Source: Clostridia bacterium (lineage in GTDB: Bacteria; Bacillota; Clostridia; Christensenellales; CAG-1252). From it: DNA of 64,000 nt. Made by a program: the position numbers and the translations under genes. Location of the stretch: contig JAIKVL010000006.1 of the NCBI GenBank assembly GCA_024685775.1, positions 1 to 64,000 of the forward strand, read 5' to 3'. Positions 1 to 64,000 of the stretch are shown one piece after another (position 1 is the first letter of the stretch; every line of letters starts with the position of its first letter). The notes below the pieces were generated by a model that did no database searches, was not told the origin of the DNA, and saw only the letters and a program-made list of their open reading frames with translations.

Positions 1-1
1 C

Positions 2-2701
2 GTCGTCGCGGAGCTCATAAAGAAGTTTCAGTACAACACGTCGGAGCCTCGCGCGGTGTTCCTCTCTATGTTCGGTTACGAGGACGGGGGCGCCTTTATG
101 CAGGCTTTCCGTGACGTGCTTGACGGCGAGACGAAGGCGGGGGCTATTCGCTTGGAGCTCATCACAAAGATCGACGAGTTTATGCGCGATCATAAGAACT
201 ACAAGAAGCGCCTCGCAAACGACACGATCACGGTCGCCGGGCACGAGATCAACGTGCAGGTCGCGATCTCCCTCTATATGCTGTCCGTGCAAGAGCACTC
301 CATCCCCGGACTCAAGGAGGGCGGATGGGGATATACCGACAGCAAGGGCTATTGGGTGGACTGCGGCACATTGACCGACGAAGACATCAAAGCGCTTGCA
401 CGCGCGCTTTCCGAGGCTGACAAGGATTTCGTGAAGACTCTCCGCGCTTTCTTCGACAAGGGCGGCGAGTATATGAAGGCAACGGACGAACTGCTCAAAG
501 GCTATTCGACGATCACTTTGGAGAATAGCGATTACTTCCCGATCATTCGTTACTCAAAGGATAGGGCGGAGAGCATAGACAAGAATTATATGCTGGCACT
601 CTCGAACGCCTCCGTGCAAAATATGGGGATCACAAAGACGAGGACGGAAAACAAGCTCCGTCTCGACGTCCACCCGATCTTGTCCGTGGTGGAGCGCCAC
701 GCGAAGCAGATCGGACAATACGCAGGGCTCGCCGTGCCGATCAAGACGATACAGCAGGTCTATAACTGCAACGTGTCGCAAGTGAAGGGCGGCGGCTCCG
801 TGTCTATCCGCAACACTATAAACGAAAAGGTGTGGAACGGCTTCGACAGGTATTTCACAAACTGGCTCGCCGACGTTCAAGGAATGGGGAAGTCGCGCTC
901 TCAAATGGATAACTTCGTGGATCGCATCAGAAGTAACTTTGCGAAGTTCCAGCTCGGCGCGAATATTAAAGTCGTGCTCTCGCAGATGGCGTCTTTCCCG
1001 ACGTCGTTTTGCGTTCTCTCGGCTCCGGCGATGGTGCGAGCGTATGGTCACAAGCCCAACCTTAATAATATGGATAAATATTGCGCGTGGGCGCGCGTGC
1101 GTAATAGTGACCACGGCGTAGTGCTCGCTGAAGGCAACCTCGACAAGATCGGCGCCGTCGGCGACGTGTTCACGAAACCGATACAATGGACGGACCGTCT
1201 GACGATCGGCTTCTTGTGGAACGCCTGCCAATGCGAGGTGGAGGCGAAGCATAAAGGAGATGCCGCATACAAGTTCGGCACCGAGGCGAATATGGAAGAG
1301 GCGGGGGTGCTTCTTGAAGAGGTCGGACGCCTTACGCAGCCAAACTATACGCAAACTGAAAGATCGGCAATGCAACGGAGCGACAATCAGATCGCGAAGA
1401 GTCTCTCGATGTTCTTCTCCGTCCCGTTGAAGCAATACTCTCGTTTGATCGAGTCCATCGGTCGCGTGCGTGCCTTGCGCTATAAGAAGAACGTCCTGCA
1501 CGAAAATGTCTCCGCTGCAGAGATGAACGCCGCGAGAAAAGGTCTCGCCAAGGCGGCGACGGCTGTCACGGTGGCGAACCTTATATATGCGCTCATGGGG
1601 CAGCTCGTGAAGTTCTTGCTCAACAAAGACCGCAAGGACAAAGACGGCGAGGAGATCGGATGGGTCGAGGATTTCTTCAAAGATTTCGCATCCACCTCGA
1701 TCGGTATGATCCCGCTCGTGAAAGAGGTCTACAACGTTTTCAACGGGTACGAGGTAGAAGAGGCTGTCACTTCGACGATCAACGACTTCGTTAAAGGCGC
1801 GAAGGGCGCGGTTGAGCTGCTCGGAACGATCGGAGACGACGAACCGCACGAGGCGAGAGACTATGCAAAACCGCTCCGCGACTTTATCTATGCGTCCGGG
1901 CAGATCCTCGGGATCCCGACAAGAAACCTCTACAGTCTCACTTTCGGCATCGTGAACCGCTTCGACGAGAGCGAGGCTTACAAGTGGAACTCTCTCTTCT
2001 ACGCGCAGAACTATGTAAAGGATCTGAAGAAGGCGATCGAGGAAGGTGACGAGGGCAAAGCATCGACAATCGTCGGTCTTATGATGAAGGACGACGGTAT
2101 GACCTCCACGTCGCCGCTCGTAAATAAGAAGCTCCGCGAGCTTTACGGGAAAGGCTATACCGTCCTCCCGAAGACGGTCCGCGACAGCATTACCTACGAA
2201 GGTGAGACGATCAAGCTCTCCGCGAAGAGTCAAAAGGCTTTCAAAGACACTTACAGCGGCGCGAATAAGGAAGTCGAAAACTTGATAAAGGCGTCCTATT
2301 TCAACAAGCTCTCGGAAGAGGTGCAGGCGAAGTCTATCAAATGGATCTACGACTATTACTACGAGAGCGCCGTCTGCGAGACCGTGGGCGAGGAGAGCAA
2401 CTCGAAGAAGATGCTCTTCGCCGAGACGATGCCAGTCAGCAAGTTCGCTATGTCGATCGCGGCGTGCTCCGCCGTCGAAGGAAAGGTCGACAAGAAGGGC
2501 AACACGATCGCCGGGACGAAGAAGGCGGAGGTGATGAAGCTGCTGAACAAGCTCTCGCTCACTCGTGCAGAGAAGGCGTTGATCCTCGCGTACCTCGGGT
2601 ACTCGGTGGACGATTATGCCGAGCTCATAAAGAGTTATATTCGCAGGATTGGGCTCTCAAAGGCACAGCAAAAAGCCTTCCTTGCATACTGCGGTTTGTG
2701 A
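2..2701 (+). CDS. Phage large structural/polyvalent protein, 5' end outside window
   Basis: The frame is open from the first complete codon and has no stop up to the TGA ending at 2701, so this is the 3' part (900 codons) of a longer gene; the GTG at 56 is not a convincing start. The text is mostly helical, with a hydrophobic segment near residue 520 of the part starting at 56 (AVTVANLIYALMGQLVKFLL), then a charged loop and a second hydrophobic stretch. A region of the type SKSLSMFFSVPLKQYSRL followed by such a helix pair resembles the C-terminal part of giant phage internal-virion or 'large polyvalent' proteins. I infer a prophage or phage-remnant gene from that resemblance and from the mobile DNA that follows. 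No enzymatic motif is visible, and the exact family is not certain. GC content matches the chromosome, unlike the AT-rich cassettes after it. Confidence 0.6.
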   Translation, partial: VVAELIKKFQYNTSEPRAVFLSMFGYEDGGAFMQAFRDVLDGETKAGAIRLELITKIDEFMRDHKNYKKRLANDTITVAGHEINVQVAISLYMLSVQEHSIPGLKEGGWGYTDSKGYWVDCGTLTDEDIKALARALSEADKDFVKTLRAFFDKGGEYMKATDELLKGYSTITLENSDYFPIIRYSKDRAESIDKNYMLALSNASVQNMGITKTRTENKLRLDVHPILSVVERHAKQIGQYAGLAVPIKTIQQVYNCNVSQVKGGGSVSIRNTINEKVWNGFDRYFTNWLADVQGMGKSRSQMDNFVDRIRSNFAKFQLGANIKVVLSQMASFPTSFCVLSAPAMVRAYGHKPNLNNMDKYCAWARVRNSDHGVVLAEGNLDKIGAVGDVFTKPIQWTDRLTIGFLWNACQCEVEAKHKGDAAYKFGTEANMEEAGVLLEEVGRLTQPNYTQTERSAMQRSDNQIAKSLSMFFSVPLKQYSRLIESIGRVRALRYKKNVLHENVSAAEMNAARKGLAKAATAVTVANLIYALMGQLVKFLLNKDRKDKDGEEIGWVEDFFKDFASTSIGMIPLVKEVYNVFNGYEVEEAVTSTINDFVKGAKGAVELLGTIGDDEPHEARDYAKPLRDFIYASGQILGIPTRNLYSLTFGIVNRFDESEAYKWNSLFYAQNYVKDLKKAIEEGDEGKASTIVGLMMKDDGMTSTSPLVNKKLRELYGKGYTVLPKTVRDSITYEGETIKLSAKSQKAFKDTYSGANKEVENLIKASYFNKLSEEVQAKSIKWIYDYYYESAVCETVGEESNSKKMLFAETMPVSKFAMSIAACSAVEGKVDKKGNTIAGTKKAEVMKLLNKLSLTRAEKALILAYLGYSVDDYAELIKSYIRRIGLSKAQQKAFLAYCGL

Positions 2702-2783
2702 TAATTTTGTGACAATTATATCAAATAGCACAATATGTCGTATTAAAATAATGATATCAAATACAACATATTGGATATAGGAG

Positions 2784-2802
2784 AATCCCTATCTCTCCGC
2801 CA
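2784..2802 (+). repeat. tRNA-Ser 3'-tail-like repeat, copy A
   Basis: AATCCCTATCTCTCCGCCA reads like the T-loop end, acceptor strand, discriminator G and CCA of a bacterial tRNA-Ser (compare GGTTCGAATCCC..CTCTCCGCCA). No tRNA body precedes it. It is followed at once by a hairpin terminator, as at a real tRNA 3' end. The best reading is an attachment-site footprint left by integration into a tRNA-Ser gene. Confidence 0.6.
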
Positions 2803-2808
2803 GTTTAG

Positions 2809-2836
2809 AAAAAGTCGGGTTTATCCGACTTTTTTA
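2809..2836. terminator. Hairpin terminator after tRNA-tail copy A
   Basis: AAAAAGTCGG and CCGACTTTTT form a 10-bp stem with a short loop and a run of T on the plus strand, six bases after the tRNA-like CCA. It can act in both directions because the A/T runs are symmetric. Confidence 0.7.
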
Positions 2837-2849
2837 ATGCAAACTTAAC

Positions 2850-2985
2850 GATAGGGATTTGAACGAGAGCGTTAAGAAAAGGCGCCTTGATTTGGCGCGT
2901 TTTTAGCGGCTGACCGAAGTTGAGCAAAAGGCAAATTACAAGCAAAAACGTTATGCCTTTTGCGAAACAAGAGCAAATCCCTATC
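2850..2985. repeat. Inverted tRNA-fragment pair enclosing nested hairpins
   Basis: GATAGGGATTTG (2850-2861, followed by AAC) is the exact reverse complement of CAAATCCCTATC (2974-2985), so a piece of the tRNA-Ser T-loop/acceptor region lies inverted against copy B. Between them are AAAAGGCGCC..GGCGCGTTTTT and GCAAAAGGCA..TGCCTTTTGC stem-loops. There is no coding sequence. It looks like rearranged attachment-site DNA. Confidence 0.55.
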
Positions 2986-2994
2986 TCTCCGCCA
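2975..2994 (+). repeat. tRNA-Ser 3'-tail-like repeat, copy B
   Basis: AAATCCCTATCTCTCCGCCA, essentially identical to copy A and one base longer at its left edge. It is again followed directly by a strong hairpin. Confidence 0.6.
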
Positions 2995-3037
2995 AAAAGA
3001 ACCTAAATTGAACACGCTTCAATTTAGGTTCTTTTTT
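2995..3037. terminator. Long perfect hairpin terminator
   Basis: AAAAGAACCTAAATTGAA, a CACGC loop, and the matching TTCAATTTAGGTTCTTTTTT arm give a stem of about 18 bp ending in T on one strand and A on the other. It directly abuts tRNA-tail copy B. Confidence 0.75.
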
Positions 3038-3040
3038 ATC

Positions 3041-3110
3041 CAAACCGCAAGGTTTGGCATATCATCACACCTTCAGGTGTGTATATCATCAAGGTGCTTG
3101 CGCCTTGTAT
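3041..3110. repeat. Tandem small palindromes with TATCATC linkers
   Basis: Three short hairpins, AAACC-gcaa-GGTTT (3042-3055), ACACC-ttca-GGTGT (3067-3080) and AAGG..CCTT (3091-3106), are separated by near-identical ATATCATC linkers. This is a dispersed intergenic palindromic element of a type seen between genes in Clostridia. The rest of 3111-3200 holds no gene that I can see. Confidence 0.5.
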
Positions 3111-3204
3111 AATGAACGACTATCAAACGTGTGCGACGTATTAGAAAAAGTGCGAATAAAAGCAATGGAAGGTTTTGAACGAGCTTAATTATTCATTTTA
3201 CGTT

Positions 3205-3219
3205 ACTACCGCTCCGCCA
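3205..3219 (+). repeat. tRNA-tail-like repeat, copy C (variant)
   Basis: ACTACCGCTCCGCCA is a variant of the tail. It is followed by AAGGATCACTTGAGGTTCGTTTTTT, which is only the right arm of the terminator found at 4404-4440; the left arm appears to have been deleted at the junction. Confidence 0.5.
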
Positions 3220-3243
3220 AAAGGATCACTTGAGGTTCGTTTT

Positions 3244-3618
3244 TTAGCTGTTATAATCATAAGCGATTTTATTTTTCTTTTTTCCTTCTAAGTTCAAGAT
3301 AAAGCCCTCTTCAACTTTGCACCATTGGTGCTTATGCTTTTCCGGCAAACTATCTCTGATCGTTTCATCATCACAATGGTTATCTTTTACAAGTTCAAGA
3401 TCCTTGATTTTTATTCCGATGCATATGTCATCTTTAAGTTGAAAGATATTCTCCTCTTTACTCATGAAGTCTTTATCATATGCTCTTTGATCTTGAAAGT
3501 TCACAAAAAAACTATCCCAACGGATATCCGCTTCAATGATCGTCCCGATCATACCCATTTTTATTCCTTGCTTTTCGTAATTATTGTTAATTACTTTAAC
3601 TTCATCCAACAGTTTCAT
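3244..3618 (-). CDS. Putative immunity protein of cassette 1 (SH3-like)
   Basis: A 124-residue protein. The chosen start is the ATG whose last two bases belong to the TGA of the upstream gene (ATGA overlap), preceded by a G-rich ribosome site; a GTG three codons earlier is less likely. The core pattern, MKLLDEVKVI then KMGMIGTIIEA and finally GIKIKDLELV, matches small barrel proteins of the DUF4926 kind, often found as partners of toxin-like genes. A charged tail of about 45 residues follows. Coupled translation behind a Cys/His-rich candidate toxin suggests it neutralises that protein. The immunity role is inferred. Coding DNA is clearly more AT-rich than the chromosome around it. Confidence 0.55.
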   Translation of the reverse strand: MKLLDEVKVINNNYEKQGIKMGMIGTIIEADIRWDSFFVNFQDQRAYDKDFMSKEENIFQLKDDICIGIKIKDLELVKDNHCDDETIRDSLPEKHKHQWCKVEEGFILNLEGKKKNKIAYDYNS

Positions 3619-4241
3619 TCCTGCCACCCCCCAATCGGTGTATTCATTTTGATTTTTCCATTCGGGAAAACCAAAACCATGTAATTCGTTTTCAATTTGT
3701 AGGTTTTCCCTTCTTTTTCGTTTGCCCCGGGGATATCGACAAATATGTTGATTTTACAACCATATCGTGAGATATTTTGAATCAGATATTTCCCGTAAAA
3801 ATATGCCTCCTTCGTTTTTTGCAACAAGACGTTAACAAAAGCATCATATTCCCCATTATGATATCCCATAGCCTCGAGCCATCCTGATTTCGATTCATAC
3901 AAATACTGAGTTTTCCCAATGGGAACAATCATTTGTATTTCCGAGATATCGTTTGGCTGTATTGGGATTTCCTTACAGTGGCATCTGGAATGATACAATC
4001 CGAGGGTAAGCCCTTTACTCAAACAGTCAACAATATTATCCAAAGAATAATTCATCGTTTCAGGCTTCTTCCCATGCTCATTTTTAAACCAACATTGATT
4101 CACGGCAACACATTTAACACAATGATTCTCGGTAGTTCCTTCGATGATGCCCGTGTCATACCCGTAATCATCCAGTGTTATCGTATTTTTATCGTCAACC
4201 ACTTGGATCCAATTCCCAAGAGCTTTTTCAAACTCAATCAT
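3615..4241 (-). CDS. Putative toxin of cassette 1, Cys/His-rich
   Basis: A 208-residue protein. The start is the ATG at 4241, with GGGAGG about 8 bases upstream; an in-frame TTG 20 codons earlier falls inside the leader hairpin and would encode it (MKKCRSFSNLL), so I reject it. The N-terminal half has HCVKC, NQCW and HSRCHC, a metal-site arrangement like that in the MuF-type phage head protein family. The C-terminal half ends in FPNGKIKMNTPIGGW, shared with the other two cassettes and reminiscent of the DUF6883 family found at the ends of polymorphic toxins. It overlaps the downstream small gene by four bases. Activity is unknown; the toxin role is inferred from pairing and architecture. Confidence 0.5.
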   Translation of the reverse strand: MIEFEKALGNWIQVVDDKNTITLDDYGYDTGIIEGTTENHCVKCVAVNQCWFKNEHGKKPETMNYSLDNIVDCLSKGLTLGLYHSRCHCKEIPIQPNDISEIQMIVPIGKTQYLYESKSGWLEAMGYHNGEYDAFVNVLLQKTKEAYFYGKYLIQNISRYGCKINIFVDIPGANEKEGKTYKLKTNYMVLVFPNGKIKMNTPIGGWQE

Positions 4242-4267
4242 ATTATACAAGACCTCCCTCACGAAAA

Positions 4268-4395
4268 GCAAAAGGTTGGAGAAACTCCGGCATTTCTTCA
4301 ACCTTCAATTACATTATACCATATCATTTTTCGAAACAGGTAATTTTGTGACACCGTGTTTTCAAAATACAATTTTGATTACTATCTCTCCGCCA
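4268..4395 (-). promoter_or_regulatory. Cassette leader repeat: promoter plus attenuator-like hairpin, copy 1
   Basis: This ~128-bp stretch recurs almost unchanged at 6068-6193. Read on the minus strand it starts with the tRNA-tail complement (tail copy D is 4379-4395), carries TATAAT (4313-4318 on plus) without a strong -35, and then, where transcription should start, a 13-bp stem (4272-4284 with 4293-4305, one mismatch) followed by TTTTGCTTTT. A terminator-like hairpin between promoter and gene suggests attenuation or a processed leader. Confidence 0.55.
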
Positions 4396-4403
4396 TTAGA
4401 TAC

Positions 4404-4440
4404 AAAAACGAACCCCAAGGATCACTTGAGGTTCGTTTTT
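4404..4440 (-). terminator. Terminator of cassette 2
   Basis: AAAAACGAACC (4404-4414) pairs with GGTTCGTTTTT (4430-4440). It lies 15 bases past the stop of the minus-strand gene at 4455 and ends in a T run on that strand. The same hairpin, slightly altered, is at 5189-5225. Confidence 0.75.
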
Positions 4441-4454
4441 GTTAGATAACTTTT

Positions 4455-4934
4455 TTAAACAATTCTTAAATCACTCGTTTTGACTGCGACTGCACTATCG
4501 TAAGCCGCAGCTTCTTTCGGCTCATAGAAATCCACTTCCACCTTCCCCGAAACAACGCTGTCATCCACAACACATCCGACCGCAGCCTTGTGTATGCCGA
4601 ACTTAGCGTAGCACTCTCTTTCGACGATCAATTGCACCCGATCACCGATCGAGAATGGTAGAGTATCCAAAATAGTTTTTGCATTGGCATAGACCTTTTC
4701 TAAATCCGAAAAGATCTCTTTTTTAATCTCTTCGGGCAATTGTTCGCTTTCAACGATCAAGTCACTCTGCTCTAATTCTCTGATAATATACTCGCCCAGA
4801 ATCTTCGGATGAAAGAACAAAACTTCGGCAGTATGCGCAAAGACCTTCAGCACTATCCCGTGCGTATCTTTCTGAAGTCCCGGTTCCGCCTTGAGCTTTT
4901 CGTTGTTTATCCTTATCAAATCAGCTTTTTTCAT
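4455..4934 (-). CDS. Putative immunity protein of cassette 2 (two SH3-like units)
   Basis: A 159-residue protein. The ATG at 4934 is chosen because it forms the same ATGA overlap with the upstream remnant as in the other cassettes and sits 9 bases after GGAGG; the ATG three codons earlier touches the ribosome site. It seems to hold two related halves: KKADLIRI..DTHGIVLKV at the N-terminus and FSIGDRVQLIVE..AVGCVVDD..VAVKTSDLRIV at the C-terminus, the latter close to the small barrel of the 75-residue protein in cassette 3. Its upstream partner is broken, so it may now be an orphan. Function inferred from position and fold pattern. Confidence 0.5.
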   Translation of the reverse strand: MKKADLIRINNEKLKAEPGLQKDTHGIVLKVFAHTAEVLFFHPKILGEYIIRELEQSDLIVESEQLPEEIKKEIFSDLEKVYANAKTILDTLPFSIGDRVQLIVERECYAKFGIHKAAVGCVVDDSVVSGKVEVDFYEPKEAAAYDSAVAVKTSDLRIV

Positions 4935-5165
4935 TTTATCCATCCTCCGAAAGGGGTAATAAGTACGATCTCACCCTCGGGTCGCAGCATCCATCCCGAA
5001 TAGAACGTCTTTGAGCTTAGCGAGACGGGGATCGCCAACTGTTGTCCGTGTTCATCAAGTTTCTTTCTTTTATATTGTCCGCATAGTTCAAACGCTCGGA
5101 TCGTAGATCCTTCGCGCGCTTTGGCTAAAAACGCCGCACTGTGGCGTTTTCTTAACGCGTCGAGC
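4931..5165 (-). pseudogene. 5'-truncated toxin remnant of cassette 2
   Basis: About 78 codons of open frame on the minus strand align with the C-terminal parts of the other two toxin-like proteins: LDALRKRHSAAF.., ELCGQY, then FYSGWMLRPEGEIVLITP and FGGWIK before the TGA at 4931-4933. There is no start codon with a ribosome site; the frame runs straight into tRNA-tail copy E at 5166-5180, so the N-terminal metal-binding half is gone exactly at a cassette boundary. Confidence 0.6.
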
Positions 5166-5180
5166 CTTATCTCTCCGCCA
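5166..5180 (+). repeat. tRNA-tail-like repeat, copy E
   Basis: CTTATCTCTCCGCCA, followed like copy D by ATTAG and a terminator hairpin. It marks the junction where the toxin remnant of cassette 2 is cut off. Confidence 0.55.
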
Positions 5181-5188
5181 TTAGCGAC

Positions 5189-5225
5189 AAAAACGAACCC
5201 CCGGGTTTACTTGAGGTTCGTTTTT
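5189..5225 (-). terminator. Terminator of cassette 3
   Basis: AAAAACGAACC (5189-5199) pairs with GGTTCGTTTTT (5215-5225), 15 bases past the stop of the minus-strand gene at 5240, in the same position as the hairpin of cassette 2. Confidence 0.75.
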
Positions 5226-5239
5226 GTTTTCCTATTTAA

Positions 5240-5467
5240 TTATTCGTTATCGGGAATCACCTTTAAGTCTTCGACCCGAACGCCGACATCTTTCTCCGTC
5301 GTGCAATATATCCCGTCTTTATCTTGATAAATCTCACCATCAAAATACACGAGGACGTAGCCATTACGTTCTTCGCCCATAATCGTCCCTTTATCTCCTA
5401 CTTCAACTCCGGCTTCTCTGTATTCTGTCCTTTCTTTTATTAGTTTTACTCTATCCAGTTCTTTCAT
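5240..5467 (-). CDS. Putative immunity protein of cassette 3 (DUF4926-like)
   Basis: A 75-residue protein beginning MKELDRVKLIKE and ending VGVRVEDLKVI, with VEVGDKGTIMGE and GYVLVYFDGEIY between. This is the compact form of the small beta-barrel family (DUF4926 type) that often sits beside toxin-like genes. The ATG overlaps the toxin stop by four bases (ATGA). It is the shortest and cleanest immunity candidate of the array and helps to recognise the longer versions in cassettes 1 and 2. Role inferred from context. Confidence 0.6.
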   Translation of the reverse strand: MKELDRVKLIKERTEYREAGVEVGDKGTIMGEERNGYVLVYFDGEIYQDKDGIYCTTEKDVGVRVEDLKVIPDNE

Positions 5468-6045
5468 TTTTTACCTCCGTATGGCGTAGCCAAAACCAAT
5501 TCGCCGTCGGGGTATGCCATCCATCCGCTCACGAAAGACACAGTTTCTCCTGTGTCCTTTGTTTTTAAGTGTATCACAATATTGATCCTTTGTCCATACC
5601 CATCTCTTTTTCCCAAAACATACTCTCCGCATTGAAATGCTATTTGTGCTTGCCTGTCAATCTCTTTCTTTAACGTCTCGGCATTAATGATCGAAAATCC
5701 CCATTCTTCAAATAACGTTTTTTTTCCTTTATCTTTGCCTTGGTTAAACACGTATTTTGTATACTTTTCTATTGCGCTTCGGGTCTGAACGTTTAGCCCC
5801 CCAACTTCTTCATAGTAACAATGGCAATGTTCGTGCAATGGATTCTCAGGACAATTCCCTTTAACAAAACAACATCCGTTCATATTAAGACAACTTGCAC
5901 AGTGTCTTGTATTTACAGCAGGGTTTTCAGCATAATTCTTTCTTTCTGCCGCTGTCTTTGCGGGCATTGATCCCGGATGGATCCATTTTACCCATTCGCA
6001 AGAAAGCATCTTTTTTACATAATCATTTGCTTGCGATAATTCCAT
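5464..6045 (-). CDS. Putative toxin of cassette 3, Cys/His-rich
   Basis: A 193-residue protein. The start at 6045 has an ideal AAAGGAGG 6-7 bases upstream; the longer in-frame reading (MKKCRSFSNLL..) only translates the shared leader hairpin. Residues about 40-70 carry HCASCLNMNGCCF and PLHEHCHCYYEE, a probable zinc site like that near the end of MuF-type phage head proteins. The C-terminal domain (YGQRINIVIHLKT, then SGWMAYPDGELVLATPYGG) resembles DUF6883-type domains of polymorphic toxins. It is coupled to the small gene at 5240-5467. No signal peptide or membrane segment is visible. The toxin label is an inference. Confidence 0.55.
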   Translation of the reverse strand: MELSQANDYVKKMLSCEWVKWIHPGSMPAKTAAERKNYAENPAVNTRHCASCLNMNGCCFVKGNCPENPLHEHCHCYYEEVGGLNVQTRSAIEKYTKYVFNQGKDKGKKTLFEEWGFSIINAETLKKEIDRQAQIAFQCGEYVLGKRDGYGQRINIVIHLKTKDTGETVSFVSGWMAYPDGELVLATPYGGKK

Positions 6046-6067
6046 ATTCTCCTCCTTTCTATAATAC

Positions 6068-6193
6068 AAAAGGTTGGAGAAACTCCGGCATTTCTTCAAC
6101 CTTCAATTACATTATACCATATCATTTTTCGAAACAGGTAATTTCGTGACACCGAGTTTTCAAAATTCGATTTTGGTTACTACCGCTCCGCAA
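6068..6193 (-). promoter_or_regulatory. Cassette leader repeat: promoter plus attenuator-like hairpin, copy 2
   Basis: Near-identical to 4268-4395. TATAAT lies at 6111-6116 (plus coordinates) and the stem arms are 6070-6082 and 6091-6103. The outer edge is a damaged tRNA tail (copy F, TACCGCTCCGCAA), which marks the right end of the array. Confidence 0.55.
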
Positions 6194-6220
6194 AAAAAAT
6201 GCAGGAAACGATTCCTGCAT
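6192..6220 (-). terminator. Terminator downstream of the esterase gene
   Basis: ATGCAGGAA (6199-6207) and TTCCTGCAT (6212-6220) form a 9-bp stem with an ACGA loop; the minus strand continues into seven T. It ends the transcript of the gene at 6270-7274. Confidence 0.75.
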
Positions 6221-6269
6221 TCGATTTTCCTATTTCTTTGATTCGTTTTTTTTATTGATTCGCGGTGGG

Positions 6270-7274
6270 TCAGCGCCCCATAAGCGCGTGAACGGCGCGC
6301 CATGCTTTATCCGCATAGAAGCGGTGACCTTCTTCGCCGATGACGTGCGTCAAGCGGTCGCCGAAGCCCAAAAAATCGTAGGCGCGTTTGCCTTGCTCGA
6401 AGCAGGCTTTCGCGCCCGCGAGCGGGAAGATCTTGTCTTCCGCGCCGTTGACTTGGACGTAGAATTTGGGGCAAGCCATCGCGATGAGGTCGCCCATATC
6501 GAAGTATAAGCCGATGCGCGGAACGTAATTGCAGGAGCAGTGGTGCATCGCGCCGATCGAATCCTTAAAGGTGCAGACGGCGCAAGAGGGCATCGCGAGT
6601 TTGATCCTGTCTTCAAGCGCGGCGGCGTATGCGGTTGCCGTTCCGCCTCCGGAGTTGCCCGTCAGGCAGATCGCGTTCGCGTCCACCTTGTCCGAAAAAT
6701 AGGTCTCGACCGCGTCGATCATCTGACAGACGTCCCAAACGCGTTCGCCGATCGTCGTCCGCCCCATTAAAAGCGCGGTCATCGCGGGTTCCAAGCAAGC
6801 GTCAAGCTCTTTATTCGGGTTTTTCAGTTCTCCGAACGAACGCTGTTCCATGCAGATCGCGGCGAATCCTTCTCGGACGGCGCGAATGCAAAAATCGCGG
6901 TTTCCGTTTTTGATCGAAAGCGCGTCCTTTTCCTGCTTGACGATGCCGAGGGAAATATACATGCCGGGGGAATGCCCTTGCAGGCAGATGATCAGAGGAG
7001 GCTTCTTGACTCCGTCGGGAAGCAACAGATGCGCCGGAACGTAATAGCCGGGTTCGGTTTGGATGGTGAATCGGGTCTCCGTGTAGCCCGTTTGCTTCTT
7101 CTCCCATTCGACGGAAAGACCAAGCGCCGCCGTCTGCATCCGATCGGTCCCGATGAGTTCCCGCAGCTTTTCGCGCGCCGCTTTTTGCCACGTTTTCAAA
7201 TCGCCGCCGTCGTAACTCATAGACGGCTTGATCTGTCGGAAAAGTTCTCGTTCGTAATCATACGTGCATTTCAT
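6270..7274 (-). CDS. Alpha/beta hydrolase, acetyl-xylan-esterase-like
   Basis: A 334-residue cytoplasmic protein without signal peptide. The ATG at 7274 is used because GAGGAGG lies 9 bases upstream, while an ATG three codons earlier abuts it. The fold signs are PPLIICLQGHSPG after the first strands, the nucleophile elbow GNSGGG (serine) and a late histidine in EEGHRFY; an acid in NGAEDKIFP completes a plausible triad. The long N-terminal region before the hydrolase core is typical of dienelactone-hydrolase or acetyl-xylan-esterase-like families. The substrate is not known; with the second hydrolase nearby it may deacylate glycan fragments, which is inference. Stands as its own transcript with a clear terminator. 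Confidence 0.7.
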   Translation of the reverse strand: MKCTYDYERELFRQIKPSMSYDGGDLKTWQKAAREKLRELIGTDRMQTAALGLSVEWEKKQTGYTETRFTIQTEPGYYVPAHLLLPDGVKKPPLIICLQGHSPGMYISLGIVKQEKDALSIKNGNRDFCIRAVREGFAAICMEQRSFGELKNPNKELDACLEPAMTALLMGRTTIGERVWDVCQMIDAVETYFSDKVDANAICLTGNSGGGTATAYAAALEDRIKLAMPSCAVCTFKDSIGAMHHCSCNYVPRIGLYFDMGDLIAMACPKFYVQVNGAEDKIFPLAGAKACFEQGKRAYDFLGFGDRLTHVIGEEGHRFYADKAWRAVHALMGR

Positions 7275-7333
7275 TCGGCGCATCCTCCTCGAAATCGGGA
7301 TATAGAACCCGAATTCCGTTATAGTTTAGCATA

Positions 7334-8035
7334 TTATTTGAAAAGTTTGCAAAGTTTTCGCTTCGCTTGTCTATCGACGAATTTCGCGAGTTCGGATTTG
7401 GGAAAGGGGTTTCCGTGCCCGGGGTATAATAACTTGCCGTCCGTCGCGAGCAGCCGCCTCCAACTCTCCGTGAGCTTTTCGTTATCTTCGATCCAAAGAG
7501 GGGAGTAGCCCGTCGCGCCCGCGCCGTTCATACAAATATCGCCGACGAAGATCTTATCGTCCACCGTGAAGCAGAGATCGTTATCGGTGTGACCGTGCAG
7601 GACGAAAAAGCGGACGCCTTCTTCCGCAAGCGGCTGCGTTTCGGCGTCGATCGCACCCTCGACGCTCGGCGGGTCGAACGTCTGAAAACGCGGGGTCGCC
7701 GCAGAGATGCGATTCAGTAAGAACGTGCTTTTGCGCGAAATGAAAACGTTTTGTTCGTTTTTCCCCAACAAAAGCCGCTCTTTTTCGGCAGGTAAGTAAA
7801 GGAGCGTCGCGCCCGTGTCCGCAAGGATCTTTTTCAGAAAGCCCGCGTGATCGGCGTGAACGTGCGTTAGGACGACGTAGCGGATCGAGGATAATTCGAT
7901 CCCGTTTCGCTTCGCTTTTCGAATAAAACGCCCGTAATCGAAAGAATAGCCCGAGTCGACGAGCAGCCAACCGTCCTTTATTTCGATCAAATAGGCGTTT
8001 GCGTAGAACGTTCCCAAGTTCAAAACCGTTTTCAT
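7334..8035 (-). CDS. Metallo-beta-lactamase-fold hydrolase
   Basis: A 233-residue cytoplasmic protein of the MBL superfamily. The metal-binding motif HVHADHAG is intact, with GHTDNDLCF providing the later histidine, DSGYSFDY near the N-terminus, VGDICMNG for the bridging aspartate and LYPGHGNPF for the final histidine. This set fits the glyoxalase II/quorum-lactonase type, but the substrate cannot be told. No strong ribosome site precedes the ATG. It lies 45 bases after the hydrolase gene at 8081-8902, so the two are probably cotranscribed. Confidence 0.8.
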   Translation of the reverse strand: MKTVLNLGTFYANAYLIEIKDGWLLVDSGYSFDYGRFIRKAKRNGIELSSIRYVVLTHVHADHAGFLKKILADTGATLLYLPAEKERLLLGKNEQNVFISRKSTFLLNRISAATPRFQTFDPPSVEGAIDAETQPLAEEGVRFFVLHGHTDNDLCFTVDDKIFVGDICMNGAGATGYSPLWIEDNEKLTESWRRLLATDGKLLYPGHGNPFPKSELAKFVDRQAKRKLCKLFK

Positions 8036-8080
8036 ATCGTTTCGTGCGTTTCGTTTTCGGATCGAAGGGGTCCCGAGCCC

Positions 8081-8902
8081 TTAAAATTTCTCTTCGCAGT
8101 ACGAGCGGAAAAACCGCGCCATATCCTTCGTCCAAGCGGAGAGAACGGTCGCGGCTTCGGCGTTCTCGTTCAGTTCGAGCGAACCGTCGGACATCCCGTG
8201 GCCGCCTTTCGGATAGACGTGGATCTCGTAGGGAACGCCGTGCTCGGCGAGGGCGAGGGCATAGCGCAAACTGTTCGCGGCGGGGACGAGATTATCCGTT
8301 GCCGTCGTCCAGAGGAAGGTCGGCGGCGTCTGCTTCGAGATGAGGTTTTGCGCCTTCAAAACGCCTTTGAGACGCTCTTTTTCCGCGCTTTCATAAGAGA
8401 ATAGGAGATTTTCGAAAGATTCGTCGTGATCGTCGATCACGGGGTAAGAAAGCCCGACCGCGGTAACGGCGCAATCGAGCAGAACGCCCGCGCGCTCGCT
8501 CAACGATGGAAATTCGCTCGAATAATCCGCGACGAGGTGACCGCCCGCCGAAAAACCGACGGCAAAGATCTCTTTCGGGTTTACGTTCAGCCGCTTCGCG
8601 TTTTTGCGGATGAAATCGATCGAGGACGCAAGCTCGAAAAGTTGCTCGGGATAAGCCGCGCCTTGCTCTCGGCAAAGATAATTCAAGATCGCAACTTGAT
8701 AGCCTTTGGCGAAAAAGTCCGCGGCGATCGGCTCGGCTTCGCGCTTCGCGACGCCCCAATACGCGCCGCCGGGGACGACGATGACCATTGGACGCGCCCA
8801 GCCTTCTTTGATCCCAAACGGGCAATCTATTGCGAGGATCCGCAGGTAGCCGCCCGAAAGGAAAGGGTATTGATCTTTTAACTCTATGGTTTCGAATTTC
8901 AT
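8081..8902 (-). CDS. Alpha/beta hydrolase, BD-FAE/lipase-like esterase
   Basis: A 273-residue protein without signal peptide. The start is the ATG at 8902 (MKFETIEL); the GTG eight codons upstream lacks a better ribosome site. VPGGAYWGVAKREAEP matches the oxyanion-hole HGG-like element of this esterase group, GFSAGGH is the nucleophile elbow with the catalytic serine, and YPKGGHGM holds the histidine. Such enzymes cleave acetyl or feruloyl esters from carbohydrates or act as general carboxylesterases. The setting beside another esterase and a glycan-use locus favours carbohydrate deacylation, but this is inferred. Confidence 0.75.
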   Translation of the reverse strand: MKFETIELKDQYPFLSGGYLRILAIDCPFGIKEGWARPMVIVVPGGAYWGVAKREAEPIAADFFAKGYQVAILNYLCREQGAAYPEQLFELASSIDFIRKNAKRLNVNPKEIFAVGFSAGGHLVADYSSEFPSLSERAGVLLDCAVTAVGLSYPVIDDHDESFENLLFSYESAEKERLKGVLKAQNLISKQTPPTFLWTTATDNLVPAANSLRYALALAEHGVPYEIHVYPKGGHGMSDGSLELNENAEAATVLSAWTKDMARFFRSYCEEKF

Positions 8903-9012
8903 ACGTTTTATCCCGAATGACGTCACGCCGCTTTGATCGGTCGATTTTGATCTTTCGCCGCCTTATGGCGGCGAGGCGCGCGTCGCGTTGATACTATTAT
9001 AATAACGTAGTC

Positions 9013-9054
9013 AAAAAAAAGCAAGCCCCGCGAGGTTCGAAATGCGGGGCTTGC
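9013..9054 (-). terminator. Terminator of the surface-protein gene
   Basis: GCAAGCCCCGC (9021-9031) pairs with GCGGGGCTTGC (9044-9054), an 11-bp GC-rich stem, followed on the minus strand by eight T (9013-9020). Confidence 0.9.
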
Positions 9055-9083
9055 GAATGCGAATGGATGGTGGTTCGGTCGGT

Positions 9084-9857
9084 TTACCAATTATACAGGT
9101 CGTAGACCGAGATCGCGCGCGAAGAGGGAATATCCGAGGGCGCGTAATCCTGCGACTTATTCCAAATCGTCGCGTGATCGCTCTTTTTGACGCGCAGGAA
9201 CATAAAGCCCGCGACCGTCTTTCCGGAATTAACGGCGCTCCAATTTACCGTGTAGGTGTCGCTACCCGCCTCGGTCTTCACCATATCGTAGGTAGCCGCG
9301 GCGGCGCCGCCCTCGTACCAAACGTAGACGCAGGCGTCCGCGACCGAAGAATCGAACCAACCGACGTTGATCCGAACGGTGAGCGCGTAATAGGGCGTTC
9401 TCTCGTCCGCGGGGATCTCGGTGAGATCGCCGCTCGAAAGGGCGATCGAGTGATTCGAGGGGATCGAGGTGATTTCGCCCGTCTTGTTGTACATATAGGT
9501 TCCCGCGGCATTCATTCGGATGACGACGACTTTGGAAATCGTCTTGGCGGCGTTCGTCTGAACGGTGTAAGAATTCGCCGCCGTCCGCGTCATCGCCGCC
9601 CCGGGGTAGGGGGCGTTCGTCGAAGAATCGGAATAGGTGATGAAGATATTTGCGCGGCAATCGTCCGATTCAAACCAAGAGACGCCCGCGGTGTTGACGC
9701 TCAAAACGCCGTCCCAAGCCGCGGAAGATGCGGAAATCGCAACGACTTTTGCGGACGGACGAACGGAATAAGCGGCGAATGCGCCGCCTACGAACGTCGT
9801 GCAGACCAGTAGGGCTGCGAGGAATAATGCAATTTTCGTGATACGGTTCGTTTGCAT
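9084..9857 (-). CDS. Secreted protein with two carbohydrate-binding-like modules
   Basis: A 257-residue exported protein. It begins with a typical signal peptide (about 28 residues, ending GGAFA) and then has two modules of about 100 residues. Each keeps a pattern such as VSWFES..ANIFITY..APYPGAAM and VGWFDS..ACVYVWYEGG, close to the WF..YVWY..PG..M module at the C-terminus of the 1847-residue lipoprotein and in the 1102-residue lipoprotein of the starch locus. It is therefore probably a starch or glucan-binding surface protein. It lacks a lipobox and an obvious sortase signal, and how it stays on the cell is unclear. AAAGGAG precedes the ATG; a strong terminator ends it. Confidence 0.65.
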   Translation of the reverse strand: MQTNRITKIALFLAALLVCTTFVGGAFAAYSVRPSAKVVAISASSAAWDGVLSVNTAGVSWFESDDCRANIFITYSDSSTNAPYPGAAMTRTAANSYTVQTNAAKTISKVVVIRMNAAGTYMYNKTGEITSIPSNHSIALSSGDLTEIPADERTPYYALTVRINVGWFDSSVADACVYVWYEGGAAAATYDMVKTEAGSDTYTVNWSAVNSGKTVAGFMFLRVKKSDHATIWNKSQDYAPSDIPSSRAISVYDLYNW

Positions 9858-9939
9858 ATTTCTCCTTTTTGATTCGTCAAGCCGATCCGATCATCAAATA
9901 TCGGTATTCGGCGATTTCTCCGCTTCACTTCGTTTCGGT

Positions 9940-10290
9940 CGAAATGACATTAGGTTATGCCTGTGCGTCCTCTTCTTTTTGTCATGTTGAGCCGCCGAAG
10001 GCGTGTCGAAACATCTCAACCGCTTTGGGCGTGCTGCTTCGCATTAGGGGATCCTTCGACTTCGCTCAGGATGACGAGGGGGAAGGACTGCTGTGCCTTA
10101 GGGGATCCTTCGACTCCGCTCAGGATGACGGAAAGGAAGGACTGCTTCGCATTAGGGGATCCTTCGACACACTCGCATTGCTCGTGGCTCGGGATGACGG
10201 AAGGGGGGGATCCTTCGACTTCGCTTCGCTCCGCTCAGGATGACGAACGTCTCTCGGGATGACGAACGTCTCTCGGGATGACGAAGGGGC
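9940..10290. repeat. Cluster of dispersed intergenic repeats
   Basis: This 440-base gap holds at least four copies of GGGGATCCTTCGACTYCGCT-CAGGATGACG-like units (near 10047-10076, 10101-10130, 10155-10199, 10206-10245), two CGTCTCTCGGGATGACGAA units, and a related GTCATGTTGAGCCGCCGAAGG unit near 9980. No gene or promoter is convincing here. Confidence 0.7.
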
Positions 10291-10295
10291 AGGGA

Positions 10296-11096
10296 TCAGT
10301 CGAAATCGGAGCCGTCCGAATCGTCGCTGTCGAGGTCGTCGTCGCTGTCGAGGTCGTCGCTGTCGAGGTCGTCGCTGTCCTCGTCGCTCTCTTCGGAATC
10401 GTAGTTCCAATCGCCGAAGAGCTCGTCGATCTTCTTTTCTTCTTCCGTTTTGCCGCCTGCTTTCTTTGCGTTTTCCTTTTTCGTGATCGAGTCGTTTATA
10501 AGGACCGTGATCAGGATGACGGCGACAATGCCCGCCACGGCGGCGATGCCGTAATAGCTTTGAATGAATTTAACGAAATCGCCCCAGCCTTGCCCGGCGT
10601 TTTTCGTCAAAATGCCCGAAAATTCGTCGATCGTCCGTTTTCCGTCCGTGACGTTATTCGAGTCGCCTCGGGTCGTGTACCAGACGTTTCCGTCCGCGCC
10701 CGTTTCTATTTGAACCACACGATGCACGATCGTCCGTTTTTGCCCGTCTTTGATCTCGGTAAACGTAACGACGTCATAAAGGTGCAGTTTTTCGTCCTTT
10801 TTAATGCGGCGGGTGATGATGAGGTCGCCCACCTGAATGCGGTCGTCGTGACCTGCGAGGAAGTCTTTATAATCGGGATTGACGTGCGCCATACTCGGGG
10901 TCACGACGACGAAATAATTCGCGCCGAACATCCCGAACGCATTCTCTTTTCCCGTGAGTTTTCCGACGATTCCGATGATCCCGACGGCGATGACCGCGAG
11001 GATCAAAATATAAAAAATAATATTGCCAATGATCTTGGCAACGCGGAGTCCTTTATTCTGTTTTTTCTGCGTTGGATTCTGAGAAATTTGTTTCAT
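10296..11096 (-). CDS. sipW: SipW-type signal peptidase I with Asp/Ser-rich tail
   Basis: A 266-residue membrane protease of the S26B (ER/archaeal-type) family. The start is set at the ATG at 11096; the TTG five codons upstream has no advantage. After a basic N-terminus comes a membrane helix (about 22-45), then VVTPSMAHV with the catalytic serine at about 68, and TIVHRVVQIE, where histidine replaces the lysine of ordinary type I peptidases. A second helix lies near 200-220. SipW enzymes release TasA/camelysin-like proteins, and two such genes lie just upstream on this strand. The last ~30 residues are a DSDDLDS-type acidic repeat encoded by near-identical codons, unusual for this family. Confidence 0.85.
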   Translation of the reverse strand: MKQISQNPTQKKQNKGLRVAKIIGNIIFYILILAVIAVGIIGIVGKLTGKENAFGMFGANYFVVVTPSMAHVNPDYKDFLAGHDDRIQVGDLIITRRIKKDEKLHLYDVVTFTEIKDGQKRTIVHRVVQIETGADGNVWYTTRGDSNNVTDGKRTIDEFSGILTKNAGQGWGDFVKFIQSYYGIAAVAGIVAVILITVLINDSITKKENAKKAGGKTEEEKKIDELFGDWNYDSEESDEDSDDLDSDDLDSDDDLDSDDSDGSDFD

Positions 11097-11183
11097 AGTT
11101 TCGCGTACCAACGAGGCGAGGACGGTTTCCCCGAAAGGGGACCCCGCACGGATTTTCCGCGCGGGGTGAAGTTGATAGCGATT

Positions 11184-12023
11184 TTATTCGATGTAGGAAA
11201 TGTAGGGGTGACCTTCGTGGTTGACATCAATCTTGTAGGTACCAGCCGTATTAATGGTGATTTGTCCGCCACTATTCGAGAAGTTTTCGGTTGCACCAGA
11301 CCAGAAATCGTGCCATACCAAGGGTTCGCCGCTAACGACTTTGAAGGTGTCACCAACAGCGAAAGTATGGGTTACGGTCGCCAAATCTCCATTTTGTACA
11401 CCAGTCGAGCTCATCTTTACGCTGCTTTCATTCGGCGTCCAAGAGGTGACTCCGTTGATCGTTCCAACAACATAGTATGCGGTCGGATCAAAGGTAAATA
11501 CGGATTCATTGTTGACCGCCCAAGTGACGGTGAGGGTGCCGGTCTTTTCCGCCGCGAGGGAGAAGTCCGCGATCGCCGCGGCGCTGAGCGCCATCGTAAT
11601 GCGATAATACTTGGGAGTCGCGCTGAGCGCGATATCCAAGCCTTGCGCCGTCGTGGCGTCATTCGCCGCACTGCCGAGAGTTCCGCCGACGGACGGGATC
11701 TCGTTCACGGTGACGTCGATATAAGCCGCCAAATCACCGGCCTTCGCGACCTTGAAGATGCCGTGGACGCCGTCCGCGAGGGCCGCGTTCGAGATGGAAA
11801 GGGTAACGTCGACGGTTTTGGAAGTGTGTCCCTCAGCGGGGCTGATGCCCGAGAAGTCGAGGGAAGCGCTGGTTCCGATCGCCAAATTGCATGCTTCGCC
11901 TTCGGTGGCGGAGATGTTGACGGTCTTGTTGGAAGGAGTCGTCTTATAGAGCGCGAAGCAGGTGCCTGCGATCGAAAGGACGAGGACGATTGCGATAACA
12001 GTTACGAGTAAAGTCTTTTTCAT
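11184..12023 (-). CDS. TasA/camelysin-like exported protein with C-terminal beta domain
   Basis: A 279-residue exported protein, AGGAGG before the ATG. The N-terminal hydrophobic segment MKKTLLVTVIAIVLVLSIAG followed by TCFALYKTTPSNKTVNISA is the layout of SipW-dependent substrates, in which cleavage occurs near the small residues after the helix. Residues about 35-180 form the beta-rich TasA-like part. Residues about 183-279 (YYVVGTINGVTSW.., TFAVGDTFKVVSGE.., GTYKIDVNHEGHPYISYIE) look like the starch-binding beta-sandwich seen in SusE/SusF or amylase appendages. So it may be a fibre or surface protein that also binds glucan; this link to the neighbouring locus is inference. Confidence 0.65.
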   Translation of the reverse strand: MKKTLLVTVIAIVLVLSIAGTCFALYKTTPSNKTVNISATEGEACNLAIGTSASLDFSGISPAEGHTSKTVDVTLSISNAALADGVHGIFKVAKAGDLAAYIDVTVNEIPSVGGTLGSAANDATTAQGLDIALSATPKYYRITMALSAAAIADFSLAAEKTGTLTVTWAVNNESVFTFDPTAYYVVGTINGVTSWTPNESSVKMSSTGVQNGDLATVTHTFAVGDTFKVVSGEPLVWHDFWSGATENFSNSGGQITINTAGTYKIDVNHEGHPYISYIE

Positions 12024-12037
12024 ATCGTCTCACCTCC

Positions 12038-12556
12038 TTACGCTTGCTCCGCAAGGACCAGCGTCATCGAACCGCCGACTTCGGAGACGGTGGCGCCGCT
12101 CGATAAGCCGAAGCGCGCGTAGATCGTTCCGTCCGCGGTCAATCCGTTAATAGTGATGGTGCCTTGCCCGTTTTGGGTCACTGCGGTTCCTTCCGCATCG
12201 ATGGCGTGCGTCGTGGCGTTCAGCTTCAACGGCGTCGTGCAGTTCGAATCCGTAAACAAAGCAACGTTTACGTATTCCACCGATTTCGGCGCACTGTTGG
12301 CGATCGACAGCGTCAAAGTGCCGGCGGGCGCGTTCGTGGATTTCGTTACGGTGTACGCGATCGTGTAGGTCGTGTAGACGCCTTCTTCGAGAACGAGGTC
12401 GCCGGTGGTGCACTCACCCCAGTTCAAGGCGAGATACGTATCGGCGGTCAAAGTTCCGGATACGGGCGTTGCGCTGTTGAATTGGGTAAGAGCGAGAGCC
12501 GTTCCTGCGACCGCTACGCATACCACAACAGCAACAATCAGTAAAATTTTCTTCAT
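12038..12556 (-). CDS. TasA/camelysin-like exported protein
   Basis: A 172-residue protein; start at the ATG at 12556, seven bases after AAGGAGG (a longer reading from 12604 has no support). The N-terminus MKKILLIVAVVVCVAVAGTA is a signal/membrane helix of the SipW-substrate type, and the rest is a Thr/Ala/Val-rich beta domain of about 150 residues, with no cysteine pair or enzyme motif. It is the first gene of a minus-strand operon with a second TasA-like protein (14-base gap) and the signal peptidase. By analogy with Bacillus TasA it may form extracellular fibres, although sequence this generic only supports class membership. Confidence 0.6.
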   Translation of the reverse strand: MKKILLIVAVVVCVAVAGTALALTQFNSATPVSGTLTADTYLALNWGECTTGDLVLEEGVYTTYTIAYTVTKSTNAPAGTLTLSIANSAPKSVEYVNVALFTDSNCTTPLKLNATTHAIDAEGTAVTQNGQGTITINGLTADGTIYARFGLSSGATVSEVGGSMTLVLAEQA

Positions 12557-12613
12557 AGTGTTCCTCCTTAAAAGATTCGTTGCCGTCCTCGCTAAGTTGG
12601 GCAACTTATATAT

Positions 12614-12642
12614 ATTTTACACGATTGTAATCGTAATTGCAA
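12614..12642 (-). promoter_or_regulatory. Promoter of the SipW-TasA operon with palindromic operator
   Basis: On the minus strand TTGCAA (12637-12642), 17 bases, TAAAAT (12614-12619). The spacer contains the perfect palindrome ACGATT-GT-AATCGT (12621-12634 on plus), placed where a repressor would block polymerase. Confidence 0.65.
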
Positions 12643-13199
12643 TACCCTATTTTTCAAAAAATAGGAAAAAAATTAAAGCGCGCTCGCGCCGCCGCGCCGC
12701 CGCGCTTACCCGCCGTAAAAAAGAGAAAGCTCGAAATGCTTCGAGTTTTCCGACTAAATGAAAAATTTTTCTCTTACGCGTAACGAAAGCGTAACAGGCA
12801 TTTTGCCGTTTGAGACCGTCGGAAAAAAATTTTCGCGGTGGAAAAGCGCGAAAATCGGAGCGCGTCCGAGCGCCTTTCCGAGCGGGGAAATTCAGAGAGG
12901 AAAAGAAAAAGATACTTTCCCGTTTTGCGCGGATAGTTCGGGCGATTCGCGTTTATTTTGTTCGGCGGTTTTCGGAAAAAGAATCTTTTTAAGAAGTTCA
13001 AAAGATTTTTCTTTACGCTTTGAAAACGGATCCGATCCGACCGCGCGGGTTTCCGCGTTTTTTTTTCGCCGCGTTGCGTTTCGACTCTCAAAATGCAATA
13101 TTCATATTACAATAAGGATAAAAGACGCCGATCGCCTGAAAAATCGGGAATTCGGTATCTTCGCACACTGGTTATTTTATATTTCTTAAAAATTGGGTA
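12643..13199. other. Intergenic stretch without a recognised gene
   Basis: About 560 bases between two divergent transcription units. Open frames here are short, lack ribosome sites, have odd compositions (Arg/Lys/Phe-rich) and overlap each other on both strands. I see no RNA gene. It probably holds only upstream regulatory DNA. Confidence 0.5.
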
Positions 13200-13228
13200 T
13201 TGACAAGGTGACAGGTCGGCGATAGAAT
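13200..13228 (+). promoter_or_regulatory. Sigma-A promoter of the glucan utilisation locus
   Basis: TTGACA (13200-13205), 17 bases, TAGAAT (13223-13228). Start of transcription is expected near 13236, just at AAAAGGG-ATTTTTATA-CCCTAAA, whose GGG/CCC arms could form a small operator or hairpin. The first gene starts 60 bases later behind AAGGAGG. Confidence 0.75.
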
Positions 13229-13295
13229 TATAAAAGGGATTTTTATACCCTAAACCTATTTCGTAGCGCGAGCGCACTACGCATAAGGAGGAACT

Positions 13296-16200
13296 ATGAA
13301 ACGCAATCTTTGGAAACTGCTCGTCATCTTATGCGTTGCGATCGCTTCGAGCATGTTGTTCGCAGCTTGCAAAAAAACCGATAATAAACCTGTAAACGAT
13401 CCGTTGAAAGTTACGATCAATTGGAACTTCGCAGGTTCGGAGAACACGACGATCGAAGTAGGTTCGGACGGAAGAGTGAATTTGACCTCGATCACCGTCC
13501 CCGAGAACCCGGGTTTCCGTTTTGAAGGGTTTTACACCGACGCGGCTTGCACCAAGAATTTCGACGCCGCGAATTACACCGTTACCTTTGATTTTACGAT
13601 TTACGCTAAGTGGGCTCCCGAAAGCTCGACCGATGCGCCGACTTTGACGCGCGTCGACGCGAAGTACGTCGGCGGGGAGAAAACCGTCGGCGCTTCTCTT
13701 TCTTCTTCGGACGTTACCGTCACTCTTTATTACAGCGACGGGACGACGAAGAGAGTCTCCGACTTTACCTTCGGCGCTTTCGACAGCGCGACCGCGGGCG
13801 AAAAGACCGTCTCGATCTCTTTTACCTTGGACGGGAAGCCGATGACCGCTTCCGTCACCGTCACCGTTAAGGCGGGCGAGCAGGGTGGAGACAACCAAGG
13901 CGGCGATAACCAAGGCGGCGATAACCAAGGCGGAGATAATCAAGGCGGAGATAATCAAGGCGGAGAGCAGACCACCGAAAGGGCGGTCCTCGTCGTGGAT
14001 GGCGTGGAAACGGACATGGTTAAAGCCGAAGGTACTCCGACCGTTCAATTCGTCCTTACCGACGTTGCTCTCGGTAATTACGCTTACGTAAGGGTCTTAT
14101 ATAATGGATCCGTCGTTCCTTATGCGGAAGGCAGCGCGCCCTCTCGCAATGAAGTCTATGATTTTCGTTTGGACGTCGCGGAGAATTTAGCCTATGCCAC
14201 GAAGCATCAGACCACTCCGACCGCCGACAGGGCGATTTTGAAGATCGGCGAAAGAGAAGTCGCGATGACGAAGGACGCCGCGCTCAATCAGTACTCCGTT
14301 ACGAACGTGTTGATCGAAGCGAACGACACCGCCGACGTCTATTTCAACGATACCAAGATCGCGTTCCGCGAAGGCTATCGCCTGAACGGCGCGGGTATTT
14401 ACGATTTCTTCTACAACGCGGATGAGAATATCGCTTATCTCGTCAAGCAACCCGACAAGATCGTCTTGAAAGTCGGCGCGGCGGAAAGCAATTTCGTAAA
14501 AGACGAAGAATCCCCGATCGAGCAGTACAAGATCGCGGGCGTCGATCTTGCTGAAAATGCCGAAGTTTCCGCTTCTTTCAACGGTAAAAACGTTCCCTTC
14601 GCGTCTGCCGATTGGTTCCAAGGCGCAGGCAAGTACGATTTCTATCTGAACGCGAGCGAGAACCTCGTCTACGCGGTCAAACAGCAGGTCGGCGACAAAG
14701 CCGTCTTGAAGATCGGAAACGACGAGACGCAAATGATCAAGGACGATGAATCGCAGGTCGATCAATATAAGGCGCTCGATCTCGAAATCGGCGTAAGCGA
14801 CGAGGTCTCCGTCTACTTTAATAACGCGGCGGTCCCCTTCGCGGATCAAAACTGGAAGAGCGGGGCGGGCGTCTACGACTTCTATCTGAACGTCGCCGAG
14901 AACCTCGTCTACGTCAATAAGCACGTCGAAAATCTTACCTACACCCTTACCGCGAACGGCGTTCCTCACGCAATGGTCTTCGATTCCGATAAAAACGAGT
15001 ACTCCGTTTCGGTCGAACTCAGAGAGGACGAAGTCGTCACGATCAAAGACAGCAGAAACAATTCCTATTCCAATTTCGAGAACGGGTTCACGGGAACCGC
15101 GACGAAAGACGGCGAGTACGTCTTCTATTTGAAGATGACGGAAGGAAATCCGATTTGGGTCCATTGCGTCGAATACGTCGAAGTTTACGTCGAAAACTCT
15201 TTCGGTTACGAGACCCTTTACGTCCATTATTGGAAGGACGGCGTCATAACGAGCGGCTGGCCCGGCATCCAAATGGATCACGACCAAAAAGAGGGCTGGT
15301 GGAAGGCGAGAGTCGACACCCGCGCGGATCATATCAACTTTACGGACGGCGCGGCGGAAAATACGCAAAGCACCGCGGAAAGTGAGCTTGACTTCAATAA
15401 CCTCTATTTCTACGGCGGCGCGTGGCACGATTTCTATCCGCTCGTTTACTCGTTGAAAGTTAACGGCGCGAATCCGCAGACGATGGAACTCGTCAACGGA
15501 GAATATAAGCTCCAAATCGCTCTCAATAAAAACGACGCGGTCACGATCACCGATAACAAAGGCGATTCCTATGATAACTGGCAAGACGGTTGCAACTTCA
15601 AAGGAACCGCGGACGCGGACGCGGAATACATCTTCTATTTGAAGCCGAACGAGAGCAATTTGATTTGGGTACATAAGATCGAATATGCGGATCTTTACGT
15701 CGAAAACACTTTCGGTTTCGATAATCTTTACATCCATTATTGGAATAATGACGACGGCTTTACGACTGTCTATCCCGGCGAGGCGATGACCCCCGTGGAA
15801 GGCAGAGACGGCTGGTTTACCAAGCAAGTCGACACGCGCATTCGCGCTTTGCTCTTTACGAACGGCGCGGCGGAGAACACCCAAAGCACGCAGGAGATCG
15901 CCGTCGGTAACTTGAACGCTCTGTACTACTACGGCGGCGCGTGGCACGACGATTATCCGCTCGTCTACACGCTGCGCGTGAACACGGTCGAAGTCGGAAA
16001 TCTGTCTTTCGTGAACGGCGAGTACACGATCCAAGTTGATCTCGCGAAAAACGACGACGTTTCGATCTCGGATAATAAGGGCGTAAATTATTGCAATTGG
16101 GAAGTCGGCTGCGGATTCAACGGCATCGCCGCGGCGGACGGAACCTATACCTTCTATTTGAAGATGACGGAGAATAATCCGATTTGGGTCGATATCGTGA

Positions 16201-18839
16201 CTTACACGACGATCTACGTCGAGAATTCTTTCCAATTCGAAGACGTGTACGCGGTCTATCGTAACGACGGCGGCGTGCTTACGAACGACTCGGGCGTCAA
16301 AATGACCGCGGTCGAAGGAAAAGCGGGTTGGGTCTCCGCGAAGATCAGCGATCGCGCGACCTTTATCAAGTTTACGAACGGCGGCGCCAACGAAACCGCG
16401 GAATTTGCGGTCGATCTTACGAAGCCTTATTTCTACGATAAGTCTTGGAACGCTTCGTATCCCACCGACGAGACGCACGAAATTTATTTCTACAACACGA
16501 ATAACTGGGATCCGGTCAAAGCTTTTGCTTGGAGAGGCTCGGATTCGAGCACGGTCGCCTATATCGGCGCGTGGCCCGGCACTTTGATGACCGTCGTCGA
16601 AGGACACGACGGTTGGTATAAAGTCTCGGTCTCGAGCCGCGCTTTGAAGATCCTCTTTACGAACGGTCTCGAAGGCGCTTTGGAAAGAAAGACCGCAGAT
16701 CTCGATCTCGATTTCACCAAACCTTATTATATGGACGGCGAATGGACGGCGGATTATCCCGCGGTCGAGCAGAAGATCACGATCTACTACTATAACTCCA
16801 ACGCTTGGGACACCGTCAACGCCTACGCTTGGAAGGAAGGAACGCCCGATGAAGAAAAGCTCGGCGTTTGGCCGGGCGCGACGATGACCGCCGTGCAAGG
16901 CAAGGGCGGTTGGTTTAAGGTCGAAGTCGGCGAATATGCGGATCGGATCGTCTTCTCGAACGGCTCGAACTCCGAAGAAAAGACGGGCGATCTGACGATC
17001 AATCCCTCCAAACTTTACTTCAAGAACGGCGAATGGACGACCGCTTTCGATCCCGAACCCGAGCAAAAGATCACGGTTTATTACTTCAACACGAATAACT
17101 GGAATCCGATGATCGCCTATGCTTGGAGCGGCTCCGATCAAGATCCCGTCGAGAAACTCGGCACGTGGCCCGGCACGGTGATGACCCCCGTCTACGAGCA
17201 TCCGGGTTGGTTCTCCGTCGAAGTCGGCGAGAACGCGGAAAAGATCCTCTTTACAAACGGAATGGAAGGCGAGCAAAACAAGACCGCGAACCTTACGATC
17301 GATCCCGCGAAACTTTATTATAAAGACGGGACTTGGACGGCGACTTATCCCGTTCCCGAAGAGAATATCACGATTTACTTCTATAACGAGAGCGCCTGGG
17401 CAAACGTCTACGCGTACGGTTGGAGCGGAACGGAACCGAACGACGTTAAAAAACTCGGCGATTTCCCCGGCACGCAAATGACGGCGGTGGAAGGGAAAGA
17501 CGGATGGTTTAAGATCGAAGTCGCCGAAAGCGTCGAAAAGGTCATTTTCAACGACGGTGTAGGCGGCGAAGGCAGACAAACCGAAGATCTTACGATCGAT
17601 CCCGCGAAACTCTATTATAAAGCAGGCGAATGGACGGCGACGTATCCCGCCGATCCCACGCCCGAAGAAACGAGGACGATCTATTTCTATAATGCGAGCG
17701 CTTGGGCGAACGTCTACGCGTACGCTTGGAGCGGAACGGAACCGAACGACGTTAAAAAACTCGGCGATTTCCCCGGCACGCAAATGACGGCGGTGCAAAG
17801 CAAAGAGAATTGGTTCAAAGTCGAAGTCCCCGTTTCCGCGGAAAACGTCATCTTTAACGACGGCGTAGGCGGCGAAGGCAGACAAACCGGCGATCTTGCG
17901 ATCGATCCGAATAAAACCTATTATAAAGAGGGCGCTTGGATCTCGGCGTTCTCGGTCGTGACGCTCCGTTACTTCAATTCCGAAGATTGGCTGAAAGTTT
18001 ACGCGTACGTTTGGAGCGGAGAATCCCCGAATGAAGTCAAGTACTTCGGCGCTTTCCCCGGCGCGGAAATGACCGCGGTCGACGGGCACGACTCTTGGTT
18101 TGAGATCGAAGTCGACGCAGAAGCCGAAAAAGTCGTTTTCAACGACGGCACGGGCGGTCAGTTGATAACCAATCAGACCGATAACCTCGAAATCGATCCC
18201 GCGAAACTCTACTATATGTATCAATGGATCGCTTCGTATCCCGAACCCGAACCTTTGACCGTCTATTACTATAACAGCAACGGCTGGGCGAACGTCTACG
18301 CGTACGCTTGGAAGGGCGAGGGCGAAGATCCCGCCGATAAACTACTCGGCACTTGGCACGGCACGAAGATGACCGCCGTGGACGGTCACGAAGGCTGGTT
18401 CTCGATCGAAGTTTCCGCCTCTGCCCAAAAGATCTGCTTTAACGACGGAGCGGACGCTCAAACCGCGAATTACGAGATCGATCCCGACGCGCTCTTCTGC
18501 AAGGACGATTACTGGACGGCGGATTATCCCGCGGCGTGGGACGGAAAGTTGTACGTCGACCTTACCGGCATCGATTGGTTCAACAACAACAACGCGGACG
18601 CGTATCTGTACGTTTGGTATGCGGATTCGACGGAAAACGGCGCTTGGCCGGGCGTCAAAATGACGAAGATCTCCGATCGCGTCTATTCCGCGATGATCGA
18701 CACCGAGAAGACGTTCTCCGGTTTGAAAGTCGTGCGCTGCAATCCCGATTTGGTCGATGGAAACGTTCAGGTTTGGGATGAATCCGCGGAGTTCAACCAT
18801 ATCCCCGGAAACCACACGATCGTTATCACCGAATTGTGA
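13296..18839 (+). CDS. Giant surface lipoprotein with arrayed starch-binding modules
   Basis: 1847 residues. Signal peptide with lipidation cysteine at 25 (SSMLFAAC). Order: InlB-type B repeat (about 36-107), Ig-like domain (about 113-190), flexible GGDNQ repeats (about 197-220), four ~80-residue modules of the type ..YDFYLNVAENLVYV (226-547), three ~170-residue modules (YVENSFGYETLYVHYW.., 549-1060), seven ~97-residue CBM26-like modules (ITIYFYNESAWANVYAYGW.., WPG..M.., GWFKVEV.., FNDG; 1061-1746), and a final WF..YVWY..PGVKM module. No catalytic domain is present. It most likely holds starch granules or long glucans at the cell surface for the amylase and pullulanase encoded downstream. Several CBM copies are near-identical in DNA, implying recent duplication. 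Confidence 0.8.
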   Translation: MKRNLWKLLVILCVAIASSMLFAACKKTDNKPVNDPLKVTINWNFAGSENTTIEVGSDGRVNLTSITVPENPGFRFEGFYTDAACTKNFDAANYTVTFDFTIYAKWAPESSTDAPTLTRVDAKYVGGEKTVGASLSSSDVTVTLYYSDGTTKRVSDFTFGAFDSATAGEKTVSISFTLDGKPMTASVTVTVKAGEQGGDNQGGDNQGGDNQGGDNQGGDNQGGEQTTERAVLVVDGVETDMVKAEGTPTVQFVLTDVALGNYAYVRVLYNGSVVPYAEGSAPSRNEVYDFRLDVAENLAYATKHQTTPTADRAILKIGEREVAMTKDAALNQYSVTNVLIEANDTADVYFNDTKIAFREGYRLNGAGIYDFFYNADENIAYLVKQPDKIVLKVGAAESNFVKDEESPIEQYKIAGVDLAENAEVSASFNGKNVPFASADWFQGAGKYDFYLNASENLVYAVKQQVGDKAVLKIGNDETQMIKDDESQVDQYKALDLEIGVSDEVSVYFNNAAVPFADQNWKSGAGVYDFYLNVAENLVYVNKHVENLTYTLTANGVPHAMVFDSDKNEYSVSVELREDEVVTIKDSRNNSYSNFENGFTGTATKDGEYVFYLKMTEGNPIWVHCVEYVEVYVENSFGYETLYVHYWKDGVITSGWPGIQMDHDQKEGWWKARVDTRADHINFTDGAAENTQSTAESELDFNNLYFYGGAWHDFYPLVYSLKVNGANPQTMELVNGEYKLQIALNKNDAVTITDNKGDSYDNWQDGCNFKGTADADAEYIFYLKPNESNLIWVHKIEYADLYVENTFGFDNLYIHYWNNDDGFTTVYPGEAMTPVEGRDGWFTKQVDTRIRALLFTNGAAENTQSTQEIAVGNLNALYYYGGAWHDDYPLVYTLRVNTVEVGNLSFVNGEYTIQVDLAKNDDVSISDNKGVNYCNWEVGCGFNGIAAADGTYTFYLKMTENNPIWVDIVTYTTIYVENSFQFEDVYAVYRNDGGVLTNDSGVKMTAVEGKAGWVSAKISDRATFIKFTNGGANETAEFAVDLTKPYFYDKSWNASYPTDETHEIYFYNTNNWDPVKAFAWRGSDSSTVAYIGAWPGTLMTVVEGHDGWYKVSVSSRALKILFTNGLEGALERKTADLDLDFTKPYYMDGEWTADYPAVEQKITIYYYNSNAWDTVNAYAWKEGTPDEEKLGVWPGATMTAVQGKGGWFKVEVGEYADRIVFSNGSNSEEKTGDLTINPSKLYFKNGEWTTAFDPEPEQKITVYYFNTNNWNPMIAYAWSGSDQDPVEKLGTWPGTVMTPVYEHPGWFSVEVGENAEKILFTNGMEGEQNKTANLTIDPAKLYYKDGTWTATYPVPEENITIYFYNESAWANVYAYGWSGTEPNDVKKLGDFPGTQMTAVEGKDGWFKIEVAESVEKVIFNDGVGGEGRQTEDLTIDPAKLYYKAGEWTATYPADPTPEETRTIYFYNASAWANVYAYAWSGTEPNDVKKLGDFPGTQMTAVQSKENWFKVEVPVSAENVIFNDGVGGEGRQTGDLAIDPNKTYYKEGAWISAFSVVTLRYFNSEDWLKVYAYVWSGESPNEVKYFGAFPGAEMTAVDGHDSWFEIEVDAEAEKVVFNDGTGGQLITNQTDNLEIDPAKLYYMYQWIASYPEPEPLTVYYYNSNGWANVYAYAWKGEGEDPADKLLGTWHGTKMTAVDGHEGWFSIEVSASAQKICFNDGADAQTANYEIDPDALFCKDDYWTADYPAAWDGKLYVDLTGIDWFNNNNADAYLYVWYADSTENGAWPGVKMTKISDRVYSAMIDTEKTFSGLKVVRCNPDLVDGNVQVWDESAEFNHIPGNHTIVITEL

Positions 18840-18930
18840 TAGATCCGAGATCGGTTTTGTTAGGAAAGGACGGCTCGCTCGCGTAACGCGCGGCGGCAAA
18901 CTACCGAAAATCTCTTAAAAAGGAGACTTT

Positions 18931-21798
18931 ATGAACAGAAAAAGAGTATTGATCTTAGTTTTGGTTTTGATTTTGGCGTTTACCCTTTCGTTTGGGCTTT
19001 TCGCCTGCGCGAATAAGGAAAAGACCCCCTCGGGAGGTAATAATTCGGAGCAGACGGGTGATCCGACCCCGACCCCGAATCCGAATCCCGATTCCGGAAA
19101 CGGAAACGGCTCGGGTAACGGCTCCGGCTCGGGTAACGGTTCCGGCGGCGGTAACGGTTCTTCGCAAGGTTCGGACCGCGAAACGCCCGCTCCCGCGCTG
19201 ACCGCGCAGTATCATATTTCGTTCTACACGGGCGAAAGCGCGACGCAAGTCGCGAGGATGGACGGTTTGAAGGCGGGGCAGAAGATCGAAAAACCCGAAG
19301 ATCCGAAGCTCGCGCGCCACACCTTCGGCGGCTGGTTTACCGATTACGGAACGTATGAAAAGCCCTTTGAATTCACCACGATGCCCGCAGGCAACGTCCA
19401 ACTTTTCGCGAAGTGGACCGCTTCGATCGACGATAACGCGATCGAAGCCTATGAAGCGGATCTCGCCGAAAAGAGCGAAGAAGGGCATCTTTATATCCAT
19501 TATTTGCGTTTTAACAACGATCCCGCCGATTACGAAGCGATGACGCTTTGGGTTTGGCCGTATCAATACACGGGTCGCGTCTTCAACTGGGTGCGCGACG
19601 AGCAAAATAAGATCGTCCTCGACGACGTCGTCGGCGCGACGTGCGACGTCGACCTTACCGCCGTTTATAACGACGCGGGTAAGGAAAAAGACCAAAGCAT
19701 GCAGTTCCTCGTGGATTCTTGCACGGGCTCGAACTACAAAGCGGGCGATATCAAAAACGAAGCGAATTATATGAACCCGAAGATCGGCTTCCTGATCGTC
19801 TACGAAGACAGCAAAAACTCCGGAACGCACTGGCGCTCGGACGGTAACGCCGACCAACTCTTTACGATCAAAGAAAAGATTTGGGAGAACGGAAGCATCC
19901 ATATCTTCTGCGTTCAGGATAACGTCAGCCCGGATATCAACCACCTCTCGCAGCAGGGAACGATCACGAATCCCTATGCGGATGACGACGGCACGAACGT
20001 TTCGAGAGGCGACGTCAACAGCTCCGAGACGATCAAAGTCAATTACGGCACCAACCTTTTGGACACCGTTTCCGGCGTCGGCTATCAGATCATGGTCAGT
20101 TCCTTCTCCGATAGCGACGGCGACGGCATCGGCGATATCCGCGGTATCATCAATCACCTCGATTATCTCGAAGCGCTCGGCGTAAACGTCCTGTGGCTTA
20201 CCCCGATCCAGCTTTCGGACAGCTACCACGGCTACGATATCATCGATTATAAAGCCGTCGATCCGAAGTTCGGGACGTTGGACGATTACAAAGAACTTTT
20301 GACGAAGTGTCACCAAAAGGGAATGAAGGTCATTATGGACCTCGTTTTGAATCACACTTCGACGAATAACGTTTGGTTCCAAAAGTCCGCGAAGCTCGAT
20401 CCCGAGTATCGTAACTTCTATCAATGGCGTAACCACGAAGTCGAGAAAGATCTCTCTTCCGACTGGTATCCGTACAGCGAGTACGCCTACTCTTATTACG
20501 GCAAATTCTCTCCCTCGATGCCCGAACTGAACTACGATTGGCAGGGCACCCGCGACGCGATCGCGGACGTCGCCAAGTACTGGCTCGGTATTCTCGGCAA
20601 CGGGACGGGCGTGGACGGTTTCCGTATCGACGCGGTTAAGCACATCTATATGGCGGACGAAGTCACTCCCGGAAAGGACGATATCATCATCTATGATTAT
20701 GACGACGAAGTCCAATCCGATTATTCATCCAACTTAACAAAGAACTTGAACTTCTTCTCTTGGTTCGTCAATTCGATCAAGAGCGAGTATCCGAATACCT
20801 ATCTCGTCGGCGAAAACTTCGACGGACACGCGTATAACGTCGCTCCGTACTACGTCGCCTACGACGGTATGCTCGACTTCTATATGTACTATAACTTCGG
20901 AGAGCTTTCCACGGCTCCGAACAAGGCGAACGGTCTTGCGGGCGGCTCTTCCAACAATGAAAACGCGCTTCCGAAGGGAACGAATACCGATAAACTCCGC
21001 TCGGGCGAATGGGATTACGAAGCGATCCTCGCGATCCAATCCGCGTATGCCAAGAGCGGAATTTCGGGCGTCGGAACCGGTAACGGAACGGTCATGGATT
21101 CGCTCTTTACCTCCAACCACGATATTATGCGCTTGATCAACAATATGACCGGTCAGAAAGAAGGTCAGATCACGAGCGCGAACGCGGCGATGGCGAAGAA
21201 GTACGCCCTCGCGGTCATCAGCACGATGATGACGATGCCCGGTATCTCTTGGATCTATTACGGCGATGAAATCGGTATGAGCAGTAACTATATGACGGGC
21301 GAGAACGCGACGAGCGCGCACGTCGACCGCCAGTATCGCCAGCCGTTCAAGTGGACGACCGCCGATTACGACGAGCAGGGCGGCGCGGCGGACATTACGC
21401 ACTTCTCGATCAGCGGCGACAGGACGTTCTACGTCGAGTGGGATGCTTACAATAAGACCCTTGCGGGCGTTCAAGAGCAGACTTCGGATTCGAATTCCTT
21501 CCTGAATACCGTCCGTTACTGGACCAATCTGAAATCGGACGATTCGACCGATCTCGGCAAGGCTCTCCGTTACGGCGATTATCAATATAAATTCATTAAC
21601 GGCTGGGGCGAAGGACAAAATCCGTTGTTCTCCTTTACCCGCAGTTACGGCGGCCATACCTATTGGGTCGTTACCAATTTCAGTTCGGTTGATTACGATA
21701 TGACGAGCGCGATGAGCGGCGAAGTGGCGGCTATCTCTGCGGGAAGCACCTTGAATTCGCTGAAATCCGGCGCGACCGTTATCGTTAAAATTGCATAA
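18931..21798 (+). CDS. Cell-surface GH13 alpha-amylase lipoprotein
   Basis: 955 residues. Lipobox cysteine at 26 (FGLFAC), then a Pro/Gly/Ser/Asn-rich linker, an InlB-type repeat (about 90-165) and a CBM41/PUD-like domain (about 185-330, HYLRFNNDPADYEAMTLWVW). The GH13 barrel begins near 380 (DGDGIGDIRGIINHLDYLEA). Conserved regions are all present: DLVLNHTS, GVDGFRIDAVKH with nucleophile D567, GENF with acid/base E628, and SNHD with D731. Such enzymes cut internal alpha-1,4 bonds of starch or glycogen outside the cell and release maltodextrins for the ABC importer encoded downstream. It lies 91 bases after the previous gene with its own AAAGGAG, in the same direction. Confidence 0.9.
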   Translation: MNRKRVLILVLVLILAFTLSFGLFACANKEKTPSGGNNSEQTGDPTPTPNPNPDSGNGNGSGNGSGSGNGSGGGNGSSQGSDRETPAPALTAQYHISFYTGESATQVARMDGLKAGQKIEKPEDPKLARHTFGGWFTDYGTYEKPFEFTTMPAGNVQLFAKWTASIDDNAIEAYEADLAEKSEEGHLYIHYLRFNNDPADYEAMTLWVWPYQYTGRVFNWVRDEQNKIVLDDVVGATCDVDLTAVYNDAGKEKDQSMQFLVDSCTGSNYKAGDIKNEANYMNPKIGFLIVYEDSKNSGTHWRSDGNADQLFTIKEKIWENGSIHIFCVQDNVSPDINHLSQQGTITNPYADDDGTNVSRGDVNSSETIKVNYGTNLLDTVSGVGYQIMVSSFSDSDGDGIGDIRGIINHLDYLEALGVNVLWLTPIQLSDSYHGYDIIDYKAVDPKFGTLDDYKELLTKCHQKGMKVIMDLVLNHTSTNNVWFQKSAKLDPEYRNFYQWRNHEVEKDLSSDWYPYSEYAYSYYGKFSPSMPELNYDWQGTRDAIADVAKYWLGILGNGTGVDGFRIDAVKHIYMADEVTPGKDDIIIYDYDDEVQSDYSSNLTKNLNFFSWFVNSIKSEYPNTYLVGENFDGHAYNVAPYYVAYDGMLDFYMYYNFGELSTAPNKANGLAGGSSNNENALPKGTNTDKLRSGEWDYEAILAIQSAYAKSGISGVGTGNGTVMDSLFTSNHDIMRLINNMTGQKEGQITSANAAMAKKYALAVISTMMTMPGISWIYYGDEIGMSSNYMTGENATSAHVDRQYRQPFKWTTADYDEQGGAADITHFSISGDRTFYVEWDAYNKTLAGVQEQTSDSNSFLNTVRYWTNLKSDDSTDLGKALRYGDYQYKFINGWGEGQNPLFSFTRSYGGHTYWVVTNFSSVDYDMTSAMSGEVAAISAGSTLNSLKSGATVIVKIA

Positions 21799-21809
21799 GA
21801 GGAGGGCGC

Positions 21810-24407
21810 ATGAAGTTTAAACGTGTTTTATTAATCCTGCTGATCGTCCTACTGATCGCGTCGATCGCGGTCGCGGGTGCGGCATGCAAGAAAAGGGGGA
21901 ACGGCAATTCGGTTGATCCGACGCCGACCCCGACCCCGGGACCCGATCCCACTCCCGGACCGACCCCGGGACCGGGCGAAGACGATCCCGTTCTCGATTC
22001 GATCAAGGTCCCGACTTCGCTTTCGATCAACACGGCGGGTAGGGCGACTTGGTCGTCCGTTTCCGGCGCGTCGGGCTATGAAGTGGACGTAAACGGGGAA
22101 GTTTTGACCGCGAAATTTACGAACTGCGATCTTATGAAGGTCAACACGCTCCCCACGGACGGGCGCTTCGTCGTCAAAGTTCGCACGGTGACGAGCGCGG
22201 GTAAAAGCGCGTGGAGTGAAGCGGTTACTTATACCTATGAAGGTGTCGCGATCGTTACGCCCCAAGTCAACGGGCTTGTAGGAACGTCGCTGAGCTGGGA
22301 ATCCCCCAACGCGTCCTTTAAGGGCATCGCGCCTCCGTATCCGGTGGTCACCGTCGCGGGCGTTCAACATAAACTCGATGCGGACGTGACTTCTTTTGAT
22401 CTTTCTTCCGTTTCCGCGAAAAGCGAGATCACCCTTCATTACGTCGCGGACGGTCACTATTTGAAGGATAGCACGACCGTTAAGTACGTCTATGATCCGC
22501 AAGCGAATAAACTCGCCTTTGCGGCTCCCGCGAACGCGTATATGGAAGGAGATATTCTCCATTTCGCCGAAGTCGAAGGCGCGGATATCTACTATTTCAA
22601 AGACGTCTACAACACCGTAACTTCTATCTCAGGCTCGGATATCACTTCGCTTTCTTCCGATCGCGAAGGGCATTTCCTCGTAAAAGAGATTTGGGCGGGC
22701 AATACCACGCTTCCGATCGCGGATTCCGCGCCGGTTTCCGTTACTTTCTTTACCCCCGAGCAGGGCGAAGGCACCGAAGCGAGCCCCTTCCTGATTTCGA
22801 GCGCGGCGCATTTGCGTTTTATCGAGTTTTACGAAGCGCTCGGTCAGCCCAAGTATTACAAATTGACGCAGGATATCGCCTTTAAGCAGTATTCTCCGCA
22901 AAACGACGAGGATTACAGCAACTTCTATAACCTCGGTTCGCTTTCGGGAGTCTTGGACGGCGACGGACACACACTCAGCAATATCGTCGTCTATTATAAA
23001 GACGGTTACAGCTCGATCTTCGATTCGATCACCGAATCCGGTAAGATCCGGAATTTGAAAATCGCGAATACCGCTTGGCGCACTTGGACAAACCGCACCA
23101 ACGACGGTATTATGCACGAAAAGGGCGGCGAATGCGCGATCCTCGCCTACACGAATAACGGTTTGATCGAGAACGTTACCCTCGTCTCGGGTTCCGTTAC
23201 CGCCGTTAAGGACGGCGCGGCGGGTCTCGTCTCCATCAACCGCGGAACGGTCAAGGATTGCACCGCGGAAGCGGACTTCACCGTCTACGGCGCGAACGAA
23301 GCGGGCGTCTTCGTCATCTATAACGCGGGCGTCGTCGAGCACTGCGTAAACAAAGGTTCCGTTTCGGGCAAAGCTTCGGTCGGCGGCGTCGTCGGTCGTA
23401 ACGCGGGTCTCGTCACAAAATGCGCGAACCGCGGCTCGGTCTCCGGCGACCTTTACACCGGCGGTATCGTCGGCTATAACTATAACGTAAAGGACGTAGC
23501 GGGTATGCAATACGAAACGATGGTTTCCTATTGCTCCAACACGGGCAGCGTCTCCGGTTTCGCCTATTCGGGCGGCATCGTCGGTCGCAACGGCTCGGAC
23601 GGCTTTAACGAAGTCGGAACGGACAGCTACGCAAACGTCGGCTTGTACGGCTGCTATAACCGCGGCTCCGTCTCGGGTATCATCTCGATCGGCGGTATCG
23701 CGGGTCAGAACTACGCGTATTACGGCGGGCAGCAGGACGCGGGCTTCGGTCTTCGCGCTTGCTATAACTCCGGCGACGTCAATTCCGTCGTCGCGGGATT
23801 TAAGTCCAACCGCATCTATCTTTCCGTGGCGGCTTGCTCTTGGGCGGAAGTCGACACCCCGAAGATTACCGCGCATATTTGGAAGGGTTCGGACACGGCT
23901 GCCGCCGCTTGGCCGGGCATCGAAATGCAAAAGACGAAGGTCGGCGAAACCGATTTCTACTATATCGATCTTCCCGCAGGATTCGCCGCGAATCAACTTT
24001 CCGGCGTGATCTTCTGCCGCGTCAACCCCGAAAACAATTCGGAAGTCTTTAACCAAACCGTGGATATTACCGCGGTTTCCGGAACGGACGCCGCCGTCTA
24101 CTATATCAACAGCGATTGGACGAATGCGAACCTCGTCGAACCTTGCTGGGGCGCGATCGCGGGTTACAATAACCAAATCGACTCTTGCTACTATATTTCG
24201 GGCAGCAAAGTCGGCGGAACGAACCTCGCTTTGAACGCGACCAAGGGCGGCACTTCGGGCGCCACCGCCGTAACTTCGCAGGAAATGCGCGCAGTCGCAA
24301 GCACGCTGAATTCCGCGCTCGGCGGCGAATACTTCGTGTCGGTAACGAATCAATATCCGATCCTTAAATGGGAATCGGTTGATCAACAAACAGGAGGCGG
24401 ACAATGA
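21810..24407 (+). CDS. Surface lipoprotein with FN3-like, GLUG-repeat and CBM modules
   Basis: 865 residues. Lipobox cysteine at 26 (AVAGAAC) followed by a PTPTPGP-type linker. An FN3-like segment covers about 70-145 (ISINTAGRATWSSV..-like start). The middle (about 315-640) has GLUG-type repeats such as GSVSGKASVGGVVGRN and GSVSGDLYTGGIVGYN, a right-handed beta-helix family common in adhesins. Inserted after them is one carbohydrate-binding module (AHIWKGSDTAAAAWPGIEM, about 690-775), the type shared with neighbouring proteins. No catalytic residues are recognisable, so a scaffold or glucan-binding role is likely. The start is 12 bases after the amylase stop and the end overlaps the next gene by four bases, showing tight coupling. 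Confidence 0.7.
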   Translation: MKFKRVLLILLIVLLIASIAVAGAACKKRGNGNSVDPTPTPTPGPDPTPGPTPGPGEDDPVLDSIKVPTSLSINTAGRATWSSVSGASGYEVDVNGEVLTAKFTNCDLMKVNTLPTDGRFVVKVRTVTSAGKSAWSEAVTYTYEGVAIVTPQVNGLVGTSLSWESPNASFKGIAPPYPVVTVAGVQHKLDADVTSFDLSSVSAKSEITLHYVADGHYLKDSTTVKYVYDPQANKLAFAAPANAYMEGDILHFAEVEGADIYYFKDVYNTVTSISGSDITSLSSDREGHFLVKEIWAGNTTLPIADSAPVSVTFFTPEQGEGTEASPFLISSAAHLRFIEFYEALGQPKYYKLTQDIAFKQYSPQNDEDYSNFYNLGSLSGVLDGDGHTLSNIVVYYKDGYSSIFDSITESGKIRNLKIANTAWRTWTNRTNDGIMHEKGGECAILAYTNNGLIENVTLVSGSVTAVKDGAAGLVSINRGTVKDCTAEADFTVYGANEAGVFVIYNAGVVEHCVNKGSVSGKASVGGVVGRNAGLVTKCANRGSVSGDLYTGGIVGYNYNVKDVAGMQYETMVSYCSNTGSVSGFAYSGGIVGRNGSDGFNEVGTDSYANVGLYGCYNRGSVSGIISIGGIAGQNYAYYGGQQDAGFGLRACYNSGDVNSVVAGFKSNRIYLSVAACSWAEVDTPKITAHIWKGSDTAAAAWPGIEMQKTKVGETDFYYIDLPAGFAANQLSGVIFCRVNPENNSEVFNQTVDITAVSGTDAAVYYINSDWTNANLVEPCWGAIAGYNNQIDSCYYISGSKVGGTNLALNATKGGTSGATAVTSQEMRAVASTLNSALGGEYFVSVTNQYPILKWESVDQQTGGGQ

Positions 24408-27400
24408 AAAAGAAACTATTGTTTGTAATCATGGTCTGCGCGGTTTTGGCTCTCGCGGTCGTTCTCGTCGGCTGCGGAAATACCAAGCTTGCAAACCCGC
24501 GCAACCTGAACCTTTCCGAGGGCTACCTGATGTGGGGTGAGGTAAAAGGTGCGGACGGCTATTTGGTCTATTTCAACGACGATTTAGTCAACCGCTACTA
24601 CGTTGAAAATACCTACCTCGCCATCGACGATCCCGAGATTCGATCGTCGCTCCGCAGCGGTTCCGTCAATAATATGTACGTTCGCGCGGTCAATTTGGAT
24701 AAAAACAAATTGCCTGTCAACGCGTCGGACAGGAGCTTGATCAAATTCAATTACTCCCGTCAGCTCGCCACGCCGAACAAAGTCACGCTGAAAGGTGAGA
24801 AGTTCAGTTGGAGAGCGGTTTCCGAAGCGAAGGACTATCAGGCTTACGTTCGTCAAGACGGACAAACCGAGGGAACTCTTTATAAGATGACTTGGCAGAC
24901 GGGTACCGCGAGCGTATCCGGAACGATCAACGATCTCCCGAACGGTTTGATGTATTACGTCAGCATCGTCGCTTGTTGCGACGGCTACGAAAACAGCGTT
25001 CCTTCCGTCGAAGTCCCGTTCGATCGCACCGTCGTCAACGTCGATCAATCGCAATACTTCGTCTTTGCGGACGGTCAATCGGTTCGTTTGACCGAATCGG
25101 ACGAGGACGACGTCTATTCCGCAGAGCTTACCCTTAAAGCGGATAGTTCCGTCAGCGTCAAAGATAATGCGGGCGCGGAATTCGAGCTTACGAAGCCGAC
25201 GCTTGTAAACGGCGACTATGAGATCAAACTCAACACCGCTACCAAGAAAGCGACTTTGACGAAGATCACCAATTACTATTTGTTTGCGGGCGCTTCTGCC
25301 CAAGGCGAAAAACTGTTGCTCGGAGAGGGCGGCTATATCACGGCTGCCACCTTTACGGACGGAATGACCTACGTCGTTAAGGATGACGAGGGCAACAGCC
25401 TTACCGCTTATTCGGACGACAGCGCGAGCCAAGGCACCGCGTTTGCGGGCGGATCTTTCTTGATCTTGGTCAACGCGGAGACCAAAGAGGTCACCGTTAA
25501 AGCGACTGAATCGAGCGGAAACGATACTCCCGAAACTTCGAAGGACGGAAAGTGGGCGGTCACCTTGCACTATAATTTCCCGAACAGTCCTGCGGATATC
25601 GTCGTCTACGTCGAGAACAATCGTTCGATGGCGACTCCCGCGAAACCCGTTCGTAACGGATTCGTCTTCGCGGGTTGGTACGAAGATCCGACTTGCGTCA
25701 TCGAAGCGGAATTCGGAAGCAAATCGAGTTACTTCAAGATTACCGCGCCGACCGATCTTTACGCGAAGTGGACGGTCGACACGACCCTCGATCCCGATCC
25801 GCAGCCCGGTCCCGGACCCGATCCGCAACCCGGCCCCGGACCCGATCCGCTTCCCGATTGCGATTATCACGTCGACGCGAACGGCGACGGTAAGTGCGAT
25901 AAGTGCACGCGCGATATGCCCGTCGTCGAGGATACCTACGGAACGATCTATTTGAACGTTTCCAATTTCTCTTGGTTCGCCGATAATAACGCGAATATCA
26001 ACGTCCATATTTGGTATGATGACGGCACGAATAATAACTGGCCGGGCGCCAAGATGACCTTGAAGAACGGTTTGTACGAGGCACAGTATTACACCTCTCG
26101 TACGGTCAAAGGTATTATCTTTACCCGTAACGATCCGAACCCGAATCCGAACGAAGGTTCCGTGACCGAATGGGATCGCATCGAGATCGGTGAAAACCTT
26201 GCGGGATTCGACGCGAATCATCCCGTCTATTATCTGAGAAGCTATCGCCATGCGGATGAAGTCTGCGAGTTCAGCGGAAAATGGCTTGCGGTCGGAGAAG
26301 AAGACCCGATCTACGTCACAGGTGACAAGAAAGCCTATCTCGACTTCCGTAACGTCGATTGGTTCGCTTCGGCAGGTGCGAAACTTTATGCGTACGTTTG
26401 GTATACCGACGAGTCGAAGAACGCGGAATTCCCCGGTAAGGAAATGCTCTTTACGAACGGCGCTTCCGAGACGCATTACTGCGCGTATATCGAGTATTCT
26501 TCCGAAAAGACGCTTGCCGGTATCATCTTTACCCGCAACGATCCGAGAAAACCGATCACGGGCGAGGGCGAAGGTCTTTGGAACAAGATCGAGATCAGCG
26601 CCGCCGCGGGCAACCTCGGATTGACCGCCGCGCTTCCCGCTTTCCGCTTGACTTCCGTCAACGGTAACGATTTCGAGGGAACTTGGGTCAGCGAAGAAAC
26701 AGCGCTCAGCGGAACCGGCGTCATCGTTACGCCCGATCCCGATCCGACGCCCGATCCCGAATGGAACGGAACGGTTACCGTCGATCTCAGCGGCGTCGAT
26801 TGGTTCGGCACGGAAGGATGCGTCCCGTATATCTACGTTTGGTATTCCGACGAATCGAATAACGGTAAATACCCGGGCGTCAAGATGACCGCAGGCAATA
26901 AAGAGGGGTATTACACCTATGTTGTCGATACGACTAAGAAAGAAGTTTCCGGGCTCTTGATCGTTCGCGTCAGCGCGGATGGCAAGACGATGTATAATAA
27001 GACGGTCAACTATGCTTTGCCCGCCACGCATATCGTTCACGTTGCGGCAGCAGATCTCAGCGAGATTCCCGAAGATCAGCGCACGATCGAGACGGGTTCG
27101 CCCGATCCGGGTCCCGCCCAGACGATTACGGTCTACTATTACAATAAGAATAGTTGGAGCACCGTTAAAGCGTACGCTTGGTCGGGTGACGGTGAAAGCG
27201 CCGTCAAGTATCTTGGCGATTGGCCGGGCACCGCTATGACCGCGGTTAGCGGGAAAGCCGGTTGGTATCAGATCGCAGTCAATAAGAACGCGACCAAGAT
27301 CGCCTTTACCAACGGTTTGGACGGCGATGCGAATAAGACCGCGGATCTCGCGCTTATCGCGGCGACGCCGTACTATAAGGACGGTTGGACGGCGGATTAT

Positions 27401-27712
27401 CCCGCGGAAACGCCCGCTTGGGACGGCACCGTGACGATCGACGTTACCGCGCTTCCGTGGTTTGAGAACGACAGCGCAACCGCTTATCTGTACGTTTGGT
27501 ATACGGATGATACGAACAACGGAACATATCCGGGCGTCAAGATGACTTGGGTCATCAACGGAATCTATCACGCGAAGATCGACACGACGAAAACTTTTGC
27601 AGGATTAAAGTTGACGCGTCGCAGCGCAGACGGAACTGTTGAACATAATGCTACCGGAGATATAACCGAAATGCCCGAGAATCACACCTTCGTGATTACC
27701 TCGATGAACTGA
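24404..27712 (+). CDS. Surface lipoprotein with InlB repeat and five CBM modules
   Basis: 1102 residues. Lipobox cysteine at 24 (LVGC). FN3-like segments fill the first ~210 residues, two small beta domains follow (210-370), then an InlB-type repeat (about 385-465), a PQPGPGPDP linker, and a small HVDANGDGKCDKC knot (about 487-500). Next come modules with WF..VHIWY..WPGAKM, WF..YAYVWYTDESKNAEFPG, WF..YIYVWYSDESNNGKYPG, a CBM26-like unit (ITVYYYNKNSWSTVKAYAW) and a last WF..YLYVWYTDDTNNGTYPG. Only binding modules are seen, so it is presumed to dock starch at the surface. The ATG overlaps the previous stop (four bases), with GGAGG inside the upstream gene. Confidence 0.75.
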   Translation: MKKKLLFVIMVCAVLALAVVLVGCGNTKLANPRNLNLSEGYLMWGEVKGADGYLVYFNDDLVNRYYVENTYLAIDDPEIRSSLRSGSVNNMYVRAVNLDKNKLPVNASDRSLIKFNYSRQLATPNKVTLKGEKFSWRAVSEAKDYQAYVRQDGQTEGTLYKMTWQTGTASVSGTINDLPNGLMYYVSIVACCDGYENSVPSVEVPFDRTVVNVDQSQYFVFADGQSVRLTESDEDDVYSAELTLKADSSVSVKDNAGAEFELTKPTLVNGDYEIKLNTATKKATLTKITNYYLFAGASAQGEKLLLGEGGYITAATFTDGMTYVVKDDEGNSLTAYSDDSASQGTAFAGGSFLILVNAETKEVTVKATESSGNDTPETSKDGKWAVTLHYNFPNSPADIVVYVENNRSMATPAKPVRNGFVFAGWYEDPTCVIEAEFGSKSSYFKITAPTDLYAKWTVDTTLDPDPQPGPGPDPQPGPGPDPLPDCDYHVDANGDGKCDKCTRDMPVVEDTYGTIYLNVSNFSWFADNNANINVHIWYDDGTNNNWPGAKMTLKNGLYEAQYYTSRTVKGIIFTRNDPNPNPNEGSVTEWDRIEIGENLAGFDANHPVYYLRSYRHADEVCEFSGKWLAVGEEDPIYVTGDKKAYLDFRNVDWFASAGAKLYAYVWYTDESKNAEFPGKEMLFTNGASETHYCAYIEYSSEKTLAGIIFTRNDPRKPITGEGEGLWNKIEISAAAGNLGLTAALPAFRLTSVNGNDFEGTWVSEETALSGTGVIVTPDPDPTPDPEWNGTVTVDLSGVDWFGTEGCVPYIYVWYSDESNNGKYPGVKMTAGNKEGYYTYVVDTTKKEVSGLLIVRVSADGKTMYNKTVNYALPATHIVHVAAADLSEIPEDQRTIETGSPDPGPAQTITVYYYNKNSWSTVKAYAWSGDGESAVKYLGDWPGTAMTAVSGKAGWYQIAVNKNATKIAFTNGLDGDANKTADLALIAATPYYKDGWTADYPAETPAWDGTVTIDVTALPWFENDSATAYLYVWYTDDTNNGTYPGVKMTWVINGIYHAKIDTTKTFAGLKLTRRSADGTVEHNATGDITEMPENHTFVITSMN

Positions 27713-27748
27713 CCTAACAAAAAAGTTTGGTAAAAGGAGAAGCCAAAT

Positions 27749-29107
27749 ATGAAAAGAAAAATTTTGAAAGCACTGACAATAACCTTGGCTGCATTGATGC
27801 TCTTCGTCTTTGTTGCTTGTTCGCCCGAAGTGATCTACGTGGCGGACTTTACGGGCGGAAACGGGACGGTTATTCCGAACCCGAACCCGACGCCCACGCC
27901 GAATCCGACGCCGAACCCGACGCCGAATCCGAATCCGGCTCCCGTCGACGACGGAACGGGCGACGGCAGCACCTATAAACTTCGCGTTTGGTGCGCCGAA
28001 GAGGACGAAGATATGATCCATCAAATGCTCGATGCCTATGAATTAAAGTATAAGGATAACAACTACACCTTTACGATCGAAAAGCTCGGCGAGGACGTCG
28101 TCAGCGCGAAGGTCATTCAGGACGTTGAAGAAGCCGCGGACGTTTTCTCGTTCGCAAACGACCAACTCGGTTTGCTCATTAAGAACCAAGCCTTGACGCA
28201 GGTCCCGACGCAATATACCGCGCAGATCGATCAGCAGATCGACGTCGCGAAACTTGCGGCTTCGTACAGCAATTCCTACTACGCTTTCCCGTACAGCTAC
28301 GAGAACTGCTTCCTGTATTACAATAAATCTTTGATCTCGGACGTCAGCTCCCTCGAAAAGATCCTGACCTCTCAAATCAAGAACGTCGACTATAACCTCG
28401 GCATCGATATGGGCGACAGCTACTACACCACGATGTTCCTTTACACCGCGGGCGTAACGATCTTCGGCGAGCAGGGCAACGATCCGACGGACGTGAACCT
28501 CGATAACGCGAACGCTTACAAGGCTTGCCGCTATATCGCCTCTCTTGCGGGGCAGAAGAAGCTCGGCTCGATTTCCAAAGCCGACCAGTACGCTTCTTTG
28601 AAAAACGGTAAGGTCGCCGCGATGATCTCCGGTCCTCACATGATCAGCCAATTCCAAGACGCTCTCGGAACGAACTTCGCCGTCGCGACGCTTCCGACGA
28701 TCCGTTTCGCGGGTGAGACGAAAGACACTCCGCTCGTCAGCTTCTCCGGCGTCAAGATGTACGGCGTCAGCCGTAAGTCCACCGCGAAGCGCGATGAGAA
28801 GAGCACGGCGGAAGCGTTGAAACTCGCGGCGTATCTCTCCAACGCGGATAATCAGACGATCCGTCTCGAAGAACGTGAATTCTGCCCGACCGACGCCGAT
28901 CTCTTCGACGCAGCTTCGAACTCCGTCGAGACCGTCGAAGTCGTCGTCGAACAAAGTAATTACAGCAAATTGAAGCCCGGTCTCATCCAAATGAGCAACT
29001 ATTGGGATAATATGAAAGGCTTCTTGCTCGGCGTCTACAAGCTCAGCTATCCCGAAAAGGATTGGAGCGCCGAACTCAAAAAAGTCGAGAATAAATTGAA
29101 GGGCTAA
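27749..29107 (+). CDS. Maltodextrin-type ABC solute-binding lipoprotein
   Basis: 452 residues. Lipobox cysteine at 24 (FVFVAC), then a long Pro/Asn/Thr linker (PNPTPTPNP repeats, about 48-70) that would lift the domain off the membrane. The remainder follows the family 1 solute-binding fold: YKLRVWCAEEDEDMIHQM at the start, ADVFSFANDQLGLL, AFPYSYENCFLYYNKSL, and KVAAMISGPHMISQF. It should deliver maltodextrins from the surface amylase and pullulanase to the two permeases encoded immediately after. AAAAGGAG precedes the ATG. Confidence 0.85.
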   Translation: MKRKILKALTITLAALMLFVFVACSPEVIYVADFTGGNGTVIPNPNPTPTPNPTPNPTPNPNPAPVDDGTGDGSTYKLRVWCAEEDEDMIHQMLDAYELKYKDNNYTFTIEKLGEDVVSAKVIQDVEEAADVFSFANDQLGLLIKNQALTQVPTQYTAQIDQQIDVAKLAASYSNSYYAFPYSYENCFLYYNKSLISDVSSLEKILTSQIKNVDYNLGIDMGDSYYTTMFLYTAGVTIFGEQGNDPTDVNLDNANAYKACRYIASLAGQKKLGSISKADQYASLKNGKVAAMISGPHMISQFQDALGTNFAVATLPTIRFAGETKDTPLVSFSGVKMYGVSRKSTAKRDEKSTAEALKLAAYLSNADNQTIRLEEREFCPTDADLFDAASNSVETVEVVVEQSNYSKLKPGLIQMSNYWDNMKGFLLGVYKLSYPEKDWSAELKKVENKLKG

Positions 29108-29117
29108 GGAGTAGAGT

Positions 29118-30617
29118 ATGGCAGAAAACGAGTTGAAAAACAAAAACTCCGTCGGGTCTTCTCACAAGAAGGGCTTTGCAAAGTTCGGTGAAAAGATCAA
29201 GGCGGGGCTTACAAAGTTCGGTCGCGGTTTCGTGTCGTTACCCAAAAACTTCGTGAAACTTTGCGTCAAAATCGGGACCGGCGTCAGAGATGGCGTTAAG
29301 AACTACGTGTCGATCTTCCGCGAGGGAGATCTCGGCGTTCGCCTTTCCTTCGTCGTGATGGGCGCGGGCGCGTTCGCTCGCAAGCAGATCGCGAAAGGCG
29401 TGACCTATCTTGCGATCCAGCTGTTGTTTATCTTTTATATGATCTTCAACGGCGCGGGCGCGATCCGTGGCTTCTTTACCCTCGGAACGGAATTTACCTA
29501 CGATATTCACTATCTGAATAACGGGACGACTTCGGCGGTGCAGGGCGATAACTCCATGCTTTGCCTGTTGTTCGGCGTCGTCGCGATCGCGGTTATCGTC
29601 GCGTTTATCGTGATGTATTTCTCGAATATCCGTTCGGCGAACGAAGCCTACGAGAATTCGATCGTCGGTCGCAAACTTCCGACCTTCAAGGATGATCTCA
29701 AAGATCTGTTCGACAATAAGTTCTACGTCGTTTTGCTTGCGGTCGCATTGATCGGCGTTATCGCGTTTACCGTGCTTCCGTTGGTCTTTATGATCCTCAT
29801 TGCGTTTACGAACTTCGACCAAGATCACTCGGCTACGAGCGGCTTTAACTGGGTCGGGCTGGATAACTTTAAATCCCTCGTCGGGACGACGGGGCTTTCC
29901 ACGACCTTCTTCCCGGTCTTGGGTTGGACGCTCCTTTGGGCGCTTTGCGCGACTTTCCTGAACTACTTCCTCGGCGTCGCGCTCGCGCTCCTTATCAATA
30001 AAAAGGATATCAAGGGTCAGAAAGTTTGGAGAACGTTCTTCGTCCTTACGATCGCGATCCCGCAGTTCGTCTCCCTCTTGTTGATGCGTCAGCTTCTCGG
30101 ACCGTTCGGACCGATCATGGAGCTCTTCGGAAAGACCGGCACCGATCTCTTCGATAACACGAATACCGCGAGAATGATCATTATCTTGGTCAACCTGTGG
30201 ATCGGTATTCCGTACTCGATGCTTATCACTTCGGGTATCTTGATGAATATCCCCGCCGACCTTTACGAATCGGCTCGTATCGACGGCGCGGGCAAACTCA
30301 CGATGTTCAGAAAGATCACCTTGCCGTATATCCTGTTCGTTACTGGTCCTTACCTGATCACGCAGTTTATCGGCAACATCAATAACTTTAACATTATTTA
30401 CCTCTTGACGGGCGGCGGACCGTTCGGCGAAGCAGGGTACAGCGACGGCGCGGGCGGAACGTCCTTGCTCGTTACTTGGCTTTACACGATGACCGGTAAC
30501 AGCAACTACAAGCTCGCATCTACCTTGGGTATTTTGACGTTTATCGTCTGCTCGATCGTGTCGCTTATCACGTATCGCAACAGTTCTGCAAGTAAAAACG
30601 AGGAGGATTTCCAATAA
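29118..30617 (+). CDS. MalF-like maltodextrin ABC permease
   Basis: 499 residues, membrane. A basic amphipathic N-terminal region of about 90 residues (KKGFAKFGEKIKAGL..) and one or two helices (RLSFVVMGAGAFARKQIAKG..) come before the usual six-helix permease core. The cytoplasmic EAA loop is ESARIDGAGKLTMFRKITLP, the site that contacts the ATPase. MalF of enteric bacteria is of similar length but gains it by a periplasmic loop; here the extra part is N-terminal, as in many Clostridia. It starts 10 bases after the binding-protein stop behind AAGGAG and its stop overlaps the next start. Confidence 0.88.
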   Translation: MAENELKNKNSVGSSHKKGFAKFGEKIKAGLTKFGRGFVSLPKNFVKLCVKIGTGVRDGVKNYVSIFREGDLGVRLSFVVMGAGAFARKQIAKGVTYLAIQLLFIFYMIFNGAGAIRGFFTLGTEFTYDIHYLNNGTTSAVQGDNSMLCLLFGVVAIAVIVAFIVMYFSNIRSANEAYENSIVGRKLPTFKDDLKDLFDNKFYVVLLAVALIGVIAFTVLPLVFMILIAFTNFDQDHSATSGFNWVGLDNFKSLVGTTGLSTTFFPVLGWTLLWALCATFLNYFLGVALALLINKKDIKGQKVWRTFFVLTIAIPQFVSLLLMRQLLGPFGPIMELFGKTGTDLFDNTNTARMIIILVNLWIGIPYSMLITSGILMNIPADLYESARIDGAGKLTMFRKITLPYILFVTGPYLITQFIGNINNFNIIYLLTGGGPFGEAGYSDGAGGTSLLVTWLYTMTGNSNYKLASTLGILTFIVCSIVSLITYRNSSASKNEEDFQ

Positions 30618-31513
30618 TGAGCCAAATTACAACGACTAAGAAAACCTCTAGTATCAAACGCAGAAAACTGATCAGCCAAACCTCGGCGTACATCATTTTG
30701 GGAGTGTTGTCTTTCATTTGGATCATGGCGCTTATTTGGATGATCATTCAATCCTTCGCGGGACCCGAAGGCTCGTATCAAAACGGGCATCTTTTCCCGT
30801 CGACGTTCAGCTTGTATTGGTATAAGCAGCTCTTTACGAACACCAATTATCCGTATTGGAAATGGTTCATCAATACCTTTATCATCGCGGTCGTTTGTAT
30901 GTTCCTTTCCACCTTCTTTACGATCTCGATGGCGTACGTTATGAGCCGTTTCCGCTTTAAGAGCCGTAAGAGACTCCAATCGATCGGTATGATCCTCGGT
31001 ATGTTCCCGGGCTTTATGTCGATGGCGGCGATCTATTACATCTTCAAATCCGTCGGTATGGCGGGTAACGTCGAAGTTTGGAAGAAACTCATCGCCTTGA
31101 TCCTCGTCTATTCCGGATCGGCGGGCTTGGGGTACTACGTCTCCAAAGGCTTCTTCGATACGGTCAGCCGTTCTTTGGACGAGGCGGCTCGTATCGACGG
31201 CGCGACGAACTCGCAAGTCTTCTTCAAAGTTATCCTCCCGCTCAGTAAACCGATTATCGTTTACACCGCGCTTATGAGCTTCCTTTCTCCTTGGGGCGAC
31301 TTCATCTTTTCCAGCTACCTCCTCGGCACGCAAACCGAAGGCTGGACGGTCGCCGTCGGCTTGTATACGCTCGTAAACGACCACAACATCACGACCTACT
31401 ATAATATGTTTATGGCGGGCGCGGTTTTGATCGCGGTTCCCATAACGATCCTGTTCCTTTGCTTGCAACGTTACTTCGTCGAAGGTATCACCGGCGGCGC
31501 GGTCAAAGGATAA
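30617..31513 (+). CDS. MalG-like maltodextrin ABC permease
   Basis: 298 residues with about six membrane helices. The EAA motif DEAARIDGATNSQVFFKVIL is canonical, followed by LPLSKPIIV. The N-terminal region (SAYIILGVLSFIWIMALIWM) is the first helix. It pairs with the MalF-like permease to form the membrane channel for maltodextrins; the ATG shares a base with the preceding TAA and lies after GAGGAGG. Confidence 0.9.
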   Translation: MSQITTTKKTSSIKRRKLISQTSAYIILGVLSFIWIMALIWMIIQSFAGPEGSYQNGHLFPSTFSLYWYKQLFTNTNYPYWKWFINTFIIAVVCMFLSTFFTISMAYVMSRFRFKSRKRLQSIGMILGMFPGFMSMAAIYYIFKSVGMAGNVEVWKKLIALILVYSGSAGLGYYVSKGFFDTVSRSLDEAARIDGATNSQVFFKVILPLSKPIIVYTALMSFLSPWGDFIFSSYLLGTQTEGWTVAVGLYTLVNDHNITTYYNMFMAGAVLIAVPITILFLCLQRYFVEGITGGAVKG

Positions 31514-31522
31514 GGAGGTGCT

Positions 31523-34399
31523 ATGAAGCGTAAACTTACAGTCATTTTACTCTTGATCGCTCTGGTCGTAACGGCGGGCGCGATCTCCATGGTGGCGACT
31601 GCCTCCGCCGCGGAAAACGGCGTCGTCTACGTCCACTTCTATAACGGCTCCGGAGAATATTCTTGGGGCGAGTGGGCAGGCAAAAAGGACGTCAACTGGG
31701 GATCGTACTACTGGATCGACACGGGGCGTGTGACCGCTTGGCAGGGGAACGACGAGGAATTTGCCAAAAGAGACGATGACGGAAACGTCACACTCGGGCA
31801 GAACGGAGAGCCGAATATCGGCAAACTGTTCAAGATCAACCTCAACGCCTCCGAGACCAAAGCTTGCCAACAGGGCAAGAAACTCGGTCTCATTATGGTT
31901 CGCTCCTACGTCGACGAACTCGGGTATCTGACCCCTTATTGGAACAACAATACCGGTAAAGATCTTTCGAGCGACCGTTATCTCGACGTCCAGTTCGACT
32001 CGAATAACGAATACCATATTTGGATCATCGCCGGCGACAAAAACAACTATACTTCGCTTGCTTCGGCAAAGAGCGCGTTCGAGCGTATCGAATCCGCGAA
32101 CTTCGACGATTTCAATTCGTTGATCTTGCAAAGCACGAAGGCGATTACGCCGCAAACGGACATCAGTATTTATAAGGTGACGGACGCGATCGAAAATCCG
32201 GAAGGCGAGCTCTTCCTTCAAAATCTGCACGTTTCCGAAGTTTGGAACGGCGGCTTGAACGGCAAGATCACGAATCTCGGTCTCGAAAGCGGCTTCGATT
32301 GGAGCGCCGATTATCAGGTCTATATCGAAGAAGTCTCGGCGTTCCGCACTTCCGCGAATAAGACGAGGCTCTTCCTCTCCGATAAGTTCAAAACGGATTG
32401 CGTCCCGTCCGCCGATCAAAAACTCGGCGTCGAGTACACGAAGGACAACACGACGTTCCGCGTCTGGGCGCCGCTTTCTACCAACGTCGTCGTCAATTTC
32501 TATCGCACCGGTAACGAGCTCGACCTTTCTCTCGCTCGCAGCGCGCTTGCGATGACGAGAGGGGAGAAAGGCGTTTGGGAACTTGCGGTGAACGAGGATT
32601 TGAACGGGATCTATTACACCTACACGAACTACGTCGCGGGCGACGCTCCCGAGACGGTGGACGTCTATGCGAGCGCGGTCGGCGTAAACGGAAACCGCGG
32701 TATGATCTGCGATCTCGACGCGACCGACCCGGACGGCTGGGACGAAGATCTCACAAACGCGCGGTCGATCCGTCAGAACAACAGTCAAAACGGCGTCATT
32801 TGGGAAGTCCACGTTCGCGACTTCTCGATCTCGCCGGACAGCGGATTGACCTATAAAGGCAAATACCTCGCCTTTACCGAGCAGAATACGACGGTCAAAG
32901 GTTCGACCCTGAAATCCGGTATCGCTTACCTCAAAGAACTCGGGATCAACTACGTCCACCTGAACCCCGTCTACGATTTCTCGACGGTCGATGAAGAGTA
33001 TATCAACAACACCGATTATACGACCAAGCAGAACTGGGGCTACGATCCGAAAAACTATAACGTTCCCGAAGGCAGTTACGCGACGGACGCCGAACACGGT
33101 GAAGTCCGTATCAACGAATTCAAGCAAATGGTGCAGGCGTTGCACGAAGCGGGCATCGGCGTGATCATGGACGTCGTCTATAACCACACCTACACCGCGG
33201 ACAGCTACTTCGAAAAGACCGTCCCCGGATACTACTATCGCCAAGCCCTCGAATGGGGGCACGAAGGCGACAACTGGTTCCAAGTCGAAGGAACTTTCGG
33301 AAAGACCGCTTGGACGACGAACGCTCTCGGCGCTTACAACCTCTCCGACGGTTCGGGGTGCAGTAACGAGACGGCTTCCGAACGCGAAATGTACCGCAAG
33401 TACATGGTGGACAGCTTGACCTTCTGGGCGGACGAATATCATATCGACGGCTTCCGCTTCGACCTTATGGCGATCCACGACACCAAGACGATGCAGAGCA
33501 TCCGCAATTCGTTGAACGAGTTGCCGGGCGGTCAATGCATCTTCCTGTACGGCGAACCGTGGGCGGCGGGCTCTCTCGGAATGGAAAAGGGCTACGTCAG
33601 CGCGGACACGAACAGCCTCGGCAGCGTCGAAATGACGGGTATTCGCGCGTTCAACGACCGTATGCGCGAAGGAATCAAAGGAAATAACAGCGGCGGCACG
33701 GGGTACGTTCAGGGCAACACTTCGGACGACTCTTTGAATCGCGTAAAAGCCGGTATCAACGGTTACTTCGCGGGAACGGATTCCGCGGGAAACAATCACG
33801 CGATCACCTACACGACGTCGCACGATAACTACACGCTTTGGGATCAACTGATCACGACGATCGTCACGAATAAGACTCCGACGCTTTACAGCGAGCGTAA
33901 CGCGGTCATCGAGCGCAAAAACATTATGGCGGCAACCTTGACTTTGACGAGTCGCGGAACGGCGTTCATCCTTGCCGGCGAAGAATTCGCGAGGACGAAG
34001 TACGGCAACCATAACAGTTATAACGCGCAGGATAAGATCAACGCGCTCGATTACGCGCGCCAAAAAGAATTCGCCGCGCTCACGGATTGGTACAGAGGAC
34101 TCATCCATCTGCGCACCGATTTTAAGGGAATCGCGACCGGGACTTCACCCGCGGAGATCATCCCCTACGACGGCGACAAAGCGAATTGCATCGGGTATAT
34201 ATTCAACTCGGTCGAAGGCGATCCCTATTCGAGGGTGTACGTCCTGACCAACCCGAACGCGAGCGCGCGCACCTTCGAGATTATCGGAAATTGGCGCATC
34301 CTCGCGGATGAGAACGGATTCCACAACGGCAATATGCAAAACGTGACGGGCGGCAACGTGACTTTGCCCGCATACGGCACCTATATTTTGGTTCAATAA
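31523..34399 (+). CDS. pulA: Secreted type I pullulanase (GH13)
   Basis: 958 residues. Signal peptide of about 30 residues ending near ATASAAENG, no lipobox. An N-terminal carbohydrate-binding domain (about 35-200), a second small domain, then a CBM48-like module (about 305-405, TTFRVWAPLSTNVVVNF). The type I pullulanase mark NWGYDPKNYNVPEGSY is present, and so are DVVYNHTY, HIDGFRFDLM with nucleophile D647, YGEPWAAG with acid/base E678, and TSHDN with D768. It cuts alpha-1,6 branches of pullulan, amylopectin or glycogen outside the membrane, giving linear dextrins for import. Placed between the permeases and the ATPase gene of the same transporter, 9 bases after malG. Confidence 0.9.
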   Translation: MKRKLTVILLLIALVVTAGAISMVATASAAENGVVYVHFYNGSGEYSWGEWAGKKDVNWGSYYWIDTGRVTAWQGNDEEFAKRDDDGNVTLGQNGEPNIGKLFKINLNASETKACQQGKKLGLIMVRSYVDELGYLTPYWNNNTGKDLSSDRYLDVQFDSNNEYHIWIIAGDKNNYTSLASAKSAFERIESANFDDFNSLILQSTKAITPQTDISIYKVTDAIENPEGELFLQNLHVSEVWNGGLNGKITNLGLESGFDWSADYQVYIEEVSAFRTSANKTRLFLSDKFKTDCVPSADQKLGVEYTKDNTTFRVWAPLSTNVVVNFYRTGNELDLSLARSALAMTRGEKGVWELAVNEDLNGIYYTYTNYVAGDAPETVDVYASAVGVNGNRGMICDLDATDPDGWDEDLTNARSIRQNNSQNGVIWEVHVRDFSISPDSGLTYKGKYLAFTEQNTTVKGSTLKSGIAYLKELGINYVHLNPVYDFSTVDEEYINNTDYTTKQNWGYDPKNYNVPEGSYATDAEHGEVRINEFKQMVQALHEAGIGVIMDVVYNHTYTADSYFEKTVPGYYYRQALEWGHEGDNWFQVEGTFGKTAWTTNALGAYNLSDGSGCSNETASEREMYRKYMVDSLTFWADEYHIDGFRFDLMAIHDTKTMQSIRNSLNELPGGQCIFLYGEPWAAGSLGMEKGYVSADTNSLGSVEMTGIRAFNDRMREGIKGNNSGGTGYVQGNTSDDSLNRVKAGINGYFAGTDSAGNNHAITYTTSHDNYTLWDQLITTIVTNKTPTLYSERNAVIERKNIMAATLTLTSRGTAFILAGEEFARTKYGNHNSYNAQDKINALDYARQKEFAALTDWYRGLIHLRTDFKGIATGTSPAEIIPYDGDKANCIGYIFNSVEGDPYSRVYVLTNPNASARTFEIIGNWRILADENGFHNGNMQNVTGGNVTLPAYGTYILVQ

Positions 34400-34413
34400 G
34401 AGAGGTAAATACT

Positions 34414-36444
34414 ATGGCAAGTTTAAGTTTGAAACACATTTACAAGGTTTACGACGGCGGAGTTAAAGCCGTCAACGACTTCTGCATGGAGATCGAAGAT
34501 AAAGAGTTTATCGTTTTCGTCGGTCCTTCCGGTTGCGGAAAATCCACCACGCTCCGTATGATCGCGGGCTTGGAAGAGATCACGGCGGGCGAGCTTATGA
34601 TCGGCGACGAAGTCGTCAACGACGTCGAGCCGAAAGATCGTAACATCGCGATGGTTTTCCAAAACTACGCGTTGTATCCGCATATGACCGTTCGCGAGAA
34701 TATGGCGTTCGCTTTGAGACTCCGCAAGGATCTCTCGGAAGAGGAGATTATGGCGCGCGTCGACGAAGCGGCGAAGAAACTCGATATCGCGCAATTCTTG
34801 GAGCGTAAACCGCGCGCATTGTCCGGTGGTCAAAGACAGCGTGTTTCGCTCGGTCGCGCGATCGTCCGTAGCCCGAAAGTCTTCCTTCTCGACGAGCCGC
34901 TTTCCAACTTGGATGCGAAGCTCAGGGCGCAGATGAGGACCGAGATCAGCAAGCTTCATAAACAACTCGCGACCACCTTTATTTACGTTACCCACGATCA
35001 GGTCGAAGCGATGACGATGGGTACCCGCATCGTCGTTATGAAATTCGGCGTCGTTCAACAGATCGACACCCCGAAGAACCTCTACGATTATCCGGGCAAT
35101 AAGTTCGTCGCGGGTTTTATCGGAACTCCGCAAATGAACTTCTTCAACGCGACTTTGAAGCGCGACGGGGAAGAGATCGAGATTACTTTCGCGAACGATC
35201 GCAAGATCCGCGTTCCTCGCGAGTGCCTCGTCAAAGCGAAGAGCAAGTATTTGGACGGCAAAACCGTCGTTACGATGGGTATCCGCCCCGAAGACATCCA
35301 TTTCGAAGAGGATTTCGTCAAGGCGAACCCCAAGACCGCGCTCGATACCAACATCGGAATTATCGAAGCGCTCGGCAGCGAGTCCATCGTCTACTGCGAG
35401 CTCGATCCCGATCGCGACAGCATCTCCGACAGCGGCACCCGTATGGTCCTTAAAGTCGATCCGAGAATCACGCTTCAAATCGATCAACCGATCCGCGTCG
35501 CGCTCGATCCGACCCGCATCCATCTCTTCGATCACGATACCGAAGTCAGCATTATGCCCAGAGTTCCCGACGTCAACTTGCTGAACGGCAAGGTCGAGGG
35601 CGGCAAAGTGGACTTCGGCGGCGTAAAATTCGACCTGCCTCCCGTCTTGAACCTTGCGGACGGAAAGTATCACTTCGCGATCCCCTCGGACGCGTTCCGC
35701 TTTAACGACGAGATCCCCGAACCCGCGATCGCGGCGGGCGATCCCAAGTACGTCGTTCCGTTCGACGCGGTTCCCGCGGAGTACCAAAAGAAAGCTTTCG
35801 TCGGCGCGATCAAACCGCTCGCGCACGAAGATTTCGCTCACGCGCATATCGGCGGAAAAGTTTCGATCGAAGTGAAGAGCGTCGAGACCATCGGCAAGAC
35901 CAAGCTCCTCCGTTTCGCCTTCGGCGACGACCCCGTCTTCGCGATCGACGCGGCACAGACCCAAGAAGGGAAGACCGTTTCGACCGATATCGATTGGAAG
36001 AAAGTTTCGATCGTGGACGATTCCGGAAAAGAGATCCCCGCTTTGGCTCTTATGAACGTTTTGCACGGCAAGATGGTCAAAGAGCGCACGGGCAAAAAGG
36101 ACTTCAACTTCGGCTTGAATATCGCGGACAAGATCTTTTACAGCACCGAGTACGTCCAGCAAAAGCTCTTTAACGCGGCGGGACGCAAAGTCTTCGATAT
36201 CAAACTCGACGTCGACTTCGATCCGTATTCGGTCAAGATCGCGTCGGACGGCGTAGAAGCGAAAGTCAAGCGTGTTTCCGATTACGGAGCCGAAAGCTTC
36301 GCGACTTGCTTGGTCGGCGATCAGAAGATCAACGTCTTCCTGCGCCCCGAAGATAAGGTCAAAGAGGGCGATCAAGTCTTCCTCTCGCTCGATATCCCCG
36401 CGCTCGGGATCGTGGAAGCGGATCGCGGCATTCGCATCATCTGA
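34414..36444 (+). CDS. msmX: MsmX/UgpC-like sugar ABC ATPase with ~300-residue C-terminal extension
   Basis: 676 residues; typical members have about 360-380. The first ~240 residues are a normal CUT1 ATPase: Walker A GPSGCGKST (37-45), signature LSGGQ (136-140), Walker B FLLDEP with D160/E161, and switch THDQVEAMTM. Residues about 240-375 are the usual OB/TOBE domain (MGIRPEDIHFEED.., LFDHDTEVSI). After that come about 300 further residues, beginning PDVNLLNGKVEGGKVDFGG and ending FLSLDIPALGIVEADRGIRII, which look like one or two more OB/TOBE-like units with an insert. It should power the MalFG-like permease here and may serve others. The extra domain could carry regulation by sugar or by a PTS component, which is speculation. 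Confidence 0.85.
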   Translation: MASLSLKHIYKVYDGGVKAVNDFCMEIEDKEFIVFVGPSGCGKSTTLRMIAGLEEITAGELMIGDEVVNDVEPKDRNIAMVFQNYALYPHMTVRENMAFALRLRKDLSEEEIMARVDEAAKKLDIAQFLERKPRALSGGQRQRVSLGRAIVRSPKVFLLDEPLSNLDAKLRAQMRTEISKLHKQLATTFIYVTHDQVEAMTMGTRIVVMKFGVVQQIDTPKNLYDYPGNKFVAGFIGTPQMNFFNATLKRDGEEIEITFANDRKIRVPRECLVKAKSKYLDGKTVVTMGIRPEDIHFEEDFVKANPKTALDTNIGIIEALGSESIVYCELDPDRDSISDSGTRMVLKVDPRITLQIDQPIRVALDPTRIHLFDHDTEVSIMPRVPDVNLLNGKVEGGKVDFGGVKFDLPPVLNLADGKYHFAIPSDAFRFNDEIPEPAIAAGDPKYVVPFDAVPAEYQKKAFVGAIKPLAHEDFAHAHIGGKVSIEVKSVETIGKTKLLRFAFGDDPVFAIDAAQTQEGKTVSTDIDWKKVSIVDDSGKEIPALALMNVLHGKMVKERTGKKDFNFGLNIADKIFYSTEYVQQKLFNAAGRKVFDIKLDVDFDPYSVKIASDGVEAKVKRVSDYGAESFATCLVGDQKINVFLRPEDKVKEGDQVFLSLDIPALGIVEADRGIRII

Positions 36445-36478
36445 TCGGAAGGTCTTCGGATCTTTTGAAGAAAACGAC

Positions 36479-36511
36479 GGGCGACGCTTACGGGCGTCGC
36501 CCTTGTTTTTT
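36479..36511 (+). terminator. Terminator of the glucan utilisation operon
   Basis: GGGCGACGC (36479-36487) pairs with GCGTCGCCC (36494-36502), then TTGTTTTTT. It lies 35 bases after the ATPase stop and is the first strong terminator in the plus direction since 13.2 kb. Confidence 0.9.
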
Positions 36512-36585
36512 AAGAGTTTTCGCTTTTTGAAAGGGGAAAATAAAAAGAAATCTTCTCTCGCGCGGGCGCGCGCGATAAAAAACGT

Positions 36586-36614
36586 TTAACAAATCGCGTT
36601 TTTGGTGATATAAT
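36586..36614 (+). promoter_or_regulatory. Sigma-A promoter placing transcription start at the ATG
   Basis: TTAACA (36586-36591), 17 bases, TATAAT (36609-36614). Only seven bases separate the -10 box from the ATG at 36622, so the message should be leaderless or nearly so; no ribosome site is present. Likely drives the PH-like gene and the atp operon. Confidence 0.7.
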
Positions 36615-36621
36615 TTATGAT

Positions 36622-37095
36622 ATGAAAAAGTTCCGTTATGCTTTTCCGATTCCGGCTTACGTCGTGTATGCGCTGCTTTTATTGCTCAGCGCGGTTTCCG
36701 TCTTGTTTGCCGCGTTGCGTCTCGGAAACGCGGGCGGTTTCTTTTCCGTCTATCCCGTGTCGGACGTTTTGAGCATCGTCGTCTTTTCGATCGCGATCCT
36801 CGCCGTTCTGTGGTTGTCGCTTTTTTCGAATTACGCGTTCTCGGGCGATACGTTCGTCTTTACGCGTTTGTTTTTGAAAAAGCGCGTGAATCGGCAGGAT
36901 ATCATCAAACTTGTGACCGATGAAGAGAGCGGCGTTTCCGCGCTCTATTATTACGGATCCGTACCGGGGGAAAGAAACGTGGATTTTCTCGTCGTTTGCG
37001 TCGGGAAAGGGAAGCGCGAGGCGTTTGAACGCGCGCTTCGCGAGTTTAAGAGTGATATCGTGATCGAATCCAATCCGAAAGGGCAAGCGGATTGA
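36622..37095 (+). CDS. Small membrane protein with PH-like domain, in the atpI position
   Basis: 157 residues. Two membrane helices (about 10-30 and 46-68) are followed by a cytoplasmic beta-rich part, NYAFSGDTFVFTRLFLKKRV..QDIIKLVTDEESGVSALYYY, with the look of bacterial PH-like (YdbS/YcxB-type) domains. It does not resemble AtpI, although it occupies the place, 25 bases before atpB, where AtpI often lies, and appears to share the atp transcript. No function can be assigned. The start is the only ATG that fits and has no ribosome site. Confidence 0.6.
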   Translation: MKKFRYAFPIPAYVVYALLLLLSAVSVLFAALRLGNAGGFFSVYPVSDVLSIVVFSIAILAVLWLSLFSNYAFSGDTFVFTRLFLKKRVNRQDIIKLVTDEESGVSALYYYGSVPGERNVDFLVVCVGKGKREAFERALREFKSDIVIESNPKGQAD

Positions 37096-37120
37096 TCAAA
37101 GGGCGCGATCGAGGAGTGCT

Positions 37121-37834
37121 ATGACAAATATTCTTGCGGCGTCGCTTGGCGAAAAAATGAGGGAAGCATTGCTTCCGGAAAACGTTAAATTTCTCGGAAT
37201 GAACGTCAATCCGAGTTTTTTCACGTCACTGATCATTGCGGGCGTCTTGATTCTTTTCGCCGTAATCGTCCGCGTGTTTGTCGTCCCTCGTTTTAAGGAC
37301 GTTCCCGGTAAATTCCAAAGCATTCTCGAATCCATCGTCCTTATGTTTGACAAAATGAACGAAACGGAAAGCGACGCGCGCGCGTTTATGGGCGCGTACG
37401 TCTTTTCCGCCGCGGCGTATATCTTCCTCGGAACGATGGTCGAGCTCATCGGTCTTCGCCCCGTTATGGGCGATCTGAACGCTTGTTTGGCGCTTTCGCT
37501 CTTTACCTATTTCCTGATCCTTTTCTTCGGGATCAAGGCGAACGGCGTAAAGGGCGGGCTCGGCGCGCTGAAAGATATCACCGTTCCGATCTCGATGTCC
37601 TTCCGTTTGTTCGGAAGTATTTCCAGCGGGCTTTTGATTACGGAGCTCGTCTATAATTATATTTTCCTGTCTTTCGGTCTTCCGGTGATCGTCGGCGTCT
37701 TGTTTACTTGCTTCCACGCGCTTATTCAAGCCTACGTCTTCGCGATCCTTTCTTCTCTCTTCGTGGGGGAAGCGGCGGTGCCGTCTGTCAAATCCAAGAA
37801 AAGTAAAAAGCAAAGCGACGAAACCGTCGCTTGA
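37121..37834 (+). CDS. atpB: ATP synthase F0 subunit a
   Basis: 237 residues, five or six membrane helices. It carries the half-channels for the translocated ion; the essential arginine lies in SMSFRLFGSISSG, here with serine replacing the asparagine of the usual RLFGN. The last helix, FHALIQAYVFAILSSLF, is typical (QAYVF). The basic tail KSKKSKKQ is short. GAGGAG lies before the ATG. First core gene of the atp operon in the order a-c-b-(delta C-terminus+alpha)-gamma-beta-epsilon. Confidence 0.92.
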   Translation: MTNILAASLGEKMREALLPENVKFLGMNVNPSFFTSLIIAGVLILFAVIVRVFVVPRFKDVPGKFQSILESIVLMFDKMNETESDARAFMGAYVFSAAAYIFLGTMVELIGLRPVMGDLNACLALSLFTYFLILFFGIKANGVKGGLGALKDITVPISMSFRLFGSISSGLLITELVYNYIFLSFGLPVIVGVLFTCFHALIQAYVFAILSSLFVGEAAVPSVKSKKSKKQSDETVA

Positions 37835-37842
37835 AGGAGTGA

Positions 37843-38109
<267 letters not shown>

Positions 38110-38121
38110 GAGGGCGGATTC

Positions 38122-38622
38122 ATGATCGTATCGGACGCAATTCTCGGATTGGATCTCATCAAGTTTCTTTTGCATCTTTTGAATTTTGCGATCCTCTTCG
38201 TCTGCCTTTGGCTGATCCTTTATAAGCCCGTGATGAAATCCATACGGGCGCGTCAGGATCGGATCCGCGCGGAGAAAGAAGAGACGGAGCGCAATTTGAA
38301 AGAGTCCGAAGAAGCGAAAGAGCAGGCGGAGACCCGCTTGAAAGAGCTTCAAAGCGAGATCGAATCGAAAAAGAAAGAAGCGGAAAAAGCCGCTGCGGAA
38401 AAGTATGAAGCAGTCGTAAACGAAGCTTCCGCGCGCGCTGCGGAGATCGTTAAGGACGCGGAAAACCGCGCGACGATCCAAGCGAATAAAGCGATCGAGA
38501 GCGCGAAAAGCGATATCAAAGACATTGCCGTTTCTCTTGCGGAAAGCATTCTCGACGACAAGATCAAAGACGTTGACGATAAGATGATCGAAAACGCGAT
38601 CAAGGACTGGCGGAATGAATAA
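38122..38622 (+). CDS. atpF: ATP synthase F0 subunit b
   Basis: 166 residues: one N-terminal membrane helix (LIKFLLHLLNFAILFVCLWL) and a long charged, Ala/Glu/Lys-rich helix that dimerises as the peripheral stalk. The C-terminus, with AESILDDKIKDVDDKMIENA, is where delta would normally bind. It overlaps the next gene by eight bases; that gene begins with the delta C-terminal domain rather than a full delta subunit. Confidence 0.92.
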   Translation: MIVSDAILGLDLIKFLLHLLNFAILFVCLWLILYKPVMKSIRARQDRIRAEKEETERNLKESEEAKEQAETRLKELQSEIESKKKEAEKAAAEKYEAVVNEASARAAEIVKDAENRATIQANKAIESAKSDIKDIAVSLAESILDDKIKDVDDKMIENAIKDWRNE

Positions 38623-40326
38623 ATTCGTCGTAACGAGCGCAAAAGAATTAACCGCCGAGCAAAAGAAGAAGATCGCGGTGGAACTGAAAGCGGAACTTTC
38701 TTCCGTTTCTTTTGCCGTAGACGAAGCGTTGATCGGCGGTATCGTGATTTCCGACGGAGAAAAAATTCTCGACGCATCCGTTAAAAGCAAGCTCGAAAGC
38801 GCGTCGAAAGCGGCGGGAAAGAATCTGTACGGAAAGCCCCTCGATCATATTCTCAAAGACTTAAAGAGGGAATTCCGTTCCTTCGAAGGAGAGAATAAGA
38901 AGTTTTCCGCGGGCGTGATCCGTTCGGTTTCGGACGGCGTCATTTTCGTGGACGGCTTGCAAGACGCAAAGATCAGCGAACTTTTGCTGATTGCGGACGA
39001 GTACTTCGCGATGGTGATGAACCTTTCGGAGGGTTCGGTCGGCGCGATCCTGTTGACGGGGATGACCAAAGTTCGCGCCGGGGATTTCGCCGTAACGACC
39101 GGTCGCATCGTCACCGTTCCCGTCGGCGAAGCGCTTCTCGGAAGAGTCGTTGACCCTCTCGGTTCTCCGTTGGACGGAAAGGGCGAGATCGCCGCGTCGG
39201 GTTTTCGCAGAGCGGAATCTCCCGCGCCCGGAATCTTCGACAGAAAGAAAGTCGATCAGCCTTTGTACACCGGCGTAAAGACGGTGGATTCGATCATTCC
39301 GATCGGAAAAGGGCAGCGCGAGCTTGTGATCGGAGACAGACAAACCGGAAAGACCGCTCTTTGTTTGGATGCGATCTTGAATCAAAAAAGGAAAGGCGTC
39401 TATTGCGTCTACGTCGCGATCGGGCAGAAGACGACGACCGTGGCGGACGTCATCAAGCGTTTAAAAGAGTACGGCGCGATGGATTATACCATCGTCGTCA
39501 GCGCGACCGCATCGGACAGTGCGCCGCTTCAATATATCGCCCCCTACACGGCGACCGCGATGGCGGAAGAGTTTATGCGAAACGGGAAGGACGTCTTGAT
39601 CGTGTACGACGATCTGTCCAAACACGCCGTCGCTTATCGAACGATCTCGCTTCTTTTGAAGCGTCCCGCCGGGCGCGAAGCGTTCCCGGGAGACGTCTTT
39701 TATATTCATTCGCGTCTGTTGGAGCGTTCCGCCGCGCTGAATGAAAAGGCGGGCGGCGGTTCTTTGACCGCGCTTCCGATCATCGAGACGCTCGGATCGG
39801 ATATTTCCGCATATATTCCTACGAACGTGATCTCGATCACGGACGGTCAGATCTTCCTTGAAAGCGAACTTTTCCATTCGGGCGTTCGCCCGGCGGTAAA
39901 CGTCGGACTTTCCGTTTCCCGCGTGGGCGGCAGCGCGCAATGCGCCGCGATCCGCAAGGTCTCGAAGGGGTTGAAACTCGATCTCGCGCGCTATCGCGAA
40001 ATGGCGGTGTTTACTCAGTTCGGCGCGGACGTTGACGAGGATACCAAAGAGGTCTTGGATAAAGGCGTAAAACTGACGAATATGCTGATCCAGCCGCAAT
40101 TCCGTCCGTACTCGATGACGGACGAGGCTTTGGAAATCTATTTGACGAGCAAAGGCGCGATGAAGTACGTCGCTCCGAATAAGGTCCGCGAAAAATTGGA
40201 CGAGCTTTTGTATAAGATCAAGTCCGAGCATCCGTCCGTCGTTTCTTCGATCGAGGAAACGGGCGATCTTTCGGACGAAGCGATCCGCGTCCTCGACGAG
40301 GCGATCGCGTCGGTCGGAGAAGAAAA

Positions 40327-40330
<4 letters not shown>
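38615..40330 (+). CDS. atpA: ATP synthase alpha subunit fused to a delta C-terminal domain
   Basis: 571 residues, against about 500 for normal alpha. Residues 1-70 (SAKELTAEQKKKIAVELKAE.., VDEALIGGIVISDGEKILDASVKSKLES) match the C-terminal domain of delta (atpH), including the hallmark ALIGGIVI..D.SV..KL. The N-terminal helical bundle of delta, about 105 residues, is absent, and no separate atpH exists between atpF and here. From about 73 onward the protein is ordinary alpha: GVIRSVSDGVIFVDGL, P-loop GDRQTGKT (240-247), and SRVGGSAQ near 430. It is open without frameshift and overlaps atpF and atpG. The fusion would put three delta-like domains on each F1. ATG with weak upstream site inside atpF. 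Confidence 0.9.
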
Positions 40331-42913
<2,583 letters not shown>

Positions 42914-42941
42914 TACGCAAGTTTTTTGAAAAGGAGAGTTT

Positions 42942-45182
42942 ATGAAATTTTACGGTCCTTCTTATTTGTTACGCGGACGTATCGTCGGAAAAGACGAACT
43001 CGCCGAAGGCGGTTTTTCGCAAAAAGACGTGGACGAGGCTTACACCGGAACGATCGCGTATTCGATTTTGAACGCGCATAGTCTCGGCGGCGCGGAAAAA
43101 GGCAAAGTTCTGAATATCAAATTCGACGCGCTTGCGTCTCACGATATTACCTACGTCGGCATCATTCAAACGGCGAAAGCCAGCGGTTTGACGAAGTTCC
43201 CGATCCCCTACGTCTTGACGAACTGCCACAATTCGCTTTGCGCGGTCGGCGGAACGATCAACGAGGACGATCACCTCTTCGGGCTTTCCGCGGCGAAAAA
43301 GTACGGCGGCGTTTTCGTCCCCGCGCATCAAGCTGTCATCCACAGCTATATGCGCGAATGCTACGCAAAATGCGGCGCGATGATCCTCGGAAGCGACAGC
43401 CACACGCGTTACGGCGCGCTCGGAACGATGGCGGTCGGCGAGGGCGGTCCCGAACTCGTCAAGCAACTCCTTTCGATGACCTACGACGTAAAATATCCCG
43501 AAGTCGTCGCTGTAATCTTGAAAGGCGCGCCGAGAAGGGGCGTCGGTCCTCACGACGTCGCGATCTCGATCATCGGCGAAGTCTTCAAAAAAGGTCTCGT
43601 GAAGAATAAGATCATGGAATTTATCGGCGAAGGCGTCGAGAATCTTTCCGTCGAATACAGAAACGGGATCGACGTTATGACGACCGAGACCGCCTGCCTC
43701 TCTTCCGTCTGGCAGACCGACTATAAAGTCAAAGAGTATATGGCGATCCGCGGCAGAGCGGACGATTATAAAAAGCTCCAACCCAAAGATCTCGCTTTTT
43801 ACGACGGCGTCATCGAGATCGACCTTTCCGAGATCGAGCCGATGATCGCGCTTCCGTTCCATCCGTCGAACGCGTATAAGCTCCGCGATCTCATCGATAA
43901 TCCCGGCGATATTCTTTCCGAAGCATCCGATAATATCAACGAACTTCTCGGCGGTAAAGTCAAAATGGATCTTACGAAAAAGATCAAAGGCGGGAAAGTT
44001 CGCGTGGAGCAAGCCGTAATCGCGGGATGCGCGGGCGGTACTTACGATAATATCGTCGAGAGCGCGAATATTTTGAAAGGGAAGAATATCGGAAACGGCG
44101 AATTTACTTTGAGCGTCTATCCCGGAAGCCAGCCCGTCTTTACCGAACTTGTAAATAACGGCAGCATCGCGACGCTTATGAAAGCGGGTGCTTCGATCCG
44201 TTCTTGTTTCTGCGGTCCGTGCTTCGGCGCGGGCGACGTCCCCGCAAACGATTGTTTGAGCATTCGCCACACGACGCGCAATTTCGAGAGTCGCGAAGGT
44301 TCCAAGCCCCTCGAAGGGCAGATTTCCGCAGTCGCGTTGATGGATGCGCGCAGCATTGCCGCGACGGCGGCGAACGGAGGCGTCTTGACGAGCGCGCTCG
44401 ATCTCGATTACGACGCGCAGATCCCCCCGTATCAACACGACGACAGCTCCTATAAGAGCCGCGTCTATAACGGATTCGGAAAAGCCGATCCTTCCGCTCC
44501 TTTGCGTTACGGTCCGAATATCGCCGATTGGCCGAAGATCGAGGCGCTTGCGGATAACGCGATCTATAAGATCGCCGCGGTCATCAACGATCCCGTTACG
44601 ACGACGGACGAACTTATCCCCTCGGGTGAAACCTCTTCTTACAGAAGCAACCCGCTTCGCCTTGCTCAGTTCGCGTTGTCGCGCAAAGTCCCCGAGTACG
44701 TCGGAAGATGCAAGGAGATCAAAAATGATTCCGATCTTTATCTTTCCCAAGGCGAAATTCCCGAATCGTATAAAAAAGCCGTCGAACTTGCCGGTAAAGA
44801 TCTCGTCGGATCGATGCAGATCGCGAGCGCGATCTTTGCGGTCAAACCCGGCGACGGAAGCGCGAGAGAGCAGGCGGCGAGTTGCCAAAGAGTCCTCGGC
44901 GGCGGCGCGAATTTCTCGCGTGAGTACGCAACGAAGCGTTACAGAAGCAATTTGATCAACTGGGGTATGATCCCGTTTATCACGAAGGAGAATTTCGAGG
45001 TCGGCGATATCGTCATTGTTCCGAACGTAAAAGAAAAGCTTCTTTCGGATTCGACCTTTACGATCCGTATCGTTCGCGGTGATTCCGTCATCGAAGGAGA
45101 AGCGTCGGTCGATAAGCTGACGCAGGATGAAAAGACGATCATTAAAGAAGGTTGCCTGATCAACTATTACGCGAAGAGGTAA
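42942..45182 (+). CDS. Aconitase-family hydratase (YbhJ-like)
   Basis: 746 residues. Iron-sulfur cluster cysteines are visible in the pattern of the family: TETACLSS near 248 and [12 protein letters not shown] near 425. [20 protein letters not shown] is a conserved substrate-side motif, and [20 protein letters not shown] is the swivel-domain arginine segment. It aligns better with the clostridial hydratase/YbhJ group than with classical AcnA or the LeuC/LeuD pair, so a citrate-isocitrate role is possible but not proven. GAAAAGGAGAG precedes the ATG. It may be read through from the atp operon. Confidence 0.8.
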
Positions 45183-45213
45183 GTTTTTTCTTTCCGCCGC
45201 ATAGAATAGCGGT

Positions 45214-46239
45214 ATGAAAGTCAAGATCAACCTGAAAGCGATCGAACGCAATCTGAATGCTTTGCGGCTTGCCTTTGGTAAGCCGCTTATTTTTATGTGT
45301 AAAGCGGACGCGTACGGTCACGGTTTGGCGCGCGTCGTTCGCTCGGTTTCCGCGGAAGGTTACGGCGTGGCGACCGAAGAAGAGGGCGTCGTCGTCCGTT
45401 CTCTTACGAATGCGCCCGTTTACGTTACCGCGCCGAGAAAAGAGAACGTCGCGTTGCTTCGCGGGTTCGACCTGATTGCGCTCGTCGGGGAACCGACGCT
45501 TGCGGCGGCGTTGGTCGAAGCGGGGGTGAAGCGATGCCATATCAAAGTGAACAGCGGAATGAATCGTCTCGGGTTTTCTTCGCCCGAAGAGTCGGCAGCG
45601 GCGGCGGATAAACTGATCTCGGGCGGCGTCCGCGTCGAGGGCGTTTGCACGCATTACAAAAGCACCGACGAAGGGGATCGGCGAAAACAAAACGCCGTTT
45701 TCGAAAAATGCGTTTCGGCTGTTCGGGAAAAGGCGCTCTCTCTCGGCTTGTTTTCTCCGATTTTTACGCACGTTACGGGCGGCGGCTCGGTCGAAACTGC
45801 GGACGCTTGTCGGGTCGGACTCGCCTGTTACGGGTACGGCGACGGGCTGAACGTTCCGCTTGAAAAAGCGATGCGGGTGGAAAGCGAGATCTTAGCCGTA
45901 AAGGAGATCAGGCGCGGGCAAACGCTCGGATACAATGCTTTTCGCGCGCGCGAAAACCTCGTCGCCTGCACCGTTCTCGGAGGATATGCGGACGGGATCG
46001 ATCGATCGGAAAAGGGAAGGTGCGTTCTCGTCGGCGGGGCAAAGGCTCGAATTGCCGCCGTCTGTATGGACAGTTTCGAAATCGTTACGCATCGTCTTGA
46101 CTTGAAAGCGGGGCGGCGTGTTATAATAATGTCCGACGCGATCGACGCGAATTATATCGCGAAAAGCCGAGGAACGATCCCTTACGAAGTCCTCGTCGGC
46201 TATGACCGACCGCGCGCGGAATACCTGTATGACGGATAA
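45214..46239 (+). CDS. alr: Alanine racemase
   Basis: 341 residues. The PLP lysine lies in FMCKADAYGHGL near 28; the second active-site tyrosine sits in the C-terminal beta domain near TLGYNAFRARE. It interconverts L- and D-alanine for peptidoglycan. Slightly short of the usual 370-390. TAGAAT ends six bases before the ATG, hinting at a leaderless message, but no good -35 box accompanies it. The end overlaps the next gene. Confidence 0.88.
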   Translation: MKVKINLKAIERNLNALRLAFGKPLIFMCKADAYGHGLARVVRSVSAEGYGVATEEEGVVVRSLTNAPVYVTAPRKENVALLRGFDLIALVGEPTLAAALVEAGVKRCHIKVNSGMNRLGFSSPEESAAAADKLISGGVRVEGVCTHYKSTDEGDRRKQNAVFEKCVSAVREKALSLGLFSPIFTHVTGGGSVETADACRVGLACYGYGDGLNVPLEKAMRVESEILAVKEIRRGQTLGYNAFRARENLVACTVLGGYADGIDRSEKGRCVLVGGAKARIAAVCMDSFEIVTHRLDLKAGRRVIIMSDAIDANYIAKSRGTIPYEVLVGYDRPRAEYLYDG

Positions 46240-46768
46240 AAAGGCGCAAAGAAAGATCGTAAAAGAAAGGCTTGCCGCTTTGACGGAAGCGGAAAAACGC
46301 TCGTTCGGGCAGAGGATCGCGGAAGCGGCGATCGCGGACGAAACCTTTTTTCGCGCGAAACGCGTTTTCGTCTTTCGTTCGATGACGGACGAGCCCGACA
46401 CTTTGCCGATCATCGCCGCCGCGCTTTCTCTCGGGAAAGAGGTTTTTCTTCCTCGGATCGAAGGCGACGAGATGTTTTTGATCCCGTATGATAAAGATTC
46501 CGAGATGCGCCCGAATCGTTACGGGATCGAAGAGCCGCAGGGCGCGCCCTATCTCGGAAAAGTCGATCTCGCGTTCGTTCCCCTTCTCGGGTTCGACGGA
46601 TCGCGCCGTCGTCTCGGAAGAGGAAAGGGGTATTACGATCGTTTTTTGTCGTCTTTCGAGGGCGTTTCCGTCGCGCTTGCATTTTCGACGCAGGAGCTTT
46701 CCGAGGTCGAATTCGATCCTTGGGATAAAAAGCCCGATCGCATCCTTACGGAGAAAGGAAGAATATGA
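46229..46768 (+). CDS. 5-formyltetrahydrofolate cyclo-ligase
   Basis: 179 residues from the ATG at 46229 (MTDKKAQRKIVKERLAALT); an in-frame ATG at 46202 adds nine residues with no better ribosome site. Family signs: basic N-terminus with the ERLAALTEAEKRSFGQRI helix, NRYGIEEPQG, and the nucleotide-binding GFDGSRRRLGRGKGYYDRFL. Converts 5-formyl-THF to 5,10-methenyl-THF using ATP. Overlaps alr upstream and rsmD downstream. Confidence 0.88.
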   Translation: MTDKKAQRKIVKERLAALTEAEKRSFGQRIAEAAIADETFFRAKRVFVFRSMTDEPDTLPIIAAALSLGKEVFLPRIEGDEMFLIPYDKDSEMRPNRYGIEEPQGAPYLGKVDLAFVPLLGFDGSRRRLGRGKGYYDRFLSSFEGVSVALAFSTQELSEVEFDPWDKKPDRILTEKGRI

Positions 46769-47343
46769 GAGTTATCGCGGGAAAGTATAAAGGGAGAACG
46801 CTGTTTTCCCCGAAAGATCAAGCCGTCCGCCCGACGACCGATCGCATTAAAGAGAACGTTTTTAATTTATTGCAAACGCGGATCCCCGGCTGTGATTTCT
46901 TGGATCTGTTCGGCGGAAGCGGCGCGATGTCGATCGAGGCTTTGTCGAGAGGCGCGGCGGGCGCCGTCCTCGTCGACTGCGACAAAGAAAGCGTGAAACT
47001 CATAAAAAAGAATCTCTCCGCGCTCGGGATCGGAAGGGAAGCCGAGCTTTTGGAGACGGATTACGCGAGAGCGGCGGAAAGACTTCGCGGACGCTCGTTC
47101 GACGTCATTTTTCTCGATCCTCCGTATCGCGCGGACTTTTACGAGGACGTTCTTGACAAGATCGCGTCTTTTTCTTTACTGAAAGAGGGCGGAGTCGCAG
47201 TCTTCGAACACGCGACCGATCGCGCGCTTTCGCTTCCCGATGGATGGCGCGCCGCCGACGAAAGAAAATACGGCAGCGTGACGATCTCTCTTCTTGTCTT
47301 CGATTTTCGGTCGAGTATTGACAAAGAACGTCAAAAAGTGTAA
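46765..47343 (+). CDS. rsmD: 16S rRNA (guanine966-N2)-methyltransferase
   Basis: 192 residues. SAM-binding motif FLDLFGGSGAMSIEALSRGA, RPTTDRIKENVFN at the N-terminus and catalytic DPPY in VIFLDPPYRADFY identify RsmD. It methylates G966 (E. coli numbering) of 16S rRNA. Sits directly before coaD, the usual pairing in Bacillota. Confidence 0.92.
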   Translation: MRVIAGKYKGRTLFSPKDQAVRPTTDRIKENVFNLLQTRIPGCDFLDLFGGSGAMSIEALSRGAAGAVLVDCDKESVKLIKKNLSALGIGREAELLETDYARAAERLRGRSFDVIFLDPPYRADFYEDVLDKIASFSLLKEGGVAVFEHATDRALSLPDGWRAADERKYGSVTISLLVFDFRSSIDKERQKV

Positions 47344-47346
47344 AAT
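47318..47346 (+). promoter_or_regulatory. Promoter of coaD, leaderless layout
   Basis: TTGACA (47318-47323), 17 bases, TAAAAT (47341-47346), inside the end of rsmD. The coaD ATG follows after only six bases and has no ribosome site, so transcription should start at or next to the A of ATG. Confidence 0.75.
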
Positions 47347-47352
47347 CGAACT

Positions 47353-47829
47353 ATGAGTAAATGTTTGGTCACGGGGACCTTTGACCCGATCACCCTCGGA
47401 CACGAGGAACTTATCAAAAAAGCCATCGCAACGTTCGACGAAGTATCCGTCGCCGTCTTGATCAACCCCGATAAAACGCCGCTGTTTTCGGAAGAAGAGC
47501 GCGTCTCGATGATCGAGGAGACTTTCGGCGAAAAAGTCGAAGCATTTTCGTTTTCCGGTTTGGCGGTGGACGCGGCGAAATGCGTCGGAGCGTCCGCTCT
47601 CGTTCGCGGCGTTCGCGCGGACGCGGATATTCCCTACGAGATCGAAATGGCGGATTATAACCGCGCTTGGGGGCTCGAAACGGTTTTCTTTTTTGCCAGC
47701 GAAAAGCTGAAAGACGTCAGCGCGACGGCGGCTCGCGAATTATTGAAAAAGGGGATTATGCCCGATTCTCTGATGAGCGAACGCGCCAAAATGCTCGCGG
47801 TCAATTATTTGGAGGCAAAAAATGGATGA
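47353..47829 (+). CDS. coaD: Phosphopantetheine adenylyltransferase
   Basis: 158 residues. Nucleotidyltransferase motif GTFDPITLGHEELI at the N-terminus (T/HxGH type), RGVRADADIPYEIEMADYNR for substrate binding, and a C-terminal SATAARELLKKG segment in place of the more common SSSxVRE. It catalyses the penultimate step of coenzyme A synthesis. Overlaps the following coiled-coil gene by eight bases. Confidence 0.92.
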   Translation: MSKCLVTGTFDPITLGHEELIKKAIATFDEVSVAVLINPDKTPLFSEEERVSMIEETFGEKVEAFSFSGLAVDAAKCVGASALVRGVRADADIPYEIEMADYNRAWGLETVFFFASEKLKDVSATAARELLKKGIMPDSLMSERAKMLAVNYLEAKNG

Positions 47830-48292
47830 CGTCGTTCAGATCATCGATCAACTCGAAGACGTTTTATTAAATAATAAAAGAGGTTTTTTCTCGGGTAAAA
47901 TCTACGTCGATCAATTGAAAGTAACGGAGATTCTTTCCCGCCTGCGGGACGCGGTTCCCGCTTCTTTTCACGAGGCGCGCTCCATTTTGGGTCAGCGCGA
48001 CGCTTTGGTCCGCGAAGCCGAACAGCGCGCGGAAAATATCATTCGTAACGCGAACGAGACGCGCGATAAGCTCGTCCAGGAATCCGAGGTCGTTAAATCC
48101 GCCGAAGCGGAAGCGGAACGGATTTTGAGTTCGACGCGCGACTACTGCGAAAATTTGAAATATAACGTAATGCATGATCTCGATTCCGAGCTTTATAATT
48201 CGTCCGTCCATCTGACGCAGGCTTTGGATTATATCGACGACGTTCGTTCCGAGATGCGGAAGCGTTTCCCTTCCGGAAACGGGCAGAATTAA
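47822..48292 (+). CDS. Coiled-coil protein of the coaD-linked 'ATPase' family
   Basis: 156 residues. It starts IIDQLEDVLLNNKRGFFSGK, has a middle helix rich in Glu/Ala/Arg (AEQRAENIIRNANETRDKLV) like V/F-type stator helices, and a terminal YIDDVRSEMRKRF. Clostridia often have such a protein between coaD and ylbJ; databases call it ATPase or F0 b-like, but nothing shows an ATPase. Probably a structural protein linked to division or envelope, which is inference from the DivIVA-like helix. Ends in a clear terminator. Confidence 0.7.
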   Translation: MDDVVQIIDQLEDVLLNNKRGFFSGKIYVDQLKVTEILSRLRDAVPASFHEARSILGQRDALVREAEQRAENIIRNANETRDKLVQESEVVKSAEAEAERILSSTRDYCENLKYNVMHDLDSELYNSSVHLTQALDYIDDVRSEMRKRFPSGNGQN

Positions 48293-48301
48293 AACGTTTC
48301 G

Positions 48302-48327
48302 GCGCGGTTGATCCGCGCTTTTTTTTT
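48302..48327 (+). terminator. Terminator after the coaD operon
   Basis: GCGCGG-TTGAT-CCGCGC followed by nine T. Confidence 0.88.
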
Positions 48328-48371
48328 ATTCGGTTCGGGATAATTCGTCGCGGGAAAGAATATCGTTTGAT

Positions 48372-49313
48372 ATGCGCGCAAAGAAAACGGTCTTTCTTTT
48401 GTTTTTCGTGTTGCTCTTACTCGTCGCGAACCCGTCGCGATACTTTGATTCGGTCGCTCGCGGCGTTCGGATCTTTGCGTATTCCGTCTTGCCGTCGATG
48501 CTCCCGTATTTCTTCTTTACGAAGCTTTTGACTTCGATCGGCGGGGCGGAAGCGTTGTCGCGGACGGTCGGAAGACCCGTCGGGAAAATCTATAAAGTAG
48601 GCGGCGCGTGCGGTTACGCGCTCGTTATGAGCGTTCTCAGCGGTTACCCGGTCGGCGCGCGCGTCCTTTCCGATCTTTGCGGGCAAGGATTGATCAGCGA
48701 AAAAGACGCGCGAAAAGCCGCCTCGTTTTGTTCGACGAGCGGGAGTATGTTCGTCCTCGGAAGCGTAGGCGCGTCCATCCTCGGCGACGTAAAAGCGGCT
48801 TGGGTGATCTTGGTCGCCCATTATCTCGGCGCGCTTTTGAACGGAGTTTTGTATTGTTCGTTCGGGAAGGGCGGCGGGGGACGCTTTTTGCCTTCGCTAC
48901 CTTCGAAAAATGCGGACGACGTCCTCGCGGGCGCAATGTATGAAAGCGTGATCTCGCTTGCGCTCGTCGGCGGGTTTATCGCCGTGTGCAATCTTTCGGC
49001 GGATATGGTTTCGGATCTGTTGAAATGGCTCGGGTGGAAGATCGAAGAGGGAAGCGTTCTCGGCGCGACCGTGTTTTCGCTGTTCGAAGTAACGAGGGGG
49101 TGTATACTCTTTTCCTCGTGCGATCTGCCTCGCGCCGTAAAAACCGCGTGCGCTGCCGCCGCCGTCTCGTTCGGCGGGCTGTCCGTCCTTTTGCAATCGC
49201 TTGCGTTTCTCGGAAAATGCGGGGTAAAGGCTTGGAAAATGACCTTGATGAAAGCGACGCAGGCGGCGCTGACTTTCGGGATTTGTCTGGTTGCGGGAGT
49301 TTGGATCCTTTGA
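48372..49313 (+). CDS. ylbJ: YlbJ-like integral membrane protein
   Basis: 313 residues with about eight membrane helices. VLPSMLPYFFFTKLLTSIGG and the GYPVGARVLSDLCGQGLIS segment are family marks of YlbJ, which has nucleoside-recognition (Gate) domains and is linked to sporulation in Bacillus. The presence of ylbJ with tmcAL and coaD repeats the conserved order of Bacillota; whether this organism sporulates cannot be told. No strong ribosome site before the ATG. Confidence 0.82.
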   Translation: MRAKKTVFLLFFVLLLLVANPSRYFDSVARGVRIFAYSVLPSMLPYFFFTKLLTSIGGAEALSRTVGRPVGKIYKVGGACGYALVMSVLSGYPVGARVLSDLCGQGLISEKDARKAASFCSTSGSMFVLGSVGASILGDVKAAWVILVAHYLGALLNGVLYCSFGKGGGGRFLPSLPSKNADDVLAGAMYESVISLALVGGFIAVCNLSADMVSDLLKWLGWKIEEGSVLGATVFSLFEVTRGCILFSSCDLPRAVKTACAAAAVSFGGLSVLLQSLAFLGKCGVKAWKMTLMKATQAALTFGICLVAGVWIL

Positions 49314-50480
49314 TCAAAGGAGAAGCATTCCTCCACCCGAAAGGGGAAGACCTTTGGAAATCAAATAGATCTCGTGAGAAAGGGCGCAGATCGCCGCGCT
49401 TTTATCGCCGCAAGTTTTGGCTTCTTCTTCGCCCGTCAGGATTTTTCCGTATTTACTGAATAACGATAAAAGGTCGGTACGGTCTTTTTTTACGCCGAGG
49501 ATCTTGAAATAGGGGGCGGCGTCGATCTCACTTTCGAAAAATGTTTTGCCGACTCCGAGCAACGCATTCGCGAGGATGCGCCTGACGCGCGCTTCGGAAT
49601 AGCGTTTCGTCGCCGCGGTGCGGACGAGCTCTTCGGCGTTCGTCGCGTCTTTGGCGAGCCGTAAAATGCGGTTTTCGATCCCTTCCGTAACGTCTGCGAT
49701 TCGTTTGAGACCTTCCGCGCTCATATTTGCGAGTTTATAAAGAATCAAAGCCGAGAAAGCGTTTTGATCGGAAAGGGCAAGGAGATCGGAAAGAACGTAA
49801 GGGGGAACGGCGCGGGCGATCTCTTCCGTTTTCTTTTCTGTTAGAGCGTTTCGGATCGCGCCCGAAGAAGGGAGTTCGTCGCTTAGCGAAAGAGCTTTGT
49901 AATTTCCTTTGCGGGGAAGCGCGAAGAATTCGAATTCGCCGCGCTTTTTCGCCGCGCGAACGTACTCGATCGCAAGGACGTCGTTCGGCGAAGTCAGCTC
50001 GGGGATCGTGATGCCGTTTCGTTCGGCGTATTTGCGGAAAGCTTGCGCACGCGCCACCGGGAAGGAGAACCCCATATCGAGCAGGTCGCGGATCGCGAGA
50101 GAGATTTCTTCTGGTTCTTCGGCGGAGAGCTTTGCGGCGTTCTCGATCAAAGGAAGAGACCCGCACTCGCTTCCGAAACAGACGACTTTTTCTTCGTTTT
50201 TTACGGCGGCGGCGATCTTGATCGCTCCGTCCGCGAAACGTTCCGCGCAGGAAACGCCGAAGATCTGCGGTAATTCGACGACGATATCCGCTCCCGCCGT
50301 CAAGGCGTGACGAGCGCGCGTATATTTGTCCGAAAGGGCGAGGGAACCGCGCTGCGTTACGTCTCCGTTCAGAATCACGCAGACGGCGTCCGGGCGCAGT
50401 CGATCCCTGACCTCGGTCAGTAATTTGATATGTCCGTTATGGAGCGGGTTGAATTCCGCCGTAATAAACGCGATCTTCAT
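49314..50480 (-). CDS. tmcAL: tRNA(Met) cytidine acetate ligase (YlbM)
   Basis: 388 residues from the ATG at 50480; open frame continues upstream only across the opposite-strand pta gene. The nucleotidyltransferase head is FITAEFNPLHNGHIKLL (HxGH class), then VILNGDVTQRGSLALSDKYTRA and FGSECGS. These are the motifs of TmcAL, which activates acetate with ATP to make N4-acetylcytidine at the wobble base of elongator tRNA-Met. Convergent with ylbJ (adjacent stops) and divergent from pta, thus next to the acetate enzymes. Confidence 0.88.
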   Translation of the reverse strand: MKIAFITAEFNPLHNGHIKLLTEVRDRLRPDAVCVILNGDVTQRGSLALSDKYTRARHALTAGADIVVELPQIFGVSCAERFADGAIKIAAAVKNEEKVVCFGSECGSLPLIENAAKLSAEEPEEISLAIRDLLDMGFSFPVARAQAFRKYAERNGITIPELTSPNDVLAIEYVRAAKKRGEFEFFALPRKGNYKALSLSDELPSSGAIRNALTEKKTEEIARAVPPYVLSDLLALSDQNAFSALILYKLANMSAEGLKRIADVTEGIENRILRLAKDATNAEELVRTAATKRYSEARVRRILANALLGVGKTFFESEIDAAPYFKILGVKKDRTDLLSLFSKYGKILTGEEEAKTCGDKSAAICALSHEIYLISKGLPLSGGGMLLL

Positions 50481-50510
50481 AAATTCGGCTATATTATTCC
50501 CTTTATATTC

Positions 50511-50540
50511 TTGCTTTTTCCCTTCGCGCGGGGTTATAAT
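50511..50540 (+). promoter_or_regulatory. Promoter of pta-ackA
   Basis: TTGCTT (50511-50516), 18 bases, TATAAT (50535-50540), about 55 bases before the pta ATG, in the divergent tmcAL-pta gap. Confidence 0.6.
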
Positions 50541-50594
50541 TATTATACATTTTTTAAGGCTTGCAATAAAGCGTTTTATAAAGGAGATTTGAAA

Positions 50595-51590
50595 ATGTCG
50601 AAATTGATGGATGAAATCAAGCAAAAAGCGGCTCTTTTGAACAAGCATATCGTTCTTGCGGAAGGCGAAGAGGAGCGCATTATTCGCGCGGCTGAAATGA
50701 TCGCGGCGAAAAAGATCGCCCGTTTGACCCTCGTCGGTAACGAAAGCGTGATCAAGGCGAAATGCCCGGATGCGAAGCTCGACGGCGTCTCGATCGTCGA
50801 TCCCGAAACCAGCGATCTTACGAAAAAGTACGCCGACCTTCTCTATACTATCCGTAAAGCGAAGGGTATGACCGAGGAAGAGGCGGCTCGCCTCGCCAAG
50901 GATTGCACCTATTTCGCCGTCCTTATGGTTAAAGCGGGAGATGCGGACGGAATGGTTTCCGGCGCCGTCCACAGCACGGGCGACACCCTTCGTCCCGCGC
51001 TCCAAATCATCAAGACCGCTCCCGGAATCTCCACCGTTTCGAGTTGCTTTATCATGTGCCTCCCCGAAGGCTCCGCTTACGGCGAAAAAGACGTTATGGT
51101 CTACGGCGACTGCGCCGTCAACATTATGCCCGATGAGAATCAGCTCGCGGATATCGCGATCGCGACCGCGGACAGCGCCGTAAAGATCGCGGGCATCGAG
51201 CCGAGAATCGCGATGCTTTCTTTCTCGACGAAGGGCAGCGCGAAGCACGACACCGTTACCAAAGTCCAAAACGCGACCAAGATCGCGCACGAAAAAGCGC
51301 CCGAGCTCGCTCTCGACGGCGAATTGCAGCTTGACGCCGCGCTCGTCCCCGAAGTCGCCGCTTTGAAAGCTCCGGGCAGCAAGGTCGCGGGCAAAGCGAA
51401 CGTCCTCATCTTCCCCGACATTCAGGCCGGAAACATCGGTTACAAACTGACCCAAAGACTCGGCGGCGCCGAAGCGATCGGCCCGATCTGCCAAGGTCTT
51501 GCTTATCCCGTAAACGATCTTTCCCGCGGTTGCGTTCCCGAGGACGTCGTCGGCGTCGTGGCGGTAACCGCCGTTCAATGCGGAAAATAA
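50595..51590 (+). CDS. pta: Phosphate acetyltransferase
   Basis: 331 residues. The ATG at 50595 with AAGGAG is chosen; an upstream open extension is antisense to tmcAL. The family pattern includes HIVLAEGEEERIIRAAEM, GDADGMVSGAVHSTGDTLRP, SFSTKGSAKHD and NVLIFPDIQAGNIGYKL. Converts acetyl-CoA and phosphate to acetyl phosphate. Followed 11 bases later by ackA, so acetate formation with ATP yield is expected. Confidence 0.95.
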   Translation: MSKLMDEIKQKAALLNKHIVLAEGEEERIIRAAEMIAAKKIARLTLVGNESVIKAKCPDAKLDGVSIVDPETSDLTKKYADLLYTIRKAKGMTEEEAARLAKDCTYFAVLMVKAGDADGMVSGAVHSTGDTLRPALQIIKTAPGISTVSSCFIMCLPEGSAYGEKDVMVYGDCAVNIMPDENQLADIAIATADSAVKIAGIEPRIAMLSFSTKGSAKHDTVTKVQNATKIAHEKAPELALDGELQLDAALVPEVAALKAPGSKVAGKANVLIFPDIQAGNIGYKLTQRLGGAEAIGPICQGLAYPVNDLSRGCVPEDVVGVVAVTAVQCGK

Positions 51591-51601
51591 GGAGTAGGGC
51601 G

Positions 51602-52795
51602 ATGAAAATTCTCGTTATCAACGCAGGAAGTTCTTCCTTAAAATACCAACTCATCGAAATGGAGACGGAGCAAGTCATCGCGAAAGGCGTTTGCGAACGC
51701 GTCACGATGAAAAATTCCACTCTGACGCATTCGGCGAAAGGGCAAAAGATCGTCATCGAACACGAAATGCCCACGCATACCGAAGCTTTGAGCCTTGTGC
51801 TTTCCGCTTTGACTTCGCCCGAGTACGGCGTTGTGAAGAGCCTTTCCGAGATCAACGCGGTCGGTCATCGCGTCCTTCACGGCGCGGAGGATTTCAAAAA
51901 GTCCGTCTTGATCGACGACGAAGTCGTCCGCATCTGCGAAAAGAACAAAGAACTCGGACCTCTCCATATGCCCGCGAATATCGCTTGCATCTGCGCGTGC
52001 AGGAAGCTTCTTCCCGTTCCGCAGGTTGCCGCGTTCGACACGTCGTTTCATCAGACGATGCCCGATTACGCGTTCCGTTACGCGCTCCCCGAATCGTATT
52101 ACACCGAGTGGCGTATGCGCCGTTTCGGATTCCACGGGACGAGCCATAAGTACGTTTCGGGCGAAGCGATCAAGTATTTGAATAACCCCAAAGCGAAAAT
52201 CGTTACCTGCCACCTCGGAAACGGCTCCTCGATGGCGGCGGTCAAAGAGGGCAAGTGCGTGGATACTTCGATGGGCTATACCCCGCTTGCGGGCGTCCCG
52301 ATGGGGACGAGGAGCGGCGATATCGATCCCGCGCTTCTCGAAGCGATCTGCAATAAGACCGGTATGAGCATTTCGGACGCGGTCAACGTCTGCCTCAATA
52401 AGAGGAGCGGCGTTTACGGGATTGCGGGCGTCAGCGATTTCAGAGATCTCGCTTCGCTTGCGGAAAACGGTGACGATAAAGCGCGCCTCGCGCTCGATAT
52501 GTTTGCGTACTCCGTCAAAAAGTTCATCGGCAGCTATGCCGCGGCTATGAACGGAATGGACGCGATCGTTATGACCGGCGGTATCGGTGAGAACAGCGCG
52601 GACGTTCGCCGCAGAATTCTTTCCGATCTCGAATATCTCGGCGTAAAGATCGACCTCGAAAAGAACGCGGTTCGCGGAAAATTCGCCGAAATTTCCACGC
52701 CGGACAGCAAAGTCAAAGTCCTCGTCATTCCGACGAACGAAGAACTCGTCATCGCGCGTGACACGAAAGCGATCGTCGAAGGATTGAATCAATAA
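51602..52795 (+). CDS. ackA: Acetate kinase
   Basis: 397 residues, start MKILVINAGSSSLKYQL after AAGGAG. GHRVLHGAEDF, FDTSFHQTMPDYAFRYALP, HGTSHKYVSGEA and CHLGNGSSMAAVKEGKCVDTSMGYTP are the ASKHA-fold phosphate and adenosine segments, split here only in description. Makes acetate and ATP from acetyl phosphate with Pta. The YceD-like gene that often follows before rpmF is absent. Confidence 0.95.
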   Translation: MKILVINAGSSSLKYQLIEMETEQVIAKGVCERVTMKNSTLTHSAKGQKIVIEHEMPTHTEALSLVLSALTSPEYGVVKSLSEINAVGHRVLHGAEDFKKSVLIDDEVVRICEKNKELGPLHMPANIACICACRKLLPVPQVAAFDTSFHQTMPDYAFRYALPESYYTEWRMRRFGFHGTSHKYVSGEAIKYLNNPKAKIVTCHLGNGSSMAAVKEGKCVDTSMGYTPLAGVPMGTRSGDIDPALLEAICNKTGMSISDAVNVCLNKRSGVYGIAGVSDFRDLASLAENGDDKARLALDMFAYSVKKFIGSYAAAMNGMDAIVMTGGIGENSADVRRRILSDLEYLGVKIDLEKNAVRGKFAEISTPDSKVKVLVIPTNEELVIARDTKAIVEGLNQ

Positions 52796-52822
52796 GAACA
52801 ATAAATTTATTCGTGAAAATCG

Positions 52823-52851
52823 TTGACAGTACGCTGCGTTTTCACTATAAT
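52823..52851 (+). promoter_or_regulatory. Promoter of rpmF
   Basis: Perfect consensus: TTGACA (52823-52828), 17 bases, TATAAT (52846-52851), 47 bases before the rpmF ATG. Confidence 0.88.
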
Positions 52852-52898
52852 AAATAATCGTTAGTGTACTTAATCGCACGGAACAGGAGGTGTTTGAT

Positions 52899-53090
52899 AT
52901 GGCAGTGCCCAAGTGTAAGGTTTCGAAATCGAGGAGAGATTCCCGCGCGGCGAATTGGAAGATCAGCGCGCCGGGTCTTGTTGAATGTCCCAACTGCCAC
53001 GAGCTTATCAAGAGTCATAGAGTTTGCCCGTCTTGCGGGTATTATGACAAAGAAAAAGTTGTGGAAATCAAAGAAAAGTCTAACGACTGA
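52899..53090 (+). CDS. rpmF: 50S ribosomal protein L32
   Basis: 63 residues, AGGAGG eight bases before the ATG (an in-frame start three codons earlier is not needed). MAVPKCKVSKSRRDSRAANW is the conserved N-terminus and CPNCHELIKSHRVCPSCGYY is the four-cysteine zinc form. Own consensus promoter and double terminator. The fatty-acid gene plsX that often follows is missing here. Confidence 0.95.
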   Translation: MAVPKCKVSKSRRDSRAANWKISAPGLVECPNCHELIKSHRVCPSCGYYDKEKVVEIKEKSND

Positions 53091-53097
53091 TCAATCG

Positions 53098-53128
53098 GCG
53101 CTCGGATGATTCCGAGCGCTTCTTTTTA
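53098..53128 (+). terminator. Terminator of rpmF
   Basis: GCGCTCGGA-TGAT-TCCGAGCGC followed by TTCTTTTTA. A second weaker hairpin, TCCGA-TTAT-TCGGA with eight T, follows at 53137-53160. Confidence 0.92.
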
Positions 53129-53222
53129 TTCTGAGGTCCGATTATTCGGATCTTTTTTTTACCGCAGGTTCCCGCGTTATGTACGTTTTTTGGTATTATG
53201 GAAACAACTTTCTCTTCGAGTC

Positions 53223-53251
53223 TTGCATTTGCGATTCGAAAGTGGTATAAA
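53223..53251 (+). promoter_or_regulatory. Promoter of the WYL regulator
   Basis: TTGCAT (53223-53228), 17 bases, TATAAA (53246-53251), 22 bases before the ATG, with AGGAGG between. Confidence 0.65.
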
Positions 53252-53273
53252 GACAAAAAGAGGAGGATTTCGA

Positions 53274-54311
53274 ATGACGGAAAAGCGCGCGCATTGCAAC
53301 GAAGGCGATAAAAAGATCGCATTGATCCGAATGATCCAAATTCTCGAAAACGAAACGGATCAAGAGCATCCTTTGACGCAGCAGGAGATCCTCGATAAGC
53401 TGAACGACGAGTTCGGATTGGTCGTAAATGATCGGAAGTTCGTCGGCAGAAACCTGAGGCTTCTTCGGGAACTTTTCGAATCCGACCCTTTCTTTCAGAA
53501 TCCGGCTTGCGCGATTAATCTCGAAACGGATAAAAGGAGAGGGAGCTATTTTTCGAAAAGGCTTTTCGAAAACTCCGAGCTCAAAGTATTGATCGATGCG
53601 GTTTTGTCTAGCAAGTATATTCCGGAGAAACATTCGAAGGATCTGATTGAAAAGCTTTGCATGCTTTCGAATCGGTATTTCAAGTCCCACGTTAAGTATA
53701 TTTCCGTTCCGAATCGCAATAAAACGGAGAATCGACAGCTGTTTTTGAATATCGATTTGATCGACGAAGCGATAGAAAAGGGGAAGCAGATCGTCTTCGA
53801 TTATAATAAGTACGGCGCGGATAAGAAACTGCACAAGACGGTTTCTCATAAAGAAAGCCCGTACCGTTTGATTCTTCATAATCAACGGTATTATTTGATG
53901 TACGGCAGCGAAAAGTATAAGACCGTCGGATTCCTGCGCGTCGATAAGATCACGAATATCGAAGTGGCAAGCGAACCGTTAACGCCGCTTGCGAAATTGA
54001 CCGGGTACAAAAGCGGTTACGACTATAAAAACATCGTTTCGACTTTGCCCTATATGTTCGGCGACGAGATCAAAATGGTGACCTTTCTAGCGAGTGATTT
54101 CGTGGTGGACGATATCGTCGATTATTTCGGAAACGACGCGCAAATCAAAGAATTGCCCGAGCATAAGCTCGAAGTCACGGTGCACACGAGCCCGAAAGCG
54201 ATGGAGTATTGGGCGATGCAGTATTTGAATTACGTCGAGATCAAGTCGCCCGATTCTTTGCGCGAAAGGATCAAGGAAAACTTGGAAGCCGCGCGGGAAA
54301 AATATCGGTAA
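53274..54311 (+). CDS. WYL-domain transcriptional regulator
   Basis: 345 residues, start at 53274 after AGGAGG; the longer frame reads through the rpmF terminators and is rejected. N-terminal winged helix-turn-helix (KKIALIRMIQILENETDQ.., LTQQEILDKLNDEFG) and a WYL domain (about 185-260) with SPYRLILHNQRYYLMYG in place of the WYL signature itself, followed by a WCX-like C-terminal part. WYL proteins often sense nucleotides or stress and several regulate CRISPR or defence loci. Here it lies about 2.3 kb upstream of the cas9 region with one transporter gene between, so control of the CRISPR genes is possible but unproven. Confidence 0.82.
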   Translation: MTEKRAHCNEGDKKIALIRMIQILENETDQEHPLTQQEILDKLNDEFGLVVNDRKFVGRNLRLLRELFESDPFFQNPACAINLETDKRRGSYFSKRLFENSELKVLIDAVLSSKYIPEKHSKDLIEKLCMLSNRYFKSHVKYISVPNRNKTENRQLFLNIDLIDEAIEKGKQIVFDYNKYGADKKLHKTVSHKESPYRLILHNQRYYLMYGSEKYKTVGFLRVDKITNIEVASEPLTPLAKLTGYKSGYDYKNIVSTLPYMFGDEIKMVTFLASDFVVDDIVDYFGNDAQIKELPEHKLEVTVHTSPKAMEYWAMQYLNYVEIKSPDSLRERIKENLEAAREKYR

Positions 54312-54382
54312 ACGCGGGTCGCGAGCGGCTTGAAATTAACAGAAACGCCGCTTGCGCGTATACTGTAATAAAGGAGCGCGAG

Positions 54383-55504
54383 GTGTGTTCGCCTTGCGAA
54401 AAGAATATGCTAACGAGAGAAAAAGCAATCATGAGGACCGGTGCCGTCGGCATCGGGGTTAACGTCGCGCTGTCCGCATTAAAAGCGATTTTCGGCTTTA
54501 TTGCGGGTTCGGTGGCGATCATTATGGACGCGGTTAATAACCTGACCGACGCGCTTTCGTCAGTCATTACCATTCTCGGCGTAAAACTCGCCAAGAAAAA
54601 GCCCGACGCAAAGCACCCGTACGGGCACGGCAGGGTGGAATATTTCAGCGCGATGATCGTCGCGGTCATCGTCATAACGGCAGGCGTCAGCGCGCTCGTG
54701 GAAGCGATCAAAAGTATGATCAAGCCCGCGCTTCCCGCGTATTCCGTCTATACGTTCGTTATGATCGCGCTTGCGGTCTCGGCGAAGATCGTTTTGAGTT
54801 TTTACGTCAAAAAGATGGGCAAAAAGTATAATTCCGACGCCCTTATCGCATCGGGGAAGGACGCGGGATTCGACGCGATCCTTTCTTCCTCCACGATCCT
54901 TGCGGGAATCGTCGCGATCGCGGCGAAGATCTCGATCGAAGGTTACGTCGGCGCGATCATTTCCCTGTTTATTTTGAAAGCGGGAATCGAAATGCTCTTT
55001 TCTTCCGCAAGCGACGTCCTCGGAAAACGCGCAAACAGCGAGACGGCGCGCGCGATCAAAGAATGCGTAGGGGAGATCGACGGCGTTCTCGGCGTTTACG
55101 ATCTCTTGATCCATAATTACGGACCCGAAAGCGCGATCGCTTCGGTCCACGTCGAAGTCCCGTCCACGCTTTCCGCGAACGAGATCCATATCATAACGCG
55201 CACCGCTCAGGAAAAGGTTTTCGAAAAATTCCATATCTTTTTGACGGTCGGGATCTATTCGATCGACCAATCTTACGCAAGCGAGATCAAGCGCATCAAC
55301 GAAGCCGCCTGCAAAAGAGACGGCGTCCTCGGAACGCACGGTTTTTACATCAACGAAGAGAAAAAGACGGTCTTTTTGGACGTCGTCATCGACTTTACGG
55401 TTAAGGACAAAAATGCCTTGATTTCCGCCTTAAACGAAGATTTTTCCGAAATTCTTCCGGGTTTTTCGTTTCTGATCAATTTCGACGCGAATTACACGGA
55501 TTGA
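54383..55504 (+). CDS. Cation diffusion facilitator transporter
   Basis: 373 residues. Start at the GTG at 54383, six bases after AAGGAG; an ATG at 54407 is an alternative. Six membrane helices, metal-site DAVNNLTDALSS in helix 2, the loop HPYGHGRVEYFSAMIV, and a C-terminal ferredoxin-like domain (VLGVYDLLIHNYGPESAIASVHVEV). Exports divalent metals such as zinc, manganese or iron in exchange for protons; the metal cannot be told. Confidence 0.88.
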   Translation: MCSPCEKNMLTREKAIMRTGAVGIGVNVALSALKAIFGFIAGSVAIIMDAVNNLTDALSSVITILGVKLAKKKPDAKHPYGHGRVEYFSAMIVAVIVITAGVSALVEAIKSMIKPALPAYSVYTFVMIALAVSAKIVLSFYVKKMGKKYNSDALIASGKDAGFDAILSSSTILAGIVAIAAKISIEGYVGAIISLFILKAGIEMLFSSASDVLGKRANSETARAIKECVGEIDGVLGVYDLLIHNYGPESAIASVHVEVPSTLSANEIHIITRTAQEKVFEKFHIFLTVGIYSIDQSYASEIKRINEAACKRDGVLGTHGFYINEEKKTVFLDVVIDFTVKDKNALISALNEDFSEILPGFSFLINFDANYTD

Positions 55505-55520
55505 CGGAGGTTTTATAAAG

Positions 55521-55608
55521 AAAAAACTCTCCTTTCGGAGAGCTCTCTATCGCACAATGCGAATAAATGGGTAGACATAGTTTTATTTGAACTTGCCTTG
55601 TTGTTTGT
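55521..55608 (-). ncRNA. tracrRNA of the type II-A CRISPR system
   Basis: About 88 nt on the minus strand, antisense to the cas9 leader. Near its 5' end is CAAACAACAAGGC, a perfect 13-nt match to the reverse complement of the CRISPR repeat (GCCTTGTTGTTTG), then AAGT and TCAAAT. With the repeat GTTTGA-GA-GCC this gives a lower stem of six, a GA/AAGU bulge and an upper stem, the same bulge as in Streptococcus pyogenes. Downstream come a nexus-like segment, a small CGCA-TTG-TGCG hairpin and the terminator CTCTCC-GAAA-GGAGAG with six T (55521-55526). Confidence 0.88.
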
Positions 55609-55614
55609 AATGTT

Positions 55615-55643
55615 ATTATACGACGCTTGTCGCTGTTTGTCAA
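55615..55643 (-). promoter_or_regulatory. tracrRNA promoter
   Basis: On the minus strand TTGACA (55638-55643), 17 bases, TATAAT (55615-55620), a perfect consensus. Transcription is expected from about 55608. The -35 box ends 17 bases before the cas9 ATG and next to its AAAGGAG, so the cas9 promoter must overlap the tracrRNA gene. Confidence 0.88.
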
Positions 55644-55660
55644 TATAAAAGGAGAAAAAT

Positions 55661-58600
55661 ATGGAAAAATTATACATAGGACTTGATATCGGAACAAATT
55701 CCGCAGGAATCGCTTGCTCGGACGAGAACTACGATCTTGTTCGTGCGAAAGGTAAAGATTGCTGGGCGACAAGGCTTTTTGACGAAGCAAGTACCGCCGC
55801 GGATCGAAGAGTTAAGCGGACGGCTAGGCGGCGTTTGGCAAGGAGAAAGCAACGTATTTCGTATTTGCAAGAAGTGTTTTCGCCCTTTATTTCGGACAAG
55901 CAGTTTTTTATTCGTTTGAAAAACAGCCAACTTTTGCCGGAAGATAAAGATGAGTCTCTCGGTGGCGATAAAAATTCATTGTTTGCGGATATTGAATTTA
56001 ACGATAAAGCGTTCCACAAGAAATTTCCGACGATATATCATTGGAGAAAGTATTTGCAAACTGCGGACGAAAAAGATATTCGGCTTTATTATCTTGCTTT
56101 GCATCATATCATTAAATATCGCGGACATTTCCTTTTTGAAGGGGAGGCGGGATCGGATTTCAGAGATTGTAATAGATTATTCAAAGCGTTGGAATCCGCT
56201 TTGGAAGATTTGGGATGGGAAAACAAACCCTCTTTTGATTCCGCGAAAATCGAAGACGCAAAAGGGATTTTGTTGGACGGAAAAAAGCGGCTTCGCGACA
56301 AACAGTCGGAATTGGAAAGGCTTTTCGGTATTGCGGATCCGAGCGGGAAAGAAATAATAAAAGGTATTTGCGGCGCAAAATTCGATCCGAAAAAACTTTT
56401 CCCAGATCAATATAAAGAAGAGAAGTCCTTTTCTTTGGCAGAAATGAACGAAGAAACGTTTGAAGCGCTTCAAGCGACCTACGGCGACGATTTTTTGCTT
56501 CTTGAAGCGATGAGGTCATTATATAACTATTTTGTTTTCGAAAGGCTTCTCAAAAACCAATCGGATATTTCTTCTGCGATGATTGCCGTTTATGAAAAGC
56601 ACAAGAGTGATTTGAAGCGTTTGAAGGAGTTTTTAAGAAAGAATTGCGATAAAGAAACGTATAAAAAAATGTTTTCGGATAATGCGTACGATTCCGTTAA
56701 AAAAACGGGGAACTATGCGAATTACGTCGGTTTTACGAAAGAAAGGGGTAAAAAAGTCACACGTACGCACGTTCCTTACGAAGGATTTTTGGAATACTTG
56801 AAGAAGTTTTTGAACGAGCTTTCTTGCGAAGACGTTGCCGAGCGGGATGCTATTCTTTCGGAAGTCGAAGAAAAGACTTTTCTTCCGCAGATATTGCACT
56901 CGGATAACGGCTTGATTCCGAATCAAATCAATAAAGCGGAACTTGAAAAAATTGTTCGGAATATGGTTCGAAATCTTCCCGAAACCGCGGAAATGGCGGA
57001 AAAAATCAAACCGATTTTCGAGTATAGAATCCCGTATTACGTCGGGCCGCTTTCCGGAACCGATCGTTCTAATTGTTGGATGGTCAAAAAACCGGGAATG
57101 GAAGGTGAAAGAATAACTCCGTGGAATTTTGACGAAGTCGTGGATAAAGCCGCGTCTAATGAAGAGTTTATGCGTCGAATGACGAATAAGTGTACCTATT
57201 TGCACGCCGAGGACGTTTTGCCGAAAGGTTCCGTTTACTATCAAAAGTACGACGTATTGAACCAACTGAACACACTTCTCTTGAATGGGCAGCGCATTTC
57301 TTTGGAATTGAAACAGGAGGTTTTTAATAATCTTTTCCTTGTAAAAAAGAACGTCACCGTAAAATCGATCAAGGATTATCTCGTTCGAAGCGGGAGAATA
57401 TCCGAATCCGAGAAATCAAACGTTCAAATATCGGGAGAGGAAGATTTTAAGGCAAGCATGTCTTCTTATCTCGCGCTGAAAAGCGTCCTCGGTGATTTTG
57501 TCGATCGCGATTATAGGAGCGGCGGTCGCGTTTGCGAAGACATTATCTTATGGCACACGCTGAATACCGACAAAAACGTCGTTATGAAACTTGTAGAGAA
57601 TAAGTATGGTTCGATCCCCGAGATCCGTGAGAATATGGGAAGGATCAAAGGGCTTGTCTTTAAGGATTTCGGAAGGTTTTCCGAGCGTTTCCTGACGGGA
57701 CTTCGCGTAACCGATCCCGAGAGCGGCGAGAATCTTTCGATTTTGGATCTATTATATGAAACGCAAATGAATCTGAACGAGATCCTTTTCGATGAAAGAT
57801 TTGGCTTTATGGATATGATCCGCGAAGAAAACGGGGAAGAAAGCGCGGAGATCACGAAAAAAGATATCGATGAATTGTACGTTTCGCCTGCCGTTAAAAG
57901 AGGGATCCATCAGAGTTTGAAAATGGTGGACGAGTATGTCGCGGCGATCGGGAAGATTCCCGATAAGATTTTCGTGGAAGTAACGAGAGGGGAAGAGAAG
58001 GATAAAAAAGGAAAGAAAACCGAATCGAGAAAATCCAAGTTGCAAAAACTCTATAAGAATTTGGAAGGGATCGATCATCTCGTTAAAGAATTGGAAAAGA
58101 TCGAAGAGAAGAAGCTCAAAAGCGAGCGTTTGTATCTCTATTTCCGCCAACTCGGAAAGTGTATGTATTCGGGGAAAGAGATCGACATCCGCGCGCTTTC
58201 GACCGATCAATATGACGTCGATCATATTCTTCCGAGATGCTATATTAAAGATGACAGTTTGGACAACAAGGTTCTCGTATTGAGAAGCAAAAATGAAGAA
58301 AAGCGCGATATTTTCCCGTTGCCGAAAGGTCTTGTTTCCGAAGAGGCTCGCAAGCATTGGGAATTGCTTCGCAAAAAAAATATGATCGGAGGAATTACAT
58401 ACGAGCGTTTGACGCGCGTGGAACCTTTAACGGAGGGAGAATATCAAGACTTTATCAACCGCCAAAGAACGATAACCGATCAAACGGCGAAAGCGGTGGC
58501 GGAACTGCTTAAAAGAAAATACAAAGATTCAAAAATCGTTTACAGCCGCGCGAAAAACGTTTCGGATTTCAGAAATAAATTCGGAATCCATAAATGCCGC

Positions 58601-59683
58601 GAGACGAATGATTTGCACCATGCGCGTGACGCGTATTTGAATATCGTCGTCGGAAACGTGTACGATGTTCGGTTTTCTACTCCGCAGTATATCCATTCCA
58701 AAGTCGGAGATGAATGGCGCGAATATAATCTTAAAAAACTCTTTGAGCGCGACGTCAAGGGCGCTTGGATCGCCGAGGGTGGAAAGACGATTACTAACGT
58801 TAAGAAAGTCGTACAAAAGACGAGTATGTGTGTTACGCGCTATGCTTTTTGCAATCACGGAAAATTTTATGATGAAACGGTATACGGAAAGGGCGATACC
58901 TGTATTCGAGAGCCGAGAAAAAAGAATTTGCCGATAGAAAAGTACGGCGGATTCAGCAGCTTGAAAACAGCGTATTTCGCAATCGTTTTATCAAAAGGCA
59001 AAAAAGGCAAGGAGATCAAAACAATCGAAGCGATCCCCGTTTTGTGGGATTATCGGGCGCAGTCGGATCCGAGCGCAATCCAAACCTATTTGGAAAGCTA
59101 TTTGAAAGATCCGAATATCTTGATTCCGAAGGTCAAAATTAAACAATTGGTCAAATATAACGGAACGCTATTATGTCTTGCGGGTGTTTCTGATAATCGT
59201 TTGATTTATCATAATGCAATTGAATGCTTTACGGATAACAAAACCGATCTTTATGTAAAAGACCTCGGGAAATTCTCGGAAGCGGAAAAGACTTGGGATA
59301 AAGACGAGTATATGATTCAAGTCAATCGTTTCGGTCAAATCGCTCGAAAAATCGATAGAGAGCAAAACCTTGCGCTTTACGATTGGCTGATCAAAAAACT
59401 TGAAACAAATGAATATGGAAGAGTTTTAGCATTCAAGTTTGTAAAAACAGAGATCGTATCTCGGAGTGAAAAATTCAAGGAATTGTCACTTTTGGATCAA
59501 GCCAAAATACTTCTTGAAGTCTTTAAGTTTTTGAAGTGTGATGCAACAGAGGCGAATTTGAAAGCGGTTGGTGGATCCAGTCGATGTGGAACAATCAGAA
59601 TGAATAAAGATATAACCGATGTTGATTTCCGTCTTGTCCATCAGTCTCCCTGCGGGTTGATCGTTCGCGAAGAAAAGGTTTGA
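55661..59683 (+). CDS. cas9: CRISPR-associated endonuclease Cas9 (type II-A)
   Basis: 1340 residues, AAAGGAG before the ATG. RuvC-I IGLDIGTNSAGIA with D9; arginine-rich bridge helix RRVKRTARRRLARRKQRISY (about 50-69); helical recognition lobe to about 760; RuvC-II PDKIFVEVTRGE with E773; HNH YDVDHILPRCYIKDDSLDNK with D854, H855 and N878; RuvC-III HHARDAYLNIVVGN with H987 and D990. All six active-site positions are intact. The C-terminal part (about 1100-1340) is the PAM-interacting region, whose specificity cannot be read by eye. Size, tracrRNA bulge and presence of csn2 place it in II-A. Confidence 0.96.
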   Translation: MEKLYIGLDIGTNSAGIACSDENYDLVRAKGKDCWATRLFDEASTAADRRVKRTARRRLARRKQRISYLQEVFSPFISDKQFFIRLKNSQLLPEDKDESLGGDKNSLFADIEFNDKAFHKKFPTIYHWRKYLQTADEKDIRLYYLALHHIIKYRGHFLFEGEAGSDFRDCNRLFKALESALEDLGWENKPSFDSAKIEDAKGILLDGKKRLRDKQSELERLFGIADPSGKEIIKGICGAKFDPKKLFPDQYKEEKSFSLAEMNEETFEALQATYGDDFLLLEAMRSLYNYFVFERLLKNQSDISSAMIAVYEKHKSDLKRLKEFLRKNCDKETYKKMFSDNAYDSVKKTGNYANYVGFTKERGKKVTRTHVPYEGFLEYLKKFLNELSCEDVAERDAILSEVEEKTFLPQILHSDNGLIPNQINKAELEKIVRNMVRNLPETAEMAEKIKPIFEYRIPYYVGPLSGTDRSNCWMVKKPGMEGERITPWNFDEVVDKAASNEEFMRRMTNKCTYLHAEDVLPKGSVYYQKYDVLNQLNTLLLNGQRISLELKQEVFNNLFLVKKNVTVKSIKDYLVRSGRISESEKSNVQISGEEDFKASMSSYLALKSVLGDFVDRDYRSGGRVCEDIILWHTLNTDKNVVMKLVENKYGSIPEIRENMGRIKGLVFKDFGRFSERFLTGLRVTDPESGENLSILDLLYETQMNLNEILFDERFGFMDMIREENGEESAEITKKDIDELYVSPAVKRGIHQSLKMVDEYVAAIGKIPDKIFVEVTRGEEKDKKGKKTESRKSKLQKLYKNLEGIDHLVKELEKIEEKKLKSERLYLYFRQLGKCMYSGKEIDIRALSTDQYDVDHILPRCYIKDDSLDNKVLVLRSKNEEKRDIFPLPKGLVSEEARKHWELLRKKNMIGGITYERLTRVEPLTEGEYQDFINRQRTITDQTAKAVAELLKRKYKDSKIVYSRAKNVSDFRNKFGIHKCRETNDLHHARDAYLNIVVGNVYDVRFSTPQYIHSKVGDEWREYNLKKLFERDVKGAWIAEGGKTITNVKKVVQKTSMCVTRYAFCNHGKFYDETVYGKGDTCIREPRKKNLPIEKYGGFSSLKTAYFAIVLSKGKKGKEIKTIEAIPVLWDYRAQSDPSAIQTYLESYLKDPNILIPKVKIKQLVKYNGTLLCLAGVSDNRLIYHNAIECFTDNKTDLYVKDLGKFSEAEKTWDKDEYMIQVNRFGQIARKIDREQNLALYDWLIKKLETNEYGRVLAFKFVKTEIVSRSEKFKELSLLDQAKILLEVFKFLKCDATEANLKAVGGSSRCGTIRMNKDITDVDFRLVHQSPCGLIVREEKV

Positions 59684-59684
59684 A

Positions 59685-60572
59685 ATGGGATTTCGCACGG
59701 TCATCGTCTCCTCGCGGTGCAAGATCGAGCATCGACTCAACTATCTTGTGCTTCGGGGAGAGTCGGAGAAAAAGATCTTTATCAAAGAGATCAACACGTT
59801 GATCGTGCAAAGTACCGCCGTGGCGCTGACTGCTTCCGCGCTATGCGAACTGACGAAAAATAACGTCAAAATCATTTTCTGCGATGAAAAATGCAATCCG
59901 CAAACCGAGCTCGTTCCGTATTATGGCGCGCATAACACGTCTAAGCGGTATAAAATGCAGATCGCTTGGAAAAGGCAAGTAAAGGAATCGGCTTGGATGG
60001 CGATCATTCGGCGAAAAATCCTGAATCAATCAGATTTTCTTCTTCGAAGAGGGTTTTCCGAAGAAAGCAAAATGCTTCGATCCTATGAAAAGTAGATTGA
60101 GCCTTTCGATCGAACGAATCGGGAAGGGCACGCGGCGAAAGTATATTTTAATTGCTTGTTTCCCGAGGGAGACGGAAGGCGTTCGGATACTTTTATCAAC
60201 GGTTGCCTGAATTACGGGTATGCCGTCCTGCTTTCCGCGATCAATCGTGAGATTTCGGCAAGCGGATATCTTACGCAACTCGGAATATGGCATGATAACG
60301 AATTCAATTCCTTTAATCTTTCGTGCGATTTGATCGAACCGTTTCGTATGGTCGTGGATGAAACGGCGTTCTCCTTGGAATCCGGAGACGAAGCGTTTAA
60401 GAAAAAAATGGCGAATATCCTAAACTATAATGCGGTGATGCAAGGGAAAAGCACGACGCTGGATATCGCGATAAAGCAATACGTTCGAAGTTTTTTGGAT
60501 TATATGAATTCGGACGGAGAAGGGGAGATAGCCTTTCCCGAGGGGATCGAAATCCAAGGTGACGTGCGGTAG
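59685..60572 (+). pseudogene. cas1: cas1 interrupted by one in-frame TAG
   Basis: A single frame of 296 codons encodes a normal-length type II Cas1, except that codon 137 (60093-60095) is TAG: ..SKMLRSYEK-stop-IEPFDRTNREGHAAK... The part before it (136 residues) is the N-terminal beta domain. All catalytic residues lie after it: the glutamate in NREGHAAKVYF, the histidine in LGIWHD and the acidic residue in DLIEPFR. GAG or CAG to TAG is one base change and fits the Glu/Gln expected here. No start with a ribosome site follows the stop. The natural end of the gene is also TAG (60570-60572), so TAG is used as a stop. Spacer integration is probably lost unless readthrough occurs. A sequencing error is possible. 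Confidence 0.85.
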
Positions 60573-60576
60573 ATTT

Positions 60577-60882
60577 ATGAGAGTGATCGTATTTTTTGAT
60601 TTGCCGATGGAAAGCGCAAAGAATCGCAGGGATTACGCGCAGTTCCATAAGTTTTTGATTAAGACGGGTTTTATTATGATGCAAAAATCCGTTTATACGA
60701 AATTGTCGGTCAATAACGTTATGACCGAATCGATAAAGGAAAGCGTAGAAAAGAATTGCCCTTCCGACGGGATCGTCGAAATGCTTGAAGTGACCGAGCG
60801 TCAATTTCTTAAAATCAAATATGTGATCGGGGAGAAGCAGACTTCCGTGATCGACAGTATGGATCGATTGATTGAATTATGA
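60577..60882 (+). CDS. cas2: CRISPR-associated protein Cas2
   Basis: 101 residues from the ATG at 60577 (MRVIVFFDLPMESAKNRRDY); a frame six codons longer is not needed. Ferredoxin-like fold, FFDLP with the conserved aspartate, and YTKLSVNN. In type II systems it forms the integrase core with Cas1. Its stop overlaps csn2 by four bases, so it is still translated in the operon although cas1 is interrupted. Confidence 0.92.
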   Translation: MRVIVFFDLPMESAKNRRDYAQFHKFLIKTGFIMMQKSVYTKLSVNNVMTESIKESVEKNCPSDGIVEMLEVTERQFLKIKYVIGEKQTSVIDSMDRLIEL

Positions 60883-61571
60883 TAACGCTCGCGCATAAAC
60901 ACATCGAAAGTAAAATGATCTTGAAAGCGGATTCCCCGCTTTTGCTTTTTGCGGAAGATCCGCGTGAGTTTTATGATCTTGGAAAAAACCTTATAGCGGT
61001 AGCGGAAGGGCAGGAATCGGATTTTTCTTTGTGGGACGGAGAAAAGCCATTGGAAGCGGCGTCAAGGACTGCCCTAATGCGCGATTATTTCAAAATCGAT
61101 TTCTCCGATAAAAAGATTCTGAATCTGTTATACAAAAAGTTGAAATCTGCGTTTTTCGAGGGCGCTTATATGCTCCCTTTGAATGAAATCAATGCGGGGA
61201 TCGGGCGCCTATTTGAAGATTTGTTTTCGGAAGTCGATTATTTGCTCGAATATTCCGAACCGAATTTGGATGATCTGATTAAGGCTTGCGCCGTAAAGCC
61301 CGCCGTCCAATATGAGAGTCTTTTGGAAGCGATCGTTTGTTATATTGATCTTTTTGTTCGTCTGAAAAACGTGGACGCTTTTCTTTTTATCGGTTTGAAG
61401 CAGGTTTTGCGTGATGAGGATCTCGCAGCGCTTTATCATCATTGCGAACTTGGAAAAGTCGGTTTGTTTTTGTTGGAACATCAAAAGACGCGTCCGATTC
61501 TGCCTTCCGAACGGGCAATTATTCTGACGGACGATTTATGTGAAATTGTTGAAAATATGATGGAAACGTGA
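60879..61571 (+). CDS. csn2: CRISPR-associated protein Csn2
   Basis: 230 residues, ATG overlapping the cas2 stop. The fit to Csn2 is in length, position, a beta-rich start (MITLAHKHIESKMILKADSP), PREFYDLGKN and a helical C-terminal half ending ILTDDLCEIVENMME. Csn2 forms a DNA-encircling ring used in spacer acquisition and defines subtype II-A. The array promoter lies inside its last codons. Confidence 0.88.
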   Translation: MITLAHKHIESKMILKADSPLLLFAEDPREFYDLGKNLIAVAEGQESDFSLWDGEKPLEAASRTALMRDYFKIDFSDKKILNLLYKKLKSAFFEGAYMLPLNEINAGIGRLFEDLFSEVDYLLEYSEPNLDDLIKACAVKPAVQYESLLEAIVCYIDLFVRLKNVDAFLFIGLKQVLRDEDLAALYHHCELGKVGLFLLEHQKTRPILPSERAIILTDDLCEIVENMMET

Positions 61572-61612
61572 TATAATTTTTGTATAAAACACAAGGCTAC
61601 GCTCCGTTTGAG
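61549..61612 (+). promoter_or_regulatory. CRISPR leader and array promoter
   Basis: TTGAAA (61549-61554), 17 bases, TATAAT (61572-61577): the promoter overlaps the 3' end of csn2. The transcribed leader before the first repeat is only about 28 nt and includes ACAAGGCT (61591-61598), complementary to AGCCTTGT in repeat 1 (61620-61627). The last bases, CGTTTGAG, echo the repeat start. Confidence 0.8.
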
Positions 61613-63826
61613 GTTTGAGAGCCTTGTTGTTTGAATAGGTTCTGAAACTCAGGCACGTCGATAACGACGGAAGGTGTTGTTTGAGAGCCTTGTTGTTTGA
61701 ATAGGTTCTGAAACTACCGCAAAGCGTGTAAGGTAAGATCATAAGTTTGAGAGCCTTGTTGTTTGAATAGGTTCTGAAACTCAACCCCCGCAATGAGATA
61801 AGGTGTGATAGTTTGAGAGCCTTGTTGTTTGAATAGGTTCTGAAACATCTTCTTCATGAACGTCGGTTCACGAATGGTTTGAGAGCCTTGTTGTTTGAAT
61901 AGGTTCTGAAACCCACCGCTACAAGGTTGTAGATCACAACTGGTTTGAGAGCCTTGTTGTTTGAATAGGTTCTGAAACACTCTTGCTACCCCCATACCTT
62001 CAGACATCGTTTGAGAGCCTTGTTGTTTGAATAGGTTCTGAAACTGAAGTTTTTCATGTTTTCTCCTTTGCCTTGTTTGAGAGCCTTGTTGTTTGAATAG
62101 GTTCTGAAACCGGCGCGGACGGAGCAAATTCGCGGACACGGTTTGAGAGCCTTGTTGTTTGAATAGGTTCTGAAACATATAGCCGTCGAGTTTTTCGACC
62201 TCGGTTGTTTGAGAGCCTTGTTGTTTGAATAGGTTCTGAAACACTTGGGAGGCAAGACTATCAATGGAAGCAGTTTGAGAGCCTTGTTGTTTGAATAGGT
62301 TCTGAAACAATATGATACTCTAAAAAATTTCCGCAATCGTTTGAGAGCCTTGTTGTTTGAATAGGTTCTGAAACCCTATAAACTTTGGATTCCTTACAAA
62401 AACGGTTTGAGAGCCTTGTTGTTTGAATAGGTTCTGAAACTTCTCGTCAACGATCAATCCGAGAACGCCTGTTTGAGAGCCTTGTTGTTTGAATAGGTTC
62501 TGAAACTATTGCATTATACTACTTCCTTTAACTGCGGTTTGAGAGCCTTGTTGTTTGAATAGGTTCTGAAACTGCGGACGGCTCGTCATGGAACCGTACT
62601 CGGTTTGAGAGCCTTGTTGTTTGAATAGGTTCTGAAACGTATATATTATACCAACTTCGATAACTCAAGTTTGAGAGCCTTGTTGTTTGAATAGGTTCTG
62701 AAACTTGCAAAACGCAATCTCGAACGGCTTTGCGGTTTGAGAGCCTTGTTGTTTGAATAGGTTCTGAAACTAGTCGATACGAGTGAGCTTCTATTCGGAG
62801 GTTTGAGAGCCTTGTTGTTTGAATAGGTTCTGAAACCGGTAAGATTGCGAAGCTTCTCTTGTATATGTTTGAGAGCCTTGTTGTTTGAATAGGTTCTGAA
62901 ACTTAACGGTTGCTGCGGTCGCAGAAGAAAGAGTTTGAGAGCCTTGTTGTTTGAATAGGTTCTGAAACTTTATGCGGCGGGCGAGTATGGATCCATAAGT
63001 TTGAGAGCCTTGTTGTTTGAATAGGTTCTGAAACAGGTCACACTTCCGAAAAGGTGCTTGTTCGGTTTGAGAGCCTTGTTGTTTGAATAGGTTCTGAAAC
63101 GTAGTATCGTTAGTTCTGAAAGAATGGCAGGTTTGAGAGCCTTGTTGTTTGAATAGGTTCTGAAACACTAATCCATATACGTTGAGTATCAACCAAGTTT
63201 GAGAGCCTTGTTGTTTGAATAGGTTCTGAAACAACGAACTACAATAAAACTGATTCAAAGCGGTTTGAGAGCCTTGTTGTTTGAATAGGTTCTGAAACAC
63301 GATCCACCGCGACCCATCGCTCACGGCGGTTTGAGAGCCTTGTTGTTTGAATAGGTTCTGAAACCATTTGTCACTTGACCTTTATGCGTTTATTGTTTGA
63401 GAGCCTTGTTGTTTGAATAGGTTCTGAAACATCCCTGATTATCGGCTCTTTCGTGCGTAGGTTTGAGAGCCTTGTTGTTTGAATAGGTTCTGAAACAAAG
63501 ATTCCCGTCTTTGTCCTTTGCAGTTCGTTTGAGAGCCTTGTTGTTTGAATAGGTTCTGAAACATGGCGACTACGGCGATTACAGGGGCGATTGTTTGAGA
63601 GCCTTGTTGTTTGAATAGGTTCTGAAACATATTGCACGCCGTTTCTCTTCGTGAAGACGTTTGAGAGCCTTGTTGTTTGAATAGGTTCTGAAACTTGCTG
63701 ACAAGCCGAGCCCAAAGAGATAGGGTTTGAGAGCCTTGTTGTTTGAATAGGTTCTGAAACTTGACCGACGAACAACGCCCCGAGAGTTGGGTTTGAGAGC
63801 CTTGTTGTTTGACTCGGTTTTGAAAC
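61613..63826 (+). CRISPR. Type II-A CRISPR array, 34 repeats and 33 spacers
   Basis: 36-bp repeats beginning GTTTGAGAGCCTTGTTGTTT and ending GGTTCTGAAAC recur at an exact 66-bp period from 61613 to 63791, so every spacer is 30 bp. The repeats appear identical except the last (63791-63826), which has ACTCGG and TTTTG changes in its right half; the decayed end is opposite the csn2-side leader, so the array is read on the plus strand and newest spacers are at the left. All 33 spacers appear distinct. None is obviously derived from this window, although I could only compare by eye. Confidence 0.98.
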
Positions 63827-63831
63827 CGGGT

Positions 63832-63862
63832 TGCGCGCAGGTAACAGATATACCTGCGCGCA
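63832..63862. terminator. Strong hairpin at the end of the CRISPR array
   Basis: TGCGCGCAGGTA-ACAGATA-TACCTGCGCGCA, a perfect 12-bp stem five bases after the last repeat. It lacks a T run, so it may stabilise or separate the array transcript rather than act as a classical terminator. Confidence 0.55.
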
Positions 63863-63867
63863 TTGAA

Positions 63868-63896
63868 TTGACGAATCGGATCCCGTTTGATATAAT
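63868..63896 (+). promoter_or_regulatory. Promoter of the TSCPD-domain gene
   Basis: TTGACG (63868-63873), 17 bases, TATAAT (63891-63896); the gene starts 29 bases later behind GGGAG. Confidence 0.8.
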
Positions 63897-63925
63897 TGAA
63901 AAAGAAACGAACGGGAGATTTTCAG

Positions 63926-64000
63926 ATGAAATACAGCTATAAGACGAAAAACACCTGCGCGGTGCAAATCGATTTCGATATGACGGACGGCATCGTCTCG
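63926..64000 (+). CDS. TSCPD-domain protein (partial, runs off the window)
   Basis: Only the first 25 codons are seen: MKYSYKTKNTCAVQIDFDMT and DGIVS. This start matches the small clostridial TSCPD-domain family (about 80 residues, related to the C-terminal domain of some ribonucleotide reductases), where a KTKGTC-like segment is followed by an I.F.....G pattern. The gene is outside the CRISPR unit, with its own promoter. Confidence 0.6.
   Translation, partial: MKYSYKTKNTCAVQIDFDMTDGIVS

Follow-up and report, generated by a model that had tools for sequence, protein, structure and literature searches.

The cas1 gene of an otherwise complete type II-A CRISPR-Cas system in a gut Clostridia bacterium is interrupted by an in-frame TAG at codon 137 of 295 (positions 60093-60095, plus strand), as seen in the sequence, in the translation, and in a whole-genome Cas1 search. 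Positions are those of the window, the whole stretch of 64,000 nucleotides that was analysed, which lies on contig C6 of a draft genome of 1.7 Mb in 38 contigs (97.05% complete). The stop is most probably an ordinary, recent natural nonsense change in cas1. From the DNA sequence, we infer that acquisition of new spacers has been lost, that interference has been kept, and that the change is recent.

Organization of the type II-A locus

Positions 55520-63826 contain a complete type II-A layout, consisting of a tracrRNA, cas9, cas1, cas2, csn2, a short leader, and a CRISPR array:

55520..55640, minus strand: tracrRNA, ends approximate; anti-repeat at ~55585-55625, terminator hairpin at ~55522-55548
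55661..59683, plus strand: cas9, 1340 aa, intact; TIGR01865, 817 bits over 5-1333
59685..60572, plus strand: type II-A cas1, interrupted; N-terminal piece 59685-60095 (136 aa), remainder 60096-60572
60093..60095, plus strand: in-frame TAG in cas1
60577..60882, plus strand: cas2, its ATG just past the normal cas1 stop; TIGR01573, 61 bits
60879..61571, plus strand: csn2, marker of subtype II-A; TIGR01866, 117 bits
61572..61612, plus strand: short leader, ending in TTTGAG beside repeat 1
61613..63826, plus strand: CRISPR array, 34 repeats of 36 nt and 33 distinct 30-nt spacers

The array, tracrRNA, leader, cas9, cas2, and csn2 that adjoin the broken cas1 gene are all intact. REC, HNH, RuvC, PI, and bridge-helix domains are seen in Cas9, which matches a solved Cas9 chain over its full length. 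The repeat-like stretch of the tracrRNA scored 33, compared to a maximum of 29 in 1000 shuffles, and the fold of this RNA, which includes the terminator hairpin, has a z of -4.5. Over ~83 nt, the tracrRNA shares 79% identity with the corresponding position in L002, the nearest relative. The leader ending is likewise common to the window and this relative (ATTTGAG in L002). A GAG at this end of the leader is described as conserved in type II systems, where it matters for polarised acquisition (PMC7999890).

Thus, of the features that define subtype II-A, a cas9 gene with RuvC and HNH domains, csn2, a tracrRNA with an anti-repeat, an array, and a GAG-ending leader were found at the locus, and the one missing is an intact cas1 frame. 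The assignment to type II-A is by ancestry and layout, with one gene broken. The locus resembles the type II-A systems of S. pyogenes, S. thermophilus, and E. faecalis in its cas9-cas1-cas2-csn2 order, Csn2, tracrRNA, 36-nt repeats, 30-nt spacers, GAG-ending leader, and the Cas1 catalytic set in the read-through frame. Unlike in those systems, cas1 is interrupted ahead of the catalytic residues.

The nearest named relatives of the window Cas1 belong to Clostridia MAGs, several of which come from the gut of goat, deer, and sheep. Of 13 genomes of the genus, most of them incomplete, only 2 contain a cas1 gene like that of the window, and the system is patchily distributed in the genus.

The cas1 frame and its predicted product

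A preliminary description, made from the sequence, had placed the TAG inside the cas1 frame, and this was confirmed. The frame runs from the ATG at 59685 to the TAG at 60570-60572, and an independent whole-genome Cas1 search located cas1 at this one place and reported "1 TAG" within it. When read through the TAG, cas1 gives 279.5 bits with TIGR03639, the model of type II Cas1 (cut-off 120 bits), and it also matches Pfam PF01867. Residues 3-133 align to model positions 1-133, and the half past the stop aligns to positions 138-277. The halves thus cover neighbouring parts of the model, and the frame contains no second stop and no frameshift, in agreement with the further claim that it has no other lesion.

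None of 21 aligned homologue rows, 20 of which are independent since L002 and L023 are the same contig, contains a stop in the codon-137 column. The codon aligned to the TAG in these rows is GAA, GAG, CAA, CAG, GAC, or GAT (Glu, Gln, or Asp), and the TAG is one substitution away from codons seen in the relatives. The catalytic residues of S. pyogenes Cas1 are E149, H205, D217, E220, and R223 (PMC12216489). By homology, the corresponding set in the window Cas1 is E147, H203, D215, E218, and R221; all five lie downstream of the TAG, in agreement with the earlier claim that the stop precedes every catalytic residue. The next listed in-frame start is the TTG at 60156, which is 60 bases past the TAG and after E147.

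In type II-A systems, Cas1-Cas2 is the integrase and serves acquisition together with Csn2; Cas9, tracrRNA, and crRNA cut. In this locus, ribosomes would be expected to stop after 136 residues, so that the N-terminal part of Cas1 alone would be made. Since this product would lack the active site, and since a restart at TTG 60156 would still be without E147, no working Cas1-Cas2 integrase would be predicted, and the 33 existing memories should be retained and no new ones added at the leader end. Existing immunity should persist, as Cas9, the tracrRNA, and the 33-spacer array would function independently of Cas1. Early termination may also lower translation of Cas2 and Csn2, inasmuch as cas2 starts a few bases past the normal cas1 stop. 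In the S. pyogenes system, catalytically dead Cas1 results in no acquisition (PMC12216489). The early stop has very probably switched off Cas1.

The Cas1 search gave one match, and no second cas1 was found in the 97.05%-complete genome; we therefore rejected compensation of the broken copy by a backup cas1. Two marks of a pseudogene are present, namely a stop that the homologues lack and, in the 97%-complete genome, the absence of another cas1 that could complement it. With cas9, the tracrRNA, and the array intact, the catalytic residues lost, and no other cas1, these results support the earlier suggestion of a system that would be able to cut and unable to acquire.

Constraint past the stop and the CRISPR array

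The preliminary description had argued that the stop is either recent or read through, and conservation of the frame past the TAG bears this out. All 35 post-TAG columns that are invariant in 20 relatives are kept in the window cas1, as are all 45 columns that reach the 95% level. The window cas1 is as similar to the nearest relative before the stop (69.9% identity) as after it (69.6%). From 83-107 nonsynonymous sites in conserved post-stop columns, neutral change accumulated since the stop can be limited to at most ~3-4% substitutions per site (95% upper limit). Because the post-stop frame keeps every residue that is invariant in 20 relatives, the lesion is young or tolerated. In pairwise dN/dS comparisons of cas1, synonymous sites were saturated, and the ratio was uninformative.

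In the array, 33 of 34 repeats are identical, with only the leader-distal repeat deviating (3 changes), and all 33 spacers are different. Uniform repeats and all-different spacers are as would be expected if acquisition had worked until lately. As read from the sequence, post-stop constraint, repeats, and spacers fit a young dead gene and a read-through gene equally.

Searches of viral contigs for exact matches to leader-end spacers, covering 1 and 2 at full length and 20-nt stretches of 1, 3, and 4, gave no hit and so no independent sign of recent acquisition. Self-targeting spacers were considered as a cause and rejected, since the full-length matches in the bacterium's own genome are the array itself and the others are partial (~19-24 nt).

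Lesions of adaptation genes in the order

In a survey of 396 genomes of the same order, 65 contained a type II cas1 over the cut-off, and 4 of these 65 genes carry an in-frame stop, each at a different position. Besides the window genome, the carriers are G173, G184, and G025, and the stops other than that of the window are at codons ~10, ~155, and ~270. In G173, a TAG lies ~20 residues before the C-terminus (L093, ~5830, minus strand), and in G184, a TAG lies in the KVYF motif (L094, ~6470, plus strand); an uninterrupted cas9 adjoins each of these cas1 genes. In G025, a TGA lies near codon 10, and no cas9 was found in this genome. The differing positions suggest that the cas1 stops are independent.

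Two further lesions in the order affect adaptation genes. The csn2 gene of G182 (L098, ~2980, minus strand; the same locus as L021) has an in-frame TAA ~56 codons in, and cas9, cas1, and cas2 are intact beside 23 copies of the array repeat. In G031, which belongs to the same family as the window genome, a deletion truncates cas1 after about residue 127 and fuses it to csn2, with the loss of cas2; an array and an intact cas9 (1396 aa) are retained.

L097 (G031:C1:28000-40000), 4949-5955, minus strand: cas1/csn2 fusion of G031

By contrast, the cas9 genes of 72 genomes (75 over-cut-off matches, ~91,000 codons) showed no in-frame stop, nor did rpoB among the 150 matches listed (~105,000 codons, reckoned at ~700 codons per listed match). 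The probability of finding every in-frame stop in an adaptation gene and none in cas9 is 0.0007-0.004 by codon share, depending on which stops count, and P = 0.048 by gene (4/65 cas1 compared to 0/72 cas9); these values are indications, because the tests were chosen after the counts were seen and phylogeny was ignored. The survey rests on small counts, and the cas1 stop of G173, one of the four, removes only ~20 C-terminal residues. Across the wider class, another 25 type II cas1 genes, full or partial, contained no in-frame stop, and some were split or truncated; because truncations and no in-frame stops were found there, the stop rate of the order is not to be generalised. Split, decayed, or N-terminally truncated type II cas1 genes of the class include G544:C1:499869-500676, G550:C6:135729-136082 (below the cut-off), and G712:C4:25888-26457. 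The comparison with rpoB and cas9 was used instead of a pseudogene rate from codon-usage scans for interrupted genes in 456 kb, because the first scan was too unspecific and a stricter one missed the known cas1 case.

Alternative explanations of the TAG

An error in assembly or base calling, or a variant from a minority strain, with the real gene intact, could produce such a TAG, given that the base is known from the assembly alone, that the genome is a draft of 38 contigs, and that a single substitution separates the TAG from the codons of relatives. We consider this quite unlikely, because independent lesions of adaptation genes recur in the order and none was seen in the cas9 and rpoB codons surveyed. 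These zero counts bound artefacts at ~1.5e-5 per codon, or 0.4% per cas1, which predicts ~0.27 cases in 65 cas1 genes compared to the 4 seen. Moreover, the site has no homopolymer beyond AAAA. General recoding of TAG, against which the preliminary description had also argued, is very unlikely. The genome encodes RF1 (prfA; 507 bits, over the cut-off), and TAG terminates 22 of 346 coding-like frames (~6%) in 456 kb sampled, and is therefore the rarest stop, but in use. A search for suppressor tRNAs, which the preliminary description had proposed, was run and found no CUA anticodon among 42 ARAGORN tRNAs (an Rfam search of the genome gave 43 tRNA hits). No pyrrolysyl-tRNA synthetase (PylS) over the cut-off was found in the genome, where the only hit, at 25 bits, was below it; most control genomes likewise give PylS matches below the cut-off. 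Together, these results led us to reject a TAG-recoded or pyrrolysine-using genome.

Read-through of the TAG at some rate, by a near-cognate Gln tRNA or another tRNA, could still yield a low level of full-length Cas1 that permits acquisition, and acquisition may need little Cas1. Full conservation of the frame past the stop is consistent with this idea, and Gln tRNAs with CUG and UUG anticodons are present. Nevertheless, we regard read-through as unlikely. The same RF1, tRNA, and PylS results argue against it, the absence of a stop here from every relative implies that there is no conserved read-through signal, and the other stops of the order are at different places, as loss-of-function changes would be. 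Programmed recoding or a split Cas1, in which the 136-residue N-terminal piece or two pieces would be functional, finds a parallel in G031, where cas9 is intact and the encoded part of Cas1 likewise ends after about 127 residues. However, the G031 end results from a deletion into csn2 that removed cas2, and the likeness in length seems to be chance; the stops elsewhere in the order are at scattered codons, and the next listed start, 60 bases past the TAG, comes after E147. A functional split Cas1 is therefore extremely improbable, and a natural nonsense change that abolished acquisition is the explanation that we favour.

Relation to known decay of type II systems

Nonsense inactivation of type II cas genes is already known, and the window cas1 is a further example. 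Several truncations of cas9, one of them through a change of CAG to TAG, occurred in Mycoplasma gallisepticum and were followed by lesions in cas1 or cas2 (PMC11893278). In both cases, single-base changes produced stop codons in a type II system, and lesions of cas1 or cas2 are present. They differ in that cas9 broke first in M. gallisepticum, whereas the window has an intact cas9 and a broken adaptation gene. Among type II systems of Mollicutes, a different bacterial group, at least 8 of 21 are inactivated or partly degraded according to the available text of that report, in which an adaptation-first pattern is not found (PMC6882279).

The less expected part may be the order of decay, adaptation before interference, in what is a small sample. 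A tentative and rather doubtful extension is that type II-A systems of the order lose acquisition first, through repeated independent nonsense changes or deletions in cas1 or csn2, while selection keeps Cas9 interference. Such a "frozen memory" could conceivably be advantageous, for example by reducing autoimmunity. A locus that cuts but cannot learn would be the natural counterpart of a laboratory cas1 knock-out. If adaptation genes do decay before cas9 in this order, then the cost of CRISPR, as autoimmunity from new spacers set against the benefit of memory, would become testable in natural populations through a comparison of strains that carry the stop and strains that lack it.

Neighbouring genes in the window

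A gene for a WYL-domain protein lies near the CRISPR locus (53106-54311), with a cation-efflux transporter gene between it and cas9; WYL proteins often regulate defence loci. Farther upstream, positions 13296-36444 contain a run of starch-utilisation genes, which encode a protein with nine CBM26 starch-binding modules, alpha-amylases, and a MalK-like ABC ATPase.
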